Positions 1-64,000 of a stretch of 64,000 bases of DNA are shown one piece after another. The notes beneath the pieces are model-generated. The model was not told the origin of the DNA. It made no database searches and saw only the letters and a list, made by a program, of their open reading frames with translations. The stretch comes from Oscillibacter valericigenes (GTDB lineage: Bacteria > Bacillota > Clostridia > Oscillospirales > Oscillospiraceae). The stretch's first letter is position 1; each line of letters opens with the position of its first letter. The stretch is from assembly GCF_021531435.1 (NCBI RefSeq), contig NZ_JAFBIS010000015.1:1-64000 (forward strand), written 5' to 3'. Position numbers and translations under genes: made by a program.

Positions 1-846
1 GCCCCGGCCCCCGCGCCGGAGCCTCAGCAGTTTTTCTTTACCCGGGAAAACTTCCCCCGTCTCAACGGCTCCACCTCCACGGTGCCCCTGGGCCAGGCCA
101 TCGCCAGCGTCCTGCTGGGTGAGAGCCGGGAGGAGGTCAGCGACCTTATCCAGTTCTCCAAGACCACCCAGTCCTACCGAGACCTGATGTGGGGCAACGC
201 TGACCTGCTCATCGCCGCCGAGCCCGCGGAGGTCATCTGGCAGGAAAAAAAGGAGCAAGGCTTCGACTGGAACATGGAGCCCTTCGCCGTAGATGCCCTG
301 GTGTTCGTGGTGAACGCGGACAACCCGGTGGATTCCCTCACCGTGGAGCAGGTGCAGAAAATCTACACTGGCGAGATCACCAACTGGTCGGAGGTGGGCG
401 GCGATAACCTGGAGATCGTCCCCTTCCAGCGGAACGCCGAGGCCGGCAGCCAGACCGCCATGCTGAAGCTGGTGATGAAAGATCTGCCCATGATGGAGGC
501 CCCCGCAGACTACGTCCGGGGGGAGATGGGCGACCTCATTGAAGCCGTGGCCGCCTACGACGGCACCCACGCCGCCATCGGCTACACGGTCTACTACTAC
601 GCCAACGACATGAAAATGGCCGACGGCCTGAAAATTCTGTCCATCGACGGGGTAGTCCCTTGCGCCGACACCATCCGCAGCGGCGCCTACCCGTTCCTGA
701 ACAACTACTACGTCCTCACCGCCGCTGACCTCCCGGAGGACGCCCCCGCCAAAATCCTCTACGACTGGATTTTGAGTGAGGAAGGGCAGAAACTGGTGGC
801 CTATGAGGGCTATGTCTCCGTGCTGGATGTGGGGGATAACGCATGA
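1..846 (+). CDS. PstS-like phosphate-type substrate-binding protein, 5' end outside the window
   Basis: The frame is open from base 1, so the N-terminus lies upstream. The visible part starts with a Pro/Ala-rich linker (APAPAPEP) typical of the region after a lipoprotein anchor. It continues with NGSTSTVPLGQA, which resembles the DGSTST ligand loop of PstS-type periplasmic-binding proteins. Later come VQKIYTGEITNWSEVGG and EAGSQTAMLKLVM, both PstS hallmarks (the IFSGKITNW and R..SGT regions). About 281 residues are visible, close to a full binding domain. The stop overlaps the ATG of the next gene (ATGA), so the two are translationally coupled. No pst permease genes are visible, so the role could be sensing or phosphate binding rather than transport. 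The family call is firm; the ligand is inferred. Confidence 0.85.
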   Translation, partial: APAPAPEPQQFFFTRENFPRLNGSTSTVPLGQAIASVLLGESREEVSDLIQFSKTTQSYRDLMWGNADLLIAAEPAEVIWQEKKEQGFDWNMEPFAVDALVFVVNADNPVDSLTVEQVQKIYTGEITNWSEVGGDNLEIVPFQRNAEAGSQTAMLKLVMKDLPMMEAPADYVRGEMGDLIEAVAAYDGTHAAIGYTVYYYANDMKMADGLKILSIDGVVPCADTIRSGAYPFLNNYYVLTAADLPEDAPAKILYDWILSEEGQKLVAYEGYVSVLDVGDNA

Positions 847-1967
847 AGCGGCTGACGGTTTCCCTACTGGCGCTGATCCTGCTGGCGGGCTGCGCGTCTC
901 CCGCCCCGGAACCCGCACCGGAGCCGGAACCCCTCTCCCCGGTCTACACCGACTGGTCCAAGCTGACGCCCTATGAACCGGCGAAAGAGCAGTACGCCTA
1001 CGCCGATACTTACCGGGAGGACGGCGCGCTCCGGCCCAGTGGAGATTACGGTTTTCTGCTGCCCTACATCGGCAGCTATCTGGAGACGGAAAGCTACATG
1101 GGCCCCCTCACCACTCTGGGCCTGGTCACCGTCGACGGGCGGCTGGTGACGCCGCCGGTCTACGCGGAAATTGAAATGGCGCGGGACTGGCTGACAAACG
1201 CCTACGCCCCGTTTCTGCTGCTGTACCGGGGCGAGGTCACGGCCCGCCATGAGAACGAATGGGGTTCCTGGGCGGAGGGCGATTTCAATTTGACCGTGGC
1301 CTCCCCGGACGGAAGCTGGGTCCGGGAGCTGCCGCCCTGCTACGGCGGCGGCTGTCTCCTCAGCGGCGACCGGTTAGCGTTGGCGCTGACGGACGGCTCC
1401 GTCCTCATTTTGAATCCCGACGGAAGCACCGCCATGACTTTCCCCGCCTCCGCTCTGGAGCCGTATCTGGGCGAGGGCTTCACCTGGCAGTGGGACGGCG
1501 GCCCTAGCCTGGACTGGGTAGATGATGTAGGCCGGGTCTGGAAGTATGATGAAAACGACCCGGAAGGCAGCCGCTACGCCTGCTGGCTGAACCCGGACAC
1601 CGGGGCCGTCACAATGGACCCGCCGCCTAGCTTTGTGGAGCCGGAATATGAATACCAGGAAGGCCCGGAGTTGGCCTTTCCCGGCTACAACGACTGGGAT
1701 ACCCTCACCGACCCCGTGACCGGAAAGCTATACTGCTCAGGTGCCCGGACAGACGGCAGCGGTATCCGGGACCTGCTGGACGAACAGGGGCAGGTCATTC
1801 TGGAAGACTGCGAGCTGTCCTACTGGGTCATGGGCATTGAACACGGCTGGCAAAGCCCCTGGGTCTGGGCGGACCGCATCGCCTGTTCCGAGGACGGCGT
1901 TTTCTGTTACTACGACCTGGGCGGGAACTGCGTGTTCCGCCGGACTATCCAAACGAATCTGGACTGA
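843..1967 (+). CDS. Lipoprotein with WG-repeat-like segments, function unknown
   Basis: 374 residues. The first 17 residues form a lipoprotein signal peptide ending in the lipobox LLAGC, so the protein should be anchored on the outer face of the membrane. A short Pro/Glu linker follows. Segments such as GLVTVDGRLVTPPVYAEIE, a DEQGQVILEDCE stretch and DLGGNCVFRR resemble degenerate WG repeats (beta hairpins with DG..V), suggesting a beta-rich extracellular fold. It overlaps the PstS-like gene by 4 bases and ends at a strong terminator, so the two form the end of one transcription unit. No enzymatic motif was recognised; a ligand-binding or surface role is only a guess. Confidence 0.75.
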   Translation: MKRLTVSLLALILLAGCASPAPEPAPEPEPLSPVYTDWSKLTPYEPAKEQYAYADTYREDGALRPSGDYGFLLPYIGSYLETESYMGPLTTLGLVTVDGRLVTPPVYAEIEMARDWLTNAYAPFLLLYRGEVTARHENEWGSWAEGDFNLTVASPDGSWVRELPPCYGGGCLLSGDRLALALTDGSVLILNPDGSTAMTFPASALEPYLGEGFTWQWDGGPSLDWVDDVGRVWKYDENDPEGSRYACWLNPDTGAVTMDPPPSFVEPEYEYQEGPELAFPGYNDWDTLTDPVTGKLYCSGARTDGSGIRDLLDEQGQVILEDCELSYWVMGIEHGWQSPWVWADRIACSEDGVFCYYDLGGNCVFRRTIQTNLD

Positions 1968-2007
1968 AAAACAGTGCCGTGGCTCATCAGCCACGGCACT
2001 GTTTTTT
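1968..2007. terminator. Bidirectional intrinsic terminator
   Basis: A perfect 13-bp stem (CAGTGCCGTGGCT, 1972-1984, with its complement at 1989-2001) has a 4-nt loop, an A-run before it and a T-run after it. It lies between the convergent lipoprotein gene and the minus-strand Nudix gene and can serve both. Confidence 0.9.
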
Positions 2008-2013
2008 ATTGCA

Positions 2014-2532
2014 TCACTTCGTCGGAAATCCAAAATGATCCCGCATGCTGAACAGGAACTCCAGAAAGCCATCGGGATAGGGAATGAACTCCCCGCTTTT
2101 CACCATAGCCAGCAGCTCCTCCAGCGTCACCCAGCGGACGGCGCTGACCTCCTCCTTCTGGAGCGCCAGCTGCGTCTCGTCCAGGTCCCGGTTCACGATA
2201 TAAAAATCATCGAACCCCTCCGGGAAATTCACCGTCACGGAGGGCCGCAGCCCCGTCAGGTCCAGGGGATACCCCAGCTCCTCCCGGAACTCCCGCTCGG
2301 CGCCCTGGCGGCTGGTCTCGCCCGCGTCCACGCCGCCGCCCACGGTCACGTCCCACAAGCCGGGCCAAATACGCTTCTCCGGCGTCCGCTTCTGAATGAG
2401 GAGGCAGCCCCGGCTGTCGAACACGCAGACATGGACCACGATGCGGTGCTCGCCGGGTCCCTTGGGGGCGTGGCGCTCCGCCGTCCGGCCCAGGGGTATC
2501 CGGTTTTCGTCATATAAATCCACCAATTCCAT
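2014..2532 (-). CDS. Nudix hydrolase (isopentenyl-diphosphate isomerase-like subgroup)
   Basis: 172 residues with a complete Nudix box: GGGVDAGE..., then REFREELGY, matching GX5EX7REUXEEXGU. The N-terminus (ELVDLYDENRIPLG) and HRIVVHVCVFDSRG resemble the Idi-like Nudix group that hydrolyses or isomerises diphosphate-containing compounds. Start ATG has the purine-rich site GAGGAGAG. It begins 12 nt after the DUF6472-like gene and is probably the last gene of the yedF operon, although Nudix enzymes are not a standard part of selenium clusters. The substrate cannot be deduced. Confidence 0.85.
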   Translation of the reverse strand: MELVDLYDENRIPLGRTAERHAPKGPGEHRIVVHVCVFDSRGCLLIQKRTPEKRIWPGLWDVTVGGGVDAGETSRQGAEREFREELGYPLDLTGLRPSVTVNFPEGFDDFYIVNRDLDETQLALQKEEVSAVRWVTLEELLAMVKSGEFIPYPDGFLEFLFSMRDHFGFPTK

Positions 2533-2544
2533 GCTGCTCTCTCC

Positions 2545-2712
2545 TCACTGACGCCGGGCGGTCTGGTAATCGTCGCCCCGGCGGTAAAAGGGGCAGGCGT
2601 TGTTGGCGCTGCGCAGAAACCGCTCCATCTCGTCCTCGTCCAGGTCCATCGTGCAGTAATACGCGTCGATCTCGTCGTCATAGTCGTAGTGGACGCATTC
2701 CTCACAATTCAT
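2545..2712 (-). CDS. Small Cys/Asp-rich protein, DUF6472-like
   Basis: A 55-residue ORF starting MNCEECVHYDYDDEID with a YYCTMDLDEDEM segment and NACPFYRRGDDYQ near the C-terminus. Four cysteines (C3, C6, C20, C40) sit in a pattern like a small metal-binding or redox module, and the composition matches the DUF6472 family common in Clostridia. A GAAGGGA ribosome binding site precedes the ATG. It lies 15 nt after the DUF3343 gene and 12 nt before the Nudix gene in a tight minus-strand operon. Function unknown; metal binding is inferred from the cysteines only. Confidence 0.75.
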   Translation of the reverse strand: MNCEECVHYDYDDEIDAYYCTMDLDEDEMERFLRSANNACPFYRRGDDYQTARRQ

Positions 2713-2727
2713 ACCATCATTCCCTTC

Positions 2728-2964
2728 TCACAGGATGATAGCATAAATGCCGTCGATCATCAAGTGCCGCGCCATCACCAAGTCCTCCAACGCCTCCCGT
2801 GCGTCAGGCGGCGCCGCCCAGCACATCCCGCACCCGGCGGTGATGCTCCGGGGCACGGGGATCAGCCGCCCCGGAAGGCCCACCTCCTTGCAGGAGCGCT
2901 CCATCGCCATGGCTCCGGCGGTGGTGCGGAAAGTCACCACGCACTTTTCCTGTTTTTGGCGCAT
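2728..2964 (-). CDS. DUF3343 putative Se/S carrier protein
   Basis: 78 residues beginning MRQKQEKCVVTFRTTAGAMA and containing a GCGMCWA motif at about residues 44-50. This matches the DUF3343 family, small ferredoxin-fold proteins proposed to carry selenium or sulfur. Start chosen at 2964, where GGAGGAA sits correctly; longer frames upstream are antisense noise. The start lies one base after the cysteine desulfurase stop, giving yedF - desulfurase - DUF3343 in one unit. That trio is known from the selenium-dependent molybdenum hydroxylase maturation neighbourhood. Role in persulfide or selenide relay is inference. Confidence 0.85.
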   Translation of the reverse strand: MRQKQEKCVVTFRTTAGAMAMERSCKEVGLPGRLIPVPRSITAGCGMCWAAPPDAREALEDLVMARHLMIDGIYAIIL

Positions 2965-2965
2965 C

Positions 2966-4102
2966 TCATTCCTCCGCCAGGATACGGACGGCCTCCGCCG
3001 CCGCGTCGGTCTCCGCCTCCGTGTTGAAGTACGACCAGGAGAACCGGACAGCTCCCTGCTCGGTCGTTCCAAGGGCCCGGTGGAGCCGGGGCGCGCAGTG
3101 GGCGCCGGGCCGGGTGGCGATGCCGAACCGCTCCGCCAGCTCATCGGCGACCTCGCCGGAATCCACGTCGGCAATATTCAAAGTCACCACAGGCGCCCGC
3201 TCTGTTTTGCTGTGATCGCCGTACACGGTCACGCCGGGAATTTCCCGCACCTGCTCGTAGAACCGCCGGGCTAACGCCGTCTCATGGGCCCGGATGTTGT
3301 CCGGCCCGGTCTCCAGCAAAAAGTCCACCGCCGCGGACAGTCCCGCCAGGCCGTGGCTGTTCAGCGTTCCTGCCTCCAGCCGGGTAGGATACTCCTCCGG
3401 CTGAGACTCCAGAAAGCTCTGGACCCCGGTGCCACCCACGGCGAAGGGCCGGATGTCCAGCCCCTCCCGGACGCACAGTCCCCCGGTGCCCTGGGGCCCC
3501 AGCAAACTCTTGTGTCCGGTGAAGCACACCACGTCGATGTGCTGGCGCTCCATGTCGATAGGGAACACTCCCGCCGTCTGGGAGGCGTCCAGGATGAACA
3601 GCAGGCCATGGGCGCGGCAGAATTCCCCCACCCGGTCAATGTCCACCAGGTCTCCCGTCAGGTTGGAGGCGTGGGTGCAGACCACCGCCCGGGTGTCGGG
3701 CCGCAGCAGCCGTTCAAAATCATCATAGTCGATTTGGCCCCGGCTGTCGGCGGACACAAAATCCAGCCCCATTCCCTGCCGCTCCAGGCGGTACAGGGGC
3801 CGCAGCACGGAGTTGTGCTCGAAGTCGGTGGAGATCACATGGTCTCCCGGCCCCAGCAGACCGGAAATGGCGATGTTCAGCGCCAGGGTGGAATTGGGCG
3901 TGAAGCACACATGGTCGGGCCGCCGGCAGCCGAACAGCCCCGCCAGCTTCTCCCGGAGGCCGTACACCGTCCGGGCCGCCGCCAGAGCCTCCGGGTGGAC
4001 GCCCCGGCCGCAGTTGCCCCAGCCGTCCATGGCCGCCGTCACCGCATCCGCCACGCCGGGGGGCTTGGGCCGGGTAGTGGCGGCGTTGTCCAGATAGATC
4101 AA
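2966..4102 (-). CDS. Cysteine desulfurase family protein (EF2568-type aminotransferase class V)
   Basis: 378 residues of a PLP-dependent fold-type I enzyme. The Schiff-base lysine lies in CFTGHKSLLGPQG and the candidate catalytic cysteine in RPGAHCAPRLHRALG near the C-terminus. The N-terminus MIYLDNAATTRPKP is typical. It most resembles the clostridial/enterococcal EF2568 type (TIGR01977) rather than housekeeping IscS. The start codon is TTG and shares bases with the upstream yedF TGA (TTGA), with GGAAGGTGG upstream, so translation is coupled. Expected activity is removal of S or Se from cysteine or selenocysteine, handing it to YedF/DUF3343. A separate IscS/NifS-like gene lies at 49.8 kb. 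Confidence 0.9.
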   Translation of the reverse strand: MIYLDNAATTRPKPPGVADAVTAAMDGWGNCGRGVHPEALAAARTVYGLREKLAGLFGCRRPDHVCFTPNSTLALNIAISGLLGPGDHVISTDFEHNSVLRPLYRLERQGMGLDFVSADSRGQIDYDDFERLLRPDTRAVVCTHASNLTGDLVDIDRVGEFCRAHGLLFILDASQTAGVFPIDMERQHIDVVCFTGHKSLLGPQGTGGLCVREGLDIRPFAVGGTGVQSFLESQPEEYPTRLEAGTLNSHGLAGLSAAVDFLLETGPDNIRAHETALARRFYEQVREIPGVTVYGDHSKTERAPVVTLNIADVDSGEVADELAERFGIATRPGAHCAPRLHRALGTTEQGAVRFSWSYFNTEAETDAAAEAVRILAEE

Positions 4103-4710
4103 GGCTTGACCACCTTCCCGGCGCCCGCCAGCTTCTCCACAATGGAGTACATGTTGGTCACGGACCCCACCGCTAATCTTTCCGTCAGGCCGTAGTAGTT
4201 CAGGCAGGTGCCGCAGGTCAGGATCTCCACGCCCTGCTCCTCCAGCTTTTTCAGGTCCTCCAGAGAAGCGGAGCCCTCAGTGGTCAGTTTCGCGCCGCCG
4301 TTATAGAACAGCATGGTCTTTGGCGGCACGGGAAGCTGACTGACGGCGAAGAGGAAGCCCTTCATCAGAGTCTTTCCCAGCTCCTCGCTGCCCCGGCCCA
4401 TGGCATCGGTATCCACCGCCACTACGAAATCCCCGGCAGCGGGGACGGTACAGGCCATCTCCGGCTCCTCGATGGGCGCATCACCCACAGGGGCCGTGAC
4501 CTCCATCCTCACGGCAAATTCCTTTTCGCCCCGTTTTTCGGTCACGGCGGTCAGATGGTTCCCCGCGGCCATCCGCAGCAGGTTCTGCACGGCGGTTTCG
4601 TTATCCACCAATATTTCCAGCGTTCCCGGCTCGGTCATCTCCCGCAGGGCGCGGGTGGCCTTTACCACGGGGATCGGGCACTGTTCTCCCAAAGCGTTTA
4701 CGACGATCAT
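4099..4710 (-). CDS. yedF: Sulfurtransferase-like selenium metabolism protein YedF
   Basis: 203 residues. The N-terminal TusA-like domain (about 1-75) has the CPIPV motif with Cys11. The C-terminal DsrE-like domain (about 90-203) contains ILTCGTCLNYYGL. This two-domain order defines YedF in selenium-using bacteria. The start was set at MIVVNALGEQC (4710), which has AGAGGA upstream; a longer frame to 4776 lacks a ribosome binding site. It is the first gene of the operon that runs down to about 2.0 kb. No selD or selA is visible in the window. Confidence 0.92.
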   Translation of the reverse strand: MIVVNALGEQCPIPVVKATRALREMTEPGTLEILVDNETAVQNLLRMAAGNHLTAVTEKRGEKEFAVRMEVTAPVGDAPIEEPEMACTVPAAGDFVVAVDTDAMGRGSEELGKTLMKGFLFAVSQLPVPPKTMLFYNGGAKLTTEGSASLEDLKKLEEQGVEILTCGTCLNYYGLTERLAVGSVTNMYSIVEKLAGAGKVVKP

Positions 4711-4872
4711 CGGCTCATCCTCTTTCTCCGCCGAAGCGGTTTTTCTCATTGTACCGCCTGCCGCCGGGAATGGCAAGGGGTTATTTTTTCAAAAGGATAG
4801 CCAAAATAGCCACAAATCCCCGGGCTCTTCCCGGGAAAAACCCGTGCAGTTCGCCGTTTCTCGCCGGATTTC

Positions 4873-4902
4873 TTGACAGAGCAACGCTTTACATCGTAAA
4901 AT
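4873..4902 (+). promoter_or_regulatory. Sigma-A promoter for lysA
   Basis: Perfect -35 TTGACA (4873-4878), 18-bp spacer and -10 TAAAAT (4897-4902), about 64 bases before the lysA ATG. Confidence 0.8.
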
Positions 4903-4965
4903 AGCAGACATGGTATCCAATACGCGGGATTTCCCGCGATTCTGAACGATTCGAGGTCGCCGCCC

Positions 4966-6222
4966 ATGAAAACGCCGTTTGTGACAAAAGACCAGCTGGA
5001 GGCCATCGCCGCCCAGTATCCCACCCCCTTCCACATCTACGATGAGAAGGGCATCCGTGAAAACGCCCGCCGCCTGAAGGCCGCCTTCGCCTGGAACCCC
5101 GGCTACCGGGAGTATTTCGCGGTGAAGGCCACTCCCACCCCCGCCATTCTGAAAATCCTGAAAGAGGAGGGCTGCGGCTGCGACTGCTCCTCCGAGGCGG
5201 AGCTGGTCATGGCCCAGCGGTGCGGCGTCACCGGGGATGGCATCATGTTCTCCTCCAACAACACCCCCGCCCGGGAGTACCAGCTGGCGGACGAGCTGAA
5301 CGCCATCATCAACCTGGACGACCTGACCATGGTGGACTATCTGGAGCAGTCCATCGGCCACATTCCGGAAAAGGTCTGCTGCCGGTATAATCCCGGCGGC
5401 GTGTTCACCCTGGGCGAGACCCGGGAGGGCTTCCAGGTCATGGACAACCCCGGCGACGCCAAGTACGGCATGACCCGCGCCCAGATCGCCGAGGCGTTCA
5501 CCCGCCTTGCAGCCAAGGGCGCCAAGGAGTTCGGCATCCACAGCTTCCTGGCCTCCAACACCCTCTCCAACGAGTATTATCCCGCCCTGGCCCGCATCCT
5601 GTTCCAGCTGGCGGTGGAGCTGAAGCAGGAGACCGGCGTCCACATCACCTTCATCAACCTCTCCGGCGGCGTGGGCATCCCCTACAAGCCCAACCAGCCC
5701 GCCAACGACATCGCCGTCATCGGCGAGGGCGTGCGGAAAGCCTATGAAGAAATCCTGGTGCCCGCCGGGATGGGCGATGTGGCCCTCTGCACGGAGCTGG
5801 GCCGCTTCATGCTGGCCCCCTACGGCCACCTGGTCACCCGGGCCATCCACGAAAAGCACATCTACAAGGAATACATCGGCGTGGACGCCTGCGCCTGCAA
5901 CCTGATGCGGCCCGCCATGTACGGCGCTTACCACCACATCACGGTCATGGGCAAGGAAAACGCCCCCTGCGATCACAAGTACGATGTGTCAGGCGGCCTG
6001 TGCGAGAACAACGACAAATTCGCCGTTGACCGGATGCTGCCGAAGATCGACATCGGCGACCTGCTGGTCATCCACGACACCGGCGCCCACGGCTTCTCCA
6101 TGGGCTATAACTACAACGGCAAGCTCCGCTCCGCCGAGCTGCTGCTCCGGGAGGACGGCAGCGTGGAGCTGATCCGGCGGGCGGAGACGCTGGATGATTA
6201 CTTTGAAACTCTGGTCTGGTAA
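4966..6222 (+). CDS. lysA: Diaminopimelate decarboxylase
   Basis: 418 residues of the alanine-racemase-fold PLP decarboxylase family, catalysing meso-diaminopimelate to lysine plus CO2. The PLP lysine is in EYFAVKATPTPAI (Lys54). Other visible blocks are CDCSSEAEL, NLSGGVGIPY for phosphate binding, CTELGRFM, and YDVSGGLCENNDKFA with its Cys for the second active site, followed by GAHGFSMGYNYNG. The length is normal. The gene stands alone between its own promoter and a strong terminator. The sequence is of the divergent clostridial subgroup, so another D/L-amino-acid decarboxylase specificity is possible but less likely. Confidence 0.9.
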   Translation: MKTPFVTKDQLEAIAAQYPTPFHIYDEKGIRENARRLKAAFAWNPGYREYFAVKATPTPAILKILKEEGCGCDCSSEAELVMAQRCGVTGDGIMFSSNNTPAREYQLADELNAIINLDDLTMVDYLEQSIGHIPEKVCCRYNPGGVFTLGETREGFQVMDNPGDAKYGMTRAQIAEAFTRLAAKGAKEFGIHSFLASNTLSNEYYPALARILFQLAVELKQETGVHITFINLSGGVGIPYKPNQPANDIAVIGEGVRKAYEEILVPAGMGDVALCTELGRFMLAPYGHLVTRAIHEKHIYKEYIGVDACACNLMRPAMYGAYHHITVMGKENAPCDHKYDVSGGLCENNDKFAVDRMLPKIDIGDLLVIHDTGAHGFSMGYNYNGKLRSAELLLREDGSVELIRRAETLDDYFETLVW

Positions 6223-6232
6223 AAAGTGCTGA

Positions 6233-6268
6233 CCGCCGCGGAACAGTTTGTTCCGCGGCGGTTTTTTT
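6233..6268 (+). terminator. Intrinsic terminator of lysA
   Basis: A 12-bp perfect stem (CCGCCGCGGAAC, 6233-6244, with its complement at 6250-6261) is followed by seven T. Confidence 0.92.
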
Positions 6269-6281
6269 CGGCAAAAGACGC

Positions 6282-6305
6282 AACGTTTTTCCCCCGCCGC
6301 ACGTC
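6282..6305 (+). promoter_or_regulatory. Candidate ECF-type promoter of the first sigma/anti-sigma pair
   Basis: AAC (6282-6284) followed by a T-rich stretch, a 17-bp spacer and CGTC (6302-6305). This matches the general AAC...CGTC architecture of ECF promoters, suggesting autoregulation. Confidence 0.45.
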
Positions 6306-6352
6306 TAGGAAAGTGAATGCCGGGGGAGCGCTCCCCGGAAAGGAGGTGCCCC

Positions 6353-6895
6353 ATGGACGATGATCTATCCGCCCGGCTGCGGCTGGGCGATCCCGCCGCC
6401 CTGGAAGAGGCCATGGACCGTTATGCGTCCTACGCGGCCAAAATCATCGCGGCCTATCTGAACCGCACACTGCCGCCCGAGGATATGGAGGAGGTCCTCT
6501 CCGATGTATTCGTCAGCCTTTGGAACAGCCGGGAGCGTCTGAAAGGCGAGGTAAAACCCTATCTGGCGGCGATCGCCCGGAATGCCGCCCGTCAGAAGCT
6601 GCGGCAGTTCCGGCCCATGGAAGCGCTGCCGGAGGACCGGGAGCTGGCGGATGAAGCGCCCCAGCCGGAGCAGCGGGCGGAGACAGCGGAACGGGACGCC
6701 TCCTTGCACCAGGCCATCGGCGCCCTGTCCCCGGAGGACCGGGCGCTGTTCATCCGTTACTACTACCTGGAACAGACGGTGGAGGAGATCAGCGCCGTCA
6801 CGGGACAAAATCCCTCCACCCTGCGGGTCCGGCTCCACCGGGGCCGGAAAAAGCTGAAGCAATTTTTGTTGGAAAGGGGTGTTTGCGGTGACTGA
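6353..6895 (+). CDS. ECF-type RNA polymerase sigma factor (pair 1)
   Basis: 180 residues. Sigma region 2 lies at about residues 10-75 (DRYASYAAKIIAAYL, MEEVLSDVFVSLWNSRE). Region 4 lies at about 115-175 (LSPEDRALFIRYYYLEQTVEEISAVTG, then a helix-turn-helix with LRVRLHRGRKKLKQ). Start chosen at 6353 because AGGAGGT lies 6 bases upstream; the frame extends to 6317 but without a site. The next gene begins inside its last codons. The signal it answers to should be sensed by the partner anti-sigma. Confidence 0.92.
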   Translation: MDDDLSARLRLGDPAALEEAMDRYASYAAKIIAAYLNRTLPPEDMEEVLSDVFVSLWNSRERLKGEVKPYLAAIARNAARQKLRQFRPMEALPEDRELADEAPQPEQRAETAERDASLHQAIGALSPEDRALFIRYYYLEQTVEEISAVTGQNPSTLRVRLHRGRKKLKQFLLERGVCGD

Positions 6896-8297
6896 ATTTC
6901 ATATTCCCACCGAGCAGGAGCTGGACGCCCTGCTTGGCGAGGAGCCGCAGTTCGACCTGGACGCCGTGAAGCGCCGCGCCCTTTCCCGTATCGGCGAACC
7001 GGCGGAACAGCCCCGCAAGCGGCGGCTGCCCCTGCGGGGCCTTCTGATCGCCGCCGTGGTCTGTGTCCTGTCCGCCGGCGTCGTGGCCGCGGCGGATCAC
7101 GCCACCAACGGTCAGATCACCCAGGCTTTGGGCATCCGGAAGCCCGCGGTGGAGGCCGTGGCCCCGCCCGCGCCGGAGAAAGCCGCCGTACCGGAGGAAA
7201 AAGCGCCCCCTGTCCAGCCCGCAAAGCCGAAGCCCGTGCCGGAGGAGCCCCCGGAGCTGGATGAGCAGGTGGCCGAAGCCCTGTCCATTCCCAAGGTGCA
7301 GGCCCATAAGCTGCGCCCCGCTGTTCAAAAGGTCGGGCAGACAGCGGAGGACCAGGGCGTCCGCATGACGGTACTGCAGACCCTGGGAGACCCCTCCTGT
7401 CTGTATATCAAGCTGCGGTTCGACTTCCCGGAAACGGTCACCGCCAGCGGCTATCTGGAATTTGACTCCCTGAACATCTCTCTTGAAGACGCTGACGGGT
7501 ACGGCTGGAGCGAAACCATTCTGGAGCAGGATGACCGCTCCATCACCTATCTGCTGTCGACCCATTTCTACGGCGGAGACTCCCTGAACGGCCGAACCAT
7601 CACCGTGACCGCCGAAAACTACGGCCATCCCCACCAGTATACCGCCGATGAGTCCGTCCAGCTGGCAGGGGAGGCCGGAAAGCCCTATACCTCCATCCTA
7701 TACCCCGACGGCACCATCGACTGGGCGGTCACGGAGGAGGACCTGGCCGCCCTGCCCCCGGAGGCGGAGCCCACCGTCATTCGCTCCGAAGGCTTCACCA
7801 TCAGCGTGAGGACGGACGGCAGCAAGGTGGTGACCTACGACGGCGAGCACGGCGACCAGATGCTGACGGTCTATTTGGTGCCGGACTTCGACACGGTGGT
7901 CGCCGGCAAATGGGAACAGTCCTGGACGCTTCAATACCAGGACCTCTCCCTCTACTGGAGAGGCGAAACAGAGCTGTTCGACCCCCGGCTGACCCTAACG
8001 GAACTCCGCCTCTCGCCTCTTTCCTGGGAGGCCCGCTTCACCGCCCGGGAGCCGCAAGGGGAGGAACTGGGCTTCGGCCTGCTGTACGGCAAAGCCTGGA
8101 ACACCCAGCTCCGCCGCCGGGACGGCTCCCTGACGGATCTCCCCCAGCATTTCAATGCCGGTCTCTCAGAAAACGGAACGCCGGACGGTATGTATACCGT
8201 CTCCACTTTCAGCACGGGCACCGTGTTTGACCAGCCCATCGACCTCTCGGACGTCACCGCCATCGTGATCGGCGGCACGGAATTTCCCCTCTCCTGA
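6888..8297 (+). CDS. Anti-sigma factor with one membrane segment and a large extracytoplasmic domain
   Basis: 469 residues from a GTG start at 6888, chosen because GGAAAGGGG is spaced 8 nt upstream; it overlaps the sigma gene by 8 bases. The N-terminal 45 residues are cytoplasmic and charged (EQELDALLGEEPQFDLDAVKRRAL). One transmembrane helix follows at about 50-70 (GLLIAAVVCVLSAGVVAA), then a Pro/Ala/Lys-rich linker and about 330 residues of beta-rich extracellular sequence. The layout resembles DUF4179-type anti-sigma factors. It probably holds the upstream sigma factor inactive until the outer domain senses a signal; the signal is unknown. Confidence 0.75.
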   Translation: MTEFHIPTEQELDALLGEEPQFDLDAVKRRALSRIGEPAEQPRKRRLPLRGLLIAAVVCVLSAGVVAAADHATNGQITQALGIRKPAVEAVAPPAPEKAAVPEEKAPPVQPAKPKPVPEEPPELDEQVAEALSIPKVQAHKLRPAVQKVGQTAEDQGVRMTVLQTLGDPSCLYIKLRFDFPETVTASGYLEFDSLNISLEDADGYGWSETILEQDDRSITYLLSTHFYGGDSLNGRTITVTAENYGHPHQYTADESVQLAGEAGKPYTSILYPDGTIDWAVTEEDLAALPPEAEPTVIRSEGFTISVRTDGSKVVTYDGEHGDQMLTVYLVPDFDTVVAGKWEQSWTLQYQDLSLYWRGETELFDPRLTLTELRLSPLSWEARFTAREPQGEELGFGLLYGKAWNTQLRRRDGSLTDLPQHFNAGLSENGTPDGMYTVSTFSTGTVFDQPIDLSDVTAIVIGGTEFPLS

Positions 8298-8300
8298 CAT

Positions 8301-8338
8301 AAAAAGCCTCTCCGCGGCGTTTCGCGGAGAGGCTTTTT
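8301..8338. terminator. Bidirectional intrinsic terminator
   Basis: 16-bp perfect arms (8301-8316 and 8323-8338) of AAAAAGCCTCTCCGCG and its complement, between convergent genes. Confidence 0.92.
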
Positions 8339-8340
8339 CG

Positions 8341-8709
8341 TCACCGTGTGGGAATGATCTCGACCCAGTACCCGTCCGGGTCGCTGATGAAGTAGATGCC
8401 CATGGTGGGATTTTCAAAGCAGATGCAGCCCATGGCCTCATGCTTTTTGTGGGCGGCCTCAAAATCCTCCGCCCGGAGGGCCAGGTGGAACTCGCACTCG
8501 CCCAGGTCGTACTTCTGGGGATGGTCCCGCAGCCAGGTCAGCTCCAGCCGGAAGTCCGTTTTGCCATCGCCCAGATAGACGATGACAAAGCTGCCGTCGG
8601 CGGCTTCCTTCCGCGCCCCCACCGGCTCCAGTCCCAGGGCCTCCTTGTAAAACGCCAGGGACTTGTCCAGATCGGCCACGTTGAAATTAAAATGGTTGAA
8701 TGAAAACAT
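8341..8709 (-). CDS. VOC family protein (lactoylglutathione lyase-like)
   Basis: 122 residues in two beta-alpha-beta-beta-beta units of the glyoxalase/VOC fold. Candidate metal ligands are His5 in FNHFNFNV, Glu in FRLELTWL, His in CEFHLAL and Glu in GYWVEIIP, the pattern of glyoxalase I. Start set at MFSFNHF (8709), which has GAGGTG upstream, not at the longer 8724 frame. It could be a glyoxalase I detoxifying methylglyoxal; other VOC activities cannot be excluded. It has its own promoter and a shared terminator. Confidence 0.88.
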   Translation of the reverse strand: MFSFNHFNFNVADLDKSLAFYKEALGLEPVGARKEAADGSFVIVYLGDGKTDFRLELTWLRDHPQKYDLGECEFHLALRAEDFEAAHKKHEAMGCICFENPTMGIYFISDPDGYWVEIIPTR

Positions 8710-8738
8710 AACCGCACACCTCATCTTTCATATATTTC

Positions 8739-8768
8739 AGTATACCACAGCTGTTTCCGCTCCCGCAA
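8739..8768 (-). promoter_or_regulatory. Promoter of the VOC gene with extended -10
   Basis: Minus strand TTGCGG (8768-8763), 18-bp spacer, TATACT (8744-8739) preceded by TGG as an extended -10. The same GTGGTAT context recurs at three other promoters in the window. Confidence 0.55.
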
Positions 8769-8829
8769 GCCTTTCCAACTTACACAAAAGGGCAGAAAAA
8801 GTTTGTCGGTTTTTCTGACAGTTTTCTAT

Positions 8830-8858
8830 TTGACGAAGGCAGTTAGTCGTGGTAAACT
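8830..8858 (+). promoter_or_regulatory. Promoter of feoAB
   Basis: TTGACG (8830-8835), 17-bp spacer, TAAACT (8853-8858), just upstream of an inverted repeat operator. Confidence 0.7.
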
Positions 8859-8864
8859 CTCCAT

Positions 8865-8882
8865 AGTTAGAAAGAACTAACT
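8865..8882 (+). promoter_or_regulatory. Candidate iron-responsive operator (DtxR/IdeR-like inverted repeat)
   Basis: AGTTAG (8865-8870), AAAGAA spacer, CTAACT (8877-8882), at the expected transcription start of feoAB. The half-sites recall the TTAGGTTAG..CTAACCTAA boxes of DtxR-family iron repressors. A further AGTTAG half-site lies between -35 and -10 at 8841-8846. The regulator itself is not in the window. Confidence 0.6.
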
Positions 8883-8897
8883 TAGGAGGAGATTGTT

Positions 8898-9128
8898 ATG
8901 ACTTTAGATACTCTGCCTTTAAACCGGGACGCCATCATTACAGCTGTCGGCGGCGAAGGCCCCCTGCGCTGCCGCCTGCTGGACATGGGGCTGATCCCCA
9001 AGACCACTGTCCGGGTGGAAAAGGTTGCCCCGCTGGGAGACCCCATCGAACTGCGGGTCCGGGGCTATTCCCTGTCCCTGCGGAAGGAGGACGCCCGCAG
9101 CATCGAGGTGGAGGTGAAGGACGCATGA
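8898..9128 (+). CDS. feoA: Ferrous iron transport protein A
   Basis: 76-residue SH3-like FeoA protein, which regulates or supports the FeoB ferrous-iron permease on its cytoplasmic side. The block GPLRCRLLDMGLIPKTTVRVEKVAPLGDPIELRVRGY is characteristic, including RLLDMGL and G.P..I.V.GY. AGGAGG lies 9 bases before the ATG. The stop overlaps the feoB ATG (ATGA). Normal length. Confidence 0.95.
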   Translation: MTLDTLPLNRDAIITAVGGEGPLRCRLLDMGLIPKTTVRVEKVAPLGDPIELRVRGYSLSLRKEDARSIEVEVKDA

Positions 9129-11131
9129 TCTTTGCCCTTGCCGGAAACCAGAACTGCGGAAAAACCACCCTGTTCAACCAGCTCACCGGCTCCAACCAGC
9201 ACGTGGGCAACTTCCCCGGCGTCACCGTGGACCAGAAGTCCGGCGCTGTCCGGGGTCAGAAAAACTGCACGGTGGTGGACCTGCCGGGCATCTACTCCAT
9301 CCGGCCCTACACGCCGGAGGAGATCGTCACCCGGGATTTCATCATCGACCAGAAGCCCGACGGCATCATCAACATCGTGGACGCCACCAACATCGAGCGG
9401 AACCTGTACCTGACCCTCCAGCTGATGGAGATGCGCATTCCCATGGTACTGGCTCTGAATATGATGGACGAGGTCACCAGCGGCGGCGGCACCATCGACA
9501 TCAAGGGCATGAGCCGCGCCCTGGGCATCCCCGTCATCCCCATCTCCGCCGTGAAAAACGAGGGCGTGGACGAGCTGATCCGCACCGCTGTGGAAACGGC
9601 CAAGAACAGAGTTTATCCCCAGGTGTACGACTTCTGCGCCCCCGGCCCCATCCACCGCTGCATCCACGCCGTGGTGCATCAGATCGAGGACCACGCCGAA
9701 AAGACCGGCCTGCCTGTCCGCTTTGCCGCCACCAAGCTCATTGAGGGCGATGAGGACATCCGGGCACGGCTGGAGCTGGACCAGAACGAGCTGGAGCTGA
9801 TCGAGCACAGCGTTCAGGAGATGGAGGCCGAGCACGGCATGGACCGCAACGCCGCCCTGGCGGATATGCGGTATGACTTCATCGAGGGGGTCTGCGCCGA
9901 CACGGTGGTCAAGTGCCGGGAATCCAGGGAGCGGACCCGCAGCGAGGCCATCGACCGCATCGTCACCAACAAGTATCTGGCCCTCCCTATTTTCTTCGGC
10001 GTCATGCTGCTGATCTTCTACCTGACCTTCAACGTCATCGGTGCGTTCCTCTCCGACCTGCTGGCGGCGGGCATCGACGCCCTCACCGCCGCTGTGGACG
10101 CCGGGCTGACGGCTTACGGCCTGAACTCCGTGGTACACAGCCTGGTCATCGACGGCGTATTCGCCGGTGTGGGCAGTGTATTGAGCTTTTTACCTATTAT
10201 AGTGGTTCTTTTCTTCTTTTTGTCCATTCTGGAGGACACCGGCTACATGGCCCGCGTGGCCTTCGTCATGGACCAGCTTCTGCGGAAAATGGGTCTGTCC
10301 GGCCGCAGTATCGTCCCCATGCTCATCGGCTTCGGCTGCTCCGTCCCGGCCATCATGTCCACCCGGACGCTGGCCTCGGAGCGGGACCGCCGCATGACCA
10401 TCCTGCTGACGCCCTTTATGAGCTGCTCCGCCAAGATCCCCATCTACGCCGTGTTCACCGCCGCCTTCTTCCCCAAATACGCGGCGCTGGTGATGATCGG
10501 CCTGTACCTGGGCGGTATTCTGGTGGGCATCATCGCCGCTAAGGTGCTGGGCGCCACCGCCTTCCGGGGCAATCCCGTCCCCTTTGTCATGGAGCTGCCA
10601 AACTACCGTTTCCCCTCTGCCAAGAGCGTAGGCCAGCTGTGCTGGGATAAGGCCAAGGACTTCCTGACCCGTGCTTTTACCATCATTTTTGTGGCGACCA
10701 TCGTGGTCTGGTTCCTCCAGACCTTTGACACCCGGCTGAATCTGGTCAGCGACAGCGCCGACAGCCTGCTGGCCACCGTGGGCGCCGTTCTCGCTCCCCT
10801 GTTCAAGCCCCTGGGCTTCGGTGACTGGCGGGTCTCCACCGCCCTCATCACCGGATTTATCGCCAAGGAATCCGTCATCTCCACCCTGGGTATCCTCACC
10901 GGCGCCGGATCCGAGGTCACGGTGGCGGCCCTGGGCACGCTGTTCTCCACCGTCAGCGCCCTGAGCTTCCTGGTGTTCACCCTGCTGTACACCCCCTGCG
11001 TGGCCGCCATCTCCGCGGTGAAACGGGAGCTGGACTCCGGCTGGAAGGCCGCAGGCGTGGCCCTCAGCCAATGCGTAGTCGCCTGGGTGGTGGCCTTCCT
11101 GGTGTATCACGCGGCCCTGCTTGTGGTGTGA
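9125..11131 (+). CDS. feoB: Ferrous iron transport protein B
   Basis: 668 residues. The N-terminal G domain has G1 GNQNCGKTTLFN, G3 DLPGIYS and G4 NMMD. A helical GDI-like spacer follows at about 165-270. The C-terminal membrane domain has about eight segments with the two Gate motifs (residues about 340-470 and 560-650), including GYMARVAFVMD and GFGCSVPAIM. This is the full permease for Fe(II) uptake under anoxic conditions. The G1 motif has Gln-Asn-Cys where many FeoB proteins have Pro-Asn-Val; this is common in Clostridia. The TGA stop is formed by the first bases of structured repeat copy A. Confidence 0.97.
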   Translation: MIFALAGNQNCGKTTLFNQLTGSNQHVGNFPGVTVDQKSGAVRGQKNCTVVDLPGIYSIRPYTPEEIVTRDFIIDQKPDGIINIVDATNIERNLYLTLQLMEMRIPMVLALNMMDEVTSGGGTIDIKGMSRALGIPVIPISAVKNEGVDELIRTAVETAKNRVYPQVYDFCAPGPIHRCIHAVVHQIEDHAEKTGLPVRFAATKLIEGDEDIRARLELDQNELELIEHSVQEMEAEHGMDRNAALADMRYDFIEGVCADTVVKCRESRERTRSEAIDRIVTNKYLALPIFFGVMLLIFYLTFNVIGAFLSDLLAAGIDALTAAVDAGLTAYGLNSVVHSLVIDGVFAGVGSVLSFLPIIVVLFFFLSILEDTGYMARVAFVMDQLLRKMGLSGRSIVPMLIGFGCSVPAIMSTRTLASERDRRMTILLTPFMSCSAKIPIYAVFTAAFFPKYAALVMIGLYLGGILVGIIAAKVLGATAFRGNPVPFVMELPNYRFPSAKSVGQLCWDKAKDFLTRAFTIIFVATIVVWFLQTFDTRLNLVSDSADSLLATVGAVLAPLFKPLGFGDWRVSTALITGFIAKESVISTLGILTGAGSEVTVAALGTLFSTVSALSFLVFTLLYTPCVAAISAVKRELDSGWKAAGVALSQCVVAWVVAFLVYHAALLVV

Positions 11132-11277
11132 TACTGATTTCAAATAAAATGATTTATTTGAAATCCCGCGTGCTTCACACGCTCGTGCCGCACATGCCGT
11201 GCGTCACGCCGTCTCATAAAAACCTGACGTGCTCCGCACTATAAAAAACTTTTTAGCTTTTTATCAGGTTTTAGTAT
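11131..11277 (+). repeat. Structured interspersed repeat, copy A (147 bp)
   Basis: Starts ATACTGATTTCAAATAAA and ends TTTTTATCAGGTTTTAGTAT. Same family and orientation as 23063-23210 and 38243-38412. Predicted folding: hairpin 1 GATTTCAAATAAA with TTTATTTGAAATC (13 bp), hairpin 2 GCGTG/CACGC, hairpin 3 CGTGCCGCAC with GTGCGTCACG, and an outer stem AAAACCTGA with TCAGGTTTT enclosing small stems. This copy sits within the feo operon, starting in the feoB stop codon and ending 1 base before the AGGAGG of the next gene. No transposase ORF is present. Confidence 0.85.
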
Positions 11278-11288
11278 AAGGAGGTCGT

Positions 11289-11420
11289 ATGCTGGAAGTT
11301 CTGATCCTCGCCCTGCTGGGCGGCTGGCTGGTGCTGGCCCTGCGGTCCTGCCGCCGCAGAAAAGGCGGCTGCGGCGGCTGTGACGGCTGTTGCTCCACCT
11401 GCCGGAAGCACCGCTCCTGA
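11289..11420 (+). CDS. FeoB-associated Cys-rich membrane peptide
   Basis: 43 residues. An N-terminal membrane helix (LEVLILALLGGWLVLALRS, about 2-20) is followed by a basic stretch and a cysteine cluster GGCGGCDGCCSTCRKH (six Cys after residue 20). This is the FeoB-associated Cys-rich membrane protein family, found just after feoB in many Firmicutes and thought to act like FeoC. AAGGAGG lies directly upstream, right at the edge of the repeat. Metal or Fe-S sensing is inferred from the cysteines. Confidence 0.9.
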   Translation: MLEVLILALLGGWLVLALRSCRRRKGGCGGCDGCCSTCRKHRS

Positions 11421-11421
11421 T

Positions 11422-11468
11422 AAAAAAGTCCCCGAGCCGCAGTTTTATAACTGCCGTTCGGGGGCTTT
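11422..11468. terminator. Bidirectional intrinsic terminator
   Basis: A-run, stem GTCCCCGA..GCAGTT / AACTGC..TTCGGGGGC with small internal mismatches, then a T-run. It separates the feo operon from the convergent HAD gene. Confidence 0.85.
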
Positions 11469-11474
11469 TCCATT

Positions 11475-12224
11475 TCAGTGCGCGTCCTTCAAAATGGTGT
11501 AAACATCATAGATCTCGCTGATGCTGTAAGTCGCCTTCACGCCGTCCGGCACATCCTTGTCCCGGGACGCCGTCAGGTGGGAGTGGATGTGGAACGTCGC
11601 GCCAAAGCCCAGATTCTGAGGGCCGATGACGTCGCGGGAGAAGGTGTCTCCCACGTAGGCGCAGGTGGACGGGTCGGACTGCACCTGCTTCAGGGCCACC
11701 AAAAAGATATTGGGGTCGGGCTTGCGGTAGCCGGTGACGGAGGAAAGGGTCACATCCTGGAAATAATCCCGGATGCCGTACTCCTTCAGGATCCAGAACA
11801 CCTGATACATGCTGGCGGTGTTGCTGACAACGCCCAGCTTCATCCCCAGGCTCTTCAGCCCGTCCAGCATCTCTTTGACGCCGGGCCGCAGGCTGCGGTG
11901 GTAATAGGTCACTTCCCACATATGGGCCAGTTCCTCCGCGAAAGGCTTGACCGTCTCAAAGTCCAGACCAAAGCGGCCATTCAGAACATAATTGCCCCAG
12001 ATCTCCTCCGGTTTCAGCTCCCGGTTCGTGGGGCCGCGGTAGGCCGCGTAGCGGTCCCAGCCTTCGGCCAGCTCCTGGACCGCCTCCGGAACATCCATGG
12101 AAACGGGGATTCCCTTTTCCCGCAGGATACGCAGGACTTCGCGGGCAGACGCCTCTTTGCTGGCGTCATCCACATAGATGTCCTCCAGCGTGCCGCCCAT
12201 GTCAAAAAGAACGGTATCGATCAT
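11475..12224 (-). CDS. HAD superfamily hydrolase, last gene of the ABC importer operon
   Basis: 249 residues. Motif I is FDMGGTL: the nucleophile Asp8 is present, but the second Asp of DxD is Gly, as in dehalogenase- and phosphonatase-like members rather than typical phosphatases. Motif II is VSNTA; motif III/IV is KPDPNIFLVALKQ..., and YVGDTFSRDVIGPQ. A helical cap spans about residues 20-100. It begins 4 nt after the small membrane protein gene, at the end of a Fe(III)-type ABC importer operon, so it may act on the imported compound. Substrate unknown. Confidence 0.85.
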   Translation of the reverse strand: MIDTVLFDMGGTLEDIYVDDASKEASAREVLRILREKGIPVSMDVPEAVQELAEGWDRYAAYRGPTNRELKPEEIWGNYVLNGRFGLDFETVKPFAEELAHMWEVTYYHRSLRPGVKEMLDGLKSLGMKLGVVSNTASMYQVFWILKEYGIRDYFQDVTLSSVTGYRKPDPNIFLVALKQVQSDPSTCAYVGDTFSRDVIGPQNLGFGATFHIHSHLTASRDKDVPDGVKATYSISEIYDVYTILKDAH

Positions 12225-12228
12225 AATT

Positions 12229-12777
12229 TCACTGCCTTTTCCAGGGTTCCGCCTCCTTGACCGCAGGCGGGTTTTTCAGATAGCGACTGTAAAGAAAGGC
12301 CGATGCTCCGCCGCCCAGCAGGATCGGCGCCGGAACGGCCTGTGCGAAGAAAATGAGGAACAGATTCCTCGCCTCCGGCTCATCCCGCATCAGGACCAGC
12401 ATGGCGATCAGGCAGGCCATGGCCAGCAGGAACATCCAGGTGAAGCTGGCCGGAAGCATCCGCTTTTCCTTAAAAAGCGGCCAGGTCAGCATACACACAG
12501 CTGTCCCGAAGACGGCGGGGACCAGGGCCTCCGTCAGATAGACCAGGGCTTTCGGCTCGCCGGATACCAGTGCCTCCAGCGGGTCCAGCAAAAAGAAGAA
12601 CGAGACGGCATAAATGACGATAAATACCCAGCACAGGCAGAAAGAGTACAGCAGCAGCGTACTTTTCACCTTGCCGTTTTCCGTCATCTGAAACGCCGAC
12701 CAAAAGCTGTCCGCCGCTTTCGTGACCTTCTGGTTCCACTCTTGATTCTCGATGGGGTTTGAGCCTTTGCCGAGCAT
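12229..12777 (-). CDS. Four-helix membrane protein of the ABC importer operon, unknown function
   Basis: 182 residues with about four hydrophobic segments (around 42-65, 80-100, 112-130 and 140-160) and charged ends. Strong AAGGAGG before the ATG. It lies between the substrate-binding protein (82 nt away, across a strong hairpin) and the HAD gene (4 nt), so it is co-transcribed. No family recognised; possibly an accessory membrane component. Confidence 0.65.
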   Translation of the reverse strand: MLGKGSNPIENQEWNQKVTKAADSFWSAFQMTENGKVKSTLLLYSFCLCWVFIVIYAVSFFFLLDPLEALVSGEPKALVYLTEALVPAVFGTAVCMLTWPLFKEKRMLPASFTWMFLLAMACLIAMLVLMRDEPEARNLFLIFFAQAVPAPILLGGGASAFLYSRYLKNPPAVKEAEPWKRQ

Positions 12778-12795
12778 GGGGTCCTCCTTTTAGAA

Positions 12796-12823
12796 GGGCG
12801 GGCGGCCGGTTGGCCGCCCGCCC
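12796..12823 (-). promoter_or_regulatory. Intercistronic GC-rich hairpin after the binding-protein gene
   Basis: A perfect 12-bp GC-only stem (12796-12807 with 12812-12823) and a 4-nt loop, without a strong U-run on either strand. It lies right after the substrate-binding protein gene. Such hairpins often protect the upstream mRNA and keep binding-protein levels above those of downstream genes. Confidence 0.6.
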
Positions 12824-12858
12824 AGTGCGTTTCCGCAATCAGCAATGGGTCAGGATGC

Positions 12859-14169
12859 TTACTTCTGGTTCAGCCAGTAGGTCCACATATCCTGAACATC
12901 GGGATAGATGGCATAGATCGCGTCCAGATCGTTGGGGATAGCGCCCAGCTCAGACAAAGTGGCAGGGTTCTTCTTATCCTCGAAGTCGTCACGCAGAGGC
13001 CAGTTGCCGACCTTGGTGAAGGGCTTCAGACCGCCGCTCTGGCAGTCAGCGCCGCCGGTGATGTAGCGGATGAACAGACGGGCGCCGGCAGGGCTGTTGG
13101 AGCCGGCAACGGCCATCAGGGATTCAACGTTCAGCAGTGCATTGTAAGGCTTCAGGTTGATGCACCAGGCGATGTTGTAGCCGGACTCCTCCTGGTTCTC
13201 GATCTTGCCGGCGGAGGCCAGGCACAGAGCGGGATCGTCCTTGGTGGAGTTATGGACAGCCAGCACCAGCTCGTCACCGTCGCCGATGAAGGTCATCTCA
13301 GCCTGAGTGAAGCGCCACAGGTACTCAACACCGGCGTTGTTCTCGGGCACCTCAAAGTTGAAGGAAGAAGCGTCATAGGTGTACTCCAGATCCTTGCCGT
13401 AAACGCGCTTGTAGTCCTCGGCCATCTGATCGGCGTTGTTGATGAAGCTGGCGAACAGGGACAGGTAAGCAGACTCCTGTCCGATCTCCTTGGTGTACAG
13501 GCGGAAACGCTGCTTGCCATTCTCGTCCTTCTCGATGATCTGCCACCAGCTGTCGATGGGCTGACCATCGGGAAACGCCTCGGTGTTATAATACCAGAAG
13601 GCCTGAGAGGCGTACAGAGGATAGCTGTACTTCAGGTTGCCCTCGTCGATGTGGGAGCAGATGTCGCGGGGATAGAAGGGCTCGATGATGCCCTGATAGT
13701 AGTACTCATAGAACACACTGCCGTTGACATCCTTGGTCTGCAGCACGTCGGCGGTGACGTTGCCGGTCTCGTTCTCGATCTGAGCCTTGCTCAGAACCTC
13801 GTCGGAGTCCAGGTCGGAAACGACCAGATCCAGACCGGGGTACATCTCTTCGAAAGGCTCCTCGGCCTTCAGCATCTTGGAGGAGGTGGCATAGACGTTG
13901 ATGGTGGTGTCCTCCTTCAGAGCCAGCTCATAGAGCTCCTCGTCGGTCATGTCGCTCCACTCATCCCAGTAGGGACCGTAGGCCTCAGCGCCGGTGGTGG
14001 GGTCATAGCCCAGGGGGAGGTCAGTGGTGGGCTCAGCAGGAGCAGCGGGCTCCTCAGTAGAAGTGCCGGGGTCGGCGGGTGCGGCGGGGGTGTCAGCCTT
14101 CTTGCCGCAGGATGCCAGGCTGAGAACCATGACAACCGCCATCAGCAGTGCAAACAACTTCTTTTTCAT
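12859..14169 (-). CDS. ABC transporter substrate-binding lipoprotein, Fe(III)/AfuA-like family
   Basis: 436 residues from MKKKLFALLMAVVMVLSLASCGKK, a lipoprotein signal with Cys at residue 22, followed by a Pro/Ala/Glu linker. The start at 14169 is supported by AAAGGAGAAG. The mature protein has the type II binding-protein look (INVYATSSKMLKAEEPFEEMYPGLDLVVSDLDSDEVLSK), like extracellular solute-binding family 1 proteins near Fe(III)/AfuA and 2-aminoethylphosphonate binders. Its gene follows the permease and ATPase genes. Substrate is uncertain: members once labelled iron binders include sugar-phosphate importers. Confidence 0.85.
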   Translation of the reverse strand: MKKKLFALLMAVVMVLSLASCGKKADTPAAPADPGTSTEEPAAPAEPTTDLPLGYDPTTGAEAYGPYWDEWSDMTDEELYELALKEDTTINVYATSSKMLKAEEPFEEMYPGLDLVVSDLDSDEVLSKAQIENETGNVTADVLQTKDVNGSVFYEYYYQGIIEPFYPRDICSHIDEGNLKYSYPLYASQAFWYYNTEAFPDGQPIDSWWQIIEKDENGKQRFRLYTKEIGQESAYLSLFASFINNADQMAEDYKRVYGKDLEYTYDASSFNFEVPENNAGVEYLWRFTQAEMTFIGDGDELVLAVHNSTKDDPALCLASAGKIENQEESGYNIAWCINLKPYNALLNVESLMAVAGSNSPAGARLFIRYITGGADCQSGGLKPFTKVGNWPLRDDFEDKKNPATLSELGAIPNDLDAIYAIYPDVQDMWTYWLNQK

Positions 14170-14234
14170 CGGGTCTTCTCCTTTCGTTTTGAAAACATGT
14201 AGGGAATTCCGCTGGGACATTTATAAACTCGCGG

Positions 14235-15356
14235 TCAGACCGCGCGCTTAATGAGACGGGTGGTTTCTTTATTATACACGTTGAGCTTGTTCTGGTCAAT
14301 AATCGCCCAGACCTTCTGGTCCAGATCGTAGTGGACCTGACCCAGCTCCTTCACCAGGAACTCCTCGTCGCCTGCCTTCAATGTCACGATGGTTTCGGAA
14401 CCGGCGGGCTGGTTGGCGTACACGGTGACGGGCAGGGCGCCCTCCACGGGCTCCCGGGAGATGGTGATCTGCTCGGGGCGGCAGGCCAGCACGCAGTCGA
14501 ACTCGCCGCTGGCGGGCTTCTCCTCGTCAGTCAGGAACTCGGCGCCGAAGGTATGGCCGCCCAGTTCGCTCTTGACCACCAGCTGGCCGTTCTTCATCTC
14601 GGCCTTGCCGGGGATCAGGTTGATGCGGGGGTTGCCGATGAAGTCGGCGGCCTCCAGATCGATGGGGTTGTTGTACAGCTCCATGGGGGTGGCCACCTGG
14701 TTCAGCTCGCCGGCCTTGAACAGGGCAATCTTGGTGGACATGGTCAGAGCCTCGGTCTGGTCGTGGGTAACATAGATGATGGTGGTACCCAGTTCCTTGT
14801 GCAGACGCTGCAGCTCGGCGCGCATGTCGATACGCAGCTTGGCGTCCAGGTTGGAAAGGGGCTCATCGAGGAGCAGCAGCTTGGGGCTGGAAGCCACGGC
14901 ACGGGCAATGGCCACGCGCTGCTGCTGGCCGCCGGAGAGCTCCGTGGGATAGCGATCCTTGTACATATCGATGCGCATCATCTTCAGGGAGTCCATGACA
15001 CGGCGGTCGATCTCAGCCTTATCCATCTTCTGGATCTTCAGGCCAAAGGCGATGTTGTCATACACGGTCATGTGGGGCCACAGGGCGTAGGACTGGAACA
15101 CCAGGTTCAGTCCGCGCTTGCTGGGCTCGGCATAGTAGGCGTCGTTGGCGTTGATCATCTCAACGCCGTCGATGGTCATAATGCCGTTCTGGGGCTTCTC
15201 CAGACCGGAGACCACGCGCAGGGTGGTGGTCTTGCCGCAGCCGGAGGGGCCCAGCAGGGTCATGAAGTCGCCGTCCTCGATGGTCAGGTTGATGTCCCGC
15301 AGCACGTGGTTGCTGCCGTAAAATTTATCAATATGCTTTAATTCAATACGACTCAT
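14235..15356 (-). CDS. ABC importer ATP-binding protein, PotA/FbpC family
   Basis: 373 residues. Walker [14 protein letters not shown]-loop [10 protein letters not shown], signature [14 protein letters not shown], Walker [14 protein letters not shown]-loop YVTHDQTEA. The C-terminal regulatory TOBE domain lies at about 240-373. This is the CUT1/iron/polyamine class of ATPase that energises uptake. It sits 35 nt downstream of the permease gene in the same operon. Confidence 0.93.
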
Positions 15357-15391
15357 ATCATTCTTTCCTTTCAGTCAATTGGCTCCGTGGA

Positions 15392-17221
15392 TTACCAGCT
15401 CTTGCTGATGTCGGCGCCGCCGATCTTGTTGGCCGCGATGTAGCACAACAGGATGTAGAACAGCACGCACACGGAAATGGCGTCGGACATCTGGTTGTAG
15501 CCCTCCTGAGAGTAAGTGAAGGCCAGATAGGACAGCGTCCGGGTGGTGGGAGTCATCATGATGATGATCAGATCCAGCTCCTTGGCGATGGAAATGAACA
15601 CCAGCATGAAGCCGGAGATGAATCCGTTCTTCGCCAGGGGGATGATGATGGAGGTCATCCGCTTCCAGAAGCTGGCGCCGGCAATGTCGGCAGCCTCTTC
15701 CAGCTCCACGCTGATGGACAGCATGTTGGCGGTACCGGAGCGGCTGGCGAAGGGGAAGTGCTTGACCACAGAGGTCAGAATGATGAGGGTAAAGGTGCCA
15801 TACAGAGAGGGGATCAGGCCGCCCAGATGGGGACGGGAGAACATGGAGAAGTACATGGTGGAGAACGCCACGCCGCTCATCAGGTAGGGCACGAACACCA
15901 GCTGCTCGGTCAGGTTGCCATACCACTTGCCGCGGCCGCGGGAGCTGATGTAGCCCAGGAACTGGCCACAGAAGGCGGTGATGATGGAGGCGATCAGGGA
16001 CAGGCGGACGGTGTTCCACAAAGCACTCATGAACTCGGGATTGCGGAAGATACCGGGATAGTTGGTGTACTTCACGGCGGCATCCGTGGTACCGATCCAG
16101 TTATACAGGGTCAGGTTCTCGAGGCCGTAGCCGGCGCCGGTGGTGATCTGGAATGTCTCCATGATCAGCACAAAGAAGGGCATGACCATAGCCAGGAACA
16201 GGAAGATGAACAGGAACAGCATCATGGGCTTCTTGGCGGCGCCCAGAGGCATCAGGGTGCTGCGGCCGCCCTTGCCGCCCACGGTGGCATAGGACTTGCG
16301 GACGCCGATGATGCGCTGGTTGCCCATCAGGATCAGAGCGGCCATGCCGACCAGAACGATGGACATGGCGTAACCGACGCCGCGGGGACCCTGATCGATG
16401 AACACGCGCATCTTGGTGGCCAGGGTGTAGTAGCCGATACGGTTGCCCAGGTTGGCGGCAACGCCGTAAGTACCGATGGACTTGGAAACGGTCATGACCA
16501 GTGCGGACAGCACGGAGGGCATGATCAGGGGCAGGGTGATGTGGCGCAGGATCTGGGCCTTGTTGGCGCCCTGGATCTCACCCATCTCCTCCAGCTCGGA
16601 GTTGATGGAGCGGAGCGCGCCGGATACCTGGATGTAGGAGAAGGCGTAATAATGCATGGACATGCACAGGATGATGGCGATGGGGCCGTAAGCCAGCCAG
16701 TCGGGAATGGGGATGCCCATACCGGCCAGGAAGCCGTTGGCGCCGCTGGTGGAGTTACGGAACACAGCCAGCCAGGCCAGAGCCTTGGTCCAGGAGGGGA
16801 TCATGTAGGGGATGGTGACCAGCAGACCCAGCACCTTCTTGCCGGGGATGTCGGTACGGATCATCAGCCATGCCAGGACGGAGCCCAGGGGCACGGAGAT
16901 CAGGGTCGTCATGGTGCCGCAGAACAGGGAGTTCAGCAGGGGCTCCCACAGAACAGCCTTGCTCATGTTGCTGGCGATCATGTATTTCCAGTAATACAGA
17001 GTAAACTGTCCGATGGTAGCGCCGGGATTGCGCCGCAGCTCGGACTGGGCCATGGTGAAGGTAGACTTGACCATCGTCAGCAGGGGAATGACGATCAGGC
17101 AGAACAGCACGATCAAGCTGACCAGTACGATCATGTTGAACGGATTCTTGATCACGTTCAAAATGAGGTTTTTCAGCCTTGTTTTCGTCAGTGGTTTCTT
17201 GGGAAGACCTTTCTTTGACAC
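15392..17221 (-). CDS. Fused ABC importer permease, Fe(III)/SfuB type, two transport domains
   Basis: 609 residues from a GTG start with AGAGGTG upstream. Two copies of the binding-protein-dependent permease domain are fused: about residues 75-290 and 395-600, each with about six helices. The EAA loops are visible as ELEEMGEIQGANKAQILRHITLPLIMP and ELEEAADIAGASFWKRMTSIIIPLAKN. This single-chain double permease is typical of Fe(III)/thiamine/phosphonate importers. First gene of the operon; its promoter carries a LacI/CcpA-like operator. Confidence 0.92.
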   Translation of the reverse strand: MSKKGLPKKPLTKTRLKNLILNVIKNPFNMIVLVSLIVLFCLIVIPLLTMVKSTFTMAQSELRRNPGATIGQFTLYYWKYMIASNMSKAVLWEPLLNSLFCGTMTTLISVPLGSVLAWLMIRTDIPGKKVLGLLVTIPYMIPSWTKALAWLAVFRNSTSGANGFLAGMGIPIPDWLAYGPIAIILCMSMHYYAFSYIQVSGALRSINSELEEMGEIQGANKAQILRHITLPLIMPSVLSALVMTVSKSIGTYGVAANLGNRIGYYTLATKMRVFIDQGPRGVGYAMSIVLVGMAALILMGNQRIIGVRKSYATVGGKGGRSTLMPLGAAKKPMMLFLFIFLFLAMVMPFFVLIMETFQITTGAGYGLENLTLYNWIGTTDAAVKYTNYPGIFRNPEFMSALWNTVRLSLIASIITAFCGQFLGYISSRGRGKWYGNLTEQLVFVPYLMSGVAFSTMYFSMFSRPHLGGLIPSLYGTFTLIILTSVVKHFPFASRSGTANMLSISVELEEAADIAGASFWKRMTSIIIPLAKNGFISGFMLVFISIAKELDLIIIMMTPTTRTLSYLAFTYSQEGYNQMSDAISVCVLFYILLCYIAANKIGGADISKSW

Positions 17222-17338
17222 AGTAACACCTCTTTCTCAATACTGCCGGGAATCTTGCCTGGGCGATTTTTTTCTTTTCCCTCACATCCATTCTCATTTC
17301 GCGGTCTGCACCGATGGCCTTGATCAGAGGTCATTTTG

Positions 17339-17352
17339 TGCAAACGTTTGCG
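17339..17352 (-). promoter_or_regulatory. LacI/CcpA-type operator (cre-like)
   Basis: TGCAAACGTTTGCG on the plus strand, palindromic around the central CG. It matches the TGNAANCGNTNNCA cre consensus with one mismatch. It lies a few bases after the predicted transcription start of the ABC importer operon, a roadblock position. Confidence 0.75.
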
Positions 17353-17365
17353 CTCTGTTGTTTAC

Positions 17366-17395
17366 ATTATAAAGAATTTTTGTGAGGTTTGTCAA
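17366..17395 (-). promoter_or_regulatory. Promoter of the ABC importer operon
   Basis: Perfect consensus hexamers on the minus strand: TTGACA (17395-17390), 18-bp spacer, TATAAT (17371-17366). Confidence 0.88.
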
Positions 17396-17629
17396 TGCAT
17401 ATGTTTGCCATTTTGCGGTGAATTTTTTATATCAAATCCACAATCGTCATTTAAAATGCACAAATTTAGTCACAGTTTCTTCGGCAATTTGACGGTCACC
17501 CCTATTTTCCCATCTCCTTGCTTGGAATACGTTTTCACGCCCTTCCCCTCTGTGAACGCAGTATTTTCAAATCCTCCACGCGCCTCGTCAGAATACCCCA
17601 AAACCGGAAAGCGCGCCGGCGCGGTACGG

Positions 17630-19378
17630 TCAGGCCTCTGTAAAATCTGTCCACTGCGCGGCATACAGGCGGGCGTAGATGCCGTCCTTTTCCAGCAGCT
17701 CCTCATGGGTGCCCCACTCCGCCACGCCGCCCTGGTCCAGCACCAGGATACGGTCCGCGCCCCGGATAGTGGCCAGCCGGTGGGCGATGACGAAGCAGGT
17801 CCGGCCCCGGCGCAGATGCTCCAGCGCCAGGCTGATCTCCCCCTCGGTCTCCGTGTCCACGTTGCTAGTGGCCTCGTCCAGAATGACGATGTCCGCGTCG
17901 GTCAGCAGACACCGGGCGATGGCCAGCAGCTGCCGCTGGCCCTTGGAAATGCCCGCCCCCTCGTCGGTGAGGACGGTGTCGTACCCCTCCGGCAGGGAGG
18001 TGATGAAGCGGTGGATACGGGCGGCCTTCGCCGCTTCGATGATCTGCTCCCGGGTGGCCCCCTCCGTGCCGTAGGCGATGTTCTCGGCGATGGTGCCACC
18101 GAACAGCCAGGTATCCTGGAGTACCAGGGCCAGCCGCCGGCGCAGCCCGTCCCGGCTGTACTGTCCCACCGGCACGCCGTCGATGGTGATGGAACCGCCC
18201 TGGGGCTCGTAGAACCGCAGCAGCAAACTCACCAGCGTGGTCTTGCCCGCGCCGGTGGGCCCCACCACCGCCGCCAGCCTCCCGGCGGGAACATGGGCAG
18301 TGAAGTCCCGCAGGACCGGGCGGGCCGGGTCGTAGCCGAAATCCACATGGTCAAAGGTGATGTCGCCCCGCAGGTCCCGGGCAGGCACCGCGTCCGGAGT
18401 ATCCCCCGCCTCCGGGGTCTCATCCAGCAGGTCCAGCACCCGCTCCGCGGCGGCGGCACTGGCCTGCAGCTCGCTGAGGAGGTTGGCGGCCTCCCGGATG
18501 GGCCCGGAGAACTTCCGGGAGTACAGGACGAAGGAGGACAGGCTCCCCAGGGTCAGGGCGCCGTTCAGGTACATCAGGGCCCCGAACATGCTGATGGCCG
18601 CCAGGGATACATTATTGATAAAGTTGACGGAGGGCCCCAGAGCGGCGCTGGCCCGGTCCGCCTCGTAATAGGCCCGGGACGCCTTGTCGTTGAATGCCTC
18701 GAACTGCTCCAGGTCCGCGTCCTCCACGCCGTAGGTCCGGATGGCCCGCTGGCGGCCCACCCGCTCCTCGGCAAAGCCGTTGAGGGCGCCCAGCTCCCTG
18801 GAACGCAGCCGGAACAGCGGATGCACCCGCTTCATCTGGAACCGGGTCAGCACGACGGACAGGGGCACCGTCACAAAGAACACACAGGTCAGCTTCGGCG
18901 AGATGAACAGCAGCATCAGGAACGAGCCCGCCACCGTCAGGGCGCTGGTGCTGAGCTGCAGAAAGTCCGAGGAAATGGTGGCGTTCACCGTGTCCACATC
19001 GTAGCAGATACGGCTGATGAGGTCCCCCGCCGGGTGGGTGTCGAAATACTCCACCGGCAGCTCGCTCATGCGGTCGAAAGCCGCCTTCCGCAGGTCGTGA
19101 GACACCCCCTGGCCCACTTTAATGAGCCGGGAGGCGATGAGATAATTGAGGATAGAGGAGCAGGCGTAGCAGGCCAGCATCCCGCCGCCGTTCCGCAGGA
19201 CGCCCGCGAAATCCACTCCGCCGGCCTCCGTGCCCACGGCGTCCACCGCCCAGCCGGACAGCATGGGCGCCATCAGCGCAAGAAGATTGGAGGCCACCAT
19301 CAGCACCATCAGAACAAGCAGCTTGGGGCCGTAGGGCCGCAGGAACCGGGCCATCCGCCCCAGGAGGGACTTCTTCAT
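17630..19378 (-). CDS. ABC exporter, membrane plus ATPase half-transporter, catalytically competent subunit
   Basis: 582 residues from MKKSLLGRMARF (start at 19378, ATGA overlap with the upstream partner gene). Six-helix exporter domain at about 10-310, then the ATPase: Walker A GPTGAGKTT, signature ISKGQRQLLAIA (Lys replaces the second signature Gly), Walker B IVILDEATSNVD with the catalytic Glu, H-loop CFVIAHRLAT. It pairs with the next protein as a TM287/288- or BmrCD-like heterodimer, in which the signature deviation here faces the degenerate site of the partner. Likely exports drugs or lipids/peptides; substrate unknown. Confidence 0.9.
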   Translation of the reverse strand: MKKSLLGRMARFLRPYGPKLLVLMVLMVASNLLALMAPMLSGWAVDAVGTEAGGVDFAGVLRNGGGMLACYACSSILNYLIASRLIKVGQGVSHDLRKAAFDRMSELPVEYFDTHPAGDLISRICYDVDTVNATISSDFLQLSTSALTVAGSFLMLLFISPKLTCVFFVTVPLSVVLTRFQMKRVHPLFRLRSRELGALNGFAEERVGRQRAIRTYGVEDADLEQFEAFNDKASRAYYEADRASAALGPSVNFINNVSLAAISMFGALMYLNGALTLGSLSSFVLYSRKFSGPIREAANLLSELQASAAAAERVLDLLDETPEAGDTPDAVPARDLRGDITFDHVDFGYDPARPVLRDFTAHVPAGRLAAVVGPTGAGKTTLVSLLLRFYEPQGGSITIDGVPVGQYSRDGLRRRLALVLQDTWLFGGTIAENIAYGTEGATREQIIEAAKAARIHRFITSLPEGYDTVLTDEGAGISKGQRQLLAIARCLLTDADIVILDEATSNVDTETEGEISLALEHLRRGRTCFVIAHRLATIRGADRILVLDQGGVAEWGTHEELLEKDGIYARLYAAQWTDFTEA

Positions 19379-21084
19379 CCGTTGGCACCCCCCATCTGCA
19401 GCTCCGTCATCCGCCGGTAGCGGCCGCACCGGGCCAGGAGTTGGCCGTGGTCACCCTGGTCGGCGATCTTTCCGTCCTCCAGCACCAGGATGCGGTCCGC
19501 CTCCCGCAAAGAGGCGATGCGCTCGGAGATGACCACCAGGGTCACGCCGGGGCAGTCCCGGTGGATGGCGCCGTACAGGGCGGCGGCGGTGCGGTAGTCC
19601 AGGGCGCTGTCTGCGCTGTCCAGCACCAGAATTCCCGGCTTTGCCGCCAGCGCCCGAGCGATGAGCAGCCGCTGGCGCTGTCCGCCGGAGAGGTTGGCGC
19701 CCCGGATGTCCACCCGGGTGTCCAGGCCCTCCGGCAGCGTCTCGATAAACTCCCACGCCTGGGCCGTTTTAGCCGCGGCGATGACGTCCTCCCGGGACAG
19801 GCCCCGGAGGAAGGAGATATTTTCATAAATGGTGTCGTTCAGCAGCGCCTCGTTCTGGAACACCACGCCGAACCTGCCCCGCAGGTCCTCCCTGCCCAAA
19901 GAGGCCGCGTCCCGGCCGCCCACCCAGACCACGCCGCTTTCGGCGTCATACAGCCGCAGAAGCAGGCTTACAAGAGTGGTCTTGCCGCTGCCGATGGGCC
20001 CCAGAATGCCCAGCATCTCCCCCTTTTTCAGGGAGAAGCTGGCGCCGTCCAGGTCTTTTTCCACACCCAGGTAGGAGAAGGACACGTCCTCCATTCCCAG
20101 CTCCGCGCCGGAGCGCTCCTCCGAGGGCCGCACCAGCTGGTCGGCGGGGGCCTGGATAATTTCTTCGATGCGCCGCAGGGACGCCGCGCCCTTGCTGATC
20201 TTCACGAAAATTTTCGCCATGCCCAGCGTGGCGTTCTGGATCAGGGCGAAATAGGACAAAAACGCCACGATCTGGCCCGCGTCCATCCGTCCCGCGTTCA
20301 CCAGCACCGCGCCCACAGCCACCACCAGCACCAGGCCGGAGTTCAGCAGGAAGTCGGTGATGGGGTTGGCGGCAGCCATGACGCACCCGGCGGTCTCCTC
20401 GGTCCGGCGGGCGGTCTCGTTGGCGTCCTGGAACCGCTCCCGCTCCCGGCCCTGGCAGGCCAGGGCCTTGATGACCCGGACGCCGGAGGCGTTCTCACGG
20501 ATGATGCGGACCACGGCGTCCACCGCCGTCTGCGCCTTCGTATAATAGGGAATGCCCCGGCGGGTCACAAGCCAGATGGTGAAAAACGTCAGCCCGCACA
20601 CCGCCAGCTGCACCAGCCCCAGGGCCGGCGCCTGCAGAAAGGTCAGCACCAGGCCGCCCAGCACCAGCATGGGTGCCCGGATGCCGCCCCGCTGCACCTT
20701 GTCGAACATCTGGTGAACGTTATAGGTATCGTTGGTCAGGCGGGACACCAGGGACGAGATGGAAAACCGGTCCATCTGGGCGCAGGACAGCCGTTCCACC
20801 CGGCTGTACAGGTCCCGCCGCAGCACCCGGGTCACCTCCATGGACACCCAGGCCGCCATGCGGTTTGCGGTGATGTTGCAAATCGCCGCGCCGCAGGCCA
20901 TCACCATCATCAGCCCGCCGGAGCGCCAGATGGCGTTCAGATCCCCCGCGGGCACGCAGTCGTCAATGATATGGGCCAGCAGCAGCGGCAGGATCAATTC
21001 CAGGATCGCGGCGGTGAATTTGATGGTCACGCCGCAGCACACCCGCCGGCCATAGGGCCGCAGGTAACGAAGGGCCGTTTTCAT
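19375..21084 (-). CDS. ABC exporter half-transporter with degenerate ATP site
   Basis: 569 residues. Six-helix exporter domain at about 10-300, Walker A GPIGSGKTT, canonical signature LSGGQRQRLLIARA. The Walker B region reads ILVLDSADSALD, so the catalytic Glu is replaced by Ser, and the H-loop His is replaced in VVISERIASL. These changes are expected for the degenerate-site subunit of a heterodimeric exporter (TM287-like). AGGAG precedes the ATG. First gene of a two-gene operon with a LacI-like site in its leader. Confidence 0.9.
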   Translation of the reverse strand: MKTALRYLRPYGRRVCCGVTIKFTAAILELILPLLLAHIIDDCVPAGDLNAIWRSGGLMMVMACGAAICNITANRMAAWVSMEVTRVLRRDLYSRVERLSCAQMDRFSISSLVSRLTNDTYNVHQMFDKVQRGGIRAPMLVLGGLVLTFLQAPALGLVQLAVCGLTFFTIWLVTRRGIPYYTKAQTAVDAVVRIIRENASGVRVIKALACQGRERERFQDANETARRTEETAGCVMAAANPITDFLLNSGLVLVVAVGAVLVNAGRMDAGQIVAFLSYFALIQNATLGMAKIFVKISKGAASLRRIEEIIQAPADQLVRPSEERSGAELGMEDVSFSYLGVEKDLDGASFSLKKGEMLGILGPIGSGKTTLVSLLLRLYDAESGVVWVGGRDAASLGREDLRGRFGVVFQNEALLNDTIYENISFLRGLSREDVIAAAKTAQAWEFIETLPEGLDTRVDIRGANLSGGQRQRLLIARALAAKPGILVLDSADSALDYRTAAALYGAIHRDCPGVTLVVISERIASLREADRILVLEDGKIADQGDHGQLLARCGRYRRMTELQMGGANG

Positions 21085-21102
21085 CGCGGTCTCCTCCCAA
21101 GC

Positions 21103-21116
21103 TCAAACGTTTACGA
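21103..21116 (-). promoter_or_regulatory. Weaker LacI-type operator-like palindrome
   Basis: TCAAACGTTTACGA with core AAACGTTT, about 15 nt downstream of the exporter -10. Fits the cre consensus with three mismatches, so a LacI-family site is possible but weaker than at 17339. Confidence 0.4.
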
Positions 21117-21131
21117 ACCTTTTATGGTTCT

Positions 21132-21159
21132 ATGATACCACGTCCCCCCTGCAAGTCAA
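21132..21159 (-). promoter_or_regulatory. Promoter of the ABC exporter operon
   Basis: Minus strand TTGACT (21159-21154), 16-bp spacer, TATCAT (21137-21132) preceded by TGG (extended -10). Confidence 0.65.
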
Positions 21160-21329
21160 TTCGCATTTTGTTGCAACTTGCAACCTGTTTTTTGCTCATC
21201 TGACAGAGCGGAGACGGCTTCGCCCTCCCCAGGTCGAAAAAACGCGTTTCCCGTCTGTTTTTGTCTATTTTAGATAATTGATTCTGTTTTGATTTGACTT
21301 TTCTGTTATTTTCGCCGTCAGTTTGACGG

Positions 21330-21358
21330 TTGACTTTCCCGCTTTAAGCCTCTAAAAT
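21330..21358 (+). promoter_or_regulatory. Promoter of the small membrane protein gene
   Basis: TTGACT (21330-21335), 17-bp spacer, TAAAAT (21353-21358), 47 nt before the ATG. Confidence 0.65.
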
Positions 21359-21404
21359 AAAAACCAACCTGAAACGAACCCCCATCGGAAAGGAGCTGAA
21401 CACC

Positions 21405-21662
21405 ATGACCTTCACCCAGATGCACAACCGCATGATGTCTCATGGTACGGCTTCTTCCTGTGCGGAAGCCGCGTCTTCCCGCGCGCAGTCCGCTCAGGCT
21501 TTCTTCAATTCCATTATGCTGATTTTGGGCGCCATTATTGTGGCGTCCATTATTATTGCGCGCCTGTCCCTGCTGGGCATTCTGGGCCTGCTGGTATTGG
21601 TACTGGTAGTTCTGCTGATTACCGCGCATTTTGATACGCCATGGACGCGAAACCCCGCCTGA
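21405..21662 (+). CDS. Small membrane protein, unknown function
   Basis: 85 residues. Polar, Ala/Ser-rich N-terminal third (MTFTQMHNRMMSHGTASSC) and two adjacent hydrophobic segments at about 34-51 and 54-73, ending in a short polar tail. AAAGGAG lies upstream at a normal distance, with its own promoter and terminator, which makes it a real single-gene unit. No family recognised. Confidence 0.65.
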   Translation: MTFTQMHNRMMSHGTASSCAEAASSRAQSAQAFFNSIMLILGAIIVASIIIARLSLLGILGLLVLVLVVLLITAHFDTPWTRNPA

Positions 21663-21680
21663 CTGTATGTTGATACAGCA

Positions 21681-21714
21681 AAGCGGCTCCGCCACATGGC
21701 GGGGCCGCTTTTTT
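21681..21714 (+). terminator. Intrinsic terminator
   Basis: Stem AAGCGGCTCCGCC / GGCGGGGCCGCTT (21681-21693 and 21698-21710, one mismatch) followed by T6, between the small membrane gene and livJ. Confidence 0.85.
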
Positions 21715-21748
21715 GTATAATATCAAACCGAAAAAAGGAGAACCCAAG

Positions 21749-22942
21749 ATGAAAAAGAAGTTTTTTGCACTCATGATGGCCATGGTTATGGTCCTCAGCC
21801 TGGCCGCCTGCGGCGGCAGCAAGTCCGAAGCTCCCGCTGAAAGCAGCGGCAGCTCCTCCGAAGAGGCCTCCGCCCCCTCCGGCGCCGCCTTCAAGCTGGG
21901 CGGCACCGCCCCCCTGACCGGCGGCGCCGCCATCTACGGCAACGCGGCCAAAAACGGCGCCCAGATCGCCGTTGACGAGATCAACGCCATGGGCGGCATC
22001 CAGTTCGAGCTGAAGTACGAGGATGACCAGCACGACGCTGAGAAGGCCGTCAACGCCTACAACGCCCTGAAGGACTGGGGCATGCAGATCTCCCTGGGAT
22101 CCGTCACCTCCAAGCCCTGCGAGGCCACTTCCGCTGAGACCTACGCCGACCGCATCTTCGCCCTGACTCCCTCCGCCTCCGCCACCGCCGTCACCGAGGG
22201 CAAGGACAACATGTTCCAGATGTGCTTCATGGACCCCAACCAGGGCTCTGCCTCCGCCCAGTACATCTCTGAGAAAGGCCTGGGCTCCAAGGTCGCCATC
22301 ATCTGGAAGAACGACGACGTGTACTCCAAGGGCATCCACGACACCTTCACCGCCAAGGCCGCTGAGATGGGCCTGGAGGTCGTCTCCGACACCACCTTTG
22401 CCGACGGCAACGACACCGACTTCTCCGTGCAGCTGAAGAACGCCCAGGACGCCGGCGCTGACCTGGTGTTCCTGCCCATGTACTATCAGCCCGCTTCCCT
22501 GATCCTGGCCCAGGCAAACTCCATGGGCTACGCCCCCACCTGGTTCGGCGTGGACGGCATGGACGGCATCCTGACCATGGAGGGTTTCGACACCTCTCTG
22601 GCTGAGGGCGTCATGCTGCTGACCCCCTTCAACGCCGACTCCACCGACGAGCGCACCCAGAACTTTGTCGCCGAGTACCAGAAGCGCTTCGGCGAGGTCC
22701 CCAACCAGTTCGCCGCCGACGCCTATGACTGCGTCTACGCTTACAAGCAGGCTCTGGAGAACGCCGGCGCCACCGCCGACATGTCCGCCGAGGACCTGTG
22801 TGCCGCTATGATCGAGCAGTTCACCTCCATGACCTTTGACGGTCTGACCGGCGAAGGCATGACCTGGGACGCCAGCGGCGCCGTGTCCAAGAGTCCTAAG
22901 GGCATGGTCATCGAAAACGGCGCTTACGTCGGCCTCGACTAA
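21749..22942 (+). CDS. livJ: Branched-chain amino acid ABC transporter substrate-binding lipoprotein
   Basis: 397 residues from MKKKFFALMMAMVMVLSLAACGG (lipobox LAAC, Cys21). The mature part is the type I Leu/Ile/Val-binding fold: APLTGGAAIYGNAAKNGAQIAVDEINAMGG, then YEDDQHDAEKAVNAYN, as in LivJ. GGAG precedes the ATG. Captures branched-chain amino acids or a related ligand for LivHMGF encoded downstream. The gene is separated from livH by 318 bp containing two hairpins and repeat copy B, which may lower expression of the membrane genes relative to the binding protein. Confidence 0.92.
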   Translation: MKKKFFALMMAMVMVLSLAACGGSKSEAPAESSGSSSEEASAPSGAAFKLGGTAPLTGGAAIYGNAAKNGAQIAVDEINAMGGIQFELKYEDDQHDAEKAVNAYNALKDWGMQISLGSVTSKPCEATSAETYADRIFALTPSASATAVTEGKDNMFQMCFMDPNQGSASAQYISEKGLGSKVAIIWKNDDVYSKGIHDTFTAKAAEMGLEVVSDTTFADGNDTDFSVQLKNAQDAGADLVFLPMYYQPASLILAQANSMGYAPTWFGVDGMDGILTMEGFDTSLAEGVMLLTPFNADSTDERTQNFVAEYQKRFGEVPNQFAADAYDCVYAYKQALENAGATADMSAEDLCAAMIEQFTSMTFDGLTGEGMTWDASGAVSKSPKGMVIENGAYVGLD

Positions 22943-22971
22943 GCTCTCTTATCCTCCCTTACCGGTACGGA

Positions 22972-22995
22972 GCCGGAGAGGTTGACGCCTCTCCG
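22972..22995 (+). terminator. Hairpin after livJ (weak terminator or mRNA-stabilising)
   Basis: CCGGAGAGG with CCTCTCCGG around a 6-nt loop, no T-run. Probably marks the 3' end of a stable livJ message rather than a full stop. Confidence 0.5.
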
Positions 22996-23019
22996 GCCTG
23001 TTCCGGCCATACAGCGCGT

Positions 23020-23056
23020 ATCTGAAAAGCACCGGGACCCGGTATTTTTCAGATAC
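23020..23056 (+). other. Long hairpin between livJ and repeat B
   Basis: TATCTGAAAA..ACCGGG pairs with CCCGGT.TTTTTCAGATA with one small internal irregularity. No T-run follows. It immediately precedes repeat copy B. Confidence 0.55.
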
Positions 23057-23062
23057 GCACTG

Positions 23063-23210
23063 ATACTGATTTCAAATAAAAAGCTTTATTTGAAATCCCG
23101 CATGCTACGCACGCTCGTGCCGCACGTGCCGTGCGTCACGCCGTCTCATAAAAACCTGACGCGCTCCGCGCTATAAAAAGCTTTTCAAGCTTTTTAACAG
23201 GTTTTAGTAT
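23063..23210 (+). repeat. Structured interspersed repeat, copy B (148 bp)
   Basis: Same boundaries as copy A: ATACTGATTTCAAATAAA to TTTAACAGGTTTTAGTAT. Hairpin 1 is identical in its stem; hairpin 2 has an A.C mismatch (GCATG/CACGC), an intermediate between copies A and C; the small inner stem is GCGC/GCGC where A has GTGC/GCAC. It lies between livJ and livH, 51 nt before the livH ATG. Confidence 0.85.
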
Positions 23211-23260
23211 GAAGCGTTTCTCCCGTTCCAAGAAACCTATTTTAAAAGAGGTGTTGTCTT

Positions 23261-24154
23261 ATGACCTTTCTGAACTTTCTGATCAGCGGGATCAGTCTGG
23301 GCAGCATTTACGCCATCATCGCCCTGGGCTACACCATGGTCTACGGCATCGCCAAGATGCTGAACTTCGCCCACGGCGACGTCATCATGGTAGGCGCGTA
23401 CATCTGCTTCTATGCGGTCTCCCGCTTTGATCTGCCCCCGCTGGCGGGCGTCATTCTGGCGATGCTCGTCTGCACGGTCCTGGGCATGGTGGTGGAGCGC
23501 CTGGCCTACAAGCCCCTGCGGCAGGCCCCCTCCCTGGCGGTGCTCATCACCGCCATCGGCGTCAGCTACTTCCTCCAGAACATGGCGCTGCTGCTGTGGT
23601 CCTCCAACCCCAAGGTGTTCCCCGGCTTCTTCGTCTCCGCCTCCGGCGACACCGGCGTGGAGCTGTTCGGCGGGGAGCTGAAGATCTCCTACGTGACGCT
23701 GTTCACCATCCTCATCTGCATCGTCATCATGCTGGCGCTGACCTGGTTCACCGGCAGGACCAAGATGGGCAAGGCCATGCGGGCCTGCTCCGAGGACAAG
23801 GGCGCCGCCCAGCTCATGGGCATCAACGTGGACGCCACCATCTCCATGACCTTCGCCATCGGCTCCGGCCTCGCCGCCATCGCCGGCGTGCTGCTGTGCT
23901 CCGCCTATCCCACCCTGGTGCCCACCACCGGCTCCATGCCCGGCATCAAGGCCTTCACCGCCGCCGTGTTCGGCGGTATCGGCTCCATCCCCGGCGCCTT
24001 CCTGGGCGGCTTGCTGCTGGGCATCATCGAGATCTTCGCCAAAGCGTACATCTCCACCCAGCTCAGCGACGCCGTGGTGTTCGCGGTGCTGATCATCGTG
24101 CTGCTGGTGAAGCCCGCGGGACTTCTGGGCAAGCAGATCCGTGAGAAAGTGTGA
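23261..24154 (+). CDS. livH: Branched-chain amino acid ABC transporter permease LivH
   Basis: 297 residues with about eight membrane segments. Typical LivH blocks: GISLGSIYAIIALGYTMVYGIAKMLNFAHGD at the N-terminus and MRACSEDKGAAQLMGINVD for the ATPase-coupling loop. Forms the channel with LivM. AGAGGTG lies 11 nt upstream of the ATG. Followed by livM 10 nt later. Confidence 0.95.
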   Translation: MTFLNFLISGISLGSIYAIIALGYTMVYGIAKMLNFAHGDVIMVGAYICFYAVSRFDLPPLAGVILAMLVCTVLGMVVERLAYKPLRQAPSLAVLITAIGVSYFLQNMALLLWSSNPKVFPGFFVSASGDTGVELFGGELKISYVTLFTILICIVIMLALTWFTGRTKMGKAMRACSEDKGAAQLMGINVDATISMTFAIGSGLAAIAGVLLCSAYPTLVPTTGSMPGIKAFTAAVFGGIGSIPGAFLGGLLLGIIEIFAKAYISTQLSDAVVFAVLIIVLLVKPAGLLGKQIREKV

Positions 24155-24164
24155 GGTGGCGGAC

Positions 24165-25217
24165 ATGAAATCTTTGAAACTCAACAAGACCACCCGCCGG
24201 AATTACCTGACCTATCTGCTGGTCATTCTGGCCTATGTGATTCTGCAGGTGCTGGGCAGTGCCGGCGCCATCAGCTCCTCTTTAAAAGGTATGCTGGTCC
24301 CCATCTGCGCCTACATCGTCATGGCCATCTCCCTGAACCTGACCGTCGGCGTGCTGGGCGAGCTGTCCCTGGGTCACGCGGGCTTTATGAGCATGGGCGC
24401 CTTCACCGGCGTCACCGCCGCCATCGCCCTGCAGGACGCCATCCCCGCCGCCCCCCTGCGCATGGCCATCGCGCTGTTGGTGGGCGCGGCCTTCGCCGCC
24501 CTGGCGGGCTTCCTCATCGGTATCCCCGTCCTGCGGCTCAACGGCGACTATCTGGCCATCGTGACCCTGGCCTTCGGCGAGATCATCAAGAGCATCTTCA
24601 ACAACCTCTATGTGGGCGTTGACAGCAAGGGCCTCCACATGAGCCTGCTCAGCGACACGACCAACCTGGCCGAGGGCGGCAAGCTCATCATCGCCGGGCC
24701 CATGGGCATCGGCGGCATCCAGAAGATCTCCACCTTCACCGCCGGCTTCATCCTGGTGATGGTCGCCCTGATCGTCATTTTCAACCTGGTGAACAGCCGG
24801 GCGGGCCGGGCTATCATGGCCATCCGGGACAACCGCATCGCCGCCGAGAGCGTGGGCGTCAATATCACGAAGTACAAGATGATGGCGTTCGTCACCTCCG
24901 CCGCCCTTGCGGGCGCCGCCGGCGCCCTGTTCGCCATGAACTACTCCACCATCGTCGCCAACAAGTTCGACTTCAACACCTCCATCCTGGTGCTGGTGTT
25001 CGTGGTGCTGGGCGGCCTGGGCAACATGCTGGGCTCCATTGTCGCCGCCGCTGCCCTGACCATCCTGCCCGAGGCCCTGCGCCAGTTCTCCGACTACCGG
25101 ATGCTGGTCTACGCCATCGTGCTGATCCTGGTGATGCTGGCCACCAACAACCCCACCCTGAAATCCTTCTTCGGCCGGTTCAAGCCCGGCAAGTCCCACG
25201 GAAAGGAGGCCGCCTGA
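24165..25217 (+). CDS. livM: Branched-chain amino acid ABC transporter permease LivM
   Basis: 350 residues from MKSLKLNKTTRRN; start at 24165 has TGAGGTGG upstream, while a frame to 24141 overlaps livH without a site. About nine membrane segments, with NLTVGVLGELSLGHAGFMSMGAFTG and the coupling loop GRAIMAIRDNRIAAESVGVN. Partner of LivH in the inner permease pair. One base separates it from livG. Confidence 0.95.
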   Translation: MKSLKLNKTTRRNYLTYLLVILAYVILQVLGSAGAISSSLKGMLVPICAYIVMAISLNLTVGVLGELSLGHAGFMSMGAFTGVTAAIALQDAIPAAPLRMAIALLVGAAFAALAGFLIGIPVLRLNGDYLAIVTLAFGEIIKSIFNNLYVGVDSKGLHMSLLSDTTNLAEGGKLIIAGPMGIGGIQKISTFTAGFILVMVALIVIFNLVNSRAGRAIMAIRDNRIAAESVGVNITKYKMMAFVTSAALAGAAGALFAMNYSTIVANKFDFNTSILVLVFVVLGGLGNMLGSIVAAAALTILPEALRQFSDYRMLVYAIVLILVMLATNNPTLKSFFGRFKPGKSHGKEAA

Positions 25218-25218
25218 T

Positions 25219-26052
25219 ATGTTCGGAAAGCTGGTTCCTGTCCCCTCGGGCAGCATGATCCCCGACCGGGACATCGACAAAAAGCCCATTCTGGAGTGCA
25301 TCAACCTGGGCATCACCTTCGGCGGCCTGAAGGCCGTGGAGGACTTCAACCTCACCATCGGCCGCACGGAGATCGCCGGTCTCATCGGCCCCAACGGTGC
25401 GGGCAAGACCACGGTGTTCAACCTGCTGACCAAGGTCTACCAGCCCACCACCGGCACCATCCTGCTGGGGGGCAAGGACACCCACAGCATGAACACCATG
25501 CAGGTGAACCGGGCCGGTATCGCCCGCACCTTCCAGAACATCCGCCTGTTCCAGAAGCTGTCCGTAGAGGACAACGTGAAGGTAGGCATGGACGCCAACA
25601 TGAAATATAACATGTGGAGCGGCATTTTCCGCCTGCCCGGCTACTGGCATGAGGAAAAGACGGCCCATGAGCGGGCCATGGAGCTGCTGAGCCTGTTCAA
25701 CATGACCGACCTGGCGGACGTTACCGCCGGTTCCCTGCCCTATGGCGCCCAGCGCCGCCTGGAGATCGTCCGGGCACTGGCCACCAACCCCTCCCTCCTG
25801 CTGCTGGACGAGCCCGCCGCCGGCATGAACCCCTCCGAGACGGCGGAGCTGATGGAGAACATCCGCAAAATTCGGGACACCTTCCAGATCGCCGTGCTGC
25901 TGATCGAGCACGACATGAACCTGGTCATGAACATCTGCGAGGGCATCTGCGTGCTGAACTTCGGCCGCGTCATCGCCAAGGGCAGCCCGGAGGACATCCA
26001 GTCCAACCCGGCGGTCATTGAGGCGTACCTGGGCAAGAAAAAGGAGGCGTAA
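25219..26052 (+). CDS. livG: Branched-chain amino acid ABC transporter ATPase LivG
   Basis: 277 residues. Walker A GPNGAGKTT, Q-loop ARTFQNIRLF, and the signature is the unusual SLPYGAQRRLEIVRAL typical of LivG. Walker B LLLLDEPAAGMN, H-loop LIEHDMNLVM, and the C-terminal VIEAYLGKK. About 20 extra N-terminal residues precede the domain. AAAGGAGG precedes the ATG within the livM end. Confidence 0.95.
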   Translation: MFGKLVPVPSGSMIPDRDIDKKPILECINLGITFGGLKAVEDFNLTIGRTEIAGLIGPNGAGKTTVFNLLTKVYQPTTGTILLGGKDTHSMNTMQVNRAGIARTFQNIRLFQKLSVEDNVKVGMDANMKYNMWSGIFRLPGYWHEEKTAHERAMELLSLFNMTDLADVTAGSLPYGAQRRLEIVRALATNPSLLLLDEPAAGMNPSETAELMENIRKIRDTFQIAVLLIEHDMNLVMNICEGICVLNFGRVIAKGSPEDIQSNPAVIEAYLGKKKEA

Positions 26053-26054
26053 GC

Positions 26055-26765
26055 ATGGAAGCGATTCTGAAAGTTGAGGACATCAACGTCTATTACGGCA
26101 GCATCCATGCCATCAAGGGCGTCTCCTTCGAGGTCAACGAGGGCGAGATCGTCACCCTGATCGGCGCCAACGGCGCCGGCAAATCCACCACCCTGAACAC
26201 CATCTCCGGCCTGCTCCACAGTAAGACCGGCTCCATCTCCTTCATGGGGGAGAACCTGGGCAAGTTCCCCTGCCACAAGATCGTCTCCAAGGGCCTTGCC
26301 CTGGTGCCGGAGGGCCGCCGCGTGTTCCTCCAGATGACCGTCCAGGAGAACCTGGAGATGGGCGCCTACACCCAGGGCGGCAAGAGCATGGACACGGACC
26401 TGGAGCGGGTCTACGAGCAGTTCCCCCGCCTGAAGGAGCGTTTCAAGCAGGTGGCGGGCACCCTGTCCGGCGGCGAGCAGCAGATGCTGGCCATGGGCCG
26501 CGCCTTGATGAGCCACCCCAAGCTGCTGATGCTGGACGAGCCCTCCATGGGCCTTGCCCCCATCCTGGTAGAGCAGATCTTTGAGATCATCGAAAACCTC
26601 CACAAGGCGGGCACCACCATCCTGCTGGTGGAGCAGAACGCCCAGGCGGCCCTGTCCGTCGCCGACCGGGGCTACGTGCTGGAGACCGGCAAGGTAGTCA
26701 CCACCGGCACCGGCCGCGAGCTGCTGGAGAGCCCGGCCATCAAAAAGGCGTATCTGGGTGGTTGA
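26055..26765 (+). CDS. livF: Branched-chain amino acid ABC transporter ATPase LivF
   Basis: 236 residues. Walker A GANGAGKST, Q-loop PEGRRVFLQMTV, signature LSGGEQQMLAMGRAL, Walker B LLMLDEPSMGLA, H-loop LLVEQNAQAAL (the Gln-Asn variant typical of LivF). Pairs with LivG to power uptake. Starts 2 nt after livG and ends the operon at a strong terminator. Confidence 0.96.
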   Translation: MEAILKVEDINVYYGSIHAIKGVSFEVNEGEIVTLIGANGAGKSTTLNTISGLLHSKTGSISFMGENLGKFPCHKIVSKGLALVPEGRRVFLQMTVQENLEMGAYTQGGKSMDTDLERVYEQFPRLKERFKQVAGTLSGGEQQMLAMGRALMSHPKLLMLDEPSMGLAPILVEQIFEIIENLHKAGTTILLVEQNAQAALSVADRGYVLETGKVVTTGTGRELLESPAIKKAYLGG

Positions 26766-26780
26766 CACAATACAATTTAT

Positions 26781-26813
26781 AAAAAGGAGAGCGTGTCTGC
26801 GCTCTCCTTTTTT
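26781..26813 (+). terminator. Intrinsic terminator of the liv operon
   Basis: AAAAAGGAGAGCG and CGCTCTCCTTTTTT around a 6-nt loop. Confidence 0.92.
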
Positions 26814-26815
26814 CT

Positions 26816-26856
26816 TTGCAATTTTCCGCCAGTGTGCTATACTGCTGTCAAGACAA
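26816..26856 (+). promoter_or_regulatory. niaR promoter and candidate NiaR autoregulatory site
   Basis: TTGCAA (26816-26821), 16-bp spacer, TATACT (26838-26843) with TG one base before (extended -10). TGTCAAGACA (26846-26855), just after, equals the core of the large palindrome upstream of the EIIC-like gene. Confidence 0.6.
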
Positions 26857-26875
26857 GTATCAAGGAGGGGTCTCC

Positions 26876-27388
26876 ATGCGCGCGGAAGAACGCCGTCAGG
26901 CCATTTGTGACAGTTTAAAGGCAGCCCACCAGCCCATCAGCGCCACGGCGCTGGCGGCCCGGTTCTCCGTCAGCCGCCAGATCATTGTGGGGGACATCGC
27001 CCTGCTGCGGGCGGCAGGGGCGGACATCTCCGCCACGCCCCGGGGCTACGTCATTCAGAAATCCCCCTCCGGCCTCCTCCGGCAGGTGGCCTGCCGCCAC
27101 ACCGCCGAAGGCATGGAGGCGGAACTGAACGCCATGGTGGACCAGGGCTGCACCGTGCTGGACGTCATCGTGGACCACCCCATTTACGGTCAGCTCACCG
27201 GCCCTCTCCAGCTCTCCAGCCGGTATGACGTGGCCCAGTTCATCGCCCGCTGCGCCCAGGCCGACGCCCGCCCCCTCTCCGATCTGACGGAGGGCATCCA
27301 CCTCCACACTCTCTCCTGCCCCAGCGAGGACGCCTTCCGGCGGGTCCGGACCGCCCTGCGGGAGATGGGCGTGCTGCTGGAGGGCTGA
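26876..27388 (+). CDS. niaR: Niacin-responsive transcriptional repressor NiaR
   Basis: 170 residues. N-terminal HTH_11 (about 5-60: RRQAICDSLKAAHQPISATALAARFSVSRQIIVGD). The C-terminal 3H domain has the conserved histidines in CRHTAEGMEAEL, VDHPIYGQL and GIHLHTLSC, which bind metal and nicotinate in NiaR/YrxA. Start at 26876 is set by AAGGAGGGG. NiaR represses niacin uptake or NAD synthesis genes when nicotinate is present. The divergent-core TGTCAAGACA sites at its own promoter and upstream of the next gene fit autoregulation and a local target. Confidence 0.93.
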   Translation: MRAEERRQAICDSLKAAHQPISATALAARFSVSRQIIVGDIALLRAAGADISATPRGYVIQKSPSGLLRQVACRHTAEGMEAELNAMVDQGCTVLDVIVDHPIYGQLTGPLQLSSRYDVAQFIARCAQADARPLSDLTEGIHLHTLSCPSEDAFRRVRTALREMGVLLEG

Positions 27389-27397
27389 AACTGACTG

Positions 27398-27426
27398 TTG
27401 ACAACCCATGTTTTTCCGTGTATAGT
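27398..27426 (+). promoter_or_regulatory. Promoter of the EIIC-like gene
   Basis: TTGACA (27398-27403), 17-bp spacer, TATAGT (27421-27426). The -10 lies inside the left arm of the operator palindrome. Confidence 0.88.
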
Positions 27427-27464
27427 GTGATGGACAGGTGTCAAGACACCTGTCCATCACACTA
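27423..27464 (+). promoter_or_regulatory. 42-bp perfect palindromic operator, presumably for NiaR
   Basis: Arms of 20 bp (27423-27442 and 27445-27464) are exact reverse complements around AA. The inner core is ACAGGTGTC-AA-GACACCTGT. It overlaps the -10, and the core TGTCAAGACA recurs at the niaR promoter. Being so close to a perfect dyad it could also act as a transcript hairpin, but without a T-run. Confidence 0.8.
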
Positions 27465-27487
27465 TTTTAAAGAAACCAGGTGCTCCC

Positions 27488-28561
27488 ATGGAAAACATCA
27501 AAGCATTCTTAAAACGCAAAAATATCGTCTTCTCCGCCAAGCGGTACGGCATCGACGCTCTGGGCGCCATGGCCCAGGGCCTGTTCTGCTCCCTGCTCAT
27601 CGGCACCATCATCAAGACGCTGGGCCTCCAGCTGGGCGTCCAGTACCTCACCGACATCGGCGCCTACGCCATGGCCGTCTCCGGCCCCGCCATGGCCGTG
27701 GCCATCGGCTACGCCCTGAAAGCGGACCCCATGGTGCTGTTCTCCCTGGCCGCCGTGGGCTGGGCCGCCAACGCTGAGGGCGGCGCGGGCGGACCTTTGG
27801 CGGTGCTCATCATCGCCATTGTGGCCGCCGAGTGCGGCAAGGCCGTCAGCAAGGAGACGAAGGTGGACATCCTGGTGACCCCCGCCATCACGATCCTGGT
27901 GGGCGTGGCTCTGGCAAAGCTCATCGCGCCGCCTATCGGCACCGCCGCCAGCGCCTTCGGCATCATCATCGACAACGCCACCAAGCTCCAGCCCTTCTGG
28001 ATGGGCATTGCCGTCTCCGTGCTGGTGGGCGTGGCGCTGACGCTGCCCATCTCCTCCGCCGCCATCTGCTCCGTGCTGGGCCTGACGGGTCTGGCGGGGG
28101 GCGCCGCCGTGGCGGGCTGCTGCGCCCAGATGGTGGGCTTCGCCGTGATGAGCTTCCGGGAAAACCGCTGGGGCGGCCTGGTGAGCCAGGGCCTCGGCAC
28201 CTCCATGCTGCAGATGCCCAACATCGTGAAGAACCCCCGGGTCTGGATCGGCCCCACGCTGGCCTCCGCCATCACAGGCCCCATCGCCACCTGCGTGTTC
28301 CGGCTGGAGATGAACGGCGCCCCCATCAACTCCGGCATGGGCACCTGCGGCCTGTGCGGTCAGATCGGCGTCTGGACGGGCTGGCTGGCCCCCAGTGAGG
28401 AGGCCATCGCCAAGGGCGCCGCCGCCATCTCCCCTACTGCTTTCGACTGGCTGGGCCTGATTTTGATTTGCTTCGTCCTCCCCGCCATCCTGGCTCCGGC
28501 CATCAACCAGGTGTGCCGCAAGCTGGGCTGGGTGAAGGACGGCGACCTGACCCTGGCGTGA
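27488..28561 (+). CDS. EIIC-like membrane transporter (PTS_EIIC_2 type), candidate niacin transporter
   Basis: 357 residues with about ten hydrophobic segments and repeated Gly/Ala-rich helices (GAMAQGLFCSLLIGTIIKTLG, AGVTPAITILVGVALAKLIAPPIG-like). It looks like the stand-alone EIIC-like family PF13303: no EIIA or EIIB genes or domains are present. AGG upstream of the ATG is modest. It is the only gene behind the NiaR-type palindrome and follows niaR directly. The family call is moderate; niacin as the substrate is inference from the operator. Confidence 0.75.
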   Translation: MENIKAFLKRKNIVFSAKRYGIDALGAMAQGLFCSLLIGTIIKTLGLQLGVQYLTDIGAYAMAVSGPAMAVAIGYALKADPMVLFSLAAVGWAANAEGGAGGPLAVLIIAIVAAECGKAVSKETKVDILVTPAITILVGVALAKLIAPPIGTAASAFGIIIDNATKLQPFWMGIAVSVLVGVALTLPISSAAICSVLGLTGLAGGAAVAGCCAQMVGFAVMSFRENRWGGLVSQGLGTSMLQMPNIVKNPRVWIGPTLASAITGPIATCVFRLEMNGAPINSGMGTCGLCGQIGVWTGWLAPSEEAIAKGAAAISPTAFDWLGLILICFVLPAILAPAINQVCRKLGWVKDGDLTLA

Positions 28562-28570
28562 GCCAAGTGC

Positions 28571-28607
28571 AAAAGAGCCGCTGCATATGCAGCGGCTCTT
28601 TTTTTAT
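28571..28607. terminator. Bidirectional intrinsic terminator
   Basis: AAAAGAGCCGCTGCA and TGCAGCGGCTCTTTT form a continuous 32-bp dyad with a T-run, between convergent genes. Confidence 0.92.
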
Positions 28608-29905
28608 TCTGCCCGCAGTGTTTCCCGAATTTCACTGTCAAAGTAAACCACCGGGTTCTGGGCCTCGCCGTCCTGCCGCACCTCAAAGTGCAGGTGAGGC
28701 CCGGTGGACATGCCGGTGGAGCCCACGGCACCGACCATTTCCCCGGCCTTCACCATGTCGCCCTCTTTCACGTCCACGTTTCGGCAATGGGCATACAGGG
28801 TAGTCAGCCCGCCGCCGTGGTCCAGCACCAGATAGTTGCCCCGTTCCCGGTCAAACCCCACCTCGGTGACGGTGCCGTCCGCCGCCGCCAGAATGACAGC
28901 CCCCTGGTCGGCGGGAATGTCGATGCCGCTGTGCAGTTTTCCGTTGATGATGCCATAGGGATTGCCCTTCCATACCGTCCGGCTGTCCTGCACCGGCCAC
29001 TGGAGCCAGCGGCTCTCCGTTTCAGACGCCGCGTAAACGCCGTAAACGAAGGGTTCTTCATCCCCCGCCAACTGGGGCAGCATGGTCCGCGTTCCGTCCT
29101 CCCCGTATTCCACCCGCAGGCGGCCGGTGGAGAGGGTATAGGTCTTGCTCTGCTCCCCGCCGTCCGCAAAGGCGGCGGTCACAGTCAGGCGGGCGCCGTC
29201 AAAGGTGTCGATGCTGGCCCAGGTCGCTTGCCGCAAGTCTGCATCCGGGTCCTCGTAATACTCCGGCACCCAGAAGCCGTAGCGCACCTCCGGGTCGTAG
29301 TCCTCCGTGACGCTGCTGCCCAGCGCGGTCATCACTTCGGCGTTCATGGGGCTGTCCTCGTCCTCGCCGTAGACGCTGCAGACCGGGCCGCCCGCCTCCT
29401 CCGCCTGCCAGAGCTTCCGCACCTCCCCGTCCGTCAGTCCCGTCAGGATTTCACTGCGATACAGGCCGCCCCGGTCAACAGAGAGGGAAACCGTTTCAAT
29501 TCCCTCTCCCGTCACCTGAAACAAACATCCGGTATAGTGTCCGGCTTCTTCGCTGGCGATACCGGAACCGGAATCAAACGCCAGCCCGCCGTTGGCGTTG
29601 GGCCGGACCGTCTCTCCGGTGTCGGCGGCACAGGCCGTCAGGCCGAAAGAGTAGTCCAGCGTCATCACCGGCGTGTTCCCCGGCTGTTCCCCACGTTCCT
29701 CCACGGGCCGCAAATGGACAGTCCCCAGCACCAGCGCCAGGGCGCAGGCGGCGCATACGGCTCCCCGCAGAACGGGTTTCCAGCCCCGCTTTGCCAGGCG
29801 CTTCGGCCCCGCCTGTTCCACCCGCTGTGCCGCCCGCAGCACCCTTGTTTCCAGCTCCCCGGGGACAGGAATGTCCTCCATCAGTTTCCGGTAGTTATTC
29901 TCCAT
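28604..29905 (-). CDS. Anti-sigma-like protein fused to an M23 (LytM-type) metallopeptidase
   Basis: 433 residues. The N-terminal 45 residues are cytoplasmic (YRKLMEDIPVPGELETRVLRAAQRVEQ), a RsgI/RsiX-style start, followed by one membrane helix at about 48-66. A beta-rich region with few recognisable motifs spans about 75-300. The C-terminal M23 domain (about 315-430) has GKLHSGIDIPAD (HxxxD) and GPHLHFEVRQDG (HxH), so the zinc ligands are intact. It overlaps the ECF sigma gene by 11 bases. The protein could couple cell-wall state to sigma release or be a peptidoglycan hydrolase regulated by the pair; neither is proven. Confidence 0.82.
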   Translation of the reverse strand: MENNYRKLMEDIPVPGELETRVLRAAQRVEQAGPKRLAKRGWKPVLRGAVCAACALALVLGTVHLRPVEERGEQPGNTPVMTLDYSFGLTACAADTGETVRPNANGGLAFDSGSGIASEEAGHYTGCLFQVTGEGIETVSLSVDRGGLYRSEILTGLTDGEVRKLWQAEEAGGPVCSVYGEDEDSPMNAEVMTALGSSVTEDYDPEVRYGFWVPEYYEDPDADLRQATWASIDTFDGARLTVTAAFADGGEQSKTYTLSTGRLRVEYGEDGTRTMLPQLAGDEEPFVYGVYAASETESRWLQWPVQDSRTVWKGNPYGIINGKLHSGIDIPADQGAVILAAADGTVTEVGFDRERGNYLVLDHGGGLTTLYAHCRNVDVKEGDMVKAGEMVGAVGSTGMSTGPHLHFEVRQDGEAQNPVVYFDSEIRETLRAE

Positions 29906-30374
29906 CTTCGTTACCTCCCAACAGGTCTTTTAGCTTCAGCCGCGCCCGGCGGAGCCGGGTCCGCACGGTGGCGGGCGGCACCCCCAGCAGCGCGGCGATC
30001 TCCTCCGTGGCATATCCTTCGGCGTAGTACAGGTGCACCGCTGTCCGCAGCTTCTCCGGCAGCCGGGCCACCGCGTCCCAGAGTTCGGCGGCGCTGTCAT
30101 CCGCAGGGGCCGCGCCAGCGATGTCCTCCAGCGCCAGCACCGGCCGCCGCAGGCGGAAGCGGTGGATGTCGGCACAGCGGTTCACCGTGGCCCGCAGGAG
30201 CCACGCCTTGGTGCGCTCGCTGTCCCAGTCCGCCGCCTCCTGCTGGAAAAACCGCAGAAACACATCCTGATACACGTCCTCGGCGTCGGCAACGTTCTGC
30301 GTCCGGCACAGCGCCAGCCGGTACACCGCCCCGCCGTGGAGCCGCATGGCATTGCAAAGGGCTTGTTCCGTCAT
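29895..30374 (-). CDS. ECF-type RNA polymerase sigma factor (pair 2)
   Basis: 159 residues. Region 2 at about 5-75 (LHGGAVYRLALCRTQNVADAEDVYQDVFLRFFQ) and region 4 at about 100-155 (LPEKLRTAVHLYYAEGYATEEIAALLGVPPATVRTRLRRAR). AAAGGAGG precedes the ATG. Immediately upstream of, and overlapping, the anti-sigma-M23 gene. A GGAAC...CGT promoter upstream suggests autoregulation. Confidence 0.93.
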   Translation of the reverse strand: MTEQALCNAMRLHGGAVYRLALCRTQNVADAEDVYQDVFLRFFQQEAADWDSERTKAWLLRATVNRCADIHRFRLRRPVLALEDIAGAAPADDSAAELWDAVARLPEKLRTAVHLYYAEGYATEEIAALLGVPPATVRTRLRRARLKLKDLLGGNEDGE

Positions 30375-30400
30375 GCAATGCCTCCTTTCTCTCTGTCTGA

Positions 30401-30416
30401 AAAGCGCTTTTCACTT
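30401..30416. repeat. Palindrome TGAAAAGCGCTTTTCA
   Basis: A perfect 16-bp dyad in the leader between the ECF promoter and the sigma gene. It may be an operator or small RNA hairpin; nothing else identifies it. Confidence 0.45.
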
Positions 30417-30421
30417 TGAAC

Positions 30422-30446
30422 ACGCCTGTTGGGGTCCAAATGTTCC
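30422..30446 (-). promoter_or_regulatory. Candidate ECF promoter of sigma/anti-sigma pair 2
   Basis: Minus strand GGAAC (30446-30442), 17-bp spacer, CGT (30424-30422), the GGAAC...CGT pattern of ECF promoters, about 50 nt upstream of the sigma ATG. Confidence 0.5.
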
Positions 30447-30453
30447 CTGCTTC

Positions 30454-30492
30454 AAAAAAATATCCCACCGGAAAATCCGATGGGATATTTTT
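30454..30492 (-). terminator. Intrinsic terminator downstream of ychF and the small coiled-coil gene
   Basis: TATCCCA.CGGA / TCCG.TGGGATA stem with one mismatch, flanked by A-run and T-run, so it works on the minus strand. Confidence 0.82.
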
Positions 30493-30689
30493 CATTTGAT
30501 GCCGTAGATCTCAAACCGGCCGATAAGGTTCTGGAGCGTCAGCTTCTGGGCCAGGAGCTGCTGGTAGGTCGCCCCCTTGTTCTTCCCGGCGGCCCGGAGC
30601 TTCTCCATGTCGGACAGCACCTTGTCCCGCTCTTTCAGGAGGTCGGCGTACATGCGGTCATAGGCCGCGAGGCGTTCCAGATCAGACAT
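30492..30689 (-). CDS. Small coiled-coil protein, unknown function
   Basis: 65 residues, strongly helical with heptad-like spacing (MSDLERLAAYDRMYADLLKERDKVLSDMEKLR), no cysteine, no membrane segment. It overlaps the ychF stop by 8 bases and ends at a terminator, so it is the second gene of a ychF operon. Translation from an internal ychF position fits coupled reading. No family recognised. Confidence 0.65.
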   Translation of the reverse strand: MSDLERLAAYDRMYADLLKERDKVLSDMEKLRAAGKNKGATYQQLLAQKLTLQNLIGRFEIYGIK

Positions 30690-31791
30690 TGAACCGGAAG
30701 TAGATCATGTCGCCGTCCTGGACGACGTAGTCCTTGCCCTCGCTGCGCAGCAGGCCCTTTTCCTTGGCGGCGTTGACGCTGCCGCACTTCATCATGTCGT
30801 CATAGGCGATGACCTCCGCCCGGATGAAGCCCCGCTCGATGTCGGTGTGAATTTTACCGGCGGCCTTGGGCGCCTTGGTGCCCTTCCTGATGGTCCAGGC
30901 CCGGCACTCGTCCTTGCCGTAGGTCAGGAAGGAGATGAGGCCCAGCAGGGAGTAAGAGCACTTGATGAGGCGGTCCAGGCCGGACTCCTCCACGCCCAGC
31001 TCCTCCAGGAACATCTGCTTCTCCTCGCCCTCCAGCTCGGCGATGTCCTGCTCCAGCTTGGCGCAGATGGGCAGCACCTGGGCGCCCTCCTTCTCCGCCA
31101 ACTCCTTGACCTGCTGGTAATACTGGTTGCCGTCCAGGTCAGTGAAGCCGTCCTCGTCGGTGTTGGCGGCGTAGATGATGGGCTTCAGGCTCAGCAGGTC
31201 GGAGGTCGCGATGAGGGCCATGTCGTCGTCATCGCACTCGTAGGTCCGGGCGGACTTGCCGGCGTTCAGGTGCTCCGCCAGGCCCTTGAACACGTCCACC
31301 TCATGGAGGAACTTCTTGTCGCCCTTGGCGGCTTTCTGGGCCTTTTCGATGCGGCGGTTCACCATTTCCAGGTCCGCCATGATGAGCTCCAAATCGATAG
31401 TCTCAATGTCCCCCAGGGGGTCCACGGGCACGTTGGTGCCCGCGTCGGCCACCACGTGCATGATGTTCTCGTCGTCAAAGCAGCGGACCACATGGACGAT
31501 GGCGTCGGTCTCCCGGATGTTGGCCAGGAACTTGTTGCCCAGGCCCGCGCCCTGGCTGGCGCCCTTCACCAGGCCCGCGATGTCCACGAACTCGATGACG
31601 GCGGGGGTCTTTTTGTCGGGCTCGTACATCTCAGCCAGCTTGTCCAGCCGCTCGTCGGGCACGGCCACCATACCCACGTTGGGATCGATGGTGCAGAAGG
31701 GATAGTTGGCACTCTCGGCGCCGGCGTTGGTGATGGCGTTGAACAGGGTGGACTTACCAACATTGGGAAGTCCAACAATACCTAATTTCAT
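30682..31791 (-). CDS. ychF: Redox-regulated ATPase YchF (OBG-type)
   Basis: 369 residues from MKLGIVGLPNVGKSTLFNAIT (start at 31791 with AAAGGAG; the frame to 31824 has no site). Switch II is DIAGLVKGASQGAGLGNKFL. The unusual NxxE-type G4 gives ATP preference in this family. A coiled-coil insert lies at about 125-190 and a C-terminal TGS domain at about 285-365 (AWTIRKGTKAPKAAGKIHTDIERGFIRAEVI). Binds ribosomes in stress control. Normal length. Confidence 0.95.
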   Translation of the reverse strand: MKLGIVGLPNVGKSTLFNAITNAGAESANYPFCTIDPNVGMVAVPDERLDKLAEMYEPDKKTPAVIEFVDIAGLVKGASQGAGLGNKFLANIRETDAIVHVVRCFDDENIMHVVADAGTNVPVDPLGDIETIDLELIMADLEMVNRRIEKAQKAAKGDKKFLHEVDVFKGLAEHLNAGKSARTYECDDDDMALIATSDLLSLKPIIYAANTDEDGFTDLDGNQYYQQVKELAEKEGAQVLPICAKLEQDIAELEGEEKQMFLEELGVEESGLDRLIKCSYSLLGLISFLTYGKDECRAWTIRKGTKAPKAAGKIHTDIERGFIRAEVIAYDDMMKCGSVNAAKEKGLLRSEGKDYVVQDGDMIYFRFNV

Positions 31792-31880
31792 AAAAGCAAA
31801 ACTCCTTTGCCACATTTTCGACATTGTATTGTACCATTATCAAACAGAAAGTGCAAGCATGATTGTGTGCGGGGCTCCGC

Positions 31881-31917
31881 AAAAGAAGCGCACCGCGTCT
31901 TCACACGGTGCGCTTTT
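31881..31917 (-). terminator. Intrinsic terminator of htrA
   Basis: GCGCACCG with CGGTGCGC around a 10-nt loop, then a T-rich run on the minus strand. It lies between htrA and ychF. Confidence 0.8.
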
Positions 31918-32014
31918 CCTTTATATCTATCTGTATCCCTCCGCGCCTGTCGCAAAGGCGGCTGTTTTCCTTGCCGCGGCGATTGCCGCGAAGCCGCCGT
32001 CAGACGCGAGCGGG

Positions 32015-33433
32015 TCAGTTACCGTAACGGTTGCCGAAGAAGTAGTCGAAAATGTCGTAGGGGTTGGTGTAGCCATTGCCGGACTGGTTGTTATTGCCGC
32101 TGCCGGACTGCGTCTCCTCCTCGTTCTGCTGGTCGGCGGGGACGGCGTCCCAGGTCAGCTCTACCGTCATGGTCTCGCCGCTGCGGTAGATGGTCAGGGT
32201 GGAAGTATCTCCGGCGGCATACTGCTTCTTCACCGCCGTCAGGTCCTCCATGCTCTTGATGTCGTGGTCGTCCACCTTGGTGATGACGTCGCCCATCTGG
32301 AGGCCCGCCTTCTCAGCGGCCTTGCCCTCCTCCACGGAGTAGACGAACACGCCCTCCTTGATGTCGTAGCGGTACTGGGCGGCCATCTGCTCCGTCATGG
32401 AGCCGCCGGTGATGCCCAGGTACGGCTTGTTGGTGATATAGCCGTTGGTCATAATGTCCTGGATCATGGCGAACACGTCGTTGATGGGGATGGCGAAGCC
32501 CAGGCCCTCCACGGAGCTGTTGGAATAGCTGGAATACTTGGCGGACACGATGCCCACCACCTCTCCGTACTGGTTGAACATGGGGCCGCCGGAGTTGCCG
32601 GGGTTGATGGAGGCGTCGGTCTGGATCATGTTGAAGGGCGTGCCGGAGACATTGATGGCCCGGTTCACGCTGGACACCATGCCGCCGCTCATGGAGAAGG
32701 TCAGCTCGCCCAGGGGGTTGCCGACGGCCAGCACATGGTCACCCACGTTCAGCTTGTCGCTGTCGCCCAGGGTGACGGGCTGGAGGTCCGTGGCCTCCAC
32801 CTTGATGACGGCGATGTCGTAATCCTCGTCGCCGCCGACATATTTGGCGTCATACTCGTCGCCGTTGTACATGGTGACCTTCACGGTGTCGGCGTCCTTC
32901 ACCACGTGGTAGTTGGTGACGATGTAGCCGTCCTTCGTCAGCACGAAGCCGCTGCCGGCGGAGGCGGTCTTCACCGGCTGGCCGAAGAAGTTGGTGCCGG
33001 AGGTGCCGGTGACGTTGATGGACACCACGCTGTTCACACCCGCAGCATAGACCTCCGCGTCGGTCATGGCGGTCTTGCCGTCCACGGTCTTGACGGCCAC
33101 CGCCGTGGCGGGGCGGCTGCTGACGTTCACCTCGGTGGCGCTGCCGCCGTTGCCCACGGCCCAGACAACGCCGCCGCCCACGGCGCCGCCCAGCAGGGCA
33201 CACACAAGAGCCAGGGCCGCGATCTTCAGGCCCATCCGATTCTTTTTCACTGGTTTCATCTCCTGAATGGGCGGCTGTTCCCGCCGTCCGGCTTCAAAAT
33301 GATTCAGTTGCTCGTCCACGGTGGGGCGGCTCTGCGTATCGTCGGACGCGGAACGGGCGTCGTAGCGCTGTCCCGGCTCGCTGCCGTCCTTGCGGTATGT
33401 GTAATGATACAAATTCTGCTCATCGTTATACAT
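32015..33433 (-). CDS. htrA: HtrA/DegP-like membrane-anchored serine protease
   Basis: 472 residues. Cytoplasmic N-terminus of about 80 residues, one membrane helix at about 85-110 (IAALALVCALLGGAVGGGVVWAVG), trypsin-like protease at about 150-345 with His in NYHVV, Asp in DIAVIKVE and Ser in NPGNSGGP, then one PDZ domain at about 360-450 (ADKAGLQMGDVITKVDDHDI-like). Degrades misfolded proteins at the membrane face. AGGAGG lies upstream of the ATG. Single gene, with a palindrome overlapping its candidate -10. Confidence 0.93.
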   Translation of the reverse strand: MYNDEQNLYHYTYRKDGSEPGQRYDARSASDDTQSRPTVDEQLNHFEAGRREQPPIQEMKPVKKNRMGLKIAALALVCALLGGAVGGGVVWAVGNGGSATEVNVSSRPATAVAVKTVDGKTAMTDAEVYAAGVNSVVSINVTGTSGTNFFGQPVKTASAGSGFVLTKDGYIVTNYHVVKDADTVKVTMYNGDEYDAKYVGGDEDYDIAVIKVEATDLQPVTLGDSDKLNVGDHVLAVGNPLGELTFSMSGGMVSSVNRAINVSGTPFNMIQTDASINPGNSGGPMFNQYGEVVGIVSAKYSSYSNSSVEGLGFAIPINDVFAMIQDIMTNGYITNKPYLGITGGSMTEQMAAQYRYDIKEGVFVYSVEEGKAAEKAGLQMGDVITKVDDHDIKSMEDLTAVKKQYAAGDTSTLTIYRSGETMTVELTWDAVPADQQNEEETQSGSGNNNQSGNGYTNPYDIFDYFFGNRYGN

Positions 33434-33461
33434 GATATGTCTCCTCCTGTTAAACTATCCC

Positions 33462-33484
33462 TTTGCCAGTATCATACCGGCAAA
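33462..33484 (-). promoter_or_regulatory. 23-bp near-perfect palindrome at the htrA promoter
   Basis: TTTGCCAGTAT-C-ATACCGGCAAA; every position pairs except one A/C in each arm. The minus-strand TATGAT (33476-33471) in its centre is a plausible -10. A dedicated regulator site is likely; no -35 of good quality is visible. Confidence 0.55.
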
Positions 33485-33672
33485 CTGTGTCCAAATCGTG
33501 AAGAATGTTTGTACACGGTTTGAATTTCTCTGAACTTTGGTTTCAGTATAGCCCGGCTATCTTAAAAATGCCTGAAAGAATTTTGAAGCATTTGTGAACC
33601 TGGATATTTTCCCGGCGGAAAATCTATGCTAAAATAAACCCATATGAAAAAAAGAGGAAAGGAACCTCTGTT

Positions 33673-35274
33673 GTGCTGAAAATCGAATCCATCAAGCTCT
33701 CTCCCGGGCAGGATATGGCCGCGCTGACGGCGGAGGCCGTCCGGCTCCTGCGGGTGCGGGAGAAAGACCTGTTATCGCTGAAAGTCCTCCGCCGCAGCAT
33801 CGACGCCCGGAAGGACGAGGTGGCCGTGGTCTACACCGTGGAAGCTGCGGTAAAAGATGAGGCAGCCGTTTTGAAACGCTGCCGCAATAAAAAGGTATCC
33901 CGGCTTGAGCGGAAGCCCGGCTATCTCCTGCCCGCCCCCCTGCCGGCGCCGGAGGTCCCTCCGGTGGTGGTGGGCGCGGGACCGGCGGGCTTGTTCGCCG
34001 CCCTGGTGCTGGCCCGGGCGGGCCTGCGGCCCATCCTGCTGGAGCGGGGCCGTCCCGTGGAGCGGCGGAAAGCGGACGTGGACCGCTTCTGGTCCACCGG
34101 AGAGCTGGACCTCACCAGCAACGTCCAGTTCGGTGAGGGCGGCGCCGGGGCTTTCTCCGACGGCAAGCTGAACACCGGGACGAAAGACCTCCGCCACCGC
34201 TTCATTCTGGAGACGCTGGTGTCCCACGGGGCGCCTGAGGACATTCTCATCGACGCCAAACCCCATGTCGGCACCGACTACCTCCACATCACCCTCCAAA
34301 ACCTCCGGCGTGACCTGCTGGCCCTGGGGTCGGACATCCGCTTTGAGAGCAGGCTTACGGACCTGCGCATCGAAAACGGCGCTCTGGTTTCCATCACCGT
34401 CACCGGGCCGGAGGGGGCCTACGCACTTCCCTGCCGCCATCTGGTGCTGTGCCCCGGCCACTCCGCCCGGGACACCTTTGAGATGCTGTACCGCCGGGGC
34501 GTGCCCATGGAGGCCAAGCCCTTCGCCGTGGGCGTCCGCATCGAGCAGCATCAGGCCGACTGCGACGCCGCCCAGTACAGGCAGTACGCCGGGCACCCCG
34601 GCCTGCCCGTCTCCACCTATAAATTGTCCTGCCACCTGCCAAACGGACGGGCCGCTTTCTCCTTCTGCGTCTGTCCCGGCGGCGAGGTCGTCGCCGCCGC
34701 GTCGGAGGAACACCGGGTAGTCACCAACGGCATGAGCGAATTTGCCCGTGACAAGGAAAACATCAACGGCGCATTGCTGGTAAACGTCACGCCGGAGGAC
34801 TTCGGCGGCGATTCCCCCCTGGCGGGCATTGCATTCCAGCGAAAGCTGGAGGACGATGCCTACACTCTCGGCGGTGGCCGTTACTTCGCCCCCGCCCAGC
34901 GGGTGGAGGATTTTCTCGCCCGCCGTCCCTCCACGGGCCCCGGCCGGGTGAAGCCCAGCTACCGCCCCGGCGTCACCTGGACGGACCTCCACCGGTGTTT
35001 GCCCTCCTTTATCACGGAGACCCTGGAGCAAGCCCTGCCCATCCTGGGCCAAAAATTAGCGGGCTACGACCAGCCCGACGCGGTGCTCACCGCCGTGGAG
35101 AGCCGCAGCTCCTCCCCCGTCCGCATCCCCCGGGACGAAGCGTACCAGTCCGCCATCCGGGGCCTGTATCCCTGCGGCGAGGGCGCGGGCTACGCCGGCG
35201 GCATCCTCTCCGCCGCGGCGGACGGCATGCGCTGCGCCGAACAGATCTGTCAATCCATCTCACAGGAGGTATGA
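33673..35274 (+). CDS. NAD(P)/FAD-dependent dehydrogenase (COG2509-like)
   Basis: 533 residues. An N-terminal region of about 90 residues (SIKLSPGQDMAALTAEAVRLLRVREKDLLSLKVLRRSIDARK) precedes a FAD-binding Rossmann motif VVVGAGPAGLFAALVLARAGLRPILLERG at about 97-125, followed by FGEGGAGAFSDGKLNTGT, the family fingerprint. The C-terminus has PCGEGAGYAGGILSAAADG. GTG start at 33673 after AGGAAAGG. Homologues are uncharacterised flavoproteins in Firmicutes. It is followed 4 nt later by a dehydrogenase gene. Confidence 0.88.
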   Translation: MLKIESIKLSPGQDMAALTAEAVRLLRVREKDLLSLKVLRRSIDARKDEVAVVYTVEAAVKDEAAVLKRCRNKKVSRLERKPGYLLPAPLPAPEVPPVVVGAGPAGLFAALVLARAGLRPILLERGRPVERRKADVDRFWSTGELDLTSNVQFGEGGAGAFSDGKLNTGTKDLRHRFILETLVSHGAPEDILIDAKPHVGTDYLHITLQNLRRDLLALGSDIRFESRLTDLRIENGALVSITVTGPEGAYALPCRHLVLCPGHSARDTFEMLYRRGVPMEAKPFAVGVRIEQHQADCDAAQYRQYAGHPGLPVSTYKLSCHLPNGRAAFSFCVCPGGEVVAAASEEHRVVTNGMSEFARDKENINGALLVNVTPEDFGGDSPLAGIAFQRKLEDDAYTLGGGRYFAPAQRVEDFLARRPSTGPGRVKPSYRPGVTWTDLHRCLPSFITETLEQALPILGQKLAGYDQPDAVLTAVESRSSSPVRIPRDEAYQSAIRGLYPCGEGAGYAGGILSAAADGMRCAEQICQSISQEV

Positions 35275-35278
35275 CTCT

Positions 35279-36250
35279 ATGAGCCGTAATATTTGTATCT
35301 ATCAGGAATTTCTGACGGACGCCCACAAGTCGCAGATTCAGAAAACCGCCGAAGAGCTGGGCTTCGCTCCCCATTTCTTTACTCTCGACCAGTTCGAGGA
35401 GGCGAAAGCCTGCGTACAGGACTGCGAAATTCTCTACGCCCACTCCCCGGAGCTGCTGCGCGCCGCCCCCGCTGCTTTAAAATGGTACTGCTGCTCCTTC
35501 GCGGGGGTGGACCCCTACTGCAAGGACCCGTCCATTTTCGCCAACCCCGACTGCGTGCTCACCAACTCCAACGTCTACGGCGTCACCATCGCCGAGCACG
35601 TGGTCATGGTGACATTGATGCTGCTGCGGCGGATGCCGGAGTACGAGGAGGTGGTGCGGAACCGGAGCTGGAGCAACCAGCTTCCCATCCGCTCCATCCG
35701 GGACAACGAGTTCACCATCCTGGGCACCGGCAACATCGGCGTCAACGTGGCGGACCGGGTGCGGGGCATGGGCGCCGCCAAGATCACCGGCCTCAGCCGC
35801 TCCGGAAAGCCCCACCCCGCCTTTGACGAGGTACATCCCATCGCGGAGCTGGACCGTGTGCTGCCCGACACGAAGATTTTGGTGATGGCCCTCCCCGGCA
35901 CGGCGGAGACCATCCACATCCTGAACCGGGAGCGCATCGCCCTGCTGCCGAAGGATGCCTATGTCATCAATGTGGGCCGGGGCACCGCCATCGAGCAGGA
36001 GCCGCTGGTCGAGGCCCTGAACTCCGGCCGCATCGCGGGCGCCGCCTTGGATGTGATGGACCCGGAGCCGCTGCCCAAGGACCACCCCCTGTGGAGCGCC
36101 AAAAACCTCATCCTGACCCCCCACGTCTCCGGCAATATGACCCTGGGCTACACCTGCGACACCAACGTGACCATGTTCTGCGAGGATCTGAAAAACTACG
36201 CCGCCGGGAAAGCGCTCCGCGGCTTTGTGGACCGGACGAAAGGCTATTGA
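35279..36250 (+). CDS. D-2-hydroxyacid dehydrogenase
   Basis: 323 residues. Rossmann NAD-binding motif ILGTGNIGVNVADRVRGMGAAKITGLSRSG at about 148-177, catalytic Arg/Glu/His region MALPGTAETIHILNRERI..., NVGRGTAIEQEPLVEAL and the His in ILTPHVSGN. Family converts 2-oxo acids to D-2-hydroxyacids or reverse, possibly D-lactate, glyoxylate or a phosphoglycerate-like acid. AGGAGG precedes the ATG. Follows the FAD protein gene and precedes an alcohol dehydrogenase in one likely operon. Confidence 0.9.
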   Translation: MSRNICIYQEFLTDAHKSQIQKTAEELGFAPHFFTLDQFEEAKACVQDCEILYAHSPELLRAAPAALKWYCCSFAGVDPYCKDPSIFANPDCVLTNSNVYGVTIAEHVVMVTLMLLRRMPEYEEVVRNRSWSNQLPIRSIRDNEFTILGTGNIGVNVADRVRGMGAAKITGLSRSGKPHPAFDEVHPIAELDRVLPDTKILVMALPGTAETIHILNRERIALLPKDAYVINVGRGTAIEQEPLVEALNSGRIAGAALDVMDPEPLPKDHPLWSAKNLILTPHVSGNMTLGYTCDTNVTMFCEDLKNYAAGKALRGFVDRTKGY

Positions 36251-36283
36251 TTTCCCCATTCTCACTATTTCAGGAGGTTTCCC

Positions 36284-37465
36284 ATGAACAACTTTACATT
36301 TTATTCCCCCACCTTCTTCGCCTTCGGCGACGGTGAGGAACAAAACACCGGTTCTCTGGTCCGCCGCTTCGGCGGCACGAAGGCCCTGCTGGTCTACGGC
36401 GGCGGCAGTATCAAGCGCAACGGCGCCTATGACGCCGTCACCGCGTCCCTCCGGGAGGCCGGCATTCCCTTCGTCGAGCTTCCCGGCATCCAGGTCAATC
36501 CCCGCAGCGGCAAGGTGTACGAGGGCATCGAGCTCTGCCGCCGGGAGGGTGTGGACTTCCTGCTGGCGGTGGGCGGCGGCAGCGCCATCGACACCGCCAA
36601 GGCCATTGCCGTGGGCGTGCCCTACGACGGGGACTTCTGGGACTTCTTCTCCAAAAAGCCGGCGGAGACGAGCCTGCCGGTGGGCGTGGTGCTGACCCTG
36701 TCCGGTACCGGCAGCGAAGCCTCTGACTCCTCCGTCATCACCCATGAAAACGGCAGCCTCAAGTGGGGCAACCTGAAAAGTGATGTATTCCGCCCCGTCT
36801 TCGCCGTTATGAACCCCCGCTATACCTGCTCCCTCCCCGCCTACCAGACCGCCAGCGGCGCCACGGACATGCTCTCCCACATCTGCGAGCGGTACTTCTC
36901 CAACACCCCCGATGTGGTTCTGACGGACCGGCTGTGCGAGGCCCTGCTGAAAACCATCCTGGAGGCCGCGCCCAAGGCCCTGAAAAACCCCGATGACTAC
37001 GCCGCCCGGGCCGACCTGATGTGGGCGGGGATGCTGGCCCACAACAACTCCTGCGGCGTGGGCCGGGTCCAGGACTGGGCCAGCCACCAGATCGAGCATG
37101 AGCTCTCCGCCTTCTACGACTGCGCCCACGGCGCTGGCCTGGCGGTGGTGATGCCCGCCTGGATGGAGTATGTGATGGACCACGACGTGATGCGCTTCGC
37201 CCGGTTCGCCGTCAACGTGTTCGGCTGCGAGATGGACTTCGCCCACCCCGAAAACACCGCGAAAGAGGGCATCGCCCGCCTGCGGAGCTTCTTCCGCGCC
37301 CTGGGAATGCCCACCACCCTTGCGGAGATCGGTGGCCGGGAGGCCGACATCCCCGCCATGGTGTCCCACCGGGCGGAAAAGCCGGGCGGCTTCCCCTTCG
37401 GCGGCTTCGTGAAGATCGGCCCCGAGGAAATGGAGGCCATCCTCCGGCTGACTGCCCGCGGATAA
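36284..37465 (+). CDS. Iron-containing alcohol dehydrogenase (BDH/YqhD-like)
   Basis: 393 residues of the group III Fe-ADH fold. NAD(P) region GGGSAIDTAKAIAVG at about 96-110, LTLSGTGSEASDSSVIT, and metal ligands from D in TDMLSHICERYF, H in WASHQIEHELS and H in YDCAHGAGLAVVMPAW. Most like butanol/aldehyde reductases using NADPH. AGGAGG precedes the ATG; 33 nt after the hydroxyacid dehydrogenase gene. Confidence 0.92.
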   Translation: MNNFTFYSPTFFAFGDGEEQNTGSLVRRFGGTKALLVYGGGSIKRNGAYDAVTASLREAGIPFVELPGIQVNPRSGKVYEGIELCRREGVDFLLAVGGGSAIDTAKAIAVGVPYDGDFWDFFSKKPAETSLPVGVVLTLSGTGSEASDSSVITHENGSLKWGNLKSDVFRPVFAVMNPRYTCSLPAYQTASGATDMLSHICERYFSNTPDVVLTDRLCEALLKTILEAAPKALKNPDDYAARADLMWAGMLAHNNSCGVGRVQDWASHQIEHELSAFYDCAHGAGLAVVMPAWMEYVMDHDVMRFARFAVNVFGCEMDFAHPENTAKEGIARLRSFFRALGMPTTLAEIGGREADIPAMVSHRAEKPGGFPFGGFVKIGPEEMEAILRLTARG

Positions 37466-37496
37466 CTTTATGCTTGACAGAGAGAAGGCGCAGCCG

Positions 37497-38243
37497 ATGG
37501 AGCGCAAGGCCCTGAATGGCAATCAGCTGAAGGTCATCGCCATGGCCGCCATGACCATCGACCATGTCACCTGCGTCCTGTTCCCCGGCTATCCGAAGGT
37601 CTGGTGGATCCTGCTGCTGCACATCATCGGCAGGATGGCGGCGCCCATCTTCTGGTTCTTCGTAGCGGAGGGATACTACTACACCCATGACCGGAAACAA
37701 TACGCCGGCAGGCTGCTGGTCTTTGCCCTCATCAGCCACTTCGCCTATAACTTTGCCTTCGGCATCCCCTTCATCCCCTTCCGGACCTCCGTGTTCAACC
37801 AGACCAGCGTGCTCTGGCCCCTGTTCTGGGGCGTGGTGGCGCTGTCCGTTGCCGACAGCGAACGGCTGAAACAGTGGCAGAAATTCCTGGCGGTCATCGC
37901 CATCACCGTCGTCACCTTCTGCGCGGACTGGAGCTGCATCGCGGTGCTGGCAATTCTGGAAATTGGGCAGCACCGGGGGAACTTCAGGCGGCAGATGACG
38001 GGCATGATGCGCTGGGTGGCGCTGTACGCCGCCGTGTACGTCATCTTCATCGACCCGGTCTACGGCGTTCTCCAGTTCTTCACCGCCCTCACCATCCCCC
38101 TGCTGGGGCGGTACAACGGCCAGCGGGGGAGCTGGAAGGGCATGAAATGGCTGTTTTATGTCTACTATCCCCTCCACCTGTTCCTCTGCGGCCTCATCCG
38201 CGTCGCCCTCCACGGCAACATCGGCGTGATGATCGGCGGCTGA
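37497..38243 (+). CDS. TraX-like acyltransferase-family membrane protein
   Basis: 248 residues from the ATG at 37497, which has GAGAAGG upstream; an earlier ATG at 37470 has none. Begins ERKALNGNQLKVIAMAAMTIDHVTCVLFPGY, the TraX signature, with about eight membrane segments and FYVYYPLHLFLCGLIRVALHGN near the end. TraX acetylates F-pilin in plasmids, but chromosomal Firmicute members probably modify cell-surface components. Stop TGA is the first three bases of repeat copy C. Confidence 0.85.
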   Translation: MERKALNGNQLKVIAMAAMTIDHVTCVLFPGYPKVWWILLLHIIGRMAAPIFWFFVAEGYYYTHDRKQYAGRLLVFALISHFAYNFAFGIPFIPFRTSVFNQTSVLWPLFWGVVALSVADSERLKQWQKFLAVIAITVVTFCADWSCIAVLAILEIGQHRGNFRRQMTGMMRWVALYAAVYVIFIDPVYGVLQFFTALTIPLLGRYNGQRGSWKGMKWLFYVYYPLHLFLCGLIRVALHGNIGVMIGG

Positions 38244-38412
38244 TACTGATCTCAAATAAAATGCTTTATTTGAGATCCCGCATGCTGCGCATGCTCGTGC
38301 CGCACGTACCGTGCGTCACGCCGTCTCATAAAAACCTGACGCGCGACCCGCTATAAAAAGCCGCTTTTTATAAGCCGCTTTTTATAAGCCGCTTTTTATC
38401 AGGTTTTAGTAT
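38243..38412 (+). repeat. Structured interspersed repeat, copy C (170 bp)
   Basis: Boundaries as in copies A and B. Hairpin 1 reads GATCTCAAATAAA..TTTATTTGAGATC, a T-A to C-G compensatory exchange against A and B. Hairpin 2 is GCATG/CATGC. Extra length comes from a triplicated 16-bp unit (AAGCCGCTTTTTATaa) within the inner loop, giving an AT-rich tandem run before TCAGGTTTTAGTAT. Starts in the TraX-like stop codon. Confidence 0.85.
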
Positions 38413-38427
38413 GAAAAACGCAAAAAA

Positions 38428-38447
38428 GCGGTCCCTTTCGGGACCGC
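38428..38447 (-). terminator. Terminator of the 19-residue mini-gene
   Basis: GCGGTCCC with GGGACCGC around TTTC; on the minus strand a T6 tract follows. Confidence 0.75.
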
Positions 38448-38465
38448 CTTGGAATCACGCCAGCA

Positions 38466-38525
38466 TTATCGATTGAAATACATGGCGCCGCCCAGAACGA
38501 CGATGGAAAGCAGAGCGTAGAACAT
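38466..38525 (-). CDS. Putative 19-residue membrane miniprotein
   Basis: MFYALLSIVVLGGAMYFNR, one hydrophobic helix ending in a positive residue. Though tiny, it has a near-ideal AAGGAGGTG site 6 bases before the ATG, a TGG-TATCAT extended -10 at 38565-38560, and its own terminator. These signals make a genuine gene likelier than chance. Function unknown. Confidence 0.5.
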   Translation of the reverse strand: MFYALLSIVVLGGAMYFNR

Positions 38526-38559
38526 TTGGGGCACCTCCTTCTTTCTTGATGTTGGCTAT

Positions 38560-38587
38560 ATGATACCACGTCTTTTCTTCAAAGACA
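38560..38587 (-). promoter_or_regulatory. Candidate promoter of the mini-gene
   Basis: Minus strand TGTCTT, 16-bp spacer, TATCAT (38565-38560) preceded by TGG. The -35 is weak. Confidence 0.45.
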
Positions 38588-38780
38588 TTGAATATCTTGC
38601 CGGGTTTTCAAGTTTTCTAACGTTGTCAGTTTCACGAAATTTTCGCCCATTTTTTGTTGAAACTGCTTGATTTTCAAGGTTTTCCGCCGCTGCCAACCTC
38701 TGCGTCCCGGCAGTTGTGTGTCCCGCCGGATTTTTATAACATCTTGCTGTCCCGTCGGGACGGCCCAGGGAGGACCGCTT

Positions 38781-39662
38781 ATGCAGGACCCGCAGATCCA
38801 GTGTTTTGTCAAACGGAATTATCAGCCCGCCTTCACGTCGGAGACCATGCCCCGGCTGCTGTACGTCAGCCGCCGGCCTCCCACTCAGGAGGCCCATCCA
38901 CGGCTGCTCCACGCCCACCCGGACTTTGTGGAGGTACTGCTCATCGACGAGGGGCATGCCCGCTTCCTGATCGGCGACAACGCCTACGAGGTCCGGGCGG
39001 GGGACCTGCTGGTATTCAACAGCGGCGTGGTACACGACGAGCTCTCCAGCAGTCCCTTCGGCAGCTGGTGCATCGCCGTGGGCGGCCTGCGGCTGCCGGG
39101 CCTGCGGGAAAACGCCCTCATCCCCGAGGACGAGTCCCCGGTCCACCCCGTGGGTGCGGAGCTGCCGGACCTCCGGGCCCTGTACGACGTCATGTTCCGC
39201 TACCTCTCCACGGAGCGGCAGGACTGCGAGGTGTTCTGCCACCGCCTGATGCTGGCCCTGCTGGACCGGGCGCTGACCATCACCGGCTCCCTCTCCCTGC
39301 GGATGCCCTCCAACCCGGAGCCCGGCTCTCTGGCCCGGCAGGTGCGGGAGTACATTGACCGCCACTTCCGGGAGCCGCTGACCCTCCAGGGCCTGGGGGA
39401 CGCCCTCCACGCCAGCCCCTACTACCTCTCCCATGTGTTCAAGGAGTCCAGCGGCTACTCCCCCATGCAGTACCTGACCCGCCGCCGCATCGGTGAGGCC
39501 CAGAACCTGCTGGTGGAGACCGACCTGCCCATTTCCCGCATCGCCGAGGAGGTGGGCTACGACACCCAGAACTATTTCAACCTCCAGTTCTCCAAGCATG
39601 TAGGGATGCCGCCGCGAAAGTTCCGGCAGTCCCTCCATCGCACACCGGAGGCCGATGAATAA
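38781..39662 (+). CDS. AraC family transcriptional regulator
   Basis: 293 residues from the ATG at 38781, with AGGGAGG upstream; the frame to 38667 has no site. Cupin-like sensing domain at about 30-110 (FVEVLLIDEGHARFLIGDNAYEVRAGDLLVFNSGVVHDE) and two AraC HTH motifs at about 190-285 (LTLQGLGDALHASPYYLSHVFKESSGYSPMQYLTRRRI, then IAEEVGYDTQNYFNLQFSKHVGMPPRKFR). Stands alone with its own terminator. Probably activates a sugar or metabolic gene elsewhere. Confidence 0.92.
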   Translation: MQDPQIQCFVKRNYQPAFTSETMPRLLYVSRRPPTQEAHPRLLHAHPDFVEVLLIDEGHARFLIGDNAYEVRAGDLLVFNSGVVHDELSSSPFGSWCIAVGGLRLPGLRENALIPEDESPVHPVGAELPDLRALYDVMFRYLSTERQDCEVFCHRLMLALLDRALTITGSLSLRMPSNPEPGSLARQVREYIDRHFREPLTLQGLGDALHASPYYLSHVFKESSGYSPMQYLTRRRIGEAQNLLVETDLPISRIAEEVGYDTQNYFNLQFSKHVGMPPRKFRQSLHRTPEADE

Positions 39663-39696
39663 AAAAGACGGGACGCCGCGGCGTCCCGTCTTTTTT
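39661..39696. terminator. Bidirectional terminator, 36-bp perfect dyad
   Basis: AAAAAAGACGGGACGCCG and its exact complement, ending T6, between convergent araC-type and MATE genes. Confidence 0.93.
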
Positions 39697-41065
39697 ATTC
39701 CCGAATGCCCATCGTCTCCCACTTGTGTCCGTGGAACCGGGGGAGGAAGAAGGCCACCCGCAGCATCCAGTCGGCAAACATGGCCATCCAGATGCCCACC
39801 ACGCCGAAGCCCCAGTACCGGCCCAGCAGGATGCCCAGGCCCACCCGCAGCATCCACATGGACACGGTGGAGACTACCATGGTGAACCGGGTGTCGCCCG
39901 CGGCCCGGAGGGCCTGGGGCAGGGTAAAGGAGGCGGGCCACAGAACGCAGGCCACGATGCCGTGCATCCAGATGATCTCACGGGCGTACGCCGCCGCCTC
40001 GTCAGAGACGTTGTACAGCCGCATGATCAGGGGCAGCAGGAGCAGCGTCAGCGTAATGGTGCCCCACATATAAAAATAAGTGGACTTCAGCAATTTTTTC
40101 GTATAGAACCGGGCTTTTTCGTAATTGCCCGCGCCGACACACCGGGACACCACCGTCACCATGGCCAGGCCCAGGGCGTTGCCGGGGACGCACTGGAAGG
40201 TACAGGCCGTGTTGCTGATGGCGTTGGCCGCCACGGAAGCGGTGCCCAGCACCGACACCGTGGACAGCAGCAGAATTTTGCCCAACTGGAACATACTGCC
40301 CTCCATGCCGTTTGGCACGCCGAAGCGCAGGATGTGCTTGACCACATAGCGGTCATGGTGAAAGGTAAAGCTCTCTATCCGCAGAGGCAGGCCCGGCCGC
40401 TTCAGCAGGACGATCATGGCCGCGGCCGCCGCCAGGCGGGAGACCAGGGTGGGGATGGCGACGCCCTCCACGCCCATGTGGAAGCCGAAGATCAAAAGGG
40501 CGTTGCCTGTCACGTTGATGACATTCATCAGCAGGGAGACCCACATGGAAATTTTGGAATTGCCCATGACCCGGAACAGGGCCGCTCCCGCGCTGTACAG
40601 CGCCAGGAAGGGGATGGACGACTCCACGATGAGGTAGTAGGTGTTGGCGTAGGCCGCCACGTCCGGCTCCACCTGGCCGAACACCACGCCCAGCACGAAG
40701 CCCTTGCCCAGGTAGAACAGGAGCATGACAAGGAGGGACACCTCCCCCATGAACAGCAGGAGCTGCTGGCCGGAATGCCCCGCCTTCTGCGGCTCCCGGC
40801 GGCCCAGATACTGGCCCGCGATGACGGCGCCGCCGGTGGCCAGCGCCGAAAACGCGTTGACCAGCAGGACGTTCACGGTATCCACCAGGCTGACGGCGGA
40901 GATGGCCGCCTCGCCCACCTGGGAGACCATGACGGAGTCGAACAGGCCCACGGTGATGGCCAACAGCTGCTCGATGACCAGCGGGATGATGAGCCGCCGC
41001 AGGTCCTCCTTGGTAAATTCGATGTTGATCCTCCGGACCTGTGGGAGGGTTTCCTTGGTTTCCAT
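39695..41065 (-). CDS. MATE family efflux protein
   Basis: 456 residues, about twelve membrane segments in two related halves. Starts with a long polar N-terminus (METKETLPQVRRINIEFTKEDLRRLIIPLVIEQLLAIT), then the MATE signature SVMVSQVGEAAISAVSL, GGAVIAGQYLG, and in the second half GVPNGMEGSMFQLGKILL. Exports drugs or metabolites using Na+ or H+. It lies 40 nt after an AraC-type gene on the same strand and is likely controlled by it. Confidence 0.9.
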   Translation of the reverse strand: METKETLPQVRRINIEFTKEDLRRLIIPLVIEQLLAITVGLFDSVMVSQVGEAAISAVSLVDTVNVLLVNAFSALATGGAVIAGQYLGRREPQKAGHSGQQLLLFMGEVSLLVMLLFYLGKGFVLGVVFGQVEPDVAAYANTYYLIVESSIPFLALYSAGAALFRVMGNSKISMWVSLLMNVINVTGNALLIFGFHMGVEGVAIPTLVSRLAAAAAMIVLLKRPGLPLRIESFTFHHDRYVVKHILRFGVPNGMEGSMFQLGKILLLSTVSVLGTASVAANAISNTACTFQCVPGNALGLAMVTVVSRCVGAGNYEKARFYTKKLLKSTYFYMWGTITLTLLLLPLIMRLYNVSDEAAAYAREIIWMHGIVACVLWPASFTLPQALRAAGDTRFTMVVSTVSMWMLRVGLGILLGRYWGFGVVGIWMAMFADWMLRVAFFLPRFHGHKWETMGIRE

Positions 41066-41105
41066 GGGATGATACTTCCTTCTCTTTCTCGTTTCTGACT
41101 TACAA

Positions 41106-41954
41106 TCAGCGGAATTCCCGGGGGCTCATGTGGAACGTGTTCTGGAACGCCCGCAGGAAGGTGGAATACTCGGCAAAGCCCGCCTGCTCCGCCGCCTTCA
41201 TCACGGGAACCCCCTGGCGGATCAGCTCCCCGGCCAGCAGCAGCCGCTTCTGGCTGATATACTGGTGAACGGTGAAGCCGGTGACGGCCTTGAAGCGGTG
41301 CATCAGATAGTACCGGCTCAGGTAGAACCGCTTGGACAGGCTGTCCACCGACAGGTCCTCGTCCAGATGGTGGACGATATATTGCAAAATCTCCTCCATC
41401 TTCGGGTCCACCCGGTAGCTGTCGGGGGCCTCCGCGGCGGTGCGGCTGGCCAGGACGTCCCGGTTCACATCGATGAGGAGCTGCTGGCACAGGGTGTCCG
41501 CCAGCCGCCCCGCGCCGAATTCCTTGGAGTGGAGCGCCTCCTCCAGCCGCTGGATGGTCCGCATATACTCCAGCCGCCGGGCGCCGTCCGTCCGCAGCAG
41601 GTGAAAGCCCCGCTCCCGGACGGTGTCGAAGCAGGCGTCCAGCCTCTCGCCGGGGTCGCTGCGCTCCGACAGCCACGTCCGGTCCAGCCACACCACCACC
41701 CGCTCGTAAGGCTCCGCCGGGTCGATGATGGGCTTGTGGATGAGGCTGTGCTGCACCAGCAGCACGTCCCAGGGCTGGAGGAAGTAGGTGACGCCCTCCA
41801 CCACATAGGTGACCTTGCCGCCCAGCAGCAGAATGAGCTTATCGAACTCATGGTAGTGGTAATCCAGCTTCTGGGCCCGGGTATCCTTCAAATGGAACAG
41901 GCGGAAGCCCTCGTTCAGGTAGCCCCGCTTGCCCACCTCGCTGACGTCCAGCAC
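41106..41954 (-). CDS. AraC family transcriptional regulator
   Basis: 282 residues from a GTG start with GGGGAGGGG upstream. Cupin-type N-terminal half (FHLKDTRAQKLDYHYHEFDKLILLLGGKVTYVVEGVTYFLQPWDVLLVQH), and two HTH motifs at about 180-280 ending in AGFAEYSTFLRAFQNTFHMSPREFR. It is upstream of, and likely co-transcribed with, the MATE gene, whose expression it may control. Confidence 0.92.
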   Translation of the reverse strand: MLDVSEVGKRGYLNEGFRLFHLKDTRAQKLDYHYHEFDKLILLLGGKVTYVVEGVTYFLQPWDVLLVQHSLIHKPIIDPAEPYERVVVWLDRTWLSERSDPGERLDACFDTVRERGFHLLRTDGARRLEYMRTIQRLEEALHSKEFGAGRLADTLCQQLLIDVNRDVLASRTAAEAPDSYRVDPKMEEILQYIVHHLDEDLSVDSLSKRFYLSRYYLMHRFKAVTGFTVHQYISQKRLLLAGELIRQGVPVMKAAEQAGFAEYSTFLRAFQNTFHMSPREFR

Positions 41955-42095
41955 AGCCCATCCCCTCCCCTCGTTTTCAGCCGGCTTATCTTATCGCACA
42001 TTTTACCATTTTACAATCTGAAATTAACACAAAACCCTGAAAATATTTGGGCGTTCTTTGTCGAAAAGGCTGTGGAATTCACACTGCATATCTGT

Positions 42096-42101
42096 TATAC
42101 T
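42096..42101 (+). promoter_or_regulatory. Extended -10 of the thyA-folA operon
   Basis: TATACT preceded by TGT. No clear -35 at 16-18 bp. It is 33 nt before the thyA ATG. Confidence 0.45.
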
Positions 42102-42133
42102 GTCTTTGGAAAAAGAAAAAGGAGGCAGCCGCC

Positions 42134-42964
42134 ATGAGCTATGCCGATACCCGCTTCATCGAAAACTGCCGGGACATTCTGGAAAACGGCGTCTGGGACA
42201 CCGACCGGGAAGTCCGCCCCCACTGGGAGGACGGCACCCCCGCCCACACCGTCAAGAAGTTCGGCATCGTGAACCGCTACGACCTGCAGAAGGAGTTCCC
42301 CATCCTGACCCTGCGGCGGACCTACTGGAAAACGGCGGTGGACGAGCTGCTGTGGATCTGGCAGAAGAAGTCCAACAACGTCCACGACCTGAACGCGAAA
42401 ATTTGGGACGAGTGGGCCGACGAGACCGGCTCCATCGGCAAGGCCTACGGCTATCAGCTCTCCGTGAAGCACCACTACCCCGAGGGCGACATGGACCAGG
42501 TGGACCGGGTGCTCTACGACTTGCGCAACAACCCCGCCTCCCGCCGCATCATGACCAACATCTACAACTTCGCCGACCTTTCGGAGATGCACCTGTACCC
42601 CTGCGCCTACTCCATGACCTTCAACGTCTCCGGCAACGTCCTCAACGCCATTTTGAACCAGCGGAGCCAGGACATGCTGGCGGCCAACAACTGGAACGTG
42701 GTGCAGTACGCCGTGCTGGTGCATATGATGGCCCAGGTCAGCGGCCTGGTGCCCGGCGAACTGGTCCACGTCATCGCCGACGCCCACATCTACGACCGCC
42801 ACGTGCCCATCGTGGAGAAGATGCTCTCCGCCCCCCAGTCCCCCGCGCCGAAGTTCACCGTGGACCCCACTGTGACGGATTTCTACGCCTTTACCCGGGA
42901 CAGCTTCAAGCTGGAGGGCTACACCCCCGCGCCCTTTGCGGATCAAATTCCCATTGCCATCTGA
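42134..42964 (+). CDS. thyA: Thymidylate synthase
   Basis: 276 residues. Catalytic Cys in LYPCAYSMTFNV (about 160), folate and dUMP motifs RRIMTNIYNFADL, NQRSQDM and HIYDRHVPIVEKM. Makes dTMP from dUMP using methylene-tetrahydrofolate. Start at 42134 has GGAGG 9 bases upstream; the longer frame lacks one. Slightly divergent but complete; the next gene, 14 nt downstream, is dihydrofolate reductase, its usual partner in regenerating folate. Confidence 0.96.
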   Translation: MSYADTRFIENCRDILENGVWDTDREVRPHWEDGTPAHTVKKFGIVNRYDLQKEFPILTLRRTYWKTAVDELLWIWQKKSNNVHDLNAKIWDEWADETGSIGKAYGYQLSVKHHYPEGDMDQVDRVLYDLRNNPASRRIMTNIYNFADLSEMHLYPCAYSMTFNVSGNVLNAILNQRSQDMLAANNWNVVQYAVLVHMMAQVSGLVPGELVHVIADAHIYDRHVPIVEKMLSAPQSPAPKFTVDPTVTDFYAFTRDSFKLEGYTPAPFADQIPIAI

Positions 42965-42978
42965 GGTGAACTGCTGAA

Positions 42979-43476
42979 ATGAATGCCATCGTTGTTGTTG
43001 ACCGGAACTGGGCCATCGGCCGGGAGGGCGGACTGCTGTACTCCCTGCCCACGGATATGAAGCGCTTCCGCTCCCTGACCATCGGCGGAACGGTCATTTT
43101 GGGCCGCAAGACCCTGGATTCCTTCCCGGGCGGCAGGCCCCTGCCCAAGCGGCGGAACATCGTCATCACCCGGAACGTGGATTTTGACCGGGAGGGCAGC
43201 GAGATCGTGGCAAGCCCCCAGGCCGCCGTGGAGCTGGCAGCCGGGACCGAGGACGACAAGCTGTGGGTAATCGGCGGCGGCAGCGTCTACGCCGCCCTGC
43301 TGAGCCGGTGCAAACGGGTCTACCTCACCAAGGTGGACGATGAGGCTCCGGGGGCCGATACGTTCTTCCCCAACCTGGATAAGCTGCCGGGGTGGGAGAT
43401 CGAGGTGACAAGCGAGCCTGTGGAGGAAAACGGGGTCACGTACCGGTTCGTGGACTATGTGAATACCAAGCTGTAA
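42979..43476 (+). CDS. folA: Dihydrofolate reductase
   Basis: 165 residues. Characteristic AIVVVDRNWAIGREGGLLYSLPTDMKRFRSLTIGGTVILGRKTLDSFPGG, including the WAIG and acidic Asp/Glu region for folate binding, and WVIGGGSVYAALL for NADPH. Reduces dihydrofolate from ThyA. Starts 14 nt after thyA and ends at a strong terminator. Confidence 0.96.
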   Translation: MNAIVVVDRNWAIGREGGLLYSLPTDMKRFRSLTIGGTVILGRKTLDSFPGGRPLPKRRNIVITRNVDFDREGSEIVASPQAAVELAAGTEDDKLWVIGGGSVYAALLSRCKRVYLTKVDDEAPGADTFFPNLDKLPGWEIEVTSEPVEENGVTYRFVDYVNTKL

Positions 43477-43508
43477 AAAGGCGCGGAGGGCAAACCTCCG
43501 CGCTTTTC
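43475..43508. terminator. Bidirectional intrinsic terminator
   Basis: AAAAAGGCGCGGAGG with CCTCCGCGCTTTT around a 5-nt loop. Confidence 0.9.
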
Positions 43509-44225
43509 TTATTTCCGTTCCGCCCAGTAATCGGCACTGACCTCGTTGTATCCGTAGACCGCTTCGTCGGCTTCACTAGCGGAGGGTAATTTCATACCCT
43601 CCTCCCACAGGAGGATGGCGTCCTCTCCCCGGCCATACCAAACGTGGTCAATTTCCCGGAAGCCCATAAACTTCGCCTGGTCGTCTACCATCTCCATGTC
43701 CAGAAGCAGCTCCATGTTCGCCGGGGAATTTCCCTCCCACCGCTTCTCCGTGATCAGCGCCCGAACGGGAACACAATACATGTTTCCATCCTCACCGTAC
43801 TCAAATTTAGTTCGCCGAAGGTTCAGGCCGTCGTCGATAAAAAAGTGGTACAGGACCCGGCCGTCGGACAGCTGGCGGACATTGGTGATTTCAATTTTCT
43901 CCGCCGGGACGGGAAAGAGGTACAGCTGCGTGGCCGCCATCCATGCCCCGAACAGCAGCAGGCACACCGCCGCCGCGATAGCCGCGCCTTTCAGCCTGGC
44001 TTTCCATTTGGCCTTTTTCCACTCGTCGCTGATTTTCTTCACCGCCGCTCCGTCGGCGGTGTTTTTCCGCGCTTCCGCCGCCGGCAGGGGCGCGTCCATC
44101 TCCGCCAGGGCTTCCCGGCAGGTCCCGCAGGTCTTTAAGTGTTCCTCCACCGCCGCCCGGCTGGCCTCCGAGCACACACCGTCGTGGTACAGGGGCAGCA
44201 GGTCCAAAATAATATCATGTTCCAT
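43509..44225 (-). CDS. Zinc-finger anti-sigma factor (pair 3)
   Basis: 238 residues. The N-terminal zf-HC2 domain (DLLPLYHDGVCSEASRAAVEEHLKTCGTCREALAEMD) has the HxxxCxxC zinc motif. A Lys-rich stretch and one membrane helix at about 80-100 (AAIAAAVCLLLFGAWMAATQL) follow. The outer domain of about 130 residues is not recognised. It overlaps the sigma gene by 11 bases. Holds the sigma in an inactive complex and releases it on an envelope signal. Confidence 0.9.
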   Translation of the reverse strand: MEHDIILDLLPLYHDGVCSEASRAAVEEHLKTCGTCREALAEMDAPLPAAEARKNTADGAAVKKISDEWKKAKWKARLKGAAIAAAVCLLLFGAWMAATQLYLFPVPAEKIEITNVRQLSDGRVLYHFFIDDGLNLRRTKFEYGEDGNMYCVPVRALITEKRWEGNSPANMELLLDMEMVDDQAKFMGFREIDHVWYGRGEDAILLWEEGMKLPSASEADEAVYGYNEVSADYWAERK

Positions 44226-44688
44226 CGAATCCCTCCTTCAATTTCCGGCGGGCCCGGAAGTAGGTCACCCGGGCCCAGCTCTCCGTTTTGCCGAACAGCT
44301 CCCCGATTTGGGAAAAGGGCAATTCCCCAAAGGTCCGCAGGGAAAAGACTTCCTTGTACGGCTCCGGCAGGGCGTGGAGCAGGATGTGGAGCCGCCGGGC
44401 GTCCTCCCGGTCGGCGAAGCCCTCCTCGATGCCGCTGTCTCCGGGCTCCGGCTCCGCGTCCGTGAATTTTTTCCGCTCCCGGCAGAGTGTCAAATACTGG
44501 TTCCGAGCAATCTGGCACAGCCACACCCGCAGCTGGCAGTCGCCCCGGAAGCTGTCGATGGCGGTCAGGGCCTTGAAGAAGGTCTCCTGGGTCACCTCCT
44601 CCGCCGTCTGTTCGTCCCGGCTGAGGGCCAGGGCATACTTGTAGACATCCGCGAAATATTGGCGGTACACCGCCTCGAAGTCCGGCAC
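44215..44688 (-). CDS. ECF-type RNA polymerase sigma factor (pair 3)
   Basis: 157 residues from a GTG at 44688, chosen because GGAGGTGGAGCA sits just upstream; an ATG at 44718 lacks a site. Region 2 at about 5-70 (FEAVYRQYFADVYKYALALSRDEQTAEEVTQETFFKALT), region 4 at about 100-155 (LPEPYKEVFSLRTFGELPFSQIGELFGKTESWARVTYFRARRKL). Overlaps its anti-sigma. A TGTAAC...CGTC ECF promoter upstream indicates autoregulation. Confidence 0.93.
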   Translation of the reverse strand: MPDFEAVYRQYFADVYKYALALSRDEQTAEEVTQETFFKALTAIDSFRGDCQLRVWLCQIARNQYLTLCRERKKFTDAEPEPGDSGIEEGFADREDARRLHILLHALPEPYKEVFSLRTFGELPFSQIGELFGKTESWARVTYFRARRKLKEGFDGT

Positions 44689-44720
44689 TGCTCCACCTCC
44701 TCTCTGTCCGGCATCCATAG

Positions 44721-44746
44721 GACGGCGGGAACACGGTTTTGTTACA
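44721..44746 (-). promoter_or_regulatory. Candidate ECF promoter of pair 3
   Basis: Minus strand TGTAAC (44746-44741), 16-bp spacer, CGTC (44724-44721). It lies head to tail with the recG promoter. Confidence 0.55.
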
Positions 44747-44751
44747 AAGAC

Positions 44752-44780
44752 TTTTCAAAATCACTGAAATTGATTATAAT
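44752..44780 (+). promoter_or_regulatory. Promoter of recG
   Basis: TTTTCA (44752-44757), 17-bp spacer, perfect -10 TATAAT (44775-44780). Confidence 0.65.
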
Positions 44781-44813
44781 GGAACCACGACTTGATGGAA
44801 AGGGGGAAACCTC

Positions 44814-46862
44814 ATGGCGGACCTGAACACCGATGTGCGCCATATCAAGGGCATCGGCGAACAGCGGGCCAAGGCTTTGGGCAAGCTGGGCATCACCACG
44901 CTCCGGGACCTCATCAGCTGGTTCCCCCGGCGGTACGATGACCGCACCCAGGCGAAGAAAATTTCCGAGCTGGTCCCCGGCGAGGCCGCCTGCGTGGCCG
45001 CCATGATCGCCTCGGAGCCCAAAATGTCCCACATCCGCAAGGGGATGGACCTGGTGAAGGTCCGGGCGGTGGACGACACCGGCGTGCTGGACGTCACCTT
45101 CTTCAACCAGACCTGGCTGAAAAACAGCCTGCGCCAGGGCGAAACGTACATCTTTTACGGCAAGGCCGAGGGGAACCTCCTCCGCAGGACCATGGCCTCC
45201 CCCATTGTGGAGCCGGAGGGCCGGCGGGAATTCACAGGCCGCATCGTGCCCATCTATCCCCTGACGGCGGGGGTCAGCCAGCTCATCCTCTCCCGCTCCA
45301 TCCGGCAGGGCCTGGACGACTGCGCCGCCATCCTCCCGGATGTGCTGCCGGACAGCGTGCGGCAGGCACACCACCTCTGCCGCATCGAATACGCCTACGA
45401 GAACATCCACTTCCCGGAGAGCGCCAAGGCCCTGGACCTGGCCCGGCGGCGGCTGGCCTTTGAGGAGCTGTTCCTCTTTACCATCGGCCTGAAGCGGCTG
45501 CGCTCCCGGCGGGAGACCGTCCATGTGCCGCCCTGTCATGATGTGGACATGGAATCGTTTTACGGTGCCCTGCCCTTTACCCTGACGGACGCCCAGCGGC
45601 GGTGCGTGGAGGAGGCCCTGGCGGATATGCGCTCCGGGGTGCCCATGAACCGGCTGTGCCAGGGCGACGTGGGCTCCGGCAAGACCATGGTGGCCGCCGC
45701 CTGCGTGTACTTCTGCGTGAAAAACGGCCGTCAGGCGGCGCTGATGGCCCCCACGGAAATTCTGGCGAAGCAGCACTACGCGGGACTTGCCCCGCTTTTG
45801 GAGGGTTTGGGCATCCGGTGCGACCTGCTGACCGGCTCCACCCCGGCGAAGACGAAGCGCTCCATTGCGGAGCAACTGGCAGCGGGGGAGATCGACTTTG
45901 CCATCGGCACCCACGCCCTCATTACGGAGGGCATCGCGTACCGCGACCTGGGCCTGGTGGTCACCGACGAGCAGCACCGCTTCGGCGTCGCCCAGCGGGC
46001 GGCCCTGGCCGCCAAGGGGGAGCATCCCCACACCCTGGTCATGTCCGCCACCCCCATCCCCCGGACCCTGGCCCTCATTCTGTACGGCGACCTGGAGGTC
46101 TCCGTCATCGACCAGCTTCCCCCCGGACGGCAGCCGGTGGAGACCTACGCCGTCCCCGGCAGCTACCACCAACGGGTGTACAACTTCATCCGCAAGCTGG
46201 CGGCGGAGGGGCGGCAGGCCTACATCGTCTGCCCCATGGTATCCGAGAACGATGAGCTGCCGGACGAGCGGAAGGCCGTCACGGAGTATGCGAAAAAGCT
46301 GCAAAACGAAGTGTTTCCCGACCTGAAGGTGGCGTTCGTCCATGGAAAAATGAAGGCCCGGGAGAAGGACGCGGTGATGACGGCCTTCGCCGCCCACGAG
46401 ACGGACATTCTGGTGTCCACCACCGTCATCGAGGTAGGCGTGGACGTACCTAACGCCGCCGTGATGGTCATCGAGAACGCGGAGCGGTTCGGCCTTTCCC
46501 AGCTCCACCAGCTCCGGGGTCGGGTGGGCCGTGGAAAGCACCAGTCCTACTGCATCCTCATTTCCGACAATCAAAACGAGGAGACAAAGCAGCGCCTCAA
46601 GGTCATGGCAAAGACCACCGACGGCTTCAAAATCGCAGAGGAGGACCTGCGGCTGCGGGGCCCCGGCGACTTCTTCGGCCAGCGGCAGCACGGCCTGCCG
46701 GGGTTGAAGCTGGCAGACATCGGCTGCGACGCCCAGCTGTTGAAGGAGGCCCAGCAGGCGGCGGAGGACCTGCTGGCCCGGGACCCGGAGCTGACCTCCT
46801 GCCCCGCCGCGGCGGAGCGGCTCCGGGAGCTGTTTACCCAGGCGGCGGACACGCTGAACTGA
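44814..46862 (+). CDS. recG: ATP-dependent DNA helicase RecG
   Basis: 682 residues. N-terminal wedge/OB domain at about 1-160 (IKGIGEQRAKALGKLGI...), then helicase: Walker A GDVGSGKTMVA, motif II DEQHRFGVAQR, motif III SATPIPRTLAL, motif V/VI VEVGVDVPNAAVMVIENAERFGLSQLHQLRGRVGRG. Remodels stalled replication forks and reverses branched DNA. Normal length. AAAGGGGG precedes the ATG. Confidence 0.97.
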   Translation: MADLNTDVRHIKGIGEQRAKALGKLGITTLRDLISWFPRRYDDRTQAKKISELVPGEAACVAAMIASEPKMSHIRKGMDLVKVRAVDDTGVLDVTFFNQTWLKNSLRQGETYIFYGKAEGNLLRRTMASPIVEPEGRREFTGRIVPIYPLTAGVSQLILSRSIRQGLDDCAAILPDVLPDSVRQAHHLCRIEYAYENIHFPESAKALDLARRRLAFEELFLFTIGLKRLRSRRETVHVPPCHDVDMESFYGALPFTLTDAQRRCVEEALADMRSGVPMNRLCQGDVGSGKTMVAAACVYFCVKNGRQAALMAPTEILAKQHYAGLAPLLEGLGIRCDLLTGSTPAKTKRSIAEQLAAGEIDFAIGTHALITEGIAYRDLGLVVTDEQHRFGVAQRAALAAKGEHPHTLVMSATPIPRTLALILYGDLEVSVIDQLPPGRQPVETYAVPGSYHQRVYNFIRKLAAEGRQAYIVCPMVSENDELPDERKAVTEYAKKLQNEVFPDLKVAFVHGKMKAREKDAVMTAFAAHETDILVSTTVIEVGVDVPNAAVMVIENAERFGLSQLHQLRGRVGRGKHQSYCILISDNQNEETKQRLKVMAKTTDGFKIAEEDLRLRGPGDFFGQRQHGLPGLKLADIGCDAQLLKEAQQAAEDLLARDPELTSCPAAAERLRELFTQAADTLN

Positions 46863-46890
46863 AAAAGCGGAGGCAAACGCCTCCGCTTTC
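46863..46890. terminator. Bidirectional intrinsic terminator
   Basis: AAAGCGGAGG and CCTCCGCTTT around a 6-nt loop, between recG and the convergent hydrolase. Confidence 0.85.
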
Positions 46891-47832
46891 TTAGTTCATA
46901 TGTGCTTCCATAAAGTTCAGCAGCGCCGTCTGGTAGGCAGGCATATCCACGTACCAACTGATGCCGTGGCCCGCGCCGGGGACGGTCAGCACCTCCACCG
47001 GGGAGGCGCAGGCGTCCCGCAGGGCGTATACCATCTCGCAGGGCACCACATGGTCGTCCTCGCCATGCACCAGCAGAATGGGCAGGCGGGCATGATGTAC
47101 GCACGCCAGAGCGGAGGTCTCCGTGACACGGAACCCGCCGAACAGCCGGGCCCCCAGTGCCGCCAGCCGGTATGTGGGAAATTCCGGCCAGCGCCAGCGG
47201 CGGATGGTCTCTTTCAGGATGCCCGCCGGGGTGTCGTAGCCGCAGTCCGCCACGATGCCCCGCACGTTCTCCGGCAAGGAGAGGTCGGAAGCCATCAGCA
47301 CCGTGGCGGCGCCCATGGAAACGCCCCACAAAAAGACAGGCGTTTCAGGCCCCATGCGCTTCGCCGCGTACCGGGCCCAGGTCTGGCAGTCGTACCGCTC
47401 CCGGACGCCGAAGGTGATAGTCCCGCCCTCGCTCTCCCCGTGGGCCCGCTGGTCCACCATCAGGATGTGCCAGCCCTTCTCCCGACACAGCTGGAAGCCG
47501 CCGCTGCCGTCCCGCTCCGCCGTGGAGCGGTAGCCGTGGAAAAAGAGCATCAGGGGCGCGCCGGGGGCTCCCTCATAATATTTGCCTGCCAGCTTCAATC
47601 CGTCATGGGAGCGGACCGTCACCCGCTCATAGGGGGTCTCCAGCAGGCGGTCAATGTTGCGCAGCATCTGCTCCCGGTAAGGGTCGTACGGTTCCCCGCT
47701 GGGGATCGTTCGAATGGGGGACTGGCGCTTTTCGCTGCGCCGGAAGGCCACATCATAGCCGTACCAGGCGCCGCCCAGGGTCAGGGCCGCTGCTGAGGCC
47801 GCCAGCGCCGCCGCTTTTTTCACAGCGTTCAT
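46891..47832 (-). CDS. Alpha/beta hydrolase with N-terminal membrane anchor
   Basis: 313 residues from the ATG at 47832 that overlaps the upstream stop (ATGA). One hydrophobic segment at about 6-24, then the fold: MLFFHGYRSTAERDG, nucleophile elbow GVSMGAATVLMAS (Ser), acid/His region HGEDDHVVPCEMV and GAGHGISWYVD. Similar to BEM46/cinnamoyl-esterase-like hydrolases of Firmicutes. Substrate unknown. Last gene of the mtaB-yfbR operon. Confidence 0.88.
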   Translation of the reverse strand: MNAVKKAAALAASAAALTLGGAWYGYDVAFRRSEKRQSPIRTIPSGEPYDPYREQMLRNIDRLLETPYERVTVRSHDGLKLAGKYYEGAPGAPLMLFFHGYRSTAERDGSGGFQLCREKGWHILMVDQRAHGESEGGTITFGVRERYDCQTWARYAAKRMGPETPVFLWGVSMGAATVLMASDLSLPENVRGIVADCGYDTPAGILKETIRRWRWPEFPTYRLAALGARLFGGFRVTETSALACVHHARLPILLVHGEDDHVVPCEMVYALRDACASPVEVLTVPGAGHGISWYVDMPAYQTALLNFMEAHMN

Positions 47833-48404
47833 TTCAACTCGTCCAGGGTCAGAGAGAAGCTGTCGATGAAGGTGTCCAGGAAGTAGGCGACCTCCGGCAG
47901 GCCGTAGCCCTCCAGGGCTTTGCGGGTCTGGGCGGCGGCCTCCCGGAACTCCGTGTTCCCGGCTTTCAGCTCCTCCACGCACTTGATGTAGGCGGAGAGC
48001 TTATCCGCCGCCTTGACAAGGCGCTCCACATCGGGGTCCGTGGGGGTCAGGATGGGCGCGTAGACGCTCTGCAGCTCCTGGGGCAGCATGTGGAGCAGCT
48101 TTTTCTCCGCCACCGCCTCCACCTCCTTGTAGGCGTGCTGGATGGCGGGGTTGTCGTACTTGATGGGGGTGGGCATGTCGCCGGTCAAAATCTCGCTGGC
48201 GTCGTGGTACAGCGCCGCCACCGCCACCTGGCCCGGGTCAACGGCGCCGCCGAATTTTTCATTGCGGATGACCGCCAGGGCGTGGGCCAGGACAGCCACC
48301 TGATGGCTGTGCTCCTGGACGTTTTCCGGGGCGGTGTTGCGCATCAGCGCCCAGCGCTGGATGAACCGCATCCGGGAGATATAGGCAAAAAAGTGACTTT
48401 TCAT
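47829..48404 (-). CDS. yfbR: 5'-deoxynucleotidase YfbR-like HD phosphohydrolase
   Basis: 191 residues. HD motif HSHQVAVLAHALAVI then ALYHDASEILTGDMPTPIKY, matching the YfbR family (His-Asp metal site and the E72-like residue near the substrate). It dephosphorylates deoxyribonucleoside 5'-monophosphates to control nucleotide pools. Three bases separate it from mtaB. Confidence 0.92.
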   Translation of the reverse strand: MKSHFFAYISRMRFIQRWALMRNTAPENVQEHSHQVAVLAHALAVIRNEKFGGAVDPGQVAVAALYHDASEILTGDMPTPIKYDNPAIQHAYKEVEAVAEKKLLHMLPQELQSVYAPILTPTDPDVERLVKAADKLSAYIKCVEELKAGNTEFREAAAQTRKALEGYGLPEVAYFLDTFIDSFSLTLDELK

Positions 48405-48407
48405 CGT

Positions 48408-49694
48408 TCAATCCTCGATTTCTCCAAAGAGTACGTCGCCGTCGGTGGCGGTCACCCGGACGTTCTTTACCACGTTGTGCAGGTTTTCGCCCTCCGCCAG
48501 CACCTCCATGTAGTTAGGGGCGTGGCCGAAGAATCTGCCGTCCCGGGGCTGCTCGAACAGCACGGGATAGGTCCGGCCCACGCAGGCGGTCAGGTAGTCC
48601 CGGCGCATCTCCGCGGCGACGGCAGCGGCGCGGTGGGCCCGCTCCTCCTTCACAGCCTTCGGCACCTGGGCCATCTCCGCCGCCGGCGTGCCGGGGCGGA
48701 CGGAATAGGGGAAGATGTGCATTTGGGCAAAACCGCACCGGCGGATGAAGTCCAGCGTCTGGGTAAACTCCTCCTCCGTCTCCTCCGGGAAGCCGGTGAT
48801 CATGTCCGTGGTGATGGCCGGATGTTCAAAATATTGATTCAAAAGTGCAACAGACTGTGCGAAACGAGCCGTATCATACTTCCGGTTCATGCGCTTCAAG
48901 GTGGCGTCACAGCCGCTCTGCATGGACAGATGGAACTGGGGACAGAGCATGGGCAGGACGGCGGCGCGGCGGCAGAAATCCTCCGTGATGGTCCTGGGCT
49001 CCAGGCTGCCCAGCCGGATACGGACGCCGGGGGCGGCGGCGCAGATAGCCTCCACCAGGTCGATGAGGGTCTGGCCCGTCTTGAGGTCCTTGCCCCAGGA
49101 GGAAATTTCAATGCCCGTCAGGACGATCTCCCGGTAGCCGTCGGCGGCCAGGCCCTTCGCCTGCTCCGCCGCCTTGTCCAGGGGGAGGGAACGCACCGGG
49201 CCACGGGCGTAGGGGATGATGCAGTAGGTGCAGAAGTTGACGCAGCCGTCCTCCACTTTCAGCATGGCCCGGGTGCGGTTTTCCATGCCGCCGGCGGGCA
49301 GCACCTCGAACACCCGGCGCTCGAAGGACTTGTCAATGGCCTCCAGGTGCCGCTTTTCCGCCACCGCCTGCTCCAAAAGGCCAATGAAACCGGTGCGGTC
49401 GCCGGTGCCCGCGATGAGGTCCACATCCAGCTTCCGCACATCGTCGGCGTGGGTCTGGGGATAGCACCCGCAGACCGCCACCACGGCCTCCGGGTGCTGC
49501 TTTTTCGCCCGGTGGACCATCTGGCGGGACTTCTGGTCGCTGACCGCCGTAACGGAGCAGGTGTTCACCACGTAGGCGTCCGCCGCGTCTGCAAAGTCCA
49601 CGACCTCATGGCCCCGGGCCCGGAGGGACTGCTCCATGGCCTGGGTCTCGTACTGATTCACTTTGCACCCGAGGGTGTAAATCGCAACTTTCAT
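48408..49694 (-). CDS. mtaB: tRNA (N6-threonylcarbamoyladenosine(37)-C2)-methylthiotransferase MtaB
   Basis: 428 residues. UPF0004 domain at about 1-105 with its three cysteines (TLGCKVNQ, NTCSVT, VCGCYPQ) for the auxiliary cluster; radical-SAM CxxxCxxC in DGCVNFCTYCIIPYARG at about 152-167; TRAM-like end at about 375-425. Adds methylthio groups to t6A37 of certain tRNAs. It leads an operon with yfbR and the hydrolase. Confidence 0.95.
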   Translation of the reverse strand: MKVAIYTLGCKVNQYETQAMEQSLRARGHEVVDFADAADAYVVNTCSVTAVSDQKSRQMVHRAKKQHPEAVVAVCGCYPQTHADDVRKLDVDLIAGTGDRTGFIGLLEQAVAEKRHLEAIDKSFERRVFEVLPAGGMENRTRAMLKVEDGCVNFCTYCIIPYARGPVRSLPLDKAAEQAKGLAADGYREIVLTGIEISSWGKDLKTGQTLIDLVEAICAAAPGVRIRLGSLEPRTITEDFCRRAAVLPMLCPQFHLSMQSGCDATLKRMNRKYDTARFAQSVALLNQYFEHPAITTDMITGFPEETEEEFTQTLDFIRRCGFAQMHIFPYSVRPGTPAAEMAQVPKAVKEERAHRAAAVAAEMRRDYLTACVGRTYPVLFEQPRDGRFFGHAPNYMEVLAEGENLHNVVKNVRVTATDGDVLFGEIED

Positions 49695-49806
49695 CGGTTT
49701 CTCCTTGCGCTTTTTTGAAATTCTATATATAATGAGAAATTGCGCTCTGATTATATTATTATACGTTGATTTTCTCTCAAGGGCAAGACAAAAGGAGATA
49801 TTTGAT

Positions 49807-50940
49807 ATGATCTATCTGGACCACGCCGCCACCACCCCCGTTCCCCGGGAGGTAGCGGACGCCATGTACGCCGTGCTGACGGAGCAGTACGGCAACCCCA
49901 GCTCCCAGTATCCCCTGGGAGCGGACATGAAAAAGCAGGTGGAGGGCTGGCGGAAGACTGTGGCAGGCGCCCTGGGCTGCCAGCCGGAGCAGCTGTTCTT
50001 CACCTCCTGCGGCACCGAGGGCGACAACTGGGCCGTCACCGCCGCCTGCTGGCAAAACCGGCATCTGGGCCGTCACATCGTCACTACGGCGGTGGAGCAC
50101 AGCGCCGTGCTGGAGGCCTGCAAGTGGATGGGGCAGCAGGGGTATGAGGTGACGTACCTCGCCCCCGACGGAAACGGGAACATCACGGCGGAGCAGGTGC
50201 TGGCGGCCGTCCGGCCGGACACGGCGCTGGTCTCCGTCATGTTCGTGAACAACGAGACGGGAAATGTGTACCCCATCGCGGACATCGCCCGGGGCCTTGC
50301 GGCGAAAAATCCCAAGACGCTGCTCCACACCGACGCGGTGCAGGGCTTTTTGAAGGTGCCCTTCACCGCCAGGACGCTGGGGGCGGACTTCATCACCATC
50401 TCCGGCCACAAGATCGGCGGGCCTAAGGGCGTGGGCGGGCTGTACATCGGCCCCCGGGTGCGGAATCCCCGGCCCCTGCTGGCCGGCGGCGGCCAGGAGA
50501 AGGGCCTCCGCTCCGGCACCGAGGCCACGGCCCAGATCGCGGGCTTTGCCAGGGCGGTAGAACTGCGGATGGACGGGCTGGATGACAAGCTGACCCACAT
50601 GGCCCACATGAAAGCATACGCCAAAGAGAAGTTGGCGGCCATTCCTGACCTCCGATTCATCGGAGACGGCACCGCGCCCCACATTCTGGCGGTGTCTCTG
50701 GTGGGCTGGCCCAGCCAGAACATCGTCAATGACCTGGGCAGCCAGGGCATCTGCATTTCCGCCGGCTCCGCCTGCCACCAGGGGAAGCCCAGCCATGTTG
50801 TGGCGGCGCTGAAGCTGCCGAAAAAGGCGGCCGGGGGCGTCATCCGGCTGAGCTTCGGACCGGAGACCACCGAGGCGGACATTGATGCCTGCGCTGAAGC
50901 GCTGAAAAAGCATCACGACACCCGGATGCCGATGCTGTAA
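49807..50940 (+). CDS. NifS/IscS-type cysteine desulfurase
   Basis: 377 residues from the ATG at 49807 preceded by AAAGGAGAT. PLP lysine in ITISGHKIGGPKGVG, catalytic cysteine in ISAGSACHQGKPSHV, opening MIYLDHAATTPVPREVADAMY. Makes persulfide for Fe-S or thionucleoside synthesis. No iscU or nifU gene lies next to it, so it may serve as the general sulfur donor or a dedicated partner; the EF2568-type paralogue at 3-4 kb has a different context. Its 3' end is duplicated 145 bp downstream. Confidence 0.93.
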   Translation: MIYLDHAATTPVPREVADAMYAVLTEQYGNPSSQYPLGADMKKQVEGWRKTVAGALGCQPEQLFFTSCGTEGDNWAVTAACWQNRHLGRHIVTTAVEHSAVLEACKWMGQQGYEVTYLAPDGNGNITAEQVLAAVRPDTALVSVMFVNNETGNVYPIADIARGLAAKNPKTLLHTDAVQGFLKVPFTARTLGADFITISGHKIGGPKGVGGLYIGPRVRNPRPLLAGGGQEKGLRSGTEATAQIAGFARAVELRMDGLDDKLTHMAHMKAYAKEKLAAIPDLRFIGDGTAPHILAVSLVGWPSQNIVNDLGSQGICISAGSACHQGKPSHVVAALKLPKKAAGGVIRLSFGPETTEADIDACAEALKKHHDTRMPML

Positions 50941-51107
50941 ATTTTCGAGGGGGAGCGGGCTCCCCCTCGACCTCCCCTACCACCAGTCTGCGGACTGGTG
51001 AACGCCGCCCCCGGCGGCTGAGTCAAGGTATTTTTGCCACGTACATGCCGCGGCAAAAATGATTGAATTTTTAGGTGCACTTCAACATCCGGATACCTAT
51101 GCTGTAA
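50918..51107. repeat. Hairpin-rich 144-bp segment between imperfect 23-bp direct repeats
   Basis: The last 23 bases of the cysteine desulfurase gene (50918-50940) recur at 51085-51107 with 20/23 identity. Between them are four hairpins: 50945-50970 (11-bp stem TCGAGGGGGAG), 50981-51000 (8-bp CACCAGTC), 51004-51018 (GCCGCC/GGCGGC) and 51030-51060 (9-bp ATTTTTGCC). The arrangement looks like an inserted element that duplicated the gene end. It has no ORF. Confidence 0.65.
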
Positions 51108-51166
51108 CTTAGCAGTCAGAGTTTTCTTCCAAAATAACCAATATATTGTCTTAAAAGTCTTTTATT

Positions 51167-52295
51167 ATGTTCTATTATCTCCGCCGGGAGGCAGGGTTTT
51201 ACAGGCGGCTGGTCCGTCTGGCCCTGCCGCTGGTTTTGCAGAACCTCATCACGACCTCCCTGGGCTTTGTGGACACCTTCATGGTGGGGCTGCTGGGGCA
51301 GGACGAGCTGTCCGCCGTCACCGCCGCCAACACCCCGGTCTTTCTGGTGCAGATCATCATTCTGGGCCTCATCAGCGGCCTGACCGTTCTGGTGAGCCAA
51401 TACTGGGGCAAGGGCGATGTGGAGGCTATCAACCGCTGCATGGGCGCGGCGCTGTACGCCGGGCTGTCCATCTCCGGGGCGGTGGCGCTGGCGCTGCTGC
51501 TGTTCCCAAACGGCGTCATGGCTCTGGTCACCGACAACGCCCGGCTGGTGGAGCTGGGGGCGCCGTACCTGCGCATCGTGGGCGTCAGCTACGTGTTCAA
51601 CGCCGCCAGCTCCGTGTACGTCGGGATGCAGCGCAGCACGGAAAAGCCCGTCATGGGCATGGCCATCTTCGCCGTGTCCATGCTGCTGAACACCCTTTTG
51701 AACTACATCCTGATTTTCGGAAAGCTGGGCGCGCCCGCCCTGGGTATCACCGGGGCGGCCAGTGGCTACATTGGCCTCCCGCATCGTGGAGTTCCTCATT
51801 ACTTTGGTGTGCGCCCTGTGCAGCCGCCACGTGCCCCTGCTGCCCGCCGCCATCCTGCGGCCCGGCGGCGCCATCTGGCGGGATTTTGCCAAATACTCCG
51901 CTCCCGTTCTGGTGAACGAGACGCTGTGGGGCCTGGGCGTCAGCGTGATGACCGCCATCATGGGCCACATGGCCATCAGCACCGAGATGCTGGCGGCCTA
52001 CGCCGTCATGGGCGTGGTGCTCATCTGTATGATGCCCACAAAGGCCATGGACATCACCAATATCACCGGCCTCCTCCGGGCCGGAGGCGACGCCCGGACG
52101 GCCTCCCTTATCGACCTCTCCTGCCAGTGGATCATCGCCGTGCCCCTGTCCTTTGTCACCGCGCTGGTGCTGCATGCCCCGGCGGCGGTGGTGTGCTTCG
52201 CCATTCAGTCTGAAAATTTCTGCAAAGCGCCCTGGTGCGTCCTCCGGCTGCGGAGCCGGAAGTGGATCCACGACGTCACCCGGGGCAGTATATAA
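51167..52295 (+). pseudogene. Decayed MATE family efflux gene
   Basis: The first part (51167-51760) encodes the N-terminal half of a MATE protein: YYLRREAGFYRRLVRLALPLVLQNLITTSLGFVDTFMVG, VSQYWGKGD. An extra base at 51761 shifts the frame; the remainder continues from a GTG at 51762 as ATLASRIVEFLITLVCALCSR... to 52295. Compared with the intact paralogue at 52.3-53.7 kb, a stretch of about 78 residues between LAAYAVMG and ITGLLRAGG is also gone. No good ribosome site precedes the first ATG. This is a tandem duplicate in decay. Confidence 0.88.
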
Positions 52296-52304
52296 GGAGT
52301 GCTT

Positions 52305-53693
52305 ATGCTGCGCTGTCTTCGCCGGGAACCCGGCTTTTACAAGCGGCTGTGGATGCTGTCCCTGCCGGTCATTCTGCAAAACCTCATCACCTTCTCCCTG
52401 GGGCTCATCGACACCTTCATGGTCAGTCAGCTGGGCAACGAGGAGATGGCCGCCGTGTCCTCCGCCAACGTGCCGGTGTTTCTGCTCATCAGCATCGTGT
52501 TCGGCTTCCAGAGCGGGCTGGGCATTCTGGTGAGCCAATACTGGGGCAAGGGCGACCTGAAGAACATCAACCGCGCCCTGGGCGTGGCCTGCTTCCTGGG
52601 GGCCGGGGTCACCGCCGTGCTGGCGGTGGTGCTCGCCCTGTTCCCCGTGCAGGTGATGGACCTGCTGTCCAACCGCCACGACCTGAGCCTGCTGGGAGCG
52701 CCGTACCTCCAGGTCATCGGCTTCTCCTATGTGTTCAACATGCTCTCCTCCCTCTACGCCAGCGCCCAGCGCAGCGTGGAAAACTCCACCTTCGGCATGA
52801 AGCTGTTCGGCTTCTCCACGGTTCTGAACACCGCTCTGAACTATCTGCTCATTTTCGGCCACGGCGGATTCCCGGCCCTGGGCGTCCGGGGCGCGGCAGT
52901 CGCTACGCTGCTGGCCCGGATGAGCGAGTTCCTCATCTGCGTGGTCTGCGCCGTCCGCAGCAAAAACATTCCGCTGGACCTGGGCTGCTTCCTGCGGCCC
53001 GGCACGGAGATGGTGGGCCGGTTTTTGAAATACGCCTCCCCGGTGGTGCTGAACGAGACCGCCTGGGGCCTGGGCAACTCCCTGCTGACCGTCATTCTGG
53101 GCTACACCGACAACTCCGTGGAAATGCTGGCGGCCAACGCCGTCATGGGCAACCTGAACCGATTGTTCTTAGTGGTGTGCTTCGGCCTGGGCGCCGCCAC
53201 GGCGGTCATCGTGGGCAAGGCCATCGGCGAGGGAAAGACAAAGGACGAGGTCCTGTCCCTGAGCCAGGCGCTGCTGTGGTTTGCGGTGCTGGTGGGCGGC
53301 GCCGTGGGGCTGGCGGCCCTGGTGCTGGTGCCGACCTTGTTCGTGCCGGTCATCTTCCCCATGTTCAAGCTGTTCGGGGAGTCTTCCGCCATCGCCGCGG
53401 CCATGGCGGTGGCGGGCTTCGCCACGATTCCCCTCCACGCCTACGCCATCTCCGCCGTCACCGGCGTGCTGCGGGCGGGAGGCGACGTGGCCTTCTCCAC
53501 CGCGCTAGACCTGGGACCCCAGTGGCTGCTGTGCCTGCCGCTGACGGCCCTGTGCGCCCTGGTGCTGAAAACCGGGGCATGGCCCATCGCCATCGCCATT
53601 CAGATCGAGTGCGTGGTCAAGTCCCCGCTGTGCGCCTGGCGCATCGGCGGCGGCAAGTGGATCCACGATGTGACAAGGGGGCGTGAGGTATGA
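52305..53693 (+). CDS. MATE family efflux protein, intact paralogue
   Basis: 462 residues from the ATG at 52305 with AAGGAG upstream. About twelve membrane segments, with RLWMLSLPVILQNLITFSLGLIDTFMVSQLG, ILVSQYWGKGD in the first half and LNETAWGLGNSLLTVILGY, VLRAGGDVAFSTA in the second. Extrudes drugs or metabolites. It is the tandem partner of the pseudogene upstream. Stop overlaps the next ATG (ATGA). Confidence 0.92.
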   Translation: MLRCLRREPGFYKRLWMLSLPVILQNLITFSLGLIDTFMVSQLGNEEMAAVSSANVPVFLLISIVFGFQSGLGILVSQYWGKGDLKNINRALGVACFLGAGVTAVLAVVLALFPVQVMDLLSNRHDLSLLGAPYLQVIGFSYVFNMLSSLYASAQRSVENSTFGMKLFGFSTVLNTALNYLLIFGHGGFPALGVRGAAVATLLARMSEFLICVVCAVRSKNIPLDLGCFLRPGTEMVGRFLKYASPVVLNETAWGLGNSLLTVILGYTDNSVEMLAANAVMGNLNRLFLVVCFGLGAATAVIVGKAIGEGKTKDEVLSLSQALLWFAVLVGGAVGLAALVLVPTLFVPVIFPMFKLFGESSAIAAAMAVAGFATIPLHAYAISAVTGVLRAGGDVAFSTALDLGPQWLLCLPLTALCALVLKTGAWPIAIAIQIECVVKSPLCAWRIGGGKWIHDVTRGREV

Positions 53694-54514
53694 GCTTGTT
53701 CCGCTGTCCCGTCTGCGGCGGGCCGCTGGAGCGGGGAGAGCACACCTACCGCTGTGAAAAGGGCCACAGCTACGACATCGCCAGGGAGGGCTACACCTAC
53801 CTGCTGCCGCCCAACCAGAAGCACTCCGCCGCCCCCGGCGACGACAAGGGCATGGCGGCGGCACGGCGGGAGTTTTTGTCCAAGGGGTATTACAAGCCTC
53901 TGCTGGACACGCTCTGCCGGGAAATTCTGGCCCGGGCCGGGGATGCGCCAGCCATTCTGGACACCGGCTGCGGCGAGGGGTACTACACCGCCGGGGTGTA
54001 CCGGGCCTTGCTGCAGGCCGGGAAATCACCCCGGATGGCGGGCATTGACATCTCCAAATTCATTCTCCGCTACGCCGCCAGGCGGGAAAAGGGCGTGGAG
54101 TTCGCCGTGGCGTCCTCCTACCGCCTGCCCGTGGCGGACAGCAGCGTGGACGTCCTGCTGAACTGCTTCTCTCCCCTGGCGCTGGAGGAATTCCGGCGGG
54201 TGCTGCGCCCCGGCGGGACGTTTCTCTACGTCGTCCCGGCGGCGGACCACCTGTGGGAGCTGAAAGAGGTGCTGTATGAGCGCCCCTATCCCAACGAGGA
54301 GAAGGAGACGCCCTACGAGGGCTTTGACTACGAGGCCATCGTCCCCGTGGACGGGCGCATTTCCCTGAAAAACCAGGCGGACATCCACGCCCTGTTTCAG
54401 ATGACGCCCTACTACTGGAAAACGCCCAGGGAAGGCGCCGAGCGGCTGGCATCGCTGGATACGCTGGACTGCCGCATCGCCTTCCGGGTGCATATTTTCC
54501 GAAAGAAAGCATGA
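53690..54514 (+). CDS. RlmA-like rRNA (guanine-N1) methyltransferase
   Basis: 274 residues. The N-terminal Zn-ribbon (CPVCGGPLERGEHTYRCEKGHSYD, CxxC..CxxxH) precedes an SAM-binding Rossmann fold with ILDTGCGEGYYTAGVYRAL, and VDVLLNCFSPLALEEFRRVLRPGGTF. This order is that of RlmA(I)/RlmA(II) enzymes that methylate G745 or G748 of 23S rRNA. RlmA(II)-type activity can contribute to macrolide or tylosin resistance; which guanine is modified cannot be read from sequence alone. Overlaps the MATE gene, so the two may share a drug-related regulon. Confidence 0.85.
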   Translation: MSLFRCPVCGGPLERGEHTYRCEKGHSYDIAREGYTYLLPPNQKHSAAPGDDKGMAAARREFLSKGYYKPLLDTLCREILARAGDAPAILDTGCGEGYYTAGVYRALLQAGKSPRMAGIDISKFILRYAARREKGVEFAVASSYRLPVADSSVDVLLNCFSPLALEEFRRVLRPGGTFLYVVPAADHLWELKEVLYERPYPNEEKETPYEGFDYEAIVPVDGRISLKNQADIHALFQMTPYYWKTPREGAERLASLDTLDCRIAFRVHIFRKKA

Positions 54515-54550
54515 AAAAGCCGGATGCCCGTGATTGGGCATCCGGTTTTT
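54514..54550. terminator. Bidirectional intrinsic terminator
   Basis: AAAAAGCCGGATGCCC with GGGCATCCGGTTTTT around a 6-nt loop. Confidence 0.9.
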
Positions 54551-54554
54551 GCGT

Positions 54555-55169
54555 TTATTCGGGCCGGAACGCGGGCACCAGCACCCCCGCCGTGTCCGCC
54601 GTCACCTCGAAGGACGGGCCGGACAGCCGGTGAACGGTCTCACCGGGCCACAGGCGGAGGAAGTCCTCCACCCCCGCCACGTTGGACAGGCCGTAGGGGG
54701 CGTGATGGTAGTGCATGGGGATGACGCACCGGGCACCGATGGCGTCGCAGACCGCCTTGGCCCCCTCCGCGTCCACGGTGTAGACGCCGCCCACGGGCAA
54801 GAGCACCGCGTCCACGCTGCCGATGGCATCCAGCTGCGCCGCCGTAAGCTGGTGGCCCAGGTCGCCCAGGTGGGCCACAGACACGCCGCCGGCGGTGAAC
54901 ACCCGGACGGTGTTGCCGCCCCGGAGGGCGCCGCCCCGGTCATCGTGGCAGGTCTCCGCCTCCCGGACGGCGAAGGGAGACTTCACCGGGGGCAGCGGGG
55001 TCACGGCGTCCACGGCGTCGTGGTCAAAGTGGTGGTGGCTGCAATAGACGGCGTGGGCGGAGACGGCCAGGGGCGGATAGCCCTCCACGCCGGTGTAGGG
55101 GTCGGTGACAAGGCGATAGCCGTCCTGCTCCAGCAGGAAGCAGGAGTGGCCCAGCCAGGTGAGCTTCAT
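54555..55169 (-). CDS. Metallo-beta-lactamase-fold metal-dependent hydrolase (UPF0173-like)
   Basis: 204 residues. Metal-binding MBL motif SHHHFDHDAVDAV (HxHxDH), a second His in VSVAHLGDLGH, and Asp/His in AVLLPVGGVYTVD and IPMHYHHAPYG. Resembles UPF0173/YtkL-type hydrolases of Firmicutes. Substrate not known. Single gene, ends at a bidirectional terminator. Confidence 0.88.
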   Translation of the reverse strand: MKLTWLGHSCFLLEQDGYRLVTDPYTGVEGYPPLAVSAHAVYCSHHHFDHDAVDAVTPLPPVKSPFAVREAETCHDDRGGALRGGNTVRVFTAGGVSVAHLGDLGHQLTAAQLDAIGSVDAVLLPVGGVYTVDAEGAKAVCDAIGARCVIPMHYHHAPYGLSNVAGVEDFLRLWPGETVHRLSGPSFEVTADTAGVLVPAFRPE

Positions 55170-55205
55170 AGGGGCGGCCTCCTTTTACAAGTGGTTCCCT
55201 ATATT

Positions 55206-56120
55206 TTAGCAGGGTTTTTCCGGCTTGTCATCCGCCTTTTTCGCCTTGCGGCGGCGCTTGCGGAAAATACGGACCACCGCCACGGCCACAGCCGCCAGAA
55301 TCAGCACCCACATCCAGCCGTAGGCCAGGGCCACGGCGAAGTTCTCCAGGCCGTCGGTGAAGTCCGACCAGCCGCCGCTGAAGGCCTTCCCCAGACGGCT
55401 TATAAAGCTGTCGGGGACCTCCTCCACGTCGGAGAGCTTGTAGACCTCGCTGAGGGAGATGGAGACGGTGGCATAGTCCACCTGGCCGTCGTAGTGCCGC
55501 AGGGTGCCGGAGAGGTCGTCGATCATCTGCTCCGTCTCGGAGATGGCGGACTCGATGGTGATGATGTCCTCCATGTTCTCCGCCCTGGCCAGCAGCGCCT
55601 GGAGCCGCTCCAGCTTGATCTGCTGGGTTTTCAGGCGGCCCTCGGTGTCGTAATACCGCTCGCTGATGTCCTCCTGCTGGGCGTCCCGCCAGGTCTCATG
55701 GCACAGCTCCCCCGCCTGGTCCAGAAACGCCTGATACTTCTCCGCCGGGACCCGGACGGTGTACTCCGCCCAGCGGCCATTGCTCCGCTTGCCTACGCTG
55801 CTGGACTCGAAGTAGCCGCCCATCTGCTCCGTCAGGTCCGTCAGGCCCCGGACGGCCTCCTCAAAGGCGGTGGTCTCCAGCTCCATCCGGGCGGTGCGGA
55901 TGAGCTTCTGCCCGGTGGGGTAGGCCGCCCCACCGGTGGCCGTGCTGCCGGAATCGAAGCCCAGATACTCCTCCGCCATTTCCGTCTCCACGGGGTATGC
56001 CATGTCCGCCGCGGCGGAGGGGGCTTCCGCCGTGAACTCCATCGATTTGCTGCCGCCGCAGGCGGCCAGGGACAGCACCAGTACCAGTGCAAGCGTCAGT
56101 GCAAACAGCCTTCTTTTCAT
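55206..56120 (-). CDS. DUF4349 lipoprotein
   Basis: 304 residues from the ATG at 56120 with AAAGGAGG upstream. The signal MKRRLFALTLALVLVLSLAACGG has a lipobox (LAAC). DUF4349 spans about 75-290: RMELETTAFEEAVRGLTDLTEQMGGYFESSSV and a long coiled coil (RLKTQQIKLERLQALLARAENMEDIITIESAISETEQMIDDLSG). A C-terminal membrane helix with a basic tail (RIFRKRRRKAKK) follows. So it is anchored at both ends. Function unknown; possibly envelope or adhesion related. Confidence 0.88.
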   Translation of the reverse strand: MKRRLFALTLALVLVLSLAACGGSKSMEFTAEAPSAAADMAYPVETEMAEEYLGFDSGSTATGGAAYPTGQKLIRTARMELETTAFEEAVRGLTDLTEQMGGYFESSSVGKRSNGRWAEYTVRVPAEKYQAFLDQAGELCHETWRDAQQEDISERYYDTEGRLKTQQIKLERLQALLARAENMEDIITIESAISETEQMIDDLSGTLRHYDGQVDYATVSISLSEVYKLSDVEEVPDSFISRLGKAFSGGWSDFTDGLENFAVALAYGWMWVLILAAVAVAVVRIFRKRRRKAKKADDKPEKPC

Positions 56121-56288
56121 GGTCCATCCTCCTTTATGTCCGGCCCCGCTCTTCCAAAACGGGCCATTTGCTGGTTCAGACGAAAAAAGCAGGCAAAATG
56201 TTCCTGCTTTTTCCGGGATATATTGCCTTTTTTTGCCCGGTGGGGTAAAATAACCCTGCTTGAATATGAGAAACGGAGGCATCTACAT

Positions 56289-57308
56289 ATGACATATCAG
56301 GAAATCCTGGCCAACGCCCGCACCTGCATGGGGCCCTACTGCAAGTCCTGCCCCACCTGCAACGGCCTGGCCTGCAAGAACACCGTCCCCGGCCCCGGCG
56401 CCAAGGGCATCGGCACCGGCTTCATCCGCAACTACCAGAAGTGGCAGGAGCTGTGCGTGAACATGGACACCATCTGCGAGAACAAGCCCGTGGACACATC
56501 CTTCGAGCTGTTCGGCCACAAGGTGGACATTCCCGTGTTCGCCGCCCCCGTGGGCGCTATGCAGCTCCACTACGGCGACAAGTATAACGACCTTCAATAC
56601 AACGACATCCTGGTCTCCGCCTGCGCCCAGGCGGGCATCGCCGCCTTCACCGGCGACGGCACCAACCCCGCCGTCATGGAGGCCGCCGCCGAAGCCCTGA
56701 AAAAGAACGGCGGCTGCGGCGTGCCCACCGTGAAGCCCTGGAACATGGACACCATCCGGGAGAAGATGGAACTGGTGAAGGCCGCCGACCCCTTCGCTAT
56801 CGCCATGGACATCGACGCCGCCGGCCTGCCCTTCCTGAAAAACCTGACCCCGCCCGCCGGCAGCAAGACGGTGGAGGAGCTGAAGGAAATCTCCGCCATG
56901 GCCGGCAAGCCCTTCATCCTCAAGGGCATCATGACGGTCAGCGGCGCGCTGAAGGCCCTGGAAGCCGGAGCCAGCGGCATCGTGGTCTCCAACCACGGCG
57001 GTCGGGTGCTGGACCAGTGCCCCTCCACCGCCGAGGTGCTGCCCGCCATCGTGGACGCCGTGGGCGGCAGAATGACCGTTCTGGTGGACGGCGGCATCCG
57101 CACCGGCATGGACGTGTTCAAGGCACTGGCCCTGGGCGCCGACGCGGTGCTCATCGGCCGTCCCTTCGTGACCATGGTCTACGGCGGCGGCGCCGAGGGC
57201 GTGCAGGTGTATGTGGACAAGCTGAAGGACGAGCTGTCCGACACCATGGCCATGTGCGGCGCCCACAGCCTCAGCGACATCAAGCGCTCCATGATCTACG
57301 GCTACTGA
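56289..57308 (+). CDS. FMN-dependent alpha-hydroxyacid-oxidising-type protein with N-terminal Cys cluster
   Basis: 339 residues. The N-terminus has CxxxxCxxCxxCxxxxC (Cys13, 18, 21, 24, 29; in CMGPYCKSCPTCNGLAC), absent from classical lactate or glycolate oxidases. The TIM-barrel flavin family signature follows: APVGAMQLHYGD, catalytic-type FILKGIMTV, and SNHGGRVLDQ (His-Gly-Gly), then VLVDGGIRTGMDVFKAL. Start at 56289 has CGGAGG upstream. Homologues in Clostridia are uncharacterised flavoenzymes; oxidation of lactate or a similar hydroxyacid is inference. The cluster could hold an Fe-S centre. Confidence 0.88.
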   Translation: MTYQEILANARTCMGPYCKSCPTCNGLACKNTVPGPGAKGIGTGFIRNYQKWQELCVNMDTICENKPVDTSFELFGHKVDIPVFAAPVGAMQLHYGDKYNDLQYNDILVSACAQAGIAAFTGDGTNPAVMEAAAEALKKNGGCGVPTVKPWNMDTIREKMELVKAADPFAIAMDIDAAGLPFLKNLTPPAGSKTVEELKEISAMAGKPFILKGIMTVSGALKALEAGASGIVVSNHGGRVLDQCPSTAEVLPAIVDAVGGRMTVLVDGGIRTGMDVFKALALGADAVLIGRPFVTMVYGGGAEGVQVYVDKLKDELSDTMAMCGAHSLSDIKRSMIYGY

Positions 57309-57313
57309 GATAC

Positions 57314-57360
57314 GAAAAAAGGACTGCTTTCCCATGTGGGAAGGCAGTCCTCTTTTTTCT
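57314..57360. terminator. Bidirectional intrinsic terminator
   Basis: Long stem GGACTGCTTTCCCA / TGGGAAGGCAGTCC with T-G pairing, with A-run and T-run flanks, between convergent genes. Confidence 0.88.
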
Positions 57361-58106
57361 CAGAATACGCACATGGCGGTGAAGCAGGTCCCCTCCGGGC
57401 CAAGGCCCTCCACCCGGTAGGTGTCCGCCTCCCGGAAGCCCTCCAGCCGCAGTTCCTCGTCCAGGGTGGCCTCCTTGCTGTAATTGATGTAGAACTCCTT
57501 GGGCACCTGGGTCTGCAGATCGGCGGGCAGCGCGTCCCAGACGATGTCGCCGTAGTTGCCGCTGAACAGGTGGCCGTTGCCGTCCAGATCCGACCAGCGG
57601 ACCCGGCGTGTACCCAGGTCCTCCAGCCCCTCATGGGGCAGGACGATCTTCTTCGGCTCCGGGCAGTCGATGACCTTATCGCAGATGGTCAGGGGCTTGG
57701 CGGTAAAAGAGCTGGGCCGCAAAATCTTCCGGGTGATGGGGTCCACCAGGATCCAGTCGCTCTTGGCGGAGATGCACAGCCGCCCCGTCTGGTCCGCCAT
57801 CTCAAATACCCGCTGCATATGGGCCGCTCTCGCGCCGTTTTCCCAGGTGGTGATGGTCAGCACGTCCCGGGCATGGGGGCAATCGTGGATGCGCACCGCG
57901 ATGCGGGAGAGCAGGAACACCTCCCGCCTGTCATACAGCATCTCATGGGTCAGGCCCCGGGCGTCGTAGTCATAGCCCGCAAAGGCGGCCATCTTGCTCA
58001 GGATAGCCGCCACCCGCATCCGCTTCTCCCTATCGCAGTCCCAGAACACCAGCTCCTCCTGCCGGGTATAGCTGTTTTCCGTCAAACTCTGCTTGAAATC
58101 CTCCAT
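57360..58106 (-). CDS. Acyl-ACP thioesterase
   Basis: 248 residues, double hot-dog FatA/FatB-like fold. FWDCDREKRMRVAAILSKMAAFAGYDYDARG at the N-terminus and RRVRWSDLDGNGHLFSGNYGDIVWDAL in the second half (the catalytic Asp/Asn/His-type region DLDGNGH). Releases fatty acids from ACP. Found widely in gut Clostridia. Has its own promoter just upstream. Confidence 0.9.
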   Translation of the reverse strand: MEDFKQSLTENSYTRQEELVFWDCDREKRMRVAAILSKMAAFAGYDYDARGLTHEMLYDRREVFLLSRIAVRIHDCPHARDVLTITTWENGARAAHMQRVFEMADQTGRLCISAKSDWILVDPITRKILRPSSFTAKPLTICDKVIDCPEPKKIVLPHEGLEDLGTRRVRWSDLDGNGHLFSGNYGDIVWDALPADLQTQVPKEFYINYSKEATLDEELRLEGFREADTYRVEGLGPEGTCFTAMCVF

Positions 58107-58142
58107 GAATCATGCACCTTCATATTCTTTGATTTTAGCTGT

Positions 58143-58171
58143 ATGATACCACATTTTTCCCAAAATCACAA
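58143..58171 (-). promoter_or_regulatory. Promoter of the acyl-ACP thioesterase gene
   Basis: Minus strand TTGTGA (58171-58166), 17-bp spacer, TATCAT (58148-58143) preceded by TGG (extended -10). Confidence 0.65.
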
Positions 58172-58182
58172 GTGCGCGGAGG

Positions 58183-58211
58183 TTGACCTTCGCGCACCGC
58201 CGTGTTATGAT
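58183..58211 (+). promoter_or_regulatory. Promoter of ridA
   Basis: TTGACC (58183-58188), 17-bp spacer, TATGAT (58206-58211), 31 nt before the ATG. Confidence 0.7.
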
Positions 58212-58242
58212 GAGTCAACTACATTTGAGGAGGCTCCCATTT

Positions 58243-58617
58243 ATGGAAAAAACTGTCATCTCCACCAACAAGGCTCCCGGCGCCATCGGCCCCTATTCCC
58301 AGGGCTGGGTCGTGGGCGATTTCGTGTATACCTCCGGCCAGATCCCCGTGGACCCCGCCAGCGGCGAGGTGCCCGCCGGCATCGCCGCCCAAGCCGAGCA
58401 GAGCTGCAAGAACGTGGCCGCCATTCTGGAGGCTGCCGGTGCGACTCTGGAGGGCGTGGTCAAGACCACCTGCTTCCTGGCGGACATGGGCGATTTCGCC
58501 GCCTTCAACGAGGTGTACGCCAAGTATTTCACCTCCAAGCCCGCCCGCTCCTGCGTGGCGGTGAAGGACCTGCCCAAGGGCGTTCTGTGCGAGATTGAGG
58601 CTGTCGCCGTCAAGTAA
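58243..58617 (+). CDS. ridA: RidA family reactive imine deaminase
   Basis: 124 residues from the ATG at 58243 with GAGGAGG upstream; the longer frame lies in the promoter. Family motifs: NKAPGAIGPYSQGWVVGDFVYTSGQIPVDP, the catalytic Arg in ARSCVAVKDLPKG, and CEIEAVA. Hydrolyses reactive enamine/imine intermediates from PLP enzymes. Single gene. Confidence 0.95.
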   Translation: MEKTVISTNKAPGAIGPYSQGWVVGDFVYTSGQIPVDPASGEVPAGIAAQAEQSCKNVAAILEAAGATLEGVVKTTCFLADMGDFAAFNEVYAKYFTSKPARSCVAVKDLPKGVLCEIEAVAVK

Positions 58618-58631
58618 AATTCCCACGGACG

Positions 58632-58668
58632 AAAAAGCTGCCCGGCCAGACGGCCGGGCAGCTTTGTC
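58632..58668. terminator. Bidirectional intrinsic terminator
   Basis: AAAGCTGCCCGGCC with GGCCGGGCAGCTTT around a 4-nt loop. Confidence 0.9.
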
Positions 58669-59508
58669 TTATTTCCGGGCGAACAGGATGCCCAGGGTGT
58701 TAGGGCCGCAGTGGGAGAAGATGGTGCAGCCCGCCTTGGCCTCGATGACCTGGGCGAAGCGGCCGTCCTCCTCCACATACTTCCGAGCGATGGAGGCCAG
58801 GCGGTCATCCTCGCAGGTGTCCACGATGATGACGCGGCTGGTGTCGATGTCGGTGCGGCCCTCCAGCCGCTCCCGCACGTAGTCGGCCACCACCTTTTCG
58901 ATGGAGCCCCGGTACTTCTTCACCACGCCCATCTTGCCGTCCACCACCTCGATGCAGGGGTGGAGCTTCAGCAGATTGGCCCCCAGGGCGGTAACGGCGG
59001 AGCAGCGGCCGCCCTTTTTCATGTAGTCCAGCCGGTCCAGCACGAAGCTCATCTCCAGGCGGCCCGCCAGGTCCTCCAGCATGGGCAGAATTTCGCCCAC
59101 GCTCTTCCCGGCCTCCGCCGCCTCGGCGGCGGCCAGCACCAGGGCGCCGTGGCCCACAGACAGGTTGCCGGAATCCACCACGTAGACCTCCGGCACCTCC
59201 TCCGCCGCCAGACGGGCGTTCTGGTTGCAGCAGGAGAAGCCGGAGCCGATGTCGATGTGGAGCACGGCGTCGTATTTCTCCGTCTCCCGGCGGAACAGGT
59301 CCTCATAATCCGCGATATTCACGGCGTTGGTGGTGGTGATCTCGCCGCCGGCGTCCACATGGGCGGCAATGTCGGCGGTGCGGATGTTGATGCCGTCCTG
59401 ATACAGCTTGCCGCCCTTCACCACGCCCAGCGGGGCGACGGTGATGTTGTGGGCTTCCAGCAGGGCCCGCGGCAGGTCGCAGGTGCTGTCGGTGGTAATT
59501 TTGACCAT
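58669..59508 (-). CDS. DegV family fatty acid-binding protein
   Basis: 279 residues from MVKITTDSTCDLPRALLEAHNITV, a DegV hallmark; the frame to 59772 is noise. The fatty-acid pocket region TTNAVNIADYEDLFRRE and the second half VDSGNLSVGHGALVLAAAEAAE and DRLDYMKKGGRCSAVTALGANLLKLHPCIEV are recognisable. DegV-type proteins act as FakB, presenting fatty acids to the kinase FakA for phospholipid synthesis. Single gene. Confidence 0.92.
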   Translation of the reverse strand: MVKITTDSTCDLPRALLEAHNITVAPLGVVKGGKLYQDGINIRTADIAAHVDAGGEITTTNAVNIADYEDLFRRETEKYDAVLHIDIGSGFSCCNQNARLAAEEVPEVYVVDSGNLSVGHGALVLAAAEAAEAGKSVGEILPMLEDLAGRLEMSFVLDRLDYMKKGGRCSAVTALGANLLKLHPCIEVVDGKMGVVKKYRGSIEKVVADYVRERLEGRTDIDTSRVIIVDTCEDDRLASIARKYVEEDGRFAQVIEAKAGCTIFSHCGPNTLGILFARK

Positions 59509-59636
59509 AGTGTGTCTCCTTTTGGCTCCGTATGTGATCGCCGTAGAAGCGGCTCCGTTTTTTGCATAGGTGGAGAAAGTATAGCATGACTTTCTGAAAA
59601 AAACCAGCATTTTATGGGGAAATCGCGAAAAATCGC

Positions 59637-59667
59637 GAAAAAAATGACCGGACAAGTGTCCGGCCAT
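59637..59667 (-). terminator. Terminator of the ABC importer operon
   Basis: CCGGAC/GTCCGG-centred hairpin followed on the minus strand by T7. A direct repeat AAATCGCGAA x2 (59620-59640) follows it. Confidence 0.8.
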
Positions 59668-60233
59668 CACAGCTTGACAACAGCGGCGTCCAGCGCCTGG
59701 GCGTCGGCGGGGTCGTGGGTCACCAGAAGGACCGGCTTTTCCTCCCCCGCCCGGCGGAGGAGGGCCAGGCACCGGGCGCGGTTTTCTTCATCCAGCCCGG
59801 TGAAGGGTTCGTCCAGGGCCAGGGCGTCGGAGGGCGCCAGCAGCGCCCGGGCCAGGGCCAGGCGGCGCTTCATGCCGCCGGAGAACTCCCGGACGGGCTT
59901 GCCCGCCGTATCTCCCAGGCCCAGCTCTGTCAGAAGGGCGCCCGCGGCGGGTTCATCCAGGGCGGCCCCCAGGACGAAGCGGAGGTTGCCCATGGCGTCC
60001 AGGTGCTCCAGCAGGCGGTCCTCCTGGAACACGGCGGCCCAGCGGACATTGCCTGTAAAATTTCCGCTGTCGGGGCGCTCCAGCCCCAGCAGGATGTGCA
60101 GCAGCGTGGTCTTGCCCGCCCCGGAGGGAGCCATGACGCAGGTGACGCCCGTCCCGGCGGTGAAGGTCACGTGTTCCAGCACGAGCCTGCCGTCAAAGGC
60201 TTTGCAAAGGTTTTCGATATGTAGCTCCATCAC
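59667..60233 (-). CDS. ABC importer ATP-binding protein, SsuB/ThiZ-like
   Basis: 188 residues, a short single-domain ATPase. Walker A APSGAGKTTLL, Q-loop VFQEDRLLEHL, signature FSGGMKRRLALARALL, Walker B ALDEPFTGLD, H-loop LLVTHDPADA. Length is short for its family (about 230-260), lacking the C-terminal tail. ATG at 60233 overlaps the permease stop. Powers the importer encoded directly upstream. Confidence 0.9.
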   Translation of the reverse strand: MMELHIENLCKAFDGRLVLEHVTFTAGTGVTCVMAPSGAGKTTLLHILLGLERPDSGNFTGNVRWAAVFQEDRLLEHLDAMGNLRFVLGAALDEPAAGALLTELGLGDTAGKPVREFSGGMKRRLALARALLAPSDALALDEPFTGLDEENRARCLALLRRAGEEKPVLLVTHDPADAQALDAAVVKL

Positions 60234-61000
60234 AGCCCCGCCTTTCCCGCCAGCGCGTCCACCAGCGCCAGAAACAGCTTTTCAAACAGCACGGACACCG
60301 CCACGATGACCGCTGTCCAGGCGAAGAGGTCCGGGGTCTGGAAGTAGACCTTGGCGGTGTACAGCCGCTCGCCGATGGTGCCGGAGGGCAGGCCGATGAC
60401 CTCCGCCGCCGCGCCCGCCTTCCAGCAAAGGCCCAGGGCCAGGGACACGGCGGAGCGGAAATAGGGCAGCACGGCGGGCAGATAGATGCCCGCCAGCCGC
60501 CGTCCCAGGGGGACGCGGAACACCCTCGCCATCTCCAGCAGCTTCCCGTCCGCCGCCGCGATGCCCGCCAGGACGTTGAGGTACACCGGGGGGAACACCA
60601 TCAGGGCGGAGATGAACAGGGGCAGGGAGCGGCTGTCCAGCCACACCAGGGCCAGAATGATGAAGGACACCACCGGGACGGCCTTTACTGCCGCCGTCAG
60701 GGGATAAAGCAGCTCCCGGACGAGCCGCCACCGGGCGGACAGCGCCGCCAGCGCCACCGCCAGGGCGCAGCCCGCCAGAAAGCCGCCGAAAATGTGGGCG
60801 ATGGACCCCCCCACCGCCCGCCAGAAGGCGGCGGTGAAGGCCAGTTCCCCCAAGCGCAGGGCGGCGGAGATGGGGGACGCCAGCAGCAGGTGGCCGTTGG
60901 GCCACAGGGCAGAGAATACCATGCTGGCCCCCTGCCACACCAGCAGCCAGAAGAGCACCGCCCAGGGCCGTATGGAGTTTTGGGCGGCGGTCTTTTTCAT
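60230..61000 (-). CDS. ABC importer permease, SsuC/ThiX-like
   Basis: 256 residues with about six membrane segments. Coupling loop KLLEMARVFRVPLGRRLAGIYLPAVLPYFRSAVSLALGLCWKAGAAAEVIGLP resembles EAA loops of nitrate/sulfonate/taurine permeases. AAGGAGCAG precedes the ATG. Second of three ABC genes. Confidence 0.9.
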   Translation of the reverse strand: MKKTAAQNSIRPWAVLFWLLVWQGASMVFSALWPNGHLLLASPISAALRLGELAFTAAFWRAVGGSIAHIFGGFLAGCALAVALAALSARWRLVRELLYPLTAAVKAVPVVSFIILALVWLDSRSLPLFISALMVFPPVYLNVLAGIAAADGKLLEMARVFRVPLGRRLAGIYLPAVLPYFRSAVSLALGLCWKAGAAAEVIGLPSGTIGERLYTAKVYFQTPDLFAWTAVIVAVSVLFEKLFLALVDALAGKAGL

Positions 61001-61017
61001 AGGCTGCTCCTTAGAAT

Positions 61018-62058
61018 TCAGGCGTTGTAGTAGAAATCGTCCCCCGGCAGCTTGCCGCCCACGGAGGTAGGCTCGGCGTCAAAGAGGACCTGGAGGTAGC
61101 CGGAGAGCTTGGCGCCCATCTCCTCCCCGGTGATGCAGACGATGTTGCAGTGGGGCAGGGCCTTTTCCGCCACGGGAGCGGCCTCCACGATGCCGTACTC
61201 GCTGATGAGCTGGGCGGCGTCGGCGTTGTTGCCGTTCACCCATTCCACGGAGGCGGCGTAGTCCTGAAGGAAAGCGCTGACAGCGGCGGGATGCTCCTCC
61301 ACGAAGGACTTCCGGGCCACGACAACGCCGGTGATGAGGCCGGAGCCGTTGTCCAGGGCGTCCCACTCGGCGGTCAGGTCCAGGGCCACCCGCAGGCCTT
61401 CGATCTTGGTCTGGGCCACGGTGACGAAGGGCTGGGGCAACAGGGCGATGGTCGCCGCGCCGGAAGCCAGGGCCGCCACGCACTCGGCGTGCTCGCTCTT
61501 CCAGTCGATGGTCACGTCGGTGTCCGGGTCAATGCCGTTTTCAGTGAGGAGGTAACGGAGGGCGTACTCCGGGGTGCTGCCCTTGCCGGCGGCCACAACG
61601 GTCTTGCCCGCCAGGTCCGCCATGGACTGGACCGCGTTGCCGTTCTCCACGATATAGATGACGCCCAGAGTGTTGACGGCCAGGGTCACGATCTGGCCCT
61701 CGGTCTTGTTGTACAGCACGGAGGCCAGGTTAGCCGGGACGCAGGCCATGTCCAGGTCGCCCTTGATGAGGGAGGGCGTCACCTCGTCGGCGGCGCCGGC
61801 CAGGGTGAAGTCATACAGGGGGCCGTCAGCGGACTGGGGGTCGTCGCTCATCAGCTTCACCAGACCCATAGCGGTAGGGCCTTTCAGGGCGGCGATGCGG
61901 GTGGTGACGCTTTCCTCGGCGGGTGCCTCCTGAACAGGTTCCTCCTGGGCGGGAGGCTCCGCGGAGGCGGGCTCCTCTGCCTTCTGGCCGCAGGCGGTGA
62001 GGGACAGCGCCAGCAGCAGGGCCAGCGTCAGGGACAGCGTTTTCTTGAACAGGTTCAT
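61018..62058 (-). CDS. ABC importer substrate-binding lipoprotein, SsuA/THI5-like
   Basis: 346 residues. Lipoprotein signal MNLFKKTLSLTLALLLALSLTACGQ (lipobox LTAC). Mature domain similar to NMT1/THI5-like and SsuA proteins: IAALKGPTAMGLVKLMSDD, DMACVPANLASVLYNKT, and LPGDDFYY at the end. Candidate ligands include thiamin precursors, sulfonates or other organic anions; no decisive residue is visible. It follows a TM1266-family gene 24 bp upstream and shares its leader RNA. Confidence 0.87.
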   Translation of the reverse strand: MNLFKKTLSLTLALLLALSLTACGQKAEEPASAEPPAQEEPVQEAPAEESVTTRIAALKGPTAMGLVKLMSDDPQSADGPLYDFTLAGAADEVTPSLIKGDLDMACVPANLASVLYNKTEGQIVTLAVNTLGVIYIVENGNAVQSMADLAGKTVVAAGKGSTPEYALRYLLTENGIDPDTDVTIDWKSEHAECVAALASGAATIALLPQPFVTVAQTKIEGLRVALDLTAEWDALDNGSGLITGVVVARKSFVEEHPAAVSAFLQDYAASVEWVNGNNADAAQLISEYGIVEAAPVAEKALPHCNIVCITGEEMGAKLSGYLQVLFDAEPTSVGGKLPGDDFYYNA

Positions 62059-62082
62059 GGTCGGTTTCCTCTTTTCTTAAAA

Positions 62083-62334
62083 TTACAGGTTTTCCGGGGC
62101 ATAGACCGTCTTGGCGGTGACGCCGGGCAGTCGGCCCAGCTTCCCCGACAGGGCGGAGATGACATCCTGGGGGGCGTCCAGCGCCACGCTGATGATGTTC
62201 ACGCCCCGCTGCCGGTAGGGTACCCCCATCCGGCCGATGATATAGGCGCCGTACTGGTGCAGCAGGTCGTTCAGGGCCGTCACAGCGGCGCCCTCCCGGA
62301 CGATGACGGCCAGCACAGCCACGCGGGTCTCCAT
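62083..62334 (-). CDS. TM1266-family putative regulator (iron-only hydrogenase system type)
   Basis: 83 residues from METRVAVLAVIVREGAAVTALNDLLHQYGAYIIGRMGVPYRQRGVNIISVALDAP, start 62334 with AAAGGAGAG. This is the small ACT/NikR-like ferredoxin-fold TM1266 family, usually beside [FeFe]-hydrogenase maturation genes. Here no hydrogenase gene is visible; it instead leads an ABC importer operon. It may bind a small ligand and control the operon or the transporter, which is inference. Confidence 0.85.
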   Translation of the reverse strand: METRVAVLAVIVREGAAVTALNDLLHQYGAYIIGRMGVPYRQRGVNIISVALDAPQDVISALSGKLGRLPGVTAKTVYAPENL

Positions 62335-62528
62335 GGCAGTCTCTCCTTTCTGTGGAAAAAAATACCCCTCCGCACAGCTGGCGGAGGGGTGGAAAGCATA
62401 GGAAAACAGCACACGGCGGCAGACCGTGTGTGCGTCCGGCTTTCGGCGCGGGATAGGTAAAAACCCTTGCCGTCAGGTGACGTGTCGTTGGTTGGGCCCG
62501 GCGGGCAGAGGGGGTCTTTCCGCAGGGT
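62335..62528 (-). promoter_or_regulatory. Riboswitch-like leader of unknown class with terminator
   Basis: On the minus strand, from the predicted start (about 62528), GGAAAG (62521-62516) pairs with CTTTCC (62396-62391), closing about 120 nt that hold a hairpin CACACGG/CCGTGTG (62430-62410) and other stems. Immediately after it comes a 10-bp terminator ACCCCTCCGC/GCGGAGGGGT (62390-62364) with T7. The ribosome site follows 20 nt later. I found no core of TPP, SAM, cobalamin, FMN, lysine, glycine or guanidine riboswitches. Confidence 0.65.
62356..62390 (-). terminator. Leader intrinsic terminator (attenuator)
   Basis: Perfect 10-bp stem with a 7-nt loop followed by ATTTTTTT, upstream of the TM1266-like gene. 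Confidence 0.88.
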
Positions 62529-62534
62529 GGAATT

Positions 62535-62564
62535 ATTGTAGCATACGGGCGGGACATCCGTCAA
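62535..62564 (-). promoter_or_regulatory. Promoter of the TM1266-like/ABC operon
   Basis: Minus strand TTGACG (62564-62559), 18-bp spacer, TACAAT (62540-62535). Confidence 0.75.
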
Positions 62565-62570
62565 GAGGTC

Positions 62571-64000
62571 TCAGCACCGGCTGAAGGCGTGGGTCAGCTC
62601 TTTGATTTCTTCCGCCAGAGCGGGGGTGGTCATTCCGGGCCGCATCCGCCAGCACCAGTTGTCCTCCGCCACGCCGGGGACGTTGATGCGCCCCTCGCTG
62701 CCAAGGCCCAGATAGTCCTGGAGCTGGGCCACGAACAGCTCCGCCACGCTCCCCTGGCCCGCCCGCAGCAGGGCCCGCCGGACGCTCTCCGCGTCATCGG
62801 CGCCCAGGTAGGCTTTGGCAAAGGCTTTTTCCTCTTCCGTGGCGTGGGTGTACCAGCCCACGGCGGTGTCGTTGTCGTGGGTGCCGGTGTAGCAGATGCA
62901 GTGGGGCTGGTAATGGTGGGGCAGGTAGGCGTTATCCGGGCCGGAGAAGGCAAACTCCAGCACCTTCATACCCGGCAGGCCGGATTCGTTCCGCAGGTCG
63001 TGGACGGCGTCGGTCAAAATGCCCAGATCCTCGGCGATGTAGGTGATGCCGGAGAACCAGCCGGTCAGCACCCGCAAAAGGTCCATGCCGGGGCCCTTCT
63101 CCCACTGGCCCACCTTGGCGGTGTCGGAGTCGGCGGGAATGGCCCAATAGCTCTCCAGCCCCCGGAAGTGGTCGATGCGGATGGCGTCAAACAGCTTGGC
63201 GGCTCCTTCGACACGGCGGATCCACCAGCCGAAGCCGTCCCGCTTCATAGCGGCCCAGTCGTACAGCGGGTTGCCCCAGAGCTGACCGTCCTCGGAGAAG
63301 TAGTCCGGGGGGACCCCCGCTACCTTGGAGGGCCGCCCCTCCCCGTCCAGCAGGAACTGCTCCCGCTCCGCCCACACGTCGGAGGAGTCCAGAGAGACAT
63401 AGATGGGCACGTCGCCGATGATCTGGATGCCCAGGCCGTTGACGTACTTCTTCAGCGCCGCCCACTGGGTGAAGAACCAGTACTGGACGCAGGTGTGGTA
63501 GGCCACATCCTCCGCCAGCGTTTCCCGCCACCGCTCCACGGCGGCGCGCTCATGGCGGCGCAGGGCCTCGTCGGGCCAGTCGCACCAGCCGCGGCCAAAG
63601 TGGGTCCGGGCGGCCTGGAACAGGGTGTACTCCTTCAGCCAAGGGGTGCTGTCCGCAAAGGCGCGGATGGCTGCGCCGTCCTGTTCCCAGGCCCGCTTCG
63701 CGGCTTTCCGCAGCAGCGGCTCCCGGACGCGGTAAACGGCACCGTAGTCCACCTTGTCCGTCACCGGCAGGCGGGCGGAGGCCAGGTCATCCTCGGTCAG
63801 CAGGCCGTCGGCGGCCAGGGCTTCCAGGTCGATAAACAGCGGGTTGCCCGCAAACGTGGAGGCGCTGGTATAGGGGGAATTGCCAAGACCCGTGGGGCCG
63901 ACAGGTAAAATCTGCCACCAGGACTGTCCGGCATCGTGGAGGAAATCGGCAAATGCCCGGGCCTCCTTGCCCAGGGAGCCGATGCCGTAGTCAGACGGCA
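62571..64000 (-). CDS. malQ: 4-alpha-glucanotransferase (amylomaltase), N-terminus outside the window
   Basis: About 475 residues visible, with the frame open to base 64000; roughly 20 N-terminal residues are missing. SDYGIGSLGKEARAFADFLHDAGQSWWQILPVGPTG starts the GH77 TIM barrel. The catalytic nucleophile Asp lies in IRIDHFRGLESYW, acid/base Glu in ITYIAEDLGILT, and the transition-state Asp in YTGTHDNDTAVGW. Transfers alpha-1,4-glucan chains in maltodextrin or glycogen metabolism. Ends just beyond the TM1266-like operon promoter. Confidence 0.95.
   Translation of the reverse strand, partial: PSDYGIGSLGKEARAFADFLHDAGQSWWQILPVGPTGLGNSPYTSASTFAGNPLFIDLEALAADGLLTEDDLASARLPVTDKVDYGAVYRVREPLLRKAAKRAWEQDGAAIRAFADSTPWLKEYTLFQAARTHFGRGWCDWPDEALRRHERAAVERWRETLAEDVAYHTCVQYWFFTQWAALKKYVNGLGIQIIGDVPIYVSLDSSDVWAEREQFLLDGEGRPSKVAGVPPDYFSEDGQLWGNPLYDWAAMKRDGFGWWIRRVEGAAKLFDAIRIDHFRGLESYWAIPADSDTAKVGQWEKGPGMDLLRVLTGWFSGITYIAEDLGILTDAVHDLRNESGLPGMKVLEFAFSGPDNAYLPHHYQPHCICYTGTHDNDTAVGWYTHATEEEKAFAKAYLGADDAESVRRALLRAGQGSVAELFVAQLQDYLGLGSEGRINVPGVAEDNWCWRMRPGMTTPALAEEIKELTHAFSRC

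Follow-up and report, generated by a model that had tools for sequence, protein, structure and literature searches.

Three similar, hairpin-rich stretches of 145-170 bases lie dispersed over the window (the whole 64,000-nucleotide stretch of Oscillibacter valericigenes DNA analysed here). They raise the question of whether they are copies of a MITE-like element, a structured RNA or a bound DNA site, the options left by a first-pass annotation, and of which strand carries the fold on which selection might act. One repeat with common boundaries and orientation had been claimed, and this was confirmed by a repeat finder, which returned a single family with copies starting at 11129, 23061 and 38241, all on the + strand, and by alignment of the three copies (A, B and C). 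The limits given earlier were close at both start and end, but the element proper runs from TACT to AGTA between flanking TNA trinucleotides, which are TGA and TAA for copy A and TGA on both sides for copies B and C (Table 1). Similarly, the ends, described as weakly inverted over 7 nt, are inverted, but in fact form imperfect inverted repeats of ~20 nt that are matched within a copy.

Table 1. Positions (window coordinates) of the three copies and of the parts of copy A.
Feature	Position	Strand	Basis or remark
Copy A, left target duplication TGA (stop codon of feoB)	11129-11131	+	feoB 9125-11131
Copy A, whole element TACT...AGTA	11132-11276	+	Top strand = window + strand; apparent selected fold = complement
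Copy A, hairpin H1, contains left terminal repeat	11136-11165	+	Fold; covariation
Copy A, hairpin H2	11168-11182	+	Fold
Copy A, hairpin H3, recurrent single mismatch (C.T top = G.A bottom)	11184-11208	+	Fold; loop and mismatch survey
Copy A, core CGTCTCATAA, for the most part unpaired; strong conservation within the element family	11210-11219	+	Alignments
Copy A, branched hairpin P4, contains right terminal repeat	11219-11272	+	Fold, covariation
Copy A, inner hairpins of P4, within its outer stem	P4a 11229-11239; P4b about 11242-11263	+	Fold
Copy A, right target duplication TAA	11277-11279	+	
Copy B: TGA, element 23064-23209, TGA	23061-23212	+	
Copy C: TGA, element 38244-38411, TGA; P4b expanded by tandem units	38241-38414	+	

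The base changes on which a conserved fold had been proposed are present in the sequences. T-A in hairpin 1 of copies A and B is replaced by C-G in copy C, and GCGTG/CACGC is found against GCATG/CATGC, with the A.C intermediate in copy B. The change between GTGC/GCAC and GCGC/GCGC in the small inner stem is also there, but this stem is partly broken in copy C (GCGCGACCCGC), whose greater length results from tandem expansion within the last hairpin. For the two copies tested, the predicted fold was better than that of all 200 shuffled sequences (copy A, z=-6.0; copy B, z=-7.0). No ORF of >=100 aa lies wholly inside any copy, and three mechanical ORFs overlap an end of copy A or C (10190-11143 and 37212-38255 on the - strand, 37874-38356 on the + strand). 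The neighbours of copy A are feoB and, downstream, a small ORF that has a ribosome-binding-like sequence, and those of copy B are genes for a periplasmic binding protein and a branched-chain amino acid permease. Copy C lies downstream of a TraX-family gene, the stop codon of which is its left TGA.

Comparison with related genomes established that the element is mobile, in line with the MITE-like nature suggested before. The insert of copy A is absent from all 29 relative loci at this site (those recovered as loci from 56 genomes with some match); in 28 of them the feoB stop is directly followed by the leader of the next gene, and in the remaining one (L205) by unrelated sequence. The site of copy C is empty in three relatives (L367, L368 and L369), which carry a single TGA and then identical downstream sequence, so that the TGA-TACT...AGTA-TGA of the source genome is an exact 3-bp duplication with respect to them. 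In alignments A2 and A3, 86 distinct rows had the expected form at both ends; N is identical in both TNA flanks in 68 of them, with ~32 expected from base counts. Empty sites and duplicated TNA therefore define the element as TACT...AGTA with TNA duplications. Its terminal inverted repeats consist of a conserved TACT, a subfamily-specific stretch and an A-rich part, and the middle stretch co-varies between the two ends. In a permutation test on 58 representatives of 126 copies, the mean matching score of this stretch was 5.02 within copies vs 4.07 between copies, a difference reached in 0 of 5000 permutations. On this sequence evidence, copies A, B and C are members of a family of short, gene-free mobile elements of about 140-220 bp with many dispersed copies. 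Minimal palindromes of ~50 bp and one internally deleted copy were also found between TNA duplications, which suggests that the inner hairpins are perhaps dispensable for movement.

The target site is polar and can be written TC|TGA. Of the copies with distinct flanks, 117 had an exact duplication; among these, T stands at -2 in 67 and C at -1 in 65, and the N of the duplication is G in 69, A in 29, C in 15 and T in 4. Many copies consequently lie on stop codons. We determined the gene context of 145 copies with flanks of >=600 nt and distinct upstream flanks, using gene calls from a simple codon-score script rather than a gene finder. In 45 of them the left TNA coincided with the stop codon of a gene on the same strand, in 8 the right TNA was the stop of a gene on the opposite strand, and another count placed 8 of the 145 inside a gene. 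The left neighbour gene was on the top strand in 96 of the 145, a sense bias that can follow from the polarity of the target. Targeting of a replication strand was rejected, as no bias was detected by GC skew (87 of the 165 copies with enough flank were on the G-rich strand).

As the annotation had recommended, we searched the source genome and its relatives with a covariance model (R1), built from 23 copies. It gave 13 matches in the source genome and matches in 27 of 86 genomes of the genus, with 35 in a single genome (G091). In a sample of the GTDB family, 53 of 400 genomes and 26 of 106 genera had matches (E <= 1e-4). In a sample of the order there were matches in 7 of 394 genomes (E <= 1e-5), six of them from the same family and one, a weak match, outside it (G818). 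Searches over more than 40 genomes scored only the best candidates with strict filters, which makes these absences soft. Scanning named genomes with a pattern gave 95 stretches, and the 80 of them whose titles were listed came under Oscillibacter, Dysosmobacter, Oscillospiraceae, Clostridia(les) or Butyricicoccus; copies from 21 genera besides the own genus were inspected. The family is apparently undescribed, since no description of it was found in Rfam or, among the matches listed, in the open-licence PMC literature.

Copies usually follow the same order: H1, a long hairpin with the terminal repeat, then H2, H3, an unpaired CGTCTCATAA-like core, P4 with its two inner hairpins, and AGTA. Exceptions are a subfamily of ~142 bp, also present in the source genome, with one hairpin replacing H2 and H3; copies such as L348, L359 and L360, which lack the left hairpins; and some copies in genome G073 with an extra insert. 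Between subfamilies, stem sequences are almost wholly exchanged and complementarity is kept. In a MAFFT alignment of the 23 copies, 18 of 30 consensus pairs had changed on both sides, 96.5% of paired cells were complementary compared with 83.8% in shuffles and 34-48% when the partners were slid, and the covariation score was 0.424 vs 0.183, a value reached by 0 of 500 shuffles. Of five measures, one behaved differently: the number of further pair types (25) was equalled or exceeded in all 500 shuffles of this alignment. The data support the proposal that selection keeps the multi-hairpin fold. Pair counts from the MAFFT alignment A2 miss the changes in H2 and H3, because A2 misaligns these hairpins between subfamilies. 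We also counted pair changes in the five clusters of >=3 members formed by 137 copies (120-230 nt, no N, core on the top strand). These comprised 5272 unchanged cells, 376 double Watson-Crick changes, 79 G.T, 142 A.C, 203 other mismatches and 137 gaps, so that within clusters mismatched cells (424 in total) were no fewer than double Watson-Crick changes. As the copies are related by ancestry, such counts are not independent.

The kinds of imperfection tolerated in the stems differ between the strands, which we consider a new observation; the test was run on element copies alone. One-sided stem transitions on the top strand produced G.T in 56 and A.C in 73 distinct cases (p=0.16), and for those arising from G-C pairs the numbers were 24 and 42 (p=0.036). 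An alignment-free count over 404 distinct hairpins was based on 173 copies (120-230 nt, no N, core on the top strand), which were also used for the triloop and energy counts. On the top strand it gave 56 C.T vs 3 G.A mismatches, 17 G.T vs 38 A.C (p=0.006), and 79 TNC vs 14 GNA triloops. Read on the bottom strand, the same asymmetries appear as GNA triloops and as mismatches of the G.A and G.T kinds. They recurred on the top strand of 38 copies from other genera when each context was counted once (C.T 12 vs G.A 0, A.C 7 vs G.T 0, TNC 31 vs GNA 2). In the 137 copies of the A2-A4 set, mostly of the own genus with some from other genera and with two copies common to the 38, they were seen for C.T (22 vs 3 G.A) and TNC (54 vs 13 GNA), counted in the same way, with a weak asymmetry for G.T (17 vs 29 A.C, p=0.10). 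One inherited mismatch accounts for part of the C.T excess: much of it comes from a recurrent mismatch in H3, with bottom-strand neighbours GAC/GGC in at least 25 of the cases listed. This mismatch stays while other pairs of the H3 stem change. In the triloops the middle base is variable (TTC 117, TGC 47, TAC 25, TCC 24) and the outer two are kept, in several hairpins. Predicted folding energy favours the bottom strand in 115 of the 173 copies as RNA and in 120 as DNA.

A folded RNA read from the + strand, as had been considered, would predict more G.T than A.C. The opposite was observed, and together with the 56 C.T vs 3 G.A mismatches this disfavours top-strand RNA as the selected form; nor were any + strand promoter-like sites found around the three copies. 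Terminator function was likewise rejected, as no + strand terminator-like site was found within the three copies and only one on the minus strand, in copy B (23171-23159). G.A and G.T mismatches together with GNA triloops point instead to the bottom strand, on which selection for a folded form appears to act rather than on a + strand RNA. We lean towards DNA rather than RNA as the material of this fold. GNA triloops form extraordinarily stable DNA minihairpins, as cited in PMC11101458 and PMC7432603 (crediting Yoshizawa 1997 and Hirao 1994). Among 118 tetraloops, only 2 were GNRA on the bottom and 2 on the top strand, with no UNCG on the bottom strand. GNRA tetraloops are usual in RNA, and the tetraloop make-up of the element is not RNA-like.

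Taken together, we favour, with a probability of about 0.5, a non-autonomous, MITE-like element that is moved in trans and whose bottom-strand fold is selected and read as DNA by a transposase or a helper protein. The sequences themselves show the insertion, the duplication, the target preference and the end repeats. The compensatory changes and the strand asymmetry of mismatches and triloops support the bottom strand as the selected fold, and a trans-acting transposase reading it is what we infer by analogy. In such a scheme, a transposase supplied in trans would recognise both ends through TACT, the subfamily-specific bases and the A-rich bases, and would insert the element preferentially in one orientation at sites resembling TC|TGA, with the 3-bp TNA duplication as the result. 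As the duplicated TGA or TAA is itself a stop codon and puts the stop back in place, many copies would be tolerated exactly at gene ends. Selection on the bottom strand as a folded single strand would keep the multi-hairpin shape; this strand may fold as DNA, either single-stranded or extruded, and the transposase or helper could read it in the way that REP or attC hairpins are read. The folded bottom strand is thus probably the transposase substrate. Against this reading, the 28 DDE loci described below yielded neither an autonomous copy nor a dedicated transposase.

An element of this kind is of interest since, small and gene-free, it keeps one elaborate shape while most of its sequence is exchanged, and has matches in 26 of the 106 sampled genera of the family. 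Nature thereby supplies numerous compensatory mutants of a folded nucleic acid whose strand is known, with which one can readily ask whether a transposase that reads folded DNA may still duplicate its target. Insertions of the element also create variation, frequently right at stop codons, and copy A lies inside the feoB operon.

The asymmetries could also reflect RNA folding (G.U, G.A, GNA) if the element encoded a small bottom-strand RNA and mobility merely spread it. All three asymmetries do point to the bottom strand, which is predicted to be the more stable in 115 of 173 copies, and a minus-strand promoter-like site is present in copy A (11267-11238). Transcription from this site, however, would start inside P4 and omit part of the fold, no promoter-like site was found in or near copies B and C, and the terminator-like site of copy B would lie near the start of such an RNA. 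With 96 of the 145 left neighbours encoded on the top strand, the bottom strand is moreover antisense to them more often than not. On the bottom strand, as mentioned, GNRA loops are not enriched and UNCG loops are absent. Identity with a known RNA family was rejected: none of the 4227 Rfam covariance models gave a gathering-score match across the window, and a permissive scan of six loci found nothing over an element, with one match touching a copy end in L107. We judge a bottom-strand RNA to be an unlikely explanation.

Somewhat less probable still is an ordinary IS5-type MITE whose inner structure would either result merely from the inverted repeats or serve the top-strand mRNA as a 3' structure or terminator. 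A 3-bp TNA duplication is typical of the IS1031 group of IS5, and this group and its MITEs share that feature with the element; copies also lie more often downstream of a same-strand gene (96 of 145). This last bias is equally explicable by the polar TGA target, a top-strand structure is disfavoured by the mismatch types, and a terminator by the lack of + strand terminator-like sites in the three copies. In addition, the ends of the IS1031 group are G-rich, whereas those of the element begin with TACT. We searched for a partner transposase and found DDE_Tnp_1 in 6 of 9 genomes searched (18 loci) and DDE_Tnp_1_2 in 6 of 12 (10 loci, some genes common with the DDE_Tnp_1 set). Among these 28 loci, from up to 12 genomes, many of them incomplete, no dedicated transposase was bracketed by element ends, and, in loci some of which were cut at contig ends, no IS5-type transposase with TACT...AGTA ends was found. 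The sole bracketed locus (L235/L072) is an IS5-family IS nested within an element, and apart from this nested case the loci in copy-rich genomes were not bracketed. A weak pair of ends (12 of 22) in L243 and L322, which are one place seen twice, was taken as chance, and inverted repeats of any kind around the loci (best four per scan) pointed to no partner. The copy-rich genomes G073 and G101 had no match to DDE_Tnp_1 or DDE_Tnp_1_2. Searches with end patterns in 4 and 86 genomes yielded copies, derivatives and a second related family, with no gene-bearing element among the matches listed. A link to a known IS end, which the annotation had named as a reason to doubt its proposal, was thus looked for in the 28 DDE loci and with the end patterns and was not found there. 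Many of the assemblies have gaps or are cut short, and in G091 several contigs break off within a copy.

Perfect hairpins may also arise without selection if template switching during replication repairs palindromes and produces compensatory changes in one step. The excess of double Watson-Crick changes (376 cells) over G.T plus A.C (221) and the exchange of whole stems as blocks fit this idea, although the 376 remain below all mismatches (424). It does not account for the recurrence of one kind of mismatch, for the 56 C.T vs 3 G.A or for TNC loops with a variable middle base in several hairpins, and leaves a similar hairpin order and an unpaired core across many genera unexplained. With the strand asymmetry already counting against it, we regard template switching as improbable. 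Least credible is a SINE-like retroposon, in which a bottom-strand RNA would be reverse transcribed into a nicked target: it would account for a polar target, a short duplication and a structured unit of ~150 nt without a gene, but in many copies both ends are complete and carry matched terminal repeats, truncation on the left was noticed in few, and no tail was seen.

The preferred reading, a trans-mobilised element with a selected bottom-strand fold, places it close to several known systems. BOX, RUP, ERIC and Correia are prokaryotic MITEs. Such MITEs, as described in PMC10969869, are short and gene-free with inverted ends, target duplications, many intergenic copies and stable stem-loops, all of which the element shares. 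Unlike them, it is multi-branched with a conserved unpaired core and shows compensatory change in copies from many genera, its fold is strand-specific, its target is the polar TC|TGA, and its partner IS is putative. REP palindromes are bound and cut strand-specifically as folded ssDNA by TnpA-REP (RAYT), and in Escherichia coli REPs conserved stem mismatches matter for this enzyme, according to PMC8266576. REPs and REPINs have GTAG and occur as single hairpins or pairs, whereas the element has four or five hairpins and TNA duplications, and by eye no GTAG was conserved at the foot of a hairpin in the 3-copy and 23-copy alignments. In integron attC sites the bottom strand alone is recombined, and for their poorly conserved sequence structural determinants have been proposed (PMC2727003). 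The element differs from attC in being inserted at dispersed sites with target duplication, and no gene cassettes were seen.

A Y1 transposase was present in 36 of 86 genomes, namely 19 of the 27 with the element vs 17 of the 59 without (hand tally, Fisher p=0.0004). It is nevertheless disfavoured as the partner, as it is absent from the copy-rich genomes G006 and G101 and the one Y1 gene read next to a copy, in L397, resembles an ordinary IS200 on visual inspection. To our knowledge, IS200/IS605-type folded-ssDNA (Y1) transposases leave no target duplication, and this counts against a folded-ssDNA mechanism for an element of which copy C has an exact 3-bp duplication. A bolder version of our reading is a family-wide class of elements that move as folded bottom-strand ssDNA, with a 3-bp duplication at a polar TC|TGA and a transposase chemistry outside the known groups. 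We hold it only tentatively and think it rather unlikely; if true, it would join folded-ssDNA recognition to staggered target cutting.

Carriage as plasmid or phage cargo was rejected, as copy A had no match in the plasmid or phage collections. Three copies lay on IMG/VR contigs of one metagenome (L158, L159 and, from the related family, L310), and by eye the remaining viral matches of the end patterns looked chance-like.

The copy set of the element, a MITE-like TACT...AGTA repeat, looks like a recent burst in the copy-rich genome G091, since 145 matches to the sequence pattern of its ends were found in this 1.1-Mb, 52% complete genome, near-identical copies were present, and some contig ends (L284-L287) fell inside copies. 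Among these matches was also a perfect palindrome of small size, flanked by TNA duplications.

Within P4, the branched right hairpin of the element, some copies contained additional sequence that forms two hairpins (CTGGGCAACCGTTGGCGGC...CCCCTTGCGGGG or similar). In copy C, from the window, the unit of the inner hairpin P4b was tandemly expanded to three units, suggesting slippage at this hairpin. Elements were also interrupted by other insertions. An IS5-like IS, with an ORF of 325 aa and ATA on either side, sits in the loop of H1, the hairpin containing the left terminal repeat, of one element. The mostly unpaired core of another element was split by a small inverted-repeat element with GAGCCTGTTTAAAATCTC ends and TCA flanks.

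A second repeat family has ends resembling those of the element (TNA|TAC...GTA|TNA, with an identical N in both flanks in 7 of 10 extracted copies), but lacks the CGTCTCATAA core; it is instead built of two lobes with a conserved ...GTATTGACAACATTCTTG... centre between them.

Immediately ahead of copy B in the window lies a strong palindrome (GCGTATCTGAAAA...TTTTTCAGATACGC), whose centre scores as a terminator. A T-box leader in locus L088 scored above the Rfam gathering score, and diverged direct repeats in the window, spaced by about 1.14 kb, are possibly tandem paralogous genes.

Positions of the features in the window and in other loci (L)
Feature	Location	Strand
Short palindrome, G091	L283 862-908	
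Copies with extra P4 insert	L088 1197-1403, L066, L063, L110, L137, L138 (G073); also L074	
P4b expansion	window 38350-38402	
Element with IS5-like IS in H1 loop	L072 806-2075	
Element with split core	L207 around 1196-1510	
Second family	L212 from 1499; L234; L290-L295; L299-L301; L310; contig C66 of G000 near 84270	
Palindrome beside copy B	window 23016-23058	
T-box leader	L088 5325-5569	minus
Direct repeats	window 51165-52588 and 51891-53150
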